A stretch of DNA of 26,870 nucleotides from a virus. Made by a program: the position numbers and the translations under genes. The notes beneath the pieces were generated by a model, which was given only the letters and a program-made list of their open reading frames with translations, was not told the DNA's origin and ran no database searches. Positions 1-26,870 of the stretch are shown one piece after another (the stretch's first letter is position 1; each line of letters starts with the position of its first letter). The stretch spans positions 1-26,870 of the IMG/VR virus record IMGVR_UViG_3300006735_000189; one strand, 5' to 3'.

Positions 1-1114
1 CGCAATGTTGATACATAGAATAGTTAGAGCACCTGAGAAACGCGTTTTTTATATGAATGTAGGTAACATTCCACCTGCAGAAGTAGAAAATTTTATGCAA
101 AAGACTATTTCTAAAATGAAACGTACACCTTATATTGATCAACAAACAGGAGAGTACAATCTTAAATACAACATGCAGAACATGTTAGAAGATTTTTACA
201 TACCAGTTAGAGGTAATGATACAGCAACTAAAATAGATACTACACCAGGATTACAATATGATGGTATTGCTGATGTAGAGTATTTAAGAGATAAACTATT
301 TGCTGCTTTAAAAGTTCCTAAAGCATTTATGGGTTATGATGAAAACACAGAAGGTAAAGCTACTTTAGCAGCTCAAGATATTAGATTTGCAAGAACGATA
401 GAAAGAATTCAAAGAATTGTAGTTTCTGAATTACAAAAGATAGCATTAGTTCATTTATATACTCAGGGTTATAAAGATGAAAATTTAACAAATTTTGAAT
501 TATCAATGACAACTCCATCAATCATATATGATCAAGAAAGAGTAGCATTGATGACAGAAAAAATGACTCTAGCTCAAGCTATGTTAGATAGTAAGTTAGT
601 TCCATCAGATTGGATATATGAAAATATATTCCATTTTAGTGAGGATCAATATGATGAATATAGAGATTTAATTAAACAAGATACTAAACGTAATTTCAGA
701 TTAGCACAAATAGAGGCAGAAGGTAATGATCCTTTAGAAACAGGTAAATCTTATGGTACACCACATGATTTAGCTTCGTTATATGGAATGGGTAGAACAC
801 AATCAGATCCATCTAACGTTCCTGCTGGATATAATGAGAAAAAACCATTAGGAAGAAAAAAGAAAAAATTATCAAAATCACATACTCAAGATAGTGCTTT
901 TGGGAAAGATCCAATAGGTAGAGAAGGAACTAAAAAAGATTATAATGATAATGGAAGATTAAAACCATCATTTAAAGGTGGTTCTCCATTAGCTTTAGAA
1001 ACTTTGAATATGTTAGAAAAAGCTCCTACCCCACAACGTACTAAAAAACATTTGGTATTTGAACAGGATAAAAAGAAAAATAATCTGCTTGATGAAAAAC
1101 AGTTGAAAGAGTAA
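1..1114 (+). CDS. gp20: Portal vertex protein (T4 gp20-like), 5' end outside the window
   Basis: This is the C-terminal part of the dodecameric portal through which DNA enters and leaves the head; the reading frame is already open at base 2, so the ATG at base 5 is internal. The first residues contain RIVRAPEKRVFY followed by GNIPP, matching the T4 gp20 block RIKRAPERRVFY...GNMP as I remember it. A later block (DTTPGLQYDGIADVEYLRDKL, then LKVPKAFMGYD) fits the portal wing/stem region, and ARTIERIQRIV fits the helical stem. The last 120 residues are a Lys-rich, low-complexity tail (KKKKLSK, KKKNN) with no recognisable fold, longer than I would expect for T4 gp20. The gene leads into the prohead block, as in T4, where gene 20 precedes 21-22-23. 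Family assignment is firm; the role of the basic tail is unknown. Confidence 0.93.
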   Translation, partial: AMLIHRIVRAPEKRVFYMNVGNIPPAEVENFMQKTISKMKRTPYIDQQTGEYNLKYNMQNMLEDFYIPVRGNDTATKIDTTPGLQYDGIADVEYLRDKLFAALKVPKAFMGYDENTEGKATLAAQDIRFARTIERIQRIVVSELQKIALVHLYTQGYKDENLTNFELSMTTPSIIYDQERVALMTEKMTLAQAMLDSKLVPSDWIYENIFHFSEDQYDEYRDLIKQDTKRNFRLAQIEAEGNDPLETGKSYGTPHDLASLYGMGRTQSDPSNVPAGYNEKKPLGRKKKKLSKSHTQDSAFGKDPIGREGTKKDYNDNGRLKPSFKGGSPLALETLNMLEKAPTPQRTKKHLVFEQDKKKNNLLDEKQLKE

Positions 1115-1125
1115 GAAATTTTTAT

Positions 1126-1134
1126 ATATTTATA
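1126..1134 (+). promoter_or_regulatory. Candidate late promoter, ATATTTATA motif
   Basis: Exact ATATTTATA in the gap after the portal gene, 19 bases before the next ATG. One of 14 intergenic copies in the window. A promoter role is inferred from position only. Confidence 0.5.
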
Positions 1135-1153
1135 ATAAACTAAACATAAAGGA

Positions 1154-2017
1154 ATGAGCGTTAAGCATTCAAAGTATAAGAACACTGGAATTCTTTTTGA
1201 ATTATTAGTAAGACAAATAACTACTGATACCTTAAATGGTGAAGATTCTAGGGCGAGTAATATTCTAAAAGAATATTTTGTTAAAACTGAGTTAGGAAGA
1301 GAGTATAAATTATATGAGACTTTATTTAAAAAGACAAATATAACAGAAACTCAAGCTGATGTTACTTTAAGTACATTATTAGAATCTTCAAAACACCTAA
1401 ATAGAAAAGCTTTAAAAAGGCAAAAATACAATCTAATTAGTGAAATTAAAAAACATTATGATGTTACTAAATTTTTCTCTCACAAATTGCCTCATTATAA
1501 AATTCAAGCAGCCTTTTATACTTTAATAGAAAGTTTTTCTCAAGAGACTCCTAAAAACGCTCAACAAGTTATAGATAATAAAATTACAATTTTAGAACAT
1601 TTATCAGCTGCTAAAATTGAAAAAGAAAAAGTTAAAGAAAATGTACTTGAAGAATTTAAATCATATGATAAAGATTTAAGAATTTTAACAACTAAAGTTT
1701 TATTAGACAAATTTAATGACAAATACGAGGATTTACTTGAAAGTCAAAAAGAAATTTTAAGAGAACTAATTACATCAATTGATAATACTCCTAAATTAAG
1801 AGAATTTCATAATCTAAAAGTTAATGAAATTAAAGGAGAATTAGAAGGATTAAATAATGAAGTTTCTGATAAAATAACTAAAATAAAAGTTAATGAAGTT
1901 ATTAAGATGTTACCTACATTAAGTAAAACATCAAAGGTTAAAGATGATGATCTAACTAACCTATTACAATATTATGATCTAATTGAGGAGTTAAAAAATG
2001 TACAGGTTCAAGCTTAA
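1154..2017 (+). CDS. Conserved marine T4-like phage protein in the portal-protease interval, unknown role
   Basis: 287 residues, no signal peptide or membrane segment. The N-terminal block (YKNTGILFELLVRQITTDTL) resembles, from memory, a conserved uncharacterised protein that many marine T4-like phages carry beside the portal and prohead genes. The rest is helical and charged, with KIEKEKVKENVLEEFKSYDKD typical of an extended helix or coiled coil. The start at the ATG after TAAAGGA has one of the few Shine-Dalgarno-like leaders here. It lies where T4 has the prohead core genes 67 and 68, so a core or portal-assembly role is possible, but T4 gp67 and gp68 are much smaller and I see no sequence match. 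It overlaps the next gene by 20 bases, which argues for coupled translation. Confidence 0.8.
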   Translation: MSVKHSKYKNTGILFELLVRQITTDTLNGEDSRASNILKEYFVKTELGREYKLYETLFKKTNITETQADVTLSTLLESSKHLNRKALKRQKYNLISEIKKHYDVTKFFSHKLPHYKIQAAFYTLIESFSQETPKNAQQVIDNKITILEHLSAAKIEKEKVKENVLEEFKSYDKDLRILTTKVLLDKFNDKYEDLLESQKEILRELITSIDNTPKLREFHNLKVNEIKGELEGLNNEVSDKITKIKVNEVIKMLPTLSKTSKVKDDDLTNLLQYYDLIEELKNVQVQA

Positions 2018-2687
2018 AGAAATAGAAGTTGGTGATACTGAAGTTAGAAGTGGTAAACAATCTACAGTAACAGATATTGATGATACTACAGGTACTATCA
2101 CCTGGGATGTAGAAAGTGTAGCTGACTTTTCTTCAACATACAATGAATTAGAACAAGCAAAGAATTTCCTAAGAGATTTAGAACAAACAGGTAAAGCTAA
2201 AGACGATATAGCTTTAGATAAATTGGCTGATGAATTAAGTAATATTTTTAACAAATTCAGAACTCACATTAGAAAAAATTACCCTGAAGAATATGAAAGG
2301 GTTTTAAGATTAAAAGAAGAAGAAATTGATGAAGGTGAAGGTATAGGATATTCAACTCCTTTTGCTTTTAATAAAAATAAGAAATCCACAGGAGCTGCTA
2401 ATATTTATTATTATAAATTAGGATTCAAACCTGTTCCAAAAATCAAACCTAAAAGTTATGATATAAAACAGTTATTTGAATTTAATGATATGCAAAAAGG
2501 AAGAATTAGTGGTTTTGATGAAGTAGAAGAAAAAGTAAATTCCATTTCAGCACTTTTATCAAATGCTAAGAATGAAACAATAAAATACTATAATGAAAAT
2601 CCAGGATCATATGCTGTAGTATATTCAACAGATATGATAAGTGAATTATTAGATGATATAACAAAAATGTTAAAACAAAGCGAATAA
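1998..2687 (+). CDS. Unrecognised protein of the prohead gene block
   Basis: 229 residues. I do not recognise the family. The first 35 residues look like a small beta unit (YRFKLKEIEVGDTEVRSG, then TDIDDTTGTITWDV); residues 45-115 are helical and acidic and end in a run of Glu/Asp (KEEEIDEGEGIG); residues 120-160 contain a Tyr- and Pro-rich stretch (NIYYYKLGFKPVPKIKPK) and the C-terminus is helical again. It overlaps the upstream gene by 20 bases and shares a TAATG stop-start with the downstream gene, so the three unknown genes between portal and protease form one translationally coupled unit. A prohead core or scaffold-accessory role is inferred from position alone. Confidence 0.75.
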   Translation: MYRFKLKEIEVGDTEVRSGKQSTVTDIDDTTGTITWDVESVADFSSTYNELEQAKNFLRDLEQTGKAKDDIALDKLADELSNIFNKFRTHIRKNYPEEYERVLRLKEEEIDEGEGIGYSTPFAFNKNKKSTGAANIYYYKLGFKPVPKIKPKSYDIKQLFEFNDMQKGRISGFDEVEEKVNSISALLSNAKNETIKYYNENPGSYAVVYSTDMISELLDDITKMLKQSE

Positions 2688-3706
2688 TGAAAACATTAAC
2701 AGAACAATATAGATTAATTAAAGAAGATAAAGGTCATAAAGGTGTTTTCCTTAAAGAGGCTAAAAGACAGTTTCCACACCTTATCAAAAATAACGCTACA
2801 TTCACAGAAGCGTCAAAAATATTAAAATCCAAAAATATTATTTCAGAAAATTTTATTGGTACCCCTATGGTTGGGAATCCAATTGAAAGAAAAAAAGAAG
2901 GATTTGAAAATGCTTTTGAAAAATTTCTAGCTGAAGCTGAGGTAAAAGCTGAAGAGAAAAAAACATCAAAAGAAGTAGAAGAAATTCAAGACCATAGCTA
3001 TGACTATGAAGATAAAAAAATACCTAATAATATGATCTTTGGTCAAGTTCAAATGGGTTATTATTGTGAATTGAAAGATTCTAAAAATGAAGGAAAAGAT
3101 GATCATGAGTTGTTAGAAATTGTTTATAAAAACTTAGCCAAAGATCCTATTTTTTATACTAAAAATGGACAATTTGGAGAAAAAGATTTAGGTTACACTG
3201 ATGAAGCTCCTAGTTTAGGTGAAACAGAAGAACCAAAAGGTGAATACAAATCATCAGGATATGGTAAACTTAAGGAACATAATATAACAATGGCTGGAGG
3301 TATTGTAACAGGTACAGGATTTACATCTCAAAATTACATGGATTTTTTTGGTTTGAATGAAGATGAACCAATGAGTGATAAATTAAAAAGAGGAGCTGAA
3401 GAATTAGCAAAAATAGGTCTTGAAGAAGATGATATTAGTGAAAACATTAGACCTGAAGTATTTCAAAGATTAGATGGTTTAATGCCCCAAAGTGCACTCC
3501 AAACTCTTATAGATGAAATAATGGTAGCTTATAATAGTATAGAAGATGCTAAAGATGCAGTTCAAACAATATTTGCAGATGAAGAAATACGTGAGTTTGA
3601 TGCTAGTGATATTGTAGAATATTTTGTTATTCAATCTCAAAACGCATTAGGTAGAGATTCTGATTTAAACCTAATTAAAAAATTAATTGGTCATTCAACA
3701 TCATAA
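2687..3706 (+). CDS. Unrecognised acidic protein of the prohead gene block
   Basis: 339 residues, strongly acidic. The N-terminal 60 residues are basic (LTEQYRLIKEDKGHKGVFLK, QFPHLIKN) and look like a short helical module; residues 80-110 are a Lys/Glu-rich linker; the middle has NNMIFGQVQMGYYCELKDSK, a KNLAKDP segment and a GYTDEAPSLGE loop; the C-terminal third is helical (QSALQTLIDEIMVAYNSIED). The start is set by the TAATG overlap with the upstream stop. It lies immediately before the prohead protease gene. Position and acidity would suit an internal core protein destined for digestion, but I cannot place it in a family. No membrane segment or signal peptide is visible. Confidence 0.75.
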   Translation: MKTLTEQYRLIKEDKGHKGVFLKEAKRQFPHLIKNNATFTEASKILKSKNIISENFIGTPMVGNPIERKKEGFENAFEKFLAEAEVKAEEKKTSKEVEEIQDHSYDYEDKKIPNNMIFGQVQMGYYCELKDSKNEGKDDHELLEIVYKNLAKDPIFYTKNGQFGEKDLGYTDEAPSLGETEEPKGEYKSSGYGKLKEHNITMAGGIVTGTGFTSQNYMDFFGLNEDEPMSDKLKRGAEELAKIGLEEDDISENIRPEVFQRLDGLMPQSALQTLIDEIMVAYNSIEDAKDAVQTIFADEEIREFDASDIVEYFVIQSQNALGRDSDLNLIKKLIGHSTS

Positions 3707-3710
3707 TAAT

Positions 3711-4310
3711 ATGAAACAAGTACTTATAGAAACTCAATTATTTAAACCATCTAAAGGTTTACTATCAGAAGGTAAAATGTCTGAAAGAGGTAATCCTTTA
3801 GTGCATGGTATACTAGCAACTTGTGAAGTTGAAAATGGTAATGGTAGATATTACTCTGAAGAATTATGGAAAAGGGAAATAGATAAGTACATGGAATTAG
3901 TTAACCAAAATAGAGCATGTGGTGAGTTAGATCATCCTGAATCTCAAGTAGTTAACTTAAAAAATGTTTCACATAATATTAAAGACATAAATTGGGATGG
4001 TAAAAATATAATGGGTACCGTAGAAATATTACCTACACCATCAGGAAACATTTTAAAAGCACTAATAGATAGTGGTATCACAGTGGGTGTATCATCTAGA
4101 GGAATGGGTTCACTAGAACAAAAAGGTGATTTAATGGAAGTGCAAGATGATTTTGAATTACTATGTTGGGATTTTGTTTCAACACCATCTAATCCAGGTT
4201 CATATATGACATTAAAAGAAGGTAAAGAAAATATTATAAACCCTTACACAAAAGCAAATAGCATAGTAACAGAAATACTATGTGCAAACGGAAACTGTCC
4301 TATATTCTAA
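3711..4310 (+). CDS. gp21: Prohead core protease (T4 gp21-like, peptidase family S77)
   Basis: 199 residues, close to the T4 gp21 length. This serine protease sits inside the prohead, digests the scaffold and trims the capsid protein, usually after (L/I)-x-E. The visible signature blocks are GRYYSEELW, a GELDHPES block with the likely catalytic His75, and GVSSRGMG with the likely catalytic Ser128 or Ser129, followed by WDFVSTPSNPGSYM near residues 153-166. I chose the ATG at 3711 (protein begins MKQVLIETQLF, the usual family beginning); an in-frame ATG 24 bases upstream would add MVIQHHNN and overlap the previous gene. No Shine-Dalgarno sequence is apparent, and the gap to the upstream stop is four bases. 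Neighbours on both sides (portal, then scaffold and capsid) match the T4 head block. Confidence 0.92.
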   Translation: MKQVLIETQLFKPSKGLLSEGKMSERGNPLVHGILATCEVENGNGRYYSEELWKREIDKYMELVNQNRACGELDHPESQVVNLKNVSHNIKDINWDGKNIMGTVEILPTPSGNILKALIDSGITVGVSSRGMGSLEQKGDLMEVQDDFELLCWDFVSTPSNPGSYMTLKEGKENIINPYTKANSIVTEILCANGNCPIF

Positions 4311-4330
4311 CGACTTTTAAGAATCTTCAT

Positions 4331-4339
4331 ATATTTATA
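4331..4339 (+). promoter_or_regulatory. Candidate late promoter, ATATTTATA motif, before the scaffold gene
   Basis: Exact ATATTTATA starting 20 bases after the protease stop and ending 104 bases before the scaffold ATG. It would give a long leader that holds two hairpins. Confidence 0.5.
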
Positions 4340-4346
4340 TTTGAAT

Positions 4347-4430
4347 ATGCTATCCCTCCGGACATATAGCATGAACAAAAAATAAAATCTATTACGTTTC
4401 ATAATAAACGTACTTTCCCAACAATAAAAT
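4347..4430 (+). promoter_or_regulatory. Structured leader with two hairpins upstream of the scaffold gene
   Basis: Hairpin 1 pairs ATGCTAT (4347-4353) with ATAGCAT (4366-4372) around a 12-base loop. Hairpin 2 pairs TACGTTT (4393-4399) with AAACGTA (4406-4412) around a 6-base loop. Directly after it comes TTTCCCAACAATAAAA. The leader before the gene at 20497 has the same order of parts (9-mer, 7-bp hairpin, TTTCCCC, AATAAAA), so this is likely a leader class rather than chance. Neither hairpin is followed by a T-run, so they do not look like terminators. Confidence 0.5.
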
Positions 4431-4443
4431 AAATTTAGGAATA

Positions 4444-5553
4444 ATGGCAAAAAGAGACATTCTCAAAGAAGCTATTGCTGATGCTAAAGCCGTTAAAGAA
4501 ACAGCTATCGCAAATGCAAAAGCAGCTCTAGAAGAAGCTTTTACACCTCAACTAAAATCTATGCTAGCTGCAAAGTTAGAAGAAATGGAATTAGAAGAAG
4601 AAATGTCTTCATCACCTCGAGAAGAAGATGGTACTAGACCACCAAGAGAGGAAGATGGAACAGAATCCAAAAAGAAAATGGAAGAATCTGATGAAATTGA
4701 AGAAGAAATGGATAAAAAGAAAGAGGTAGAAGAAGAACTTGATCTAGACGAAATATTAAAAGAAATCGAAGGTGAATTAAATGAGGAAGAATCAGTTAAT
4801 GAAGAAGAAATAGTTACTGAAGATGAATCTGAAGCTGAACGTGCCGATGTAGACAAATTTGAATTTGAAAAAGGCAAAGAAGAAGGCGAAGAAGATGAAA
4901 AAGAAGAACTAGATCTTGAAGATATGACTGATGAAGACCTTAAAGGGTTTATCGAAGATGTTATAGCCGATATGGTTGCTGCAGGTGAATTAGAAGCTGG
5001 CGAAGACTCAGATGTTGAAGTTGAAACTGAAGAAACAGAAGAAACTGAAGAAACTGAAGAAATTGAACTAGACGAAGAAATCACTGAAGAAAAAGAAGAA
5101 GAAGAAGTTACAGAAGAAGAAGTTACTGAAGAAGCAATGGATAACAATTCAATCGCTGAAGTTTACAAAGAAAAGTACTCTAAAGAATTAGAAGAAGCAA
5201 ATGCTAAAATCGAAGCTTTAGAAGAAAGTATTAAAGTAAAAGATATAGCGTTAAATGAAGTTAACCTGTTAAATGCTAAATTGTTATACACTAATAAAAT
5301 CTTTAAAGCTAAAAGCTTAACTGAAAGTGAAAAAGTGAAAGTATTAGGAGCATTTGATAAAGCTACTACAGTAAAAGAAACTAAATTAGTATTTGAAACT
5401 TTAAATGAAGGTTTAAAAAGAAAGAAAAATACTATTAAAGAATCTTTAGGTTCTGCTTCAAAAGTAACAGGCAACTTTAAAAACACTAAAAACCCAATTG
5501 TTGAAACTGACCCAATGGTGGCTAGATTCAAGAAATTGGCAGGTTTAAAATAA
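4444..5553 (+). CDS. gp22: Prohead scaffold / core protein (T4 gp22-like)
   Basis: 369 residues, extremely Glu-rich. It would form the internal core on which the capsid lattice is built and then be cut to peptides by gp21. Residues 1-50 are Ala/Lys/Glu helices; residues 50-230 are an acidic low-complexity stretch including a short run of EET repeats encoded by a GAA-rich microsatellite near base 5040; residues 235-270 form a coiled coil. The C-terminal part is the diagnostic one: LLYTNKIFKAKSLTESEKVK, then AFDKATTVKETKLVFETL, and a terminal MVARFKKLAGLK, which I recall as typical of gp22 in marine T4-like phages. It sits between protease and capsid genes, as in T4. The acidic insert makes it longer than T4 gp22 (about 270 residues). 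Confidence 0.88.
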   Translation: MAKRDILKEAIADAKAVKETAIANAKAALEEAFTPQLKSMLAAKLEEMELEEEMSSSPREEDGTRPPREEDGTESKKKMEESDEIEEEMDKKKEVEEELDLDEILKEIEGELNEEESVNEEEIVTEDESEAERADVDKFEFEKGKEEGEEDEKEELDLEDMTDEDLKGFIEDVIADMVAAGELEAGEDSDVEVETEETEETEETEEIELDEEITEEKEEEEVTEEEVTEEAMDNNSIAEVYKEKYSKELEEANAKIEALEESIKVKDIALNEVNLLNAKLLYTNKIFKAKSLTESEKVKVLGAFDKATTVKETKLVFETLNEGLKRKKNTIKESLGSASKVTGNFKNTKNPIVETDPMVARFKKLAGLK

Positions 5554-5563
5554 ATTATAAATT
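5551..5563 (+). promoter_or_regulatory. Leader 13-mer TAAATTATAAATT before the major capsid gene
   Basis: TAAATTATAAATT overlaps the scaffold stop codon and ends 14 bases before the capsid ATG. The same 13-mer precedes the genes at 20497 and 23964 at 19 and 16 bases. As this gap has no Shine-Dalgarno sequence and no ATATTTATA motif, it could be a translation enhancer or an internal promoter. Confidence 0.45.
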
Positions 5564-5577
5564 AAAAACTAAATAAA

Positions 5578-7215
5578 ATGAGTCAATTAAATTCTCTATT
5601 AGAAAGCTCTACGCAAGGTTGGAAAAACATGCAGAGTGACGCAGCTAGACTAGCGTCAAAATGGGAAAAAACAGGACTTTTAGAAGGAATGGACAGTGAA
5701 ATTCACAAGAATAACATGTCATTAATTCTAGAAAACCAGGCTAAGCAATTAGTTGTTGAGCAATCTCAAACTGATCAGGGTGGTTTCGCTGCTGCTGGTG
5801 GTGCAGGTGCTCAATGGGCAGGTGTTGCTTTACCAATGGTAAGAAAAGTATTTGGTCAGATTGCAGCAAAAGAATTTGTTAGCGTTCAACCAATGAACTT
5901 ACCTTCAGGTCTTGTATTTTTCTTAGATTTCCAATATGGTCAAGCCAAAGAAACTGATTTCGGTGGACCAGGTGCTGTATATTCAAGCCCAGCTTCTATG
6001 TATGGTAATACTAACCCAGGTGCTGATCAAAACCCAACTGATGGTTTATATGGTGCTGGTAGATTTGGATATTCAATTAACCAATTCTCAGCTTCATCTA
6101 CAGCTACATGTGGTGTAACTTCATGGGAATCTGTACATTATGCAGCTGAATTATCAGCTTCTATTTCTGCTGAAAATGTTTATGCTACTGTATCTTTCCC
6201 AGCTGGTGATTTACCAAGAGCTGACAAGAAGGGTGTTAGAGCCTTTACAATTTCAGGTTCTGAAGCTGACGTACTTCCACAATATACTGAATATGATGCA
6301 GGTGCAGATTTAATCTACATGGTAGTAAATTCTGGTTCTGTAGCTGATGGTACTATTGAAGTATTATACAACCAACAACCAACTCCAGATCACAGAGGTG
6401 ATTTCGAAGATGCTGAAGGTGCAGGTTATCCAAATGAACAATCTGCTACTACATTAGCAATTCCATCTATCGATGTGAAAATGAAATCTGAGCCAATTGT
6501 TGCTAAGACTAGAAAGTTAAAAGCACAATGGACACCAGAATTCGCTCAAGATTTAAATGCTTACCAAGCACTAGATGCTGAAGCAGAATTAACTTCTATC
6601 ATGAGTGAGTATATTTCAATGGAAATTGATTTAGAAATTTTAGATATGTTGATCCAAGATGCATCAGCTGCTGATGAGTACTGGAATGCTAAAAACAATT
6701 CAGGACTTAACGCTGATAAATCAGCTTGGTCAGAAGATTTAAATTTCTTCAATTCTCAAGGACAATGGTTCCAAACATTAGGAACTAAAATGCAAAAAGT
6801 ATCAAACAAAATTCACCAGAAAACTCTTAGAGGTGGTGCTAATTTCTGTGTGATATCTCCATCTGTAGCTACTATCATTGAATCAATCCCAGGATTTGCT
6901 TCAAATAGTGATGGTGATGCTTCAAAAGGAAAATTTGCATTCGGTATCCAGAAAATGGGTCAAATGAACAGCAGATATGATGTTTATAAAAACCCATACA
7001 TGACTGAAGGTACAATCCTTATGGGATATAGAGGTAATCAGTTCCTAGAAACAGGTGCTGTATTTGCTCCATATATTCCGTTGATTATGACTCCATTAGT
7101 ATATGATCCAGACACTTTCACACCAAGAAAAGGTCTATTAACGAGATATGCTAAGAAGATGATCAGACCAGAATTCTATGGTAGAGTATTTGTTAGCGGG
7201 TTAAACTTCGTATAA
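5578..7215 (+). CDS. gp23: Major capsid protein (T4 gp23-like)
   Basis: 545 residues (T4 gp23 is 521). It builds the hexameric lattice of the head. Recognisable blocks are LLEGMDSEIHKNN and LILENQAKQLV near residues 34-60, a Gly/Ala-rich loop (residues 68-80), then PMVRKVFGQIAAKEFVSVQP and GLVFFLDFQYG (residues 86-121), which match the gp23 blocks PMVRRVFP...VGVQPM and IFYLRFKY. The C-terminal block RKGLLTRYAKKMIRPEFYG fits the conserved gp23 end. In T4 the first 65 residues are removed by gp21 after an (L/I)-x-E site; candidates here are LLE (34-36) and ILE (50-52), with VVE (59-61) less well matched. The gene has no separate ATATTTATA motif and a strong terminator behind it. No gp24-type vertex paralog follows. 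Confidence 0.96.
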   Translation: MSQLNSLLESSTQGWKNMQSDAARLASKWEKTGLLEGMDSEIHKNNMSLILENQAKQLVVEQSQTDQGGFAAAGGAGAQWAGVALPMVRKVFGQIAAKEFVSVQPMNLPSGLVFFLDFQYGQAKETDFGGPGAVYSSPASMYGNTNPGADQNPTDGLYGAGRFGYSINQFSASSTATCGVTSWESVHYAAELSASISAENVYATVSFPAGDLPRADKKGVRAFTISGSEADVLPQYTEYDAGADLIYMVVNSGSVADGTIEVLYNQQPTPDHRGDFEDAEGAGYPNEQSATTLAIPSIDVKMKSEPIVAKTRKLKAQWTPEFAQDLNAYQALDAEAELTSIMSEYISMEIDLEILDMLIQDASAADEYWNAKNNSGLNADKSAWSEDLNFFNSQGQWFQTLGTKMQKVSNKIHQKTLRGGANFCVISPSVATIIESIPGFASNSDGDASKGKFAFGIQKMGQMNSRYDVYKNPYMTEGTILMGYRGNQFLETGAVFAPYIPLIMTPLVYDPDTFTPRKGLLTRYAKKMIRPEFYGRVFVSGLNFV

Positions 7216-7244
7216 TAAAATAACAACATAATTTTCAAAAAATT

Positions 7245-7274
7245 AGACCTGGCTTTTTAGTCAGGTCTTTTTTT
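7245..7274 (+). terminator. Rho-independent terminator after the major capsid gene
   Basis: AGACCTG (7245-7251) pairs with CAGGTCT (7262-7268) around a 10-base loop, followed by seven T. It lies 30 bases after the capsid stop and is among the clearest terminators in the window. Confidence 0.88.
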
Positions 7275-7293
7275 ATTCTAATTATTTTTTTTC

Positions 7294-7302
7294 ATATTTA
7301 TA
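7294..7302 (+). promoter_or_regulatory. Candidate late promoter, ATATTTATA motif
   Basis: Exact ATATTTATA, 20 bases after the capsid terminator and 11 bases before the next ATG; a natural place to restart transcription. Confidence 0.5.
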
Positions 7303-7313
7303 ACTAAAAGTAT

Positions 7314-7724
7314 ATGGCGGCTGGAAAATATGATTTTACAATAGAACAAGGAGCTACTGTTGATTTTGCTATTCAGTATAAAGACTCAGGCTCCACTCCA
7401 ATAGATTTAACAGGATATCAAGCTAGAATGCAATTTAGACCTACTTTTGCTTCTGATGTTGTTTATTTGACTTTATCTTCAAGTTTAGGACCTTGTGGTA
7501 CTGGTTTGAATTTTAGCGGATCAGGGGGTTTAGACGCTGATTTACCACCTACATCAGGCTCTATTGGTATTTACTTAACAGCTGTTTCTTCATCTCAATT
7601 AACATTTGATGCTGCTTTATATGATTTAGAAATAGCAACAGGTAGTGGTGATTGTGCCACAGTAACAAGACTTTTAGAAGGAGTAGTAAAGTTATCTAAA
7701 AATATAACATTAGGAAGTTTTTAA
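7314..7724 (+). CDS. Small virion-type beta protein (BppU N-terminal-like fold suspected)
   Basis: 136 residues. The pattern (KYDFTIEQGATVDFAIQYKD, then PIDLTGYQARMQFRP, then LYDLEIATGSG and TRLLEGVVKLS) is that of a short all-beta protein found in many phages. It recalls the N-terminal domain of phage baseplate upper proteins, which docks fibers or receptor-binding proteins; I infer this from memory of the strand pattern, not from a search. Two Cys residues (in GPCGTG and GDCATV) could be paired only outside the cell. The gene is the first of a two-gene unit with the large collagen-containing fiber-like gene 12 bases downstream, so it may be that protein's adaptor or a head decoration. Confidence 0.75.
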   Translation: MAAGKYDFTIEQGATVDFAIQYKDSGSTPIDLTGYQARMQFRPTFASDVVYLTLSSSLGPCGTGLNFSGSGGLDADLPPTSGSIGIYLTAVSSSQLTFDAALYDLEIATGSGDCATVTRLLEGVVKLSKNITLGSF

Positions 7725-7736
7725 TAAATCTTTTCA

Positions 7737-10208
7737 ATGAGTGATCTAAATGTAAATCCAAACAGTCCAAATAAAGTAACTGTTCAGAAAGCAGATAATA
7801 TAATTACTGTTAATGATGACTCCAAACATACTAATGTTGATATAACGCAACAAACCACTGAAATTGTTGACATTATCACACAGGGCCCACAAGGTTCTCC
7901 AGGACCCCCAGGACCTCCAGGACCTCCAGGACCAGGCAGTACTCCAACAGGTTCATTATTAACAACAGCATCAGCAGATTTAAATACTTTAACATTTACA
8001 AAAGGAAATGGTGATGAATTTGAAGTAATTATAGATACAGGATCAGCTACAAGTGGTATATTTGAACAAACTAGTTCATTTTTTGCCACTACAAATGATT
8101 TACAAGTTACAGGTTCATTTATAGTGACAAATGGTATAACTGGATCACTATCAGGAGTAGCCTCTACAGCATCCTATGTTGAAAATGCCCAATCTGCATC
8201 TTATGTTGAGTTAGCCCAATCAGCTTCATATGCTAATAACTCTTTAAGTGCTTCATACGCTTTATCAGCTTCATATGCTATATCAGCATCATTTGAAATA
8301 ATTAAAGAATTATCCTCTTCTTATGCTGATACTGCTTCTTATGTTGAAAATGCTCAAACAGCATCCTATGTTGAATTAGCTGAAAGTGCCTCATATGTTA
8401 AATTAGCTGAAAGTGCCTCATATGTTGAAAATGCCCAATCTGCATCTTATGTTGAATTAGCTGAAAGTGCCTCATATGTTGAAGATGCTATTTCAAGCTC
8501 ATATGCTTTAACTGCTTCATACGCTGAAAATACTGATGGAGGTTCAGGTTTTCCTTTTACAGGAGAAGCTGAGATCACTGGTTCATTAATAGTATCAGGA
8601 TCAACACCAATTCCAATTAGTGCTAGTGGTCAATCTATTAATATAGGAAAACCCGCTGATGGAGGATATACAGATGGTTTTTTTGATACATTTACAAGTG
8701 CTACTTCATTAGCAAATGCTATAGATGAAATTAGTGAAGCATTTTTAGATTTAGCCCCTCCTAAAGCAGGAACATTAACAGGAAAAAATTTATTATTAAG
8801 TGGTACCCCTCAATATAGTGGATTACTAGCTTATGGATTAACTTCAGATCATTGGTATCAAAATGGTTATACAGCAGGACAATCAGCTCCATTTATTAAA
8901 GCTGGAAATTTTGATTTAGAGACCCCAGATGAAACAACAATATTTAGAGGTGGTAAAAATAGTGATAGAGTAGCTGGAACATTAGAAGGAGGAGTTACAG
9001 CTAGTGTTAAATTTAGGAATACATCCCCAGTTTTAACAAACCGCCCTTTAACAAATGGTATTGGACCAACACTTCCAATTAATATAACATCAATAGCTCA
9101 ATATGAAACTTTTTGGGTTAAAGTAAACGCTCAAATAGAACAAAATTTAAATTCAAATAATACTGGATCATACCAATATAAAATTCTAGCTGATAATGGA
9201 GCAGGAGAAACCAATGATAAAAACTTATTTTGGGTAGGTGATACAACTCACTATCCTAACCAAACTGTCATACCAGGTACAGTTACAGAAACATCTACTA
9301 CATTTAACTATTTAAGTGGAATACAATATTTAAAAACAGCTACATTTACAATACCTGGAGTAGCAAATAATATGTTTAATCCTGTTTATCAAATAAGTAA
9401 TGTTACTTGGGCTTCTAGTTATTTTAGTAACTCATCAGGAGGTACAACAGGTGGAGATACACCACAATTTAATGATACTTTAAACTTTACAAAAGATTTA
9501 AACCTAACAGCCAACATAAACTCAGGACAATCTTTACCAACAGCTACTTTAACAGTATCTAAACCAGGTAAAAGTAATGTTACATCACCTTCATTTAATA
9601 TATCAACATATAAAATTAACTCATATGTTTCAGCACAGTCTACAAATACTGTAGAAAAATTCTTAGATGAGGATAAAAGAGATACAGGATTTACTCAAGT
9701 TGCTTGGACACCAAGTGCAACATTAACAAATACAAATTTACAAGTTCAAAATGGTAGATTAATAACAGGTAATACTGGTGACTATAGTGGTTTTACAGGA
9801 GCACAATATTTTTATAGAACATTTGCTGGATATAGTAATGGTCAAGCAGGTGGTAATTTTGATTTTAATAATAGTCCTAATGTATTTAGTTCAATTAGTG
9901 CTTGGGGATCAGGAGGTGATTTAGAAATGATTATAGTTAGACCTGAAGATATTACAGCAGGAGTTCCTTCTAAAATATATGATTTTGGTAGAGCTCAAGC
10001 TAATAGTGTAGCAGCAAGTGGAGTAGCAGTACCAGGAGGTACAGCTGATGTTTTTGGTATTAAAGTAGGATCTGTAGGTCCATTAGCAGGAAGTTGGTCA
10101 TTTGGTACTAATACTGTTGTAGGAGCCTCAGGACAATTAATACTATTAATTAAATACAGTGATGTAAATGAAACAAAACAATTAAACCAATTAAGTATAA
10201 CAACTTAA
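7737..10208 (+). CDS. Large fiber-like virion protein with collagen-like stretch and ASY repeats
   Basis: 823 residues. Order of parts: a beta-rich head (1-48) including KVTVQKADNIITVN; six Gly-X-Y triplets (residues 50-67, mostly GPP); a beta/linker segment; a run of about 15 short repeats built on ASYVE-A-S (residues 142-264); an FPFTGEAEITGSL module (272-284) also present twice in the 454-residue fiber gene; then a long beta-rich C-terminal region with many Ser, Thr, Asn and Gly and no Cys. Collagen-like and short-period repeats usually make trimeric fibers. There is no signal peptide or membrane segment. I cannot say whether it is on the head, neck or tail. Placement straight after the capsid and its small partner favours a head fiber or decoration. 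It is the second gene of its unit. Confidence 0.8.
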   Translation: MSDLNVNPNSPNKVTVQKADNIITVNDDSKHTNVDITQQTTEIVDIITQGPQGSPGPPGPPGPPGPGSTPTGSLLTTASADLNTLTFTKGNGDEFEVIIDTGSATSGIFEQTSSFFATTNDLQVTGSFIVTNGITGSLSGVASTASYVENAQSASYVELAQSASYANNSLSASYALSASYAISASFEIIKELSSSYADTASYVENAQTASYVELAESASYVKLAESASYVENAQSASYVELAESASYVEDAISSSYALTASYAENTDGGSGFPFTGEAEITGSLIVSGSTPIPISASGQSINIGKPADGGYTDGFFDTFTSATSLANAIDEISEAFLDLAPPKAGTLTGKNLLLSGTPQYSGLLAYGLTSDHWYQNGYTAGQSAPFIKAGNFDLETPDETTIFRGGKNSDRVAGTLEGGVTASVKFRNTSPVLTNRPLTNGIGPTLPINITSIAQYETFWVKVNAQIEQNLNSNNTGSYQYKILADNGAGETNDKNLFWVGDTTHYPNQTVIPGTVTETSTTFNYLSGIQYLKTATFTIPGVANNMFNPVYQISNVTWASSYFSNSSGGTTGGDTPQFNDTLNFTKDLNLTANINSGQSLPTATLTVSKPGKSNVTSPSFNISTYKINSYVSAQSTNTVEKFLDEDKRDTGFTQVAWTPSATLTNTNLQVQNGRLITGNTGDYSGFTGAQYFYRTFAGYSNGQAGGNFDFNNSPNVFSSISAWGSGGDLEMIIVRPEDITAGVPSKIYDFGRAQANSVAASGVAVPGGTADVFGIKVGSVGPLAGSWSFGTNTVVGASGQLILLIKYSDVNETKQLNQLSITT
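7884..7937 (+). repeat. Collagen-like Gly-X-Y coding stretch
   Basis: Codes six consecutive Gly-X-Y triplets (GPQ, GSP, then GPP three times, then GPG). At DNA level the unit is GGACC(C/T)CCA repeated. It would form a short collagen-type triple helix or a trimerisation stalk. Confidence 0.85.
8160..8528 (+). repeat. Degenerate repeat array coding ASYVE-A-S units
   Basis: About 15 units, mostly 9 residues (ASYVENAQS, ASYVELAES) with shorter ones (ASYALS, ASYAIS) between. Part of it is nearly the same as residues 46-67 of the fiber gene at 18161, including a shared (F/H)EI(I/V)KE(L/I)SSSYADTAS segment. Confidence 0.85.
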
Positions 10209-10209
10209 G

Positions 10210-10218
10210 ATATTTATA
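10210..10218 (+). promoter_or_regulatory. Candidate late promoter, ATATTTATA motif
   Basis: Exact ATATTTATA beginning two bases after the 823-residue gene stop and ending 19 bases before the next ATG. Confidence 0.5.
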
Positions 10219-10237
10219 AAAAGAAAATAAAACCTAT

Positions 10238-11053
10238 ATGGCCCTATCAGATAATACTAAAATAAATAAGTCGTTTAGAGCCCTCATAAACAAGGAATTT
10301 ACAACAAATACCAAGAAATTTTTCGAGGAATTTGGAGCAAATACCATTAATATGAGTATGGGAGAGGTTTGGTCTAGTACTGTATCCTCAACTCCAGCAA
10401 CAGCAGTTACAGATGGTGTAGCTGAGTTATATACTGAATTTACTTTATCACCTTTAGTTGGATTCACAACATCAGTATTCTATTTTGCTAGTGGGTCTGG
10501 TTTTACCCCAGGTACAACTATTAATAGAGGTACTATAGATGAAAATTTACTTCAAAGAAATTTTATAAGTGACAAATACGGAGGTGGATATACAGCAATT
10601 CTAAAAGATGCTAATGGTGCTGTAGTACCTGCTACAGATAATATTGATTGGATATTTGATTATCAAACAGGAATATTATCAATTCAAGACCCAGGAGGAG
10701 GATATACAACTCCATATAAATTAACAGTATATCAATATGTTGGTAATTTTGGAGGTGGGTCAGGTAATCCTGATACTCCAAATGATTCAATACAATTTAA
10801 TAGTGCTGGAAGTTTTGGGGGTAGCGCTAGATTAATATTTAAAGAACCATCAGGTTTAACTCAATTAAGTGGTAGTTTACAAATAACAGGTTCATCTACA
10901 TCTGATTTTTTCTTAGTAAAAAGTGCTAGTTTAGAATCATTCAAAATTAATAATGATGGTGTTGTTGTATTAGGTGACTTTTCATCAACCCCAACAGTTC
11001 AAAATGGAGGAATAATGTATTCCTCATCAAATTTGTGGATAGGATCACAATAG
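10238..11053 (+). CDS. Virion structural protein, fiber-associated, unknown
   Basis: 271 residues. The first 40 residues are helical and basic (NTKINKSFRALINKEFTTNT, then KKFFEEFGAN). The middle part carries a pattern I know from other marine phage structural proteins: TINRGTIDENLLQRNFISDKY, then NIDWIFDYQTGILSI and YKLTVYQYVG, probably a compact beta domain. After a Gly/Asn linker, the last 90 residues resemble fiber-tip beta units (QFNSAGSFGGSARLIF, LQITGSSTSDFFLVKS, then an ending IMYSSSNLWIGS). There is no signal peptide. It has its own candidate promoter and is followed by another, so it may be transcribed alone. Role in the particle is inferred from composition and neighbours only. Confidence 0.75.
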   Translation: MALSDNTKINKSFRALINKEFTTNTKKFFEEFGANTINMSMGEVWSSTVSSTPATAVTDGVAELYTEFTLSPLVGFTTSVFYFASGSGFTPGTTINRGTIDENLLQRNFISDKYGGGYTAILKDANGAVVPATDNIDWIFDYQTGILSIQDPGGGYTTPYKLTVYQYVGNFGGGSGNPDTPNDSIQFNSAGSFGGSARLIFKEPSGLTQLSGSLQITGSSTSDFFLVKSASLESFKINNDGVVVLGDFSSTPTVQNGGIMYSSSNLWIGSQ

Positions 11054-11067
11054 AAAAAAAAAGTAAC

Positions 11068-11076
11068 ATATTTATA
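11068..11076 (+). promoter_or_regulatory. Candidate late promoter, ATATTTATA motif
   Basis: Exact ATATTTATA, ending 24 bases before the ATG of the 378-residue fiber gene. Confidence 0.5.
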
Positions 11077-11100
11077 ACAAAATATTAAAATTAAACAAAA

Positions 11101-12237
11101 ATGGCAAATTGGAAAAAAGTTCTCGTCTCAGGAAGTCAAATTGAGGTTGCAGGTATAACAGGATCAAATATTGGAACCGCTCCAGGTTCAGTAGGAACAT
11201 CTAAAGTATTAATTCAAGGTTCAGATGGAGAATTCTATGTAACAGGTTCAGGAGCCATTGGTGGTAGTGGAACAACAACAGGAACATTAACAAGAGGTAA
11301 TGGTTTAAGTGGTAATGACTTTGATGGAAGTACAGGTACTACATTTGCTGTTTCTTCTTCAGATTCACAAGCTACCATAACTATTGCTGATGTTGGTATT
11401 AAAGTAACACCTTTAGGTATTGACACTGCTCAATTAGCAGCTGATGCTGTAACAACAGTAAAAATTACTGATTTGAATGTTACTCATGATAAATTAGCAT
11501 TAGATTCAGTTGAAACAGAAAATATTAAAGATGAAGCGGTAACAACAGCTAAAATTGCTACTTCTTTAGGTACACTTGCTGATAACAAATTTACAGGCTC
11601 ATTTACAGGATCATTTGATGGTGATGGATCAAGTTTAACAGGAGTAACAGGTGCTTCAACAACAGCTGCTTTAACTCAAGGAACTGCCCCTTCAGGCATA
11701 TCAAATTTCTCATTTAATGGTAGTTCAGCAAAAACAGTATCAATTTCTGGAGCTGCTGCCTTAACAACAGAAAAATTAGTTAAATGGAGTGGAGCTGCAT
11801 TTGTAGATTCTAAAATTCAAGAAGGTACTAATACTATTACTGTTGGTACAGTCACTGATACAACAACATTCAATGGTAATGTTGTGGTAGCAGGTACTGC
11901 TTCTTTCCAAAATGAAGAAACACTACTAATTAAAGATAGATATATTCTATTAAATTCAGGATCAACAGCAGGTGATCAAGGTGGTCTTATTGTACAAACA
12001 GCAGGTACACAGAATAAGGGCCAATTATTTGGTTATCAAGACGCTAGTAGTAGATGGGCAGTGACATCATCTTTTAATGCAGGTGCTACAGGAGATTTTA
12101 CAGCAGCTGGATTTATGGGATTAACATCAGCTTCAACAGCACTAGATCCAAATGTGGCAAATGTTACTTCAGCAGAAATGAAACAAAAAGGTAATATATT
12201 TGTTGATTCAGGTGATGGAATTTGGATTTATGCTTAA
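11101..12237 (+). CDS. Fiber-like virion protein with NWKKV-VSGS N-terminus
   Basis: 378 residues. It begins MANWKKVLVSGSQIEV, and the 454-residue gene at 12770 begins MPNWKKVIVSGSDAIL, so the two share an N-terminal attachment unit. Residues 108-153 hold a fiber-type repeat of the form LA-DAVTT-KI-D--VT--KLA (for instance AADAVTTVKI and DEAVTTAKI). Residues 164-183 (FTGSFTGSFDGDGSSLTGVT) and the later LLIKDRYILLNSGS...GGLIVQ stretch are modules I recognise from marine phage tail-fiber-type proteins. The C-terminus (KQKGNIFVDSGDGIWIYA) looks like a small beta cap. I expect a trimeric extended fiber; which part of the virion carries it is not shown. It is flanked by a candidate promoter and a hairpin with a T-run. 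Confidence 0.8.
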   Translation: MANWKKVLVSGSQIEVAGITGSNIGTAPGSVGTSKVLIQGSDGEFYVTGSGAIGGSGTTTGTLTRGNGLSGNDFDGSTGTTFAVSSSDSQATITIADVGIKVTPLGIDTAQLAADAVTTVKITDLNVTHDKLALDSVETENIKDEAVTTAKIATSLGTLADNKFTGSFTGSFDGDGSSLTGVTGASTTAALTQGTAPSGISNFSFNGSSAKTVSISGAAALTTEKLVKWSGAAFVDSKIQEGTNTITVGTVTDTTTFNGNVVVAGTASFQNEETLLIKDRYILLNSGSTAGDQGGLIVQTAGTQNKGQLFGYQDASSRWAVTSSFNAGATGDFTAAGFMGLTSASTALDPNVANVTSAEMKQKGNIFVDSGDGIWIYA

Positions 12238-12240
12238 AAT

Positions 12241-12263
12241 AAATTTGGATTAGCAAATTTTTT
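12241..12263 (+). terminator. Weak rho-independent terminator after the 378-residue fiber gene
   Basis: AAATTTG (12241-12247) pairs with CAAATTT (12254-12260) around GATTAG and runs into six T. It begins three bases after the stop codon. The stem is A/T-rich, so efficiency is uncertain. Confidence 0.55.
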
Positions 12264-12268
12264 GTATT

Positions 12269-12277
12269 ATATTTATT
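12269..12277 (+). promoter_or_regulatory. Candidate late promoter, ATATTTATT variant
   Basis: ATATTTATT (last base differs from the usual A), directly after the preceding terminator and 34 bases before the ATG of the 64-residue gene. Confidence 0.4.
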
Positions 12278-12311
12278 GTCAATAGTTTTAAAATTAAAAA
12301 AGTTTTTAAGT

Positions 12312-12506
12312 ATGGGGCTTAGAGCAGGAAAAAAATCCTCTTCAAATGTCGTACAACCAAAACAAAACAATCAATTAACATCTGATGAAATTGAAGTTTT
12401 AATGAAAATGGTTCGTGACAGTAGTTTTCAAGGTAAAGATGTAGAATCTTTATACAACTTAGTTATTAAACTTCAAAATCAATATAAAAGTTTACAAAAT
12501 CAATAG
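12312..12506 (+). CDS. Small helical protein, unknown
   Basis: 64 residues: a basic, disordered N-terminus (GLRAGKKSSSNVVQPKQNN) followed by one or two helices (TSDEIEVLMKMVRDSSFQGK, then VESLYNLVIKLQNQYKSLQN) with heptad spacing, so probably a small oligomer. I chose the ATG at 12312; an upstream in-frame TTG at 12276 overlaps the candidate promoter. The next gene begins two bases after the stop, so the two small genes are co-transcribed. I do not recognise the family beyond recalling similar short phage proteins near structural genes. Confidence 0.65.
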   Translation: MGLRAGKKSSSNVVQPKQNNQLTSDEIEVLMKMVRDSSFQGKDVESLYNLVIKLQNQYKSLQNQ

Positions 12507-12508
12507 TT

Positions 12509-12691
12509 ATGTTTAATATTACAGAATTAACTGTTTTAAGACAAGGTCTAGAAACAGTAACAATAAAAGGATCAGAAGCTAAGCTATTAGCAGCATTACA
12601 AGAAAAAGTAGAAACACATATCCATAATATCCAACAAGGTCCTCCAAAAAAAGAACAAAAAACTTCAAAAGAACGTAAATCCTCTAAATAG
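12509..12691 (+). CDS. Small conserved phage protein, unknown
   Basis: 60 residues. The pattern ITELTVLRQGLETVTIKGSE followed by AKLLAALQEKVETHIHNI is a helix-strand-helix of a type that recurs in marine phage genomes, with no known function. The last 16 residues are Lys/Pro/Ser-rich and probably disordered. It starts two bases after the stop of the preceding small gene. The stop codon lies inside a small hairpin (CCTCT/AGAGG, 12681-12694). Confidence 0.65.
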   Translation: MFNITELTVLRQGLETVTIKGSEAKLLAALQEKVETHIHNIQQGPPKKEQKTSKERKSSK

Positions 12692-12694
12692 AGG
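12681..12694 (+). other. Small hairpin across the stop codon of the 60-residue gene
   Basis: CCTCT (12681-12685) pairs with AGAGG (12690-12694) around AAAT. It has no T-run behind it, so it is not a standard terminator; it may protect or mark the end of the message. Confidence 0.35.
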
Positions 12695-12697
12695 TTG

Positions 12698-12706
12698 ATA
12701 TTTATT
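12698..12706 (+). promoter_or_regulatory. Candidate late promoter, ATATTTATT variant
   Basis: ATATTTATT, seven bases after the stop of the 60-residue gene and 63 bases before the next ATG; the leader that follows can fold. Confidence 0.4.
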
Positions 12707-12711
12707 ATAAA

Positions 12712-12762
12712 TTGTTGGCCCTCGGGAAGTGGGCTCGTATTGAGTAACCAACCACAATAAAA
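12712..12762 (+). promoter_or_regulatory. Structured leader upstream of the 454-residue fiber gene
   Basis: GTTG (12714-12717) can pair with CAAC (12749-12752), enclosing a GCCC/GGGC helix (12718-12721 with 12731-12734). This is the most G+C-rich intergenic stretch in the window. It is followed by CAATAAAAAAGTATTATG, close to AAATAAAAGTATT downstream of the hairpin before the gene at 20497. Function unknown; a role in message stability or translation is inferred. Confidence 0.4.
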
Positions 12763-12769
12763 AAGTATT

Positions 12770-14134
12770 ATGCCAAATTGGAAAAAAGTTATTGTATCTG
12801 GCAGTGATGCGATATTATCTAATATTACTGCCTCAAATATAAGTGCAAGTGGAGATATATCTTCTTTAAATTTCACAGCATCTGGAGATATTTTAATAGA
12901 AGGTGGTGGGTTAGAAATTAAAAATGATGGAGCTCAATCATATGCAAGATTTTATTGTGAATCAAGTAATCAACATTATACAGAAGTAAAAGCTCAACCT
13001 CATTCCTTATTTAGTGGTAATCCAATAATGTTATTACCCGCCTATGATTTTGATTTTGCAAAACCTCATTTTAAAGCTGATATCACAGGATCAAATATAA
13101 GTGCAAGCGGTCATATCTCAGCTTCTAATTTTATAGGGGATGGGTCAGGTTTAACAAATTTACCTCCTGCTACAGCATTTCCATTCACAGGAGATGCTAA
13201 AATAACAGGTTCATTAACAGTAAGTGGATCAGGTAACTCATCTATATTCATAGTAGATGGTAGATCATTTTTTAAAGACCAAGTAACATTTGGTAATTCA
13301 ACAGCTGATTCAGTATCATTTACATCTAGAATATCAAGTAATTTTTTACCTACAGGATTAAATAGTGAGAAATTAGGAACCCAATCTGAACCTTGGTTTG
13401 GAGCTACTATAACTAGTATAACATCTTCAAATATAAGCTCAAGTGGTGATTTATTTTTTAGTGCTTCTAATAATAGTGATACAGGTTTTAAAACTTTAGT
13501 TATTGATACTTCAACAGGTCAAGTTTACCATACTGGTTCATATCAAGGTGGAGGAGGATCAGGCACATCTTTAACAGTTACAGAACAAGATGGTGTTCCA
13601 TCAGTTTCTAATGTTAATACTATTAAATTTAATAATGGAACAGTTACTGATAATGGTAGTGGAGTTGTGACAGTTAATAATTCTGGGGGTACAGGAGGAA
13701 CTTTCCCCTTTACTGGAGATGCTGTAATAACCGGATCATTAACAATATCTGAATCAGGAGCTAACACATATGATACTTTAAAAGTTAATAATGCTTTTTA
13801 TGGTACTGAGGTAAACTCATCAACAGCAGCAAATACATTACAATATTACTTTAGAATACCAACAGGTTCATATAATGGAGCATTTTTTGATTATGTAGCT
13901 ACTAGTGGATCAGGTGACTTTTTTACAGGTAGGGCAGGTACAGTACAATCTATATGGGAAATAGCCTCAGAAACACCTAGGGTAGCTTATAATGATTTTT
14001 CAACACGGGGTATTGGAGGCAATAGCACAAAGAATTTAAAATTTAAAGTAGATATAAAAAATGGGAATGCTCGTTTAGTGTCTAAAGATACAACAGGACA
14101 ATACCAAATTAAAGTTATAGCAAGAGGAATTTAA
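12770..14134 (+). CDS. Fiber-like virion protein, modular, NWKKV-VSGS N-terminus
   Basis: 454 residues. The N-terminus MPNWKKVIVSGSDAIL matches that of the fiber gene at 11101. Then come units of the form ITASNISASGDI (residues 20-30, 106-118 and 217-228), a GDGSGLTNLPPA linker (124-134), two FPFTGDA-ITGSL modules (137-149 and 312-324), and a TEQDGVPSVSNVNTIKF segment (271-287) typical of marine phage fiber linkers. The C-terminal 120 residues are a beta-rich tip (AFFDYVATSGSGDFFTGR, QYQIKVIARGI) with no recognisable enzyme motif. It is ten bases upstream of the CUB-containing gene, so the two are probably one unit. I infer a trimeric fiber or decoration; host or particle location is unknown. 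Confidence 0.8.
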   Translation: MPNWKKVIVSGSDAILSNITASNISASGDISSLNFTASGDILIEGGGLEIKNDGAQSYARFYCESSNQHYTEVKAQPHSLFSGNPIMLLPAYDFDFAKPHFKADITGSNISASGHISASNFIGDGSGLTNLPPATAFPFTGDAKITGSLTVSGSGNSSIFIVDGRSFFKDQVTFGNSTADSVSFTSRISSNFLPTGLNSEKLGTQSEPWFGATITSITSSNISSSGDLFFSASNNSDTGFKTLVIDTSTGQVYHTGSYQGGGGSGTSLTVTEQDGVPSVSNVNTIKFNNGTVTDNGSGVVTVNNSGGTGGTFPFTGDAVITGSLTISESGANTYDTLKVNNAFYGTEVNSSTAANTLQYYFRIPTGSYNGAFFDYVATSGSGDFFTGRAGTVQSIWEIASETPRVAYNDFSTRGIGGNSTKNLKFKVDIKNGNARLVSKDTTGQYQIKVIARGI

Positions 14135-14144
14135 AATAAAACAA

Positions 14145-15257
14145 ATGGCAACAGAAGATAATGAAAAATTAGTAGCTAGAGGTGGAATGATTGTCACAGA
14201 TGAAAGTGGTAATACGTTTGAGATTACCCCTTTTGGAGTTGTACAAGATTATACTTTTTTAGCTACTACTCAAGGACAAAAAGAAGAAATAACAGGTAGT
14301 AGTATAATAGGTTATGGACCATCAGCTAGATATATAGCTTCTGAATCCATTGTATGCGGGCAACCCTTAGCTAGAAAAGTTGAGGCCTCTACTGGAAAAA
14401 CATATGCTGTTTTAGCTACAACATCTTCAGCTACTAATGAATTTCTTGGTATATCATTAGAAACAGCCTCTATAGATGACTCTGTATTAGTATTAACATC
14501 AGGAAATACAACAGTGGCATTTAATACTGGATCAACAGCCCCAAGTCTTGTAAAATTAGATGATGATACTACAGAATCAGAACTTAATTTAGCAGCTGGA
14601 GCTACAGTATTATTTACAGATTCTGGAGGTACTGGCAGTGATTATGCAGCTGGAGAAACTTATGAGATATTATTTGATGCCTTAGCAGGAAATACAGTTG
14701 AGTTGTCTTTTGATTCTATGTCTTTTGAACATTCAACATATAGCATGTATGATAGATTAGGTATAACAACTTCAAATAATGGGATAAGCTTTGCTAATGC
14801 TTCTTTCACTTGGATGAATGCCTCCTCAAACTCAAGCCCAGCTTGGAGTTCTACATTTAATGGTAGTGGGACTTGGAATAGTGCTAATGCATCTCCTGGT
14901 TATATTTTACCAAGAGATTTAACTCGAGCTAACACTATGCCGTTAGGAGGATACTCAGGAAGTAACTTCTTCTATGATACTGGAGCTAGATATGTTAAAT
15001 TTTATTTTTCAAGTGATGGATCATCTCAAAGACCAGGATGGCAAATTCAAGTAAGAAGTTCTAATACATCAACTACACCTTTAGCTAATATCGGGGCTAA
15101 ATTATATGTGGGAGAATTTAAAGGAACAAATTTACCAGAAGGAACAGCATTAAATGAGAATAAATTTGGACCTGAAGCACCATTTGGAACTATATTAGAT
15201 GCTGATGCTTCATCTGGTAGTGTATTTGCTAATATTGATTTCAACCCCCAAGCTTAA
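14145..15257 (+). CDS. Virion protein with N-terminal DUF2190-like part and C-terminal CUB-like domain
   Basis: 370 residues. Residues 10-130 (SIVCGQPLARKVEASTGKTY, then FLGISLETASIDDSVLVL) have the look of small capsid-decoration proteins of the DUF2190 type. Residues 155-304 fit a CUB domain as found in Bacteroidetes and animal extracellular proteins: LFTDSGGTGSDYAAGETYEI at the start, VELSFDSMSFEHSTYSMYDR in the middle, and YVKFYFSSDGSSQRPGWQIQ at the end, matching the CUB pattern of DSGG, a beta strand with F, a D-L-I loop and FxSDGS...GW. CUB domains often bind calcium, proteins or sugars. The only Cys (residue 71) is outside it, so there are no disulfides. A surface-exposed adhesion or decoration role is inferred. 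No signal peptide, as expected for a virion protein. Confidence 0.7.
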   Translation: MATEDNEKLVARGGMIVTDESGNTFEITPFGVVQDYTFLATTQGQKEEITGSSIIGYGPSARYIASESIVCGQPLARKVEASTGKTYAVLATTSSATNEFLGISLETASIDDSVLVLTSGNTTVAFNTGSTAPSLVKLDDDTTESELNLAAGATVLFTDSGGTGSDYAAGETYEILFDALAGNTVELSFDSMSFEHSTYSMYDRLGITTSNNGISFANASFTWMNASSNSSPAWSSTFNGSGTWNSANASPGYILPRDLTRANTMPLGGYSGSNFFYDTGARYVKFYFSSDGSSQRPGWQIQVRSSNTSTTPLANIGAKLYVGEFKGTNLPEGTALNENKFGPEAPFGTILDADASSGSVFANIDFNPQA

Positions 15258-15259
15258 AT

Positions 15260-15277
15260 AATAAATTTACATTTATT
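15260..15277 (+). other. A/T-only hairpin just after a stop codon
   Basis: AATAAAT (15260-15266) pairs with ATTTATT (15271-15277) around TTAC, starting two bases after the stop. It lacks a T-run and is weak; it may mark a 3' end ahead of the next candidate promoter. Confidence 0.35.
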
Positions 15278-15287
15278 AAATAGTATA

Positions 15288-15296
15288 ATATTTATA
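15288..15296 (+). promoter_or_regulatory. Candidate late promoter, ATATTTATA motif, before the neck operon
   Basis: Exact ATATTTATA ending 10 bases before the gp13-like ATG. The next two genes lack their own copy, so it would drive all three. Confidence 0.5.
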
Positions 15297-15306
15297 ATAA
15301 AACACT

Positions 15307-16488
15307 ATGAATATTCCTATTTGGACGGGTACGTCAAACTTCGCTGCAGGCCAAACTCCATTTGGTTTTTATGATAATCAAACAGATTTTCAAAATGACG
15401 CTGATAAAGTAGCTGATTTTTGTGCTAGAAGGTTAGGATATCCTTTAACTGATATAGAACTTCAATCAGGTTCATTTTATACAGCTTTTGAAGAAGCTAT
15501 AACAACTTATGGAAATGAATTATACGCTTATAAAGTAAGAGAAAATTATCTATCTTTAGGGGGATCAAGTACTATAATAGAATCTAATGACCAATTAATA
15601 GTTCCTAATATGGCAGGTATAGTTAGAATATCAGATCAATATGGAACTGAAGCAGGAGTAGGAGGTGATATAACATGGTATTCAGGCTCTATAGAATTAA
15701 AAGCAGGTCAACAAACATATGATATGAATGCTTGGGCCCAGGCTAGTGCTAGTATTACACCAGATGATAATATAGAAATAAAAAGAGTATTTTATGAGGC
15801 ACCACCGGCAATAACAAGATATTTTGATCCTTTTGCAGGTACTGGTACAGGAATGATTGATATGATGGATTCATTTGGTTGGGGTAGTTATTCACCTGCA
15901 ATTAATTTTTTAATGATGCCCTTAAACTATGACATGCAAGTAATGCAAGCTATAGAATTAAATGATCAAATTAGAAGATCAAATTATTCATTTGAATTAA
16001 TAAATAATAACTTAAAAATATTCCCAATTCCTCAAGGTAGTGAATTTTATGGTAACAATTTTAAAGGAGGACATTGTGGTTATATGAGTTTTGAATATAT
16101 AAAAGACTCAGAAAGACAAAATCCATATAGGAATGGTATAAATAAAGTAACAAATGTATCACAAGTTCCATTCACAAACCCAAATTATAATGAAATAAAT
16201 TCAATAGGTAGACAATGGATATTTGAATATGCTTTAGCTATATGTAAAGAAATGTTAGGGTATATAAGAGGAAAATATTCTACAGTTCCAATACCAGATG
16301 CTGAAGTAACATTAAATCAAGCTGATTTATTATCCTCAGCTACAGAAACTAAAAATGCTTTAATAGAAAGATTAAGAACATATTTTGATGATACTTCTAG
16401 AGATAAATTATTAGAAAGAAGATCATTAGAAGGAGATTATTTAGAAAAAGAACTAAATAAAGTTCCTTACACAATTTTTATAGGATAA
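15307..16488 (+). CDS. gp13: Neck / head-completion protein (T4 gp13-like)
   Basis: 393 residues (T4 gp13 is about 309). With gp14 it closes the filled head and forms the tail-docking site. The N-terminal block KVADFCARRLGYPLTDIEL followed by YTAFEEAITTYGNELYAYKV fits the gp13 beginning (a short helix, RRLG-P--D-EL, then an acidic helix). The C-terminal block ALAICKEMLGYIRGKYSTVP (residues 309-328), then DAEVTLNQADLLS, matches the block ALAKEMLG-IRGKY--IP...LN--DLL that I recall from marine T4-like gp13 proteins. The middle contains an insertion rich in Met, Gly and Asp (GTGTGMIDMMDSFGWGSYSP). The operon order gp13-gp14-gp15-like supports the call. The next ATG is two bases after the stop codon. 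Confidence 0.8.
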   Translation: MNIPIWTGTSNFAAGQTPFGFYDNQTDFQNDADKVADFCARRLGYPLTDIELQSGSFYTAFEEAITTYGNELYAYKVRENYLSLGGSSTIIESNDQLIVPNMAGIVRISDQYGTEAGVGGDITWYSGSIELKAGQQTYDMNAWAQASASITPDDNIEIKRVFYEAPPAITRYFDPFAGTGTGMIDMMDSFGWGSYSPAINFLMMPLNYDMQVMQAIELNDQIRRSNYSFELINNNLKIFPIPQGSEFYGNNFKGGHCGYMSFEYIKDSERQNPYRNGINKVTNVSQVPFTNPNYNEINSIGRQWIFEYALAICKEMLGYIRGKYSTVPIPDAEVTLNQADLLSSATETKNALIERLRTYFDDTSRDKLLERRSLEGDYLEKELNKVPYTIFIG

Positions 16489-16489
16489 G

Positions 16490-17053
16490 ATGGCTTTATA
16501 CGGAGGTCAAAGAGATATAAGCCTATTTAGGCATGTAAATAGAGAATTAATAAGTGATGTTATTTCTCAGGAATGTATATACTATAAATATAAATTAGAA
16601 GAAACTAAAGTTAACTTATATGGTGAAGCAGCTGGATCTAAATATTATTATAGAGGTATTATATTAAGCTGTCTAATAACACATCAACCACAAGAATATC
16701 CAGATGATGAACTCGGTGTAAGATATTATAGGAATGTTGATTTTAAGTTTTTACGCGATGATTTATTGCAAAGAAATTTAGATTTTAATGAAGAATTTGA
16801 CCAAGGAGATTATTATGGAGCTGATTTAGTTCCTGAAGTAGGAGATGTAATATATTATTATGGAGGTTACTATGAAGTAGATGATATAGTAGGCAACCAA
16901 TATTTTGTAGGTAAAAACCCAGATTACAATTATGCTGAAAATCCAATAAATCCAGGACTAGAAAATTTTGGTAGTAATTTATCTATTATTTGTAAAACAC
17001 ATTATACCCCAATTGATAAGGTACAATTAGAAAAAGGAAGAATCAATGGCTAA
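16490..17053 (+). CDS. gp14: Neck protein (T4 gp14-like)
   Basis: 187 residues, shorter than T4 gp14 (about 256). It is the expected partner of the gp13-like product. The match is weak but sensible: an N-terminal LFRHVNRELISDVISQE helix, two Tyr-rich stretches (GSKYYYRGIIL, GVRYYRNVDFKFL), and the EVGDVIYYYGGYYEVDDIVG block followed by YFVGKNP, which is the kind of G-D-IY-...-YEI...F--GKN strand pattern present in gp14 and other head-closure proteins. It starts two bases after the gp13-like stop and overlaps the next gene by eight bases. If it is not gp14, another head-tail connector is the main alternative. Confidence 0.65.
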   Translation: MALYGGQRDISLFRHVNRELISDVISQECIYYKYKLEETKVNLYGEAAGSKYYYRGIILSCLITHQPQEYPDDELGVRYYRNVDFKFLRDDLLQRNLDFNEEFDQGDYYGADLVPEVGDVIYYYGGYYEVDDIVGNQYFVGKNPDYNYAENPINPGLENFGSNLSIICKTHYTPIDKVQLEKGRING

Positions 17054-18137
17054 AAGATATAGAAAACCTGTACCTAAATCTCAAAGAGAAATATCAAAGG
17101 ATTTACAAACTCCTTATGATGCTCAATATGGCAATCCTAATGATGCCAAAGAAGGATCACAATATCCACCAAATAATGAAGCTAACATACCCTTTAATAG
17201 GTCTACTAAAATGTCCTTTAAAGATGATGATACTAAACCTTTCTCAGTTGGTATAAAAGATATAGATGAGTCTATAATGTATTATTTTGAAAATGTTATT
17301 AGGCCTTTTGTAATACAAAATGGAGAAAGAATACCAGTACCCATCATATATGGTTCCCCAGAAAGATGGAAATCAATTCAAAAAGATGCATATTACAGAG
17401 ATAAAAAAGGTGCTATAATGATGCCTATTATTATGTTTAAAAGAGATTCATTAGAAAAAAATAGATCATTATCTAGAAAATTAGATTCAAATGAACCTAA
17501 TTTATATACATCATGGCAAAAATCATATAATGAAAAAGATTTTTATAGTAATTTTAATTTATTAAATAATAGAATTCCTACAAAACAATATATAGCCAAT
17601 GTAGTACCTGATTATGTTAATTTAACTTATAGTTGCATTGTGCAAACCTATTATGTTGAGCAATTAAATAAGATTATAGAAGCAATAAATTATGCTTCTG
17701 ATTCATATTGGGGTGATCCTGAAAGGTTTAAATTTAGAGCTAGAATTGATAATTTTACAACAGTGAATGAATTACAACAAAGCCAAGAAAGATTAGTAAG
17801 AGGTACATTTGAAATAAAAATGTATGGATATATAGTCCCTGATGTAGTTCAAAAAGATATGAAAGCTATTAAAAAATATAATGATAAATCTAAAATTATA
17901 TTTGGAATAGAAACTACATCAAACCCAGAAATATTTGAAGCAAATCCTACAACAACTCCTGATGGAAGAAGTAGAGAAACTTTAGGAGGGGCTAGACTAA
18001 ATAATCCAGCTATGACTTTTCCAAATCAACCATCACCACCTGCGAATGTATCATTAAGTTCCTTACCAACTTCAGATCCAGGAATAGAAGGTGTAATTTG
18101 GAATGATGGAGGTATCCCAAAAGTATCAACTGGATAA
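17046..18137 (+). CDS. gp15: Tail completion / sheath stabiliser (T4 gp15-like)
   Basis: 363 residues; T4 gp15 is about 272. In T4 it caps the tail and joins it to the neck. The relevant block begins PFSVGIKDIDESIMYYFENV (residues 65-84), then RPFVIQNGERIPVPIIYGSP (86-105), then IMMPIIMFKRDSLEKNRSLS; the order of a tail-end helix, a K/R-PV-I-YG-P-R strand and a hydrophobic loop followed by basic residues is as in gp15. The C-terminal FKFRARIDNFTTVNELQQSQ segment and RGTFEIKMYGYIVPD also fit. The first 55 residues are basic and disordered and the last 70 are Pro/Gly/Thr-rich; both are extensions relative to T4. It overlaps gp14-like by eight bases. Confidence 0.7.
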   Translation: MAKRYRKPVPKSQREISKDLQTPYDAQYGNPNDAKEGSQYPPNNEANIPFNRSTKMSFKDDDTKPFSVGIKDIDESIMYYFENVIRPFVIQNGERIPVPIIYGSPERWKSIQKDAYYRDKKGAIMMPIIMFKRDSLEKNRSLSRKLDSNEPNLYTSWQKSYNEKDFYSNFNLLNNRIPTKQYIANVVPDYVNLTYSCIVQTYYVEQLNKIIEAINYASDSYWGDPERFKFRARIDNFTTVNELQQSQERLVRGTFEIKMYGYIVPDVVQKDMKAIKKYNDKSKIIFGIETTSNPEIFEANPTTTPDGRSRETLGGARLNNPAMTFPNQPSPPANVSLSSLPTSDPGIEGVIWNDGGIPKVSTG

Positions 18138-18145
18138 TATTTATA
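18137..18145 (+). promoter_or_regulatory. Candidate late promoter, ATATTTATA motif
   Basis: Exact ATATTTATA sharing its first base with the stop of the gp15-like gene (TAATATTTATA), 15 bases before the next ATG. Confidence 0.5.
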
Positions 18146-18160
18146 ATTAATAAAATTAAA

Positions 18161-19708
18161 ATGGCAGATAAAGTTAGATTTGTAGATAGTAGTATTACAA
18201 TAAGCCCAGGTGGAAATACTGGTGGAGGGGGTGGATCATCTGAATCATCTAGTTATGCCTTAACATCTTCATACTCTGATTTTTCAATATCAGCTAGTTA
18301 TGCTTTATCAGCTTCTCATGAAATTGTAAAAGAAATATCATCCTCATATGCTGATACTGCTTCTTCCGCTGATAATTTTACAATAAGAAATAATTTAACA
18401 GTTAAAGAAAAATCTGAATTTATTGGTAGTATTACCGCTTCAAATATAAGTTCTAGTAATAATATATTTGCAAAGCAGTTATATGTAGAAGATAAATTAG
18501 CAGTAGACTATAATAATGGAATTAATATAGGGAATGTAACTGACCCTATTAATTTATTAAATAATGTAACAGCATCAGGAAATATTAATGTTAGTGGAGA
18601 TATAACTTCTTCAAAAATAACAGCCACATCAGGATCTTTTAGTTATGTAGAAGGTAATAGTCCTTTAACAATAGATACAGGTGATGATAGTTTAACTATA
18701 GTATCTACAAATTTTGGAGTTTCATCAACAGGTGAAGTTTCATCAGGAATAGGAGGTTCAGATGGTATATTAACAACATCAATAACAGCCTCAAGTAATA
18801 TTAGTTCAAGTAAAAATATTATAGCTAAAAAATTTCAAGGTATATTTGAAGGAGCAATAAGTAGTTCAACACAAATATCCTCAGACATATCTGGAGCTTT
18901 TGGCTTAGTTAGTTCTAGTTTTGATGAAAGAATAAAATTAGATAGTGGCTCTTTTTCAAATAGAATAACAAGTTTAAAAAATGATAGTGGATCCTTTTCA
19001 ACTAGAATAACAGGTTTAAAATCAGACAGTGGTTCATTCTCAACTAGAGTTACAAATCTAAAAAATGATAGTGGTTCTTTTTCTACAAGAATAACAGACC
19101 TAAAATCAGATAGTGGTTCATTTAGTACAAGAATTACTGGTTTAAAATCAGATAGTGGTTCTTTTTCCACAAGAATAACAGGCCTAAAATCAGACAGTGG
19201 TTCTTTTTCCACAAGAATAACAGGCCTAAAATCAGACAGTGGTTCTTTTTCAACAAGAGTAACAAGTAATGAGACTAATATAAGTACTAATGATGGATTA
19301 ATAATAGATTTACAATCTAAAACAGGAAGTTATGCTACAACAGGTTCTAATGATTTTAAAAATAATCAAATACTAACAGGATCATTTACAATAATAGGTT
19401 CATTTTTAAACACAGGTACAGTTTCAATAAATAATGGAAATTCACCCTACACAATAACAGGAACAGAGCAATTTGTATTAATTAATCCTTCAAGTGGTAA
19501 TGTTACAATAAATTTACCTGATGTTACTACATATCCTGGTAGACAAATATTTTTTAAATTAACACAGGATGCCGCTGCTAATTTAGTAACTTTAGAATGT
19601 CAAGGATCAGATACTATAGATGGGAATTCTAATTATGAAGACTTAGATGATCAATTTGAATCTATCTCAATTGTTAGTGATGGTAATACAGGTTGGTTTA
19701 TTTTTTAA
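18161..19708 (+). CDS. Fiber-like virion protein with ASY repeats and eight 14-residue tandem repeats
   Basis: 515 residues. Order of parts: a short head (1-20), a Gly linker, ASY-type repeats (31-69) related to those in the 823-residue gene, then units like ITASNISSSNNIFAKQ and ITASSNISSSKNIIAKKF that also occur in the 454-residue fiber. Residues 261-372 are eight 14-residue repeats of the form DSGSFSTRITGLKS, probably a trimeric coiled-coil or beta-helical shaft. The C-terminal 110 residues (TITGTEQFVLINPSSGNVTI, then NLPDVTTYPGRQIFFKL, ending DGNTGWFIF) form a beta tip of the kind seen at the end of phage fibers and may be the receptor-touching end. It lies straight after the neck operon, so a neck or tail fiber is plausible. 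It is alone between two candidate promoters. Confidence 0.82.
   Translation: MADKVRFVDSSITISPGGNTGGGGGSSESSSYALTSSYSDFSISASYALSASHEIVKEISSSYADTASSADNFTIRNNLTVKEKSEFIGSITASNISSSNNIFAKQLYVEDKLAVDYNNGINIGNVTDPINLLNNVTASGNINVSGDITSSKITATSGSFSYVEGNSPLTIDTGDDSLTIVSTNFGVSSTGEVSSGIGGSDGILTTSITASSNISSSKNIIAKKFQGIFEGAISSSTQISSDISGAFGLVSSSFDERIKLDSGSFSNRITSLKNDSGSFSTRITGLKSDSGSFSTRVTNLKNDSGSFSTRITDLKSDSGSFSTRITGLKSDSGSFSTRITGLKSDSGSFSTRITGLKSDSGSFSTRVTSNETNISTNDGLIIDLQSKTGSYATTGSNDFKNNQILTGSFTIIGSFLNTGTVSINNGNSPYTITGTEQFVLINPSSGNVTINLPDVTTYPGRQIFFKLTQDAAANLVTLECQGSDTIDGNSNYEDLDDQFESISIVSDGNTGWFIF
18251..18367 (+). repeat. Repeat stretch coding ASY units, related to 8160-8528
   Basis: Codes SYALTSSYSDFSISASYALS followed by ASHEIVKEISSSYADTAS, nearly the same order as in the 823-residue gene. 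This is an internal homology of about 100 bases between two structural genes. Confidence 0.75.
18941..19276 (+). repeat. Eight tandem 42-bp repeats (14-residue units) in a fiber gene
   Basis: Eight in-register copies of a 42-bp unit coding DSGSFSTRITGLKS with small changes. The later copies around 19150-19240 are almost identical in DNA, including silent positions (AGAATAACAGGCCTAAAA recurs), which indicates recent duplication. The last copy decays into NET. Copy number should be prone to change. Confidence 0.93.
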
Positions 19709-19716
19709 TATTTATA
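19708..19716 (+). promoter_or_regulatory. Candidate late promoter, ATATTTATA motif, very close to ATG
   Basis: Exact ATATTTATA sharing its first base with a stop codon and ending only five bases before the next ATG, so a start a few bases downstream would give an almost leaderless message. Confidence 0.45.
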
Positions 19717-19721
19717 TTTAA

Positions 19722-20330
19722 ATGTATAACCCTAATCAAATAAAAGAAAAAACATTAGTAATTTACCAAGAAGGTGAAATTAATTTTAGAATTCTTGATA
19801 AAAAAAATCTAGAACATTATCAAGACTATCAAGATAAATTTCATTCTTTAGGTTTATTACCTATAGCTAAAAATAGAGTATTACATGTTAGATTATTTTC
19901 TAGTGTAGCAGCTGTAAAAATTGATGGGTTTAGTATAGAAGAATTGAATAGAAACTTCCTTCAAGGTAACACTAATTTTATAATACTTGAAAACTCAGGT
20001 AAATTTAGAGCGGGGGCAGTTAATTATCTAACATTTGAAGGAGTTGAAGTAATTAATAGTGTAGGATCAAAAAGTTTAGAAGTTAAAATATCCATTAGTG
20101 TTATAGAAGAACAAGCCCCAAGTTTAAATAAATCTTTGTCAGATTGGATTCCAAATACTTTCTATAAAGCAGGAGCTGATGTTATAGCCCCTGATAATCG
20201 TATGTATAATTGTATAAAAACTCACACATCTGGATTAACATTTGATTCCACAAAATTTGAAAGACAAGGTGGATTAGATGACCAAGATGTTCAAGATTTC
20301 ATCAGTATTTTGACAGGAGATAGTGATTAA
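19722..20330 (+). CDS. Unknown virion-type protein with CBM5/12-like C-terminus
   Basis: 202 residues. Residues 1-130 are a beta-rich part I do not recognise (KTLVIYQEGEINFRIL, RVLHVRLFSSVAAVKIDGFS, FRAGAVNYLTFEGVEVIN). Residues 141-183 fit the small chitin/carbohydrate-binding fold CBM5/12: DWIPNTFYKAGADVIAPDNR then MYNCIKTHTSGLTFDSTKFE, with the usual W--NT-Y-AGD-V--D--Y-C---HTS---F pattern. Such modules bind sugars in many secreted enzymes and also appear as small add-ons in phage proteins, so the role could be binding to the host glycan or simply structural. The gene lies between a fiber gene and the helical cassette. The start is the ATG immediately after the candidate promoter. Confidence 0.72.
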   Translation: MYNPNQIKEKTLVIYQEGEINFRILDKKNLEHYQDYQDKFHSLGLLPIAKNRVLHVRLFSSVAAVKIDGFSIEELNRNFLQGNTNFIILENSGKFRAGAVNYLTFEGVEVINSVGSKSLEVKISISVIEEQAPSLNKSLSDWIPNTFYKAGADVIAPDNRMYNCIKTHTSGLTFDSTKFERQGGLDDQDVQDFISILTGDSD

Positions 20331-20334
20331 AAAG

Positions 20335-20383
20335 TTATGATCTTTTCATAATTTCTTTTCAAAATTCTGGTAACTTTCCAGAA
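20335..20383 (+). other. Two hairpins after the CBM-like gene
   Basis: TTATGA (20335-20340) pairs with TCATAA (20346-20351) around five bases; TTCTGG (20365-20370) pairs with CCAGAA (20378-20383) around seven. Neither ends in a clean T-run (the second is followed by AAAATTTC), so termination is possible but unproven. Confidence 0.4.
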
Positions 20384-20390
20384 AAATTTC

Positions 20391-20399
20391 ATATTTATA
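20391..20399 (+). promoter_or_regulatory. Candidate late promoter, ATATTTATA motif, before the helical cassette
   Basis: Exact ATATTTATA ending 97 bases before the ATG of the 958-residue gene, as in the scaffold leader. Confidence 0.5.
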
Positions 20400-20410
20400 A
20401 TCGTAATAAA

Positions 20411-20446
20411 GCTATACAATCGTATAGCAAGTTTCCCCAAATAAAA
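20411..20446 (+). promoter_or_regulatory. Structured leader hairpin plus TTTCCCC-AATAAAA element
   Basis: GCTATAC (20411-20417) pairs perfectly with GTATAGC (20422-20428) around AATC, followed by TTTCCCCAAATAAAA (20432-20446). The scaffold leader has the same arrangement. Likely a shared 5' UTR element; function inferred. Confidence 0.5.
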
Positions 20447-20464
20447 GTATTAAAACAATAATAA

Positions 20465-20477
20465 TAAATTATAAATT
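20465..20477 (+). promoter_or_regulatory. Leader 13-mer TAAATTATAAATT before the 958-residue gene
   Basis: Exact copy of the 13-mer that precedes the major capsid gene, 19 bases before the ATG. The region between is A-rich without a Shine-Dalgarno sequence. Confidence 0.45.
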
Positions 20478-20496
20478 AATAATTAAAACAATAATT

Positions 20497-23373
20497 ATGA
20501 GTAAATATGATATATTTAAAAATAAACTTTATGTTATTGGAGAAATAGTAGATGGTTCACCATACTACCCATCCTCTTACAACACAAAGATCACCCAACA
20601 AGATTGGGAAAAAATCAAAGATGCACATGCAGCATTTTTAGCAGACGCTGAAGCTACTAACGCATCTTTTGAGACTCAATTAGATGAGGCTCAAGCTTCA
20701 CAAGCAGCGGAAACGCAAGCTTTGGAGTTAGCAACAGCAGAAAAAGCTCAAAAAGAAACAGATAAATCTGATAAAGAAGTAGCTAAAGCTGAAGCTATAA
20801 CAAATGCTGATAAAGCTGAACAAGCTAAAAGAGTGGCTGGAGAATCAATCGCAGCTAAAAAAGATGAAGTATTATCTATTGAATCTCAACTTGAAAGTCC
20901 AGAGTTAACTGATCAAGAAAGACAGACTTTACAGACACAGTTAGCAACAGTGAACAGTGATATAGCATCACATGAAGCTGCATTAGCTGAATCTCATGCT
21001 GAAATGACGGAATACAAAGCTATAGCAGATCAACTTACAAAGGATATTGAAGATTTATCCGCACGTATAGCTGAATTAACTGATATTATTTCTGAAAAAG
21101 AAGCTATTATTGCTGAAAAAACAGAAATTATAGAAAAAGTTGAAAGTGAGAAAGAAGCCTTAAATTCAAGAATTGATAATGCAGGTGAACAATATGATAT
21201 ATTATCATCTAAAATTAATAATAGTGAACTAGAAGTAGTTGCTCCAGCTGATCAACCAGTGGTTAGAATCATTAATTTATCTCAAATGCAAGAAGTAAAA
21301 AGAAAACTTGAGCAATTGAAAAAAGATAAAGTAGATGCAGAAGCGAGTAGAACTGAACTTAAAACAGCTATAGAAGCTGCTACAGCTGCTGGTGATCCAA
21401 CTGATGAGTTAAGTAGAGAACTAGATAGAGTAACGGCTCTTATTGAGGAATTAGGTGATGCTGTTCCTTTTATAGAAGATCAAATCAAAGGAATGGAAGA
21501 TACATCTTCTATTGAAGTAAGAACTATAGATGCTGAAGGATATGCTTATTCTGTAGATACAGATGGTGACGGCTCTCCAGATTTTGCTGATGATGATATT
21601 GATGGTGATACTGTACTTAATGTAGATGATGCATTCCCATATAACCCAGATGAATCAGTAGATACAGATGGTGATGGTATTGGAAACGAAGCTGATACTG
21701 ACGATGATGGTGATGGTGTATCTGATGCTAATGAAATTACTTTAGGAAGTGATCCATTAGATGAAGGTGATACAGGAGAATTAACTACATTGATGAAATT
21801 AGGTCAACAAGTTGGTGCTTATTTAACAGATGATTTCAAAGATATAAAAGGAGAATCTGATGAGCACTTTACTGATTTAAATGCAGAATTAGTATCTACA
21901 GCTGAAAGTAAATTAGCAGAAATAAAAGAATCAATAAAAACATTAAAAACAACTCAAGCTGAAGAAATATCAGAATTAGGTGTAAATAATGTTGTTGATA
22001 TGTTTAAGGTATTTGATGGTGTTTATCAAGAAGGTGAAGGAGATGAAACTCTACCAGCTGCTATCAGAAATTTAGGCTTAAAAGAAGATCAACAACAACA
22101 ATTAATGGATTTAATTGTAACTTTATCTGATACTCAAAAGACAGATCATGATGAATTCGCTACAAAATTAGGTGATTGGTTAGACTTAGTTGGAACTTTA
22201 ACATCTGATGAATTAGCTTCATCTGAATATGCAAGCTTATATGCTGATAAATTAGAAGAATTGGTATCAAAAGCAGTTGAGGAAAGTAAAAAGGCTAAAG
22301 AAGGATCAAAAGCACATGCTGAGAATACAATTAAAACTATGCAAAAAGCTACCGATATGAGAGGTATGGAAACAGCAGAAGGTGTAGCTTGGTATTCTGA
22401 TATGGAAGATGGCTCATCATATGTATTAACCAATGATGCTTATGTAGCAGGTAAAATGGCTTTAAAAGCAGAGGTTGATGCTGGAAATATATCATTAGAC
22501 CAATGGGCTATAGAATCATCTAAATTATTACTTAGACATGTAGGTAAAAATAATAGTGATAAAAATGTAGCTAATGACAATGAAAGAAGATTAGGTATCT
22601 ACCAATCAATTAATTTCTATGAATTAGAAACTAGAGCTGAAAAAGTTAGAAGCGCATCTCAAAAATTAGTAGACTTACAAAAAAGAACAAACTCAGCTAA
22701 AGAGGATAGTTCAACTGATAGAGAAAGCTATGTAAAGGCGTTAGCCAAAATGACACAAAGTGCTGATGCTATTATAGCTCAATTTGAAGCAGATAAAGCA
22801 GCTTATAATCAATCAAAAGCTGAAGCTACAGCCGCTTTAGATGCTAGAGAACAAGAAAAAGCAGCAGCATATGATGCTTATAAAGCTGAAACAGTAGAAG
22901 AGCAAATTGCTATTAAATTTCAATTATATTTGGATGCACATGCAAAAGCTATGGAGGCCAGAATTCAATTATCAGGTATTCAATATAGATTTGCAGCTGT
23001 AAGTTTGATTTTCAACAGAGAATCAGTCAGACTACAAAAAGCAATGCCAGTACTACAAGATGCTATAGGTTCATTAGCTAATACTATAGTAGTATTAGAT
23101 ACTATGTTAAGTACTATTGCAGCAGAACTACAATCTACTACTGATGATATAGATCCAATAAATGGACAAGTTGGTTTAATTTTAGACGCTTTATCTAAAA
23201 TGGATGAAGATTGGACTACAGGTAATGGATATAGAGCAAATGATGAATGGTCAGCAGGTGATAAAGAGTATAATGCTGTTTATTCTTTTGCTAGAAATGA
23301 AACTGGTGAATTAATTGATCCTAGCCATATAGAAAAAGTAATAAAAGCTTACACAGCTCATAATGCAGTGTAG
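20497..23373 (+). CDS. Giant coiled-coil protein with central TSP3 calcium-binding block, unknown role
   Basis: 958 residues, unrecognised as a whole. Residues 1-45 include a small Tyr/Pro-rich part (YVIGEIVDGSPYYPSSYN); residues 50-235 are long Ala/Glu/Lys coiled coil; 260-330 more coiled coil; residues 353-422 are a thrombospondin type-3-like block with repeated D-D-DG-D loops (VDTDGDGSPD, VDTDGDGIGN, DTDDDGDGVSDANEITLGSD) expected to bind several calcium ions; 430-958 is again mostly helical, including a Lys/Ala-rich helix near 760-800. No signal peptide or membrane segment. TSP3 blocks are common in marine bacterial surface proteins and rare, to my knowledge, in phage. It heads a three-gene cassette with a capsid-type leader and a terminator. 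Alternatives include a tape-measure-like protein, an internal head protein or a fiber shaft; the sequence does not decide. Confidence 0.75.
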   Translation: MSKYDIFKNKLYVIGEIVDGSPYYPSSYNTKITQQDWEKIKDAHAAFLADAEATNASFETQLDEAQASQAAETQALELATAEKAQKETDKSDKEVAKAEAITNADKAEQAKRVAGESIAAKKDEVLSIESQLESPELTDQERQTLQTQLATVNSDIASHEAALAESHAEMTEYKAIADQLTKDIEDLSARIAELTDIISEKEAIIAEKTEIIEKVESEKEALNSRIDNAGEQYDILSSKINNSELEVVAPADQPVVRIINLSQMQEVKRKLEQLKKDKVDAEASRTELKTAIEAATAAGDPTDELSRELDRVTALIEELGDAVPFIEDQIKGMEDTSSIEVRTIDAEGYAYSVDTDGDGSPDFADDDIDGDTVLNVDDAFPYNPDESVDTDGDGIGNEADTDDDGDGVSDANEITLGSDPLDEGDTGELTTLMKLGQQVGAYLTDDFKDIKGESDEHFTDLNAELVSTAESKLAEIKESIKTLKTTQAEEISELGVNNVVDMFKVFDGVYQEGEGDETLPAAIRNLGLKEDQQQQLMDLIVTLSDTQKTDHDEFATKLGDWLDLVGTLTSDELASSEYASLYADKLEELVSKAVEESKKAKEGSKAHAENTIKTMQKATDMRGMETAEGVAWYSDMEDGSSYVLTNDAYVAGKMALKAEVDAGNISLDQWAIESSKLLLRHVGKNNSDKNVANDNERRLGIYQSINFYELETRAEKVRSASQKLVDLQKRTNSAKEDSSTDRESYVKALAKMTQSADAIIAQFEADKAAYNQSKAEATAALDAREQEKAAAYDAYKAETVEEQIAIKFQLYLDAHAKAMEARIQLSGIQYRFAAVSLIFNRESVRLQKAMPVLQDAIGSLANTIVVLDTMLSTIAAELQSTTDDIDPINGQVGLILDALSKMDEDWTTGNGYRANDEWSAGDKEYNAVYSFARNETGELIDPSHIEKVIKAYTAHNAV
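21553..21762 (+). other. Thrombospondin type-3-like calcium-binding block (protein domain)
   Basis: Codes residues 353-422 of the 958-residue protein. Three Asp-rich loops of D-x-D-x-D-G-x type end in VSDANEITLGSDPLD, the usual close of bacterial TSP3 arrays. Confidence 0.85.
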
Positions 23374-23413
23374 TATAAACTTAAACATTAATATAACTTA
23401 AAAAATAAAAAAC

Positions 23414-23923
23414 ATGAGTAGTAATTTAGAAAGTTTAGGTAATGCTATTAGAGTAGCTCAAGATCGTAATAATAATATAGTTAGAAATGAGTTTAATAGT
23501 ACACCTACAAGAAACATAACTGAAGCAAATGAAATGATAGATGATTTAAAATTATCTATAAGAAATTCAAGTGCAGCTTTTCGTCAATTAAATAATGACA
23601 GAACAGACACAGTATTTGAAGTAATTGATGATTTAGAAGTAAACCTATCAGAGGATGAAAAAGCCAATGGTAAAAGAAATCTAAAAGAGTTAGCTGATAC
23701 TGTTGATGAAATGGACGCAGATGTAGTGAAAAACTTAGCAGATTGGAAAAATGCAGCTAATGAAATGCTAGATGATGTAAAATTCAGATTTGGAACAACA
23801 ACTCAATTCTTAGATAATTTTAATCCAAACTATGGAGCAGATGTAACTGAAATATCAGCTATTGATGCTGTAATGGAAGCAATCCATAATGAGATTGATG
23901 CAAATCAGTCGCTAGTAGGCTAA
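23414..23923 (+). CDS. Helical protein of the TSP3 cassette, unknown
   Basis: 169 residues, acidic and almost all helical (ITEANEMIDDLKLSIRNSSA, ANGKRNLKELADTVDEMDAD). No known motif. The N-terminal pattern (LESLGNAIRVAQDRNNN) resembles the start of the next gene (IEDIALAIKNSQTTAF): two helical proteins beginning with x-I/L-x-x-A-I-x-x-x-Q. They may be distant paralogs. It begins 40 bases after the giant gene with no candidate promoter between, so it is probably co-transcribed. I do not know its function. Start codon context ATGAGT is shared with the other two genes of the cassette and with the major capsid gene. Confidence 0.72.
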   Translation: MSSNLESLGNAIRVAQDRNNNIVRNEFNSTPTRNITEANEMIDDLKLSIRNSSAAFRQLNNDRTDTVFEVIDDLEVNLSEDEKANGKRNLKELADTVDEMDADVVKNLADWKNAANEMLDDVKFRFGTTTQFLDNFNPNYGADVTEISAIDAVMEAIHNEIDANQSLVG

Positions 23924-23934
23924 TAATAGGAAAC

Positions 23935-23947
23935 TAAATTATAAATT
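23935..23947 (+). promoter_or_regulatory. Leader 13-mer TAAATTATAAATT before the 137-residue gene
   Basis: Third exact copy of the 13-mer, 16 bases before the ATG, in a gap that lacks the ATATTTATA motif. This supports a role at the message level rather than as the main promoter. Confidence 0.45.
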
Positions 23948-23963
23948 TTAAAAATTAAAAATT

Positions 23964-24377
23964 ATGAGTAAAATAGAAGATATAGCTTTAGCTATTAAAA
24001 ATTCTCAAACTACAGCCTTTGCTTCACATCAAGACCGTGTAAGAGAAAATCAAGAATCATATACAAGTGATGCTGATAGTATTGTAAGTGCTTTACAAGA
24101 TTTATCAAGTGTTGCTACTTCTGAAGCACAAGCATTGTTAGAACAAGAAAAAGCAGTTCACGCTAGTTTCTTAAATTCACTTAAAGAAGAGGTAATCCAA
24201 ATGATGGATGGATCTCATGGATTTAAGGGATTTATGCAAATGGTAGCAGCAGTTCAAGCTGAAAGTAAATCATTTGAAGCTTTCATTGCAGAAGAAAAGA
24301 AACAAATAAAAGAAGCACTAGAAACAATTGAAACTGAAATAGGTTTAGATTTTAATTTTGGTGATTCATCTAAATAA
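23964..24377 (+). CDS. Helical protein of the TSP3 cassette, unknown
   Basis: 137 residues, all helical by composition: ADSIVSALQDLSSVATSEAQ, LLEQEKAVHASFLNSLKEEV, then EAFIAEEKKQIKEALETIET. A Gly/Met-rich loop (MMDGSHGFKGFMQM) sits in the middle. The end is acidic (DFNFGDSSK). The strong leader and the terminator behind it suggest an abundant product, perhaps a small virion or head-internal protein. No family recognised; similarity to the 169-residue neighbour is limited to the N-terminal helix. Confidence 0.72.
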   Translation: MSKIEDIALAIKNSQTTAFASHQDRVRENQESYTSDADSIVSALQDLSSVATSEAQALLEQEKAVHASFLNSLKEEVIQMMDGSHGFKGFMQMVAAVQAESKSFEAFIAEEKKQIKEALETIETEIGLDFNFGDSSK

Positions 24378-24381
24378 TAAA

Positions 24382-24400
24382 AATTGTAATTAATACAATT
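24382..24400 (+). other. Hairpin directly after the 137-residue gene
   Basis: AATTGTA (24382-24388) pairs with TACAATT (24394-24400) around five bases, four bases after the stop. It lies just upstream of a strong terminator and may be a second 3' structure protecting the message. Confidence 0.4.
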
Positions 24401-24410
24401 AAAACAATAC

Positions 24411-24440
24411 AGGGAAGACTTAGGTCTTCCCTTTTTTTTT
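24411..24440 (+). terminator. Rho-independent terminator closing the helical cassette
   Basis: AGGGAAGAC (24411-24419) pairs with GTCTTCCCT (24424-24432) around TTAG, followed by a run of T to 24440. A 9-bp G+C-containing stem with a long T-run is a strong terminator. Confidence 0.9.
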
Positions 24441-24453
24441 CATAATTTCCTGA

Positions 24454-24462
24454 ATATTTATA
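24454..24462 (+). promoter_or_regulatory. Candidate late promoter, ATATTTATA motif
   Basis: Exact ATATTTATA right after the cassette terminator, 30 bases before the next ATG. A 6-bp hairpin (ATGTAA/TTACAT, 24462-24478) follows directly. Confidence 0.5.
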
Positions 24463-24492
24463 TGTAATAATGTTACATTTTTAAAGGGTATT

Positions 24493-24849
24493 ATGAGTAT
24501 ATTATCTGATCTAGGAGAATTCTTAGGAAAAAAATTTAGTTTAGTAAATAAAGACATCCAAGAAAATAGAGAAACACTGATTTCTCTTGGATATGAAATC
24601 GCTGAATTAAAATCAGAAATAGCAGACCTTAAAGCATCACATGAAGAATATAAAATAAAAGGAACTAATATTCCTGTTGATTTAAATATATTGGCTCCTA
24701 ATAAAGGAGTCACTTTTGAGACTGAAACAGGAAATAGATACAGAATTCGTATTGATGATAATAAAAAACTTATAATAGATGACATATTAAATAATGAGAG
24801 TAATATAGCTGAAATTCAATTAACAATAAATTCAAATGAAGAAGCTTAA
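24493..24849 (+). CDS. Small coiled-coil plus beta protein, unknown
   Basis: 118 residues. Residues 1-20 are LSDLGEFLGKKFSLVNKD, then a coiled coil (residues 25-52: LGYEIAELKSEIADLKASHE), then a compact beta part (VTFETETGNRYRIRIDDNKK, then LIIDDILN). A helix-then-beta-tip layout is common for short trimeric phage fibers or connectors, and I recall similar N-termini in marine phage proteins, but I cannot assign a family. It has an AAAGGG Shine-Dalgarno-like sequence, its own candidate promoter and its own terminator, so it is probably a single-gene unit. Confidence 0.72.
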   Translation: MSILSDLGEFLGKKFSLVNKDIQENRETLISLGYEIAELKSEIADLKASHEEYKIKGTNIPVDLNILAPNKGVTFETETGNRYRIRIDDNKKLIIDDILNNESNIAEIQLTINSNEEA

Positions 24850-24915
24850 AGCAGTTTAAAATTGAGGGGGTTTTCTCCATATAGATAATATACTCGCCCC
24901 CTCAAACTGCTTTTT
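24848..24915 (+). terminator. Large two-part hairpin, likely terminator, after the 118-residue gene
   Basis: AAAGCAGTTT (24848-24857) pairs with AAACTGCTTT (24904-24913), and GAGGGGG (24864-24870) with CCCCCTC (24897-24903). A 6-base bulge on the left arm separates the two helices, and the loop is 26 bases. It ends in five T. Such a long, G+C-rich loop-bearing terminator is unusual for this A+T-rich genome. It could also be a small structured RNA. Confidence 0.7.
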
Positions 24916-24967
24916 AAGAGAAAATTGGATTTCCTAAGTTTTTTATTTACTTTGACATAAACATTTA

Positions 24968-24976
24968 ATATTTATA
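24968..24976 (+). promoter_or_regulatory. Candidate late promoter, ATATTTATA motif, three bases from ATG
   Basis: Exact ATATTTATA ending three bases before the ATG of the 82-residue gene. If it acts like a -10 box, the message would start inside the gene; hence either leaderless, or read-through transcripts matter, or the motif is not a -10 box. Confidence 0.4.
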
Positions 24977-24979
24977 ATC

Positions 24980-25228
24980 ATGGAGAAAATAGTTTTATCA
25001 AAAGAAGAGTTAGAGAATTTAACTCAGTTACAAAATGAACAAAATGAATTTGTACTTAGATTAGGACAAATAGAATACCAAATAGGTACATTAGAAAAAT
25101 TTAAAAGAGATTTAAAACAAAACATAGAAAATTTTGAAGACAAACAAGTTAAGGTAGGTAATGAACTTAATAAAAAATATGGTGAAGGAACTATAAATTT
25201 AGAAAATGGTGAATTTATCAAATCTTAA
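24980..25228 (+). CDS. Small coiled-coil protein, unknown
   Basis: 82 residues: IVLSKEELENLTQLQNEQNE, then LGQIEYQIGTLEKFKRDLKQ, then KVGNELNKKYGEGTINLENG, ending FIKS. This arrangement of two helices with a closing KYGEGTINLE-GEF segment is one I recall as a recurrent small protein in marine phages, often next to structural genes and without a known function. A homo-oligomeric chaperone or virion accessory is possible. It is upstream of the tail sheath with 54 bases between. Confidence 0.68.
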   Translation: MEKIVLSKEELENLTQLQNEQNEFVLRLGQIEYQIGTLEKFKRDLKQNIENFEDKQVKVGNELNKKYGEGTINLENGEFIKS

Positions 25229-25251
25229 CCGCACTTTCAAAAATTTCTATA

Positions 25252-25260
25252 ATATTTATA
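25252..25260 (+). promoter_or_regulatory. Candidate late promoter, ATATTTATA motif, before the tail sheath
   Basis: Exact ATATTTATA, 22 bases before the sheath ATG. It is separated from it by the palindrome at 25262-25277. Confidence 0.5.
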
Positions 25261-25261
25261 A

Positions 25262-25277
25262 ACAAAATTAATTTTGT
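25262..25277 (+). promoter_or_regulatory. Perfect 16-bp palindrome in the tail sheath leader
   Basis: ACAAAATTAATTTTGT is its own reverse complement and lies between the candidate promoter and the sheath start codon. It may be a dimeric protein operator or fold as a hairpin (ACAAAA/TTTTGT) in the message. Confidence 0.5.
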
Positions 25278-25282
25278 AGAAA

Positions 25283-26870
25283 ATGGCAGAAGTATTATTA
25301 TCCCCAGGTGTATTAGCTAGCGAAACAGACCAATCTTTCCTATCAGCACAACCAGTACAAGCAGGAGCAGCAATATTAGGACCCACAGTTAAAGGTCCTG
25401 TTGGTCTTCCAACATTAGTTACCACATATAGTGAATATAAAAATAAATTTGGTGCTGTAGTAGAAAGTGGAAGTGCAGAGTACACTTACTTTACATCAAT
25501 AGCAGCTTATAATTATTTCCAACAAGGAGGAGATTCATTATTAGTAACTAGAGTAGTGAGTGGTTCTTACACAACAGCAACTAGTTCAAAAGTTGAAAAT
25601 GGAAACACAGCTACCCCAGGAGCCACAGCTAGTGGTAATTACCTATATAATGTAACAGAACCAGGAACATCTATAGAAGGAATTAGTATAGAAGGATTAC
25701 AAGGAAATCCAATTGATGGAAATGCTGGAACAAAAATATTTTTATCAGCCTCATCTAATAATGCTTTTACAGCAGCTGGTATATATTATTATACAGGAGA
25801 AGGACAGGGATTAGTAGATTCAATTAACACTAATTTAGGTGGAGTAGGAATATTTGACTATGGTATACAAGCATCATTTGATAATGTAAGTGGAATAATA
25901 ACACTTGAAACTAAAAATGCAGGTACAGTAGGAAATGACATTGATTTAAATGCTGGTTCTCAAGTTCAACTATACGCCGGATCAGCTCCAAAAGAATTAG
26001 ATTTATCAGGTGGAGTAGATGCTACTTTTAGTAACTCATTTACTTTAGAAACAATATCAGAAGGTACAGATCAAAATAGTACAGGCTCAGAAGGAGCAGC
26101 TGGTAATTTAGCTAATGGTACTAAAGATAATATTAGATGGGAAATTGTATCACCAAATACAGCTACAGGAACATTTAGTTTATTAATTAGAAGAGGTGAT
26201 GATATAACAACCTCAAAAACAGTATTAGAAACTTGGGCTGATTTATCATTAGACCCAAATGCCCCAAATTACATTGAAAAAGCAATTGGTAATTCAAAAC
26301 AAACAGTAACTCAAGATGCTGGAACAGGTGAATACTATGTTAAAAATGAAGGAACTTATAATACATTAAGTAATTTTGTAAGAGTAAAATCAGTAGAATC
26401 AAAAACATTAAATTATTTTGATAATGCTGGAAATCCAAGACCACAATATATTAATTCTATCCCAGTAGCTCAATCAGGTACATTAGGTGATGCTGAAGGA
26501 ACTGCTTTTGATGGAGTTACAGGTAATTTTTATGAAAATATAGATGGTGGTGTTACAGGTAATACACAAGGATTAGTTGATGATAATTATAATGTTTCAA
26601 TTAATTTATTATCTAATAGAGATGAATACCAATACAACTTAATAGTAGCACCAGGATTAACAATGCAAAGTCATTCATCACCATTAGCATCAATGATTGA
26701 TATATCTCAACAAAGAGGAGATAATTTATCAATTGTAGATTTAAGAGATTGGGGATCAGGAATTAATTCAGTAACAGCTGGAGCTTCAGCTATAGATTCT
26801 TCATATGCTGCTACATATTGGCCTTGGTTACAAACAATTGATCCAGATACGGGACAACAAGTTTGGGTAC
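25283..26870 (+). CDS. gp18: Tail sheath protein (T4 gp18-like), 3' end outside the window
   Basis: 529 codons are visible and the frame runs on past the right edge. The sheath contracts to drive the tail tube through the host envelope. The start MAEVLLSPGVLASETDQS is the gp18 hallmark (LLSPG at the N-terminus, then E-T), followed by ILGPTVKGPVGLPTLVTTYS and YFQQGGDSLLVTRVV as in the sheath N-terminal domain. Near the visible end, YQYNLIVAPGL, a DISQQRGDNLSIVD block and SSYAATYWPWLQTIDPDTGQ are typical of the conserved C-terminal sheath core (Y-A--YWPW-----TG---VW). Middle residues 100-400 are rich in Ser, Gly and Thr and probably form the outer protruding domains. Length exceeding T4 gp18 (659) is likely. 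It has its own candidate promoter and a palindromic leader. Confidence 0.95.
   Translation, partial: MAEVLLSPGVLASETDQSFLSAQPVQAGAAILGPTVKGPVGLPTLVTTYSEYKNKFGAVVESGSAEYTYFTSIAAYNYFQQGGDSLLVTRVVSGSYTTATSSKVENGNTATPGATASGNYLYNVTEPGTSIEGISIEGLQGNPIDGNAGTKIFLSASSNNAFTAAGIYYYTGEGQGLVDSINTNLGGVGIFDYGIQASFDNVSGIITLETKNAGTVGNDIDLNAGSQVQLYAGSAPKELDLSGGVDATFSNSFTLETISEGTDQNSTGSEGAAGNLANGTKDNIRWEIVSPNTATGTFSLLIRRGDDITTSKTVLETWADLSLDPNAPNYIEKAIGNSKQTVTQDAGTGEYYVKNEGTYNTLSNFVRVKSVESKTLNYFDNAGNPRPQYINSIPVAQSGTLGDAEGTAFDGVTGNFYENIDGGVTGNTQGLVDDNYNVSINLLSNRDEYQYNLIVAPGLTMQSHSSPLASMIDISQQRGDNLSIVDLRDWGSGINSVTAGASAIDSSYAATYWPWLQTIDPDTGQQVWV

Follow-up and report, generated by a model that had tools for sequence, protein, structure and literature searches.

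The gene and its place in the structural block

The window, that is the whole stretch of DNA that was analysed, is a 26.9-kb virus record (26,870 nucleotides), and the capsid, CUB and adaptor genes described below lie on its plus strand. Its structural genes begin with portal and protease; a scaffold-like gene, the major capsid protein, fibre-like genes, the CUB gene and the head-tail adaptor follow in this order. The major capsid protein (5578..7215) is gp23-like (phrog_138, E 4.4e-67) and shows 58.6% identity to that of Flavobacterium phage immuto. Directly downstream of the CUB gene, a gp13-like head completion or head-tail adaptor protein is encoded (15307..16488; phrog_211 Ad2, E 1.3e-11), with 44% identity to the "putative head completion protein" of immuto. 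The CUB gene itself (14145..15257) belongs to the head/neck structural block; the phage is marine and T4-like, and is related to immuto. Judged from the capsid and adaptor proteins, its closest isolates are Flavobacterium phage immuto and Microcystis phage Mel-JY01, so that the host of the window phage is likely to be a member of the Bacteroidota, with marine Flavobacteriia as the likely group.

CUB domains are binding modules that are best known from extracellular proteins of animals. The gene at 14145..15257 codes for a protein of 370 residues which, from the ORF and its relatives, is predicted to be located at the virion surface. With the help of these relatives, its architecture can be described as an N-terminal arm followed by a split Phage_cement_2-like (beta-tulip) module into which a CUB domain is inserted. 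The arm (residues 1-55; 14145..14309) is modelled with a pLDDT below 50 over residues 1-51 and is a possible docking arm for the capsid or a fibre. Near copies of the protein, with 87-100% identity, occur in three viral contigs.

The protein encoded at 7737-10208 carries a short collagen-like run, GPQGSPGPPGPPGPPGPG, which is free of lysine, together with SASYVELAESASYVENAQ repeats. A fibre-like protein (18161-19708) contains many near-identical copies of the 14-residue unit DSGSFSTRITGLKS, and this repeat region is not the same in the related phage L003. The 958-residue coiled-coil protein at 20497-23373 is rich in Asp over one stretch (DTDGDGSPDFADDDIDGD...DTDGDGIGNEADTDDDGDGVSD), whose sequence is reminiscent of thrombospondin type 3 calcium repeats, a feature unusual for a phage structural block.

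In the phage group of the window, the interval between the gp23 and gp13 genes (7216-15306 in the window; loci L011-L094) is a variable cargo slot. Its length ranges from 83 to 8451 bases among the 45 loci that have both the capsid and the adaptor gene, and it is empty in five of them. Other contents of the slot are PhoH, a 141-residue protein, and proteins which by eye are collagen-like, LamG-like, C1q-like or BNR-like. Among these 45 loci, the CUB protein is found only in the window, whose near copies fall outside this count as the capsid gene is absent from the stretch fetched. A set of 80 relatives, found via the neighbouring gp13 gene, yielded no additional copy of the CUB protein.

The CUB domain and its calcium-type site

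A CUB-like domain had been proposed at 14610-15056 in a first-pass annotation made from the DNA letters. These limits are almost exact, the best limits being residues ~150-306 (14592..15062). All motifs on which the proposal was based are present at the places quoted: the DSGG opening within FTDSGG (residues 157-162), VELSFDSMSFE (185-195), the YDR loop within MYDRLG (201-206) and the closing FYFSSDGSSQRPGW (286-299). The degenerate DNA pattern F.D.GG....Y...E...[hydrophobic] has a single match in the window and no match in 100 shuffled sequences, and the motif set is more than chance.

Taken by itself, the window protein is above no Pfam cut-off. It reaches an E-value of 0.05-0.2 against the Pfam CUB family (PF00431), which is under the cut-off, and single-sequence searches (PHROGs, NCBIfam, phages by tblastn, PDB by phmmer) returned nothing informative, the phmmer matches being antibody noise. 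AlphaFold, when supplied with only three near-identical sequences, gave a pLDDT of 33. Because the lone sequence is sub-threshold and this prediction failed, relatives were needed, and the case for a CUB domain rests on the family profile, on relatives above the cut-off and on the fold.

When PDB sequences were searched with the family profile, matches were obtained to ADGRG6 (E 3.6e-6), MASP-2 (3.5e-4), cubilin (2.3e-3) and MASP-1 (2.5e-3), with MASP-3, C1r, MAp19 and PCPE-1 among the further ones; the top 14 are all CUB proteins. N-terminal and C-terminal strands are both aligned to ADGRG6, and in order. Two relatives, L148 (30.1 bits) and L142 (23.3 bits), are above the Pfam CUB cut-off of 21.4 bits, and a CUB match at E<=1 is found in 16 of the 22 family members. 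An AlphaFold model computed from 27 viral sequences, with an alignment free of any cellular CUB, has a pLDDT of ~85-92 over most of residues 150-305 (lower around 241-250 and 261-270). In a Foldseek comparison of this model with the PDB, ranks 1-46 are occupied by CUB-containing proteins with single-domain TM-scores of 0.65-0.72 (e.g. C1r CUB2, TM 0.72, and MASP-1 CUB2, TM 0.70, probability 1.00). Thus, profile search and structure comparison, which were among the checks suggested along with the initial proposal, both found CUB, and residues ~150-306 adopt a CUB fold. That they form another beta-sandwich (Ig, MAM/laminin-like or jelly-roll) with a chance likeness in motifs, as the weak antibody matches by phmmer and a 21-residue piece of the CUB motif in a MAM-like bacterial protein (L167) might suggest, is highly improbable and largely refuted, the family profile, the Pfam cut-offs and Foldseek all indicating CUB.

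The closing motif of the family is not unique to CUB domains: a MAG protein (L167:1788-1850) carries RYIRFYFASDLSVTYPGWYIDDISV within a MAM/laminin-like domain.

The calcium site in CUB1 of C1s is formed by Glu45, Tyr52, Asp53, Asp98 and Ser100 (PMC4222235). In the window protein, Glu45 corresponds to E195 (14727..14729), conserved in all 22 family members; Tyr52-Asp53 to Y202-D203 (14748..14753; Y in 22, D in 21 of 22); and Asp98-x-Ser100 to D291-G292-S293 (15015..15023; D in 22, S in 18 of 22). Local spacing is equal in C1s and in the phage family (E+7 Y, E+8 D, D+2 S). In the family alignment, the residues of the calcium-binding-CUB (cbCUB) site are conserved and almost invariant, and the site is a putative Ca2+ site. 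The likeness to the calcium-binding CUBs (C1r, C1s, MASP-1/2, ADGRG6; PF00431) extends from this E / YD / D.S signature and its equal spacing to the strand order and the fold (TM up to 0.72). The phage domain differs from them in having ~155 rather than ~110 residues, owing to a long insert that separates YDR from the final strands, in being housed in a phage cement module, and in its cysteines. The canonical cysteines (two disulfides, typical but not universal) are missing: 21 of the 22 members are cysteine-free, and L153 has a single one. With fold and profile both those of a CUB, we treat this loss as a variant feature. It suits a protein that would be assembled in the bacterial cytoplasm, and the missing disulfides leave room for a changed function.

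The cement module and the distribution among viruses

The CUB domain is flanked by the two halves of a cement/tulip-like module. The first half (residues ~58-137, GQP...FLGI...VLTSGNTT; 14316..14555) was assigned by alignment to relatives that match PF09956. The second half (residues ~312-366; 15078..15242), which has low confidence in the AlphaFold model of the window protein, was assigned by alignment to relatives and by a second PF09956 segment that follows the CUB in L148. Phage_cement_2 (PF09956, formerly DUF2190) matches 20 of the 23 family members (best E 5.9e-8); the other three are presumably the window protein and two near copies. The window protein, itself without a PF09956 match, is linked by 29-38% identity to members that have one, and the CUB flanks can be aligned with one another across the tailed-phage relatives. 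Along the L148 protein, the order is PF09956 16-83, CUB 4-64, CUB 71-109 and PF09956 58-101. Because PF09956 segments lie on either side of the CUB in L148, we conclude from sequence comparison that the CUB is nested in a split cement-like module. The DUF2190-like module named in the first-pass annotation is therefore real, but the CUB is not attached to it as had been stated there; it is inserted between its halves. Other Phage_cement_2 or beta-tulip decoration proteins are similar in that both module halves are recognised in relatives and in their head gene neighbourhood, while interruption by an entire CUB domain sets the window protein apart. A search of the PDB with the tulip profile gave only a weak match, to a capsid stabilisation protein (E 0.55), and the N-terminal module shows a weak similarity to gp82, a neck-fibre protein of Anabaena phage A-1(L).

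A pattern scan of viral contigs matched 29 stretches, mostly by chance, but in several of them the domain is complete, FxDSGG through GWD. A profile scan gave 42 loci (41 with a later, fuller profile), which represent ~25 distinct domains. A species-genome collection scanned with the domain gave nothing in one scan and, in another, a single 21-residue match in a MAM-like protein, which was rejected as unrelated. Among 50,697 phage records queried with the window protein, the CUB domain and two relatives, no match was found at the sensitivity tested.

The cassette occurs in T4-like phages (the window, L002, L003) and in a group whose terminase belongs to phrog_6681 (L162). In L129-type phages, the CUB gene is situated in the head block, between the head maturation protease and the virion structural protein/portal genes. 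The cassette is also present in L157 and L161, where the CUB gene is near tail or fibre genes, not capsid genes. In four contigs (L114, L151, L153, L165), the genes of the capsid region are not phage-like, two large proteins are common, and the CUB domain is housed in other, larger proteins. We take the resemblance of these contigs to polinton-like viruses as a lead. An A32-type packaging ATPase is above the cut-off in L165 and below it, with 17.9 bits, in L149. Double-jelly-roll capsid models gave no confirmation on the polinton-like contigs, and the double-jelly-roll model matched no control either.

The pair of large structural proteins common to the four contigs (A12, A13) adjoins the CUB-bearing large proteins and has no match in Pfam or PDB; these are likely the capsid genes of a polinton-like virus. 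In L149, which has basic proteins and GIY-YIG-like genes and is not phage-like in appearance, a 1023-residue protein (L149:3526-6594) consists of YSSDGINWTG repeats (BNR-like by eye) and tail-fibre-like parts, followed by the cement-CUB cassette.

The CUB module is spread over unrelated viruses. It recurs in ~25 further virus sequences from the environment, which suggests that it serves phages as an exchangeable binding module on their surface. Resolution of the family tree is too weak to place the phage copies relative to the polinton-like ones. It is conceivable, at somewhat less than even chances, that this cysteine-free calcium-type CUB is a virus-specific subfamily, a plug-in adhesion cassette that various capsid or fibre scaffolds present and that circulates between tailed phages on the one hand and polinton-like viruses or related DNA viruses of eukaryote type on the other.

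Proposed role on the virion

We consider it rather likely that the window protein is a virion-surface cement or decoration protein of a T4-like phage, in which a beta-tulip-type module carries a calcium-type CUB in one loop for multivalent weak adhesion. The tulip-type module would form a trimer that fixes the protein on the capsid (or on a fibre), with the CUB domain, set in one loop, facing outward. Bound Ca2+ would present E195, Y202, D203, D291 and S293 as in C1s, C1r and MASP, and this site may hold basic or sugar ligands weakly. With many copies per virion, adhesion would be multivalent and of low affinity, and it might hold the phage close to host surfaces, to polysaccharide or to particles ahead of specific tail attachment. 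The function put forward initially, a weak and broad affinity for polysaccharides or particles, is plausible, if putative.

On capsids, decoration proteins of the beta-tulip type form trimers, and host attachment involves several decoration proteins, e.g. Hoc (PMC7602432). As a working idea, the window protein and T4 Hoc would both display adhesion domains on the surface of a T4-like head; Hoc is a row of Ig domains, not a CUB, and has no homology to the window protein. A distal module may also not bind, as the carbohydrate-binding module of the A-1(L) neck fibres failed to bind the host (PMC10966104).

The protein might instead belong to a fibre of the neck or tail, as a bead or at its tip, with the CUB displayed at or along that fibre, which we regard as possible yet distinctly less probable than capsid decoration. 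In phage A-1(L), gp82 trimers build a bead-chain neck fibre (PMC10966104), and it is gp82 that the N-terminal module weakly resembles. By our reading of the sequences, small tulip-like modules are a further similarity to this fibre (gp82/gp81/gp80), which is without a CUB domain and belongs to another phage group. The position of the CUB gene directly upstream of a neck gene and downstream of fibre-like genes points in the same direction, as does the fibre-like L149 protein, which is terminated by the cassette. On the other hand, PF09956 is a capsid cement family that covers most relatives, L129-type phages have the CUB gene in the head block, and in the window it lies in a head context, between the gp23-like capsid and the gp13-like adaptor genes. 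The PF09956 matches and the L129 gene order speak for capsid cement rather than for a fibre of the neck or tail, which is nevertheless a real rival.

It is less likely still that the insert has a purely structural role and, as a spacer or a contact between protomers that is stabilised by Ca2+, would toughen the shell without any external ligand. CUB modules are indeed stabilised by calcium (PMC4222235) and capsids are reinforced by cement proteins (PMC7602432), but near relatives are without the CUB protein in the slot, several intervals between capsid and gp13 genes being almost empty or holding unrelated proteins. Moreover, the conserved residues include ligand contacts of C1s, beyond the metal ligands. 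We consider it very improbable that the CUB docks a collagen-like fibre of its own virion (the gene at 7737), in the manner of the C1s and MASP CUBs, which hold collagen-like stems via Ca2+ and a lysine (PMC4222235); the run in that gene is collagen-like but offers no lysine, and the co-occurrence of such a gene with a CUB domain is known from the window alone.

Adhesion modules known from phage surfaces have Ig-like and C-type-lectin-like folds. No report of CUB domains in phages was found in the open-access literature. CUB domains and phage cement proteins are each known, and as far as our searches of open-access papers show, their combination, with a cysteine-free CUB of the calcium type inside the cement module, is unreported. 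With a CUB that has an intact calcium site and lies within a cement protein, phage surfaces would gain an adhesion module of another kind, and its calcium-type site gives a defined three-acid site that is open to mutation and testing. That the CUB is common to tailed phages and polinton-like contigs suggests that very distant viruses which share marine waters exchange surface modules.
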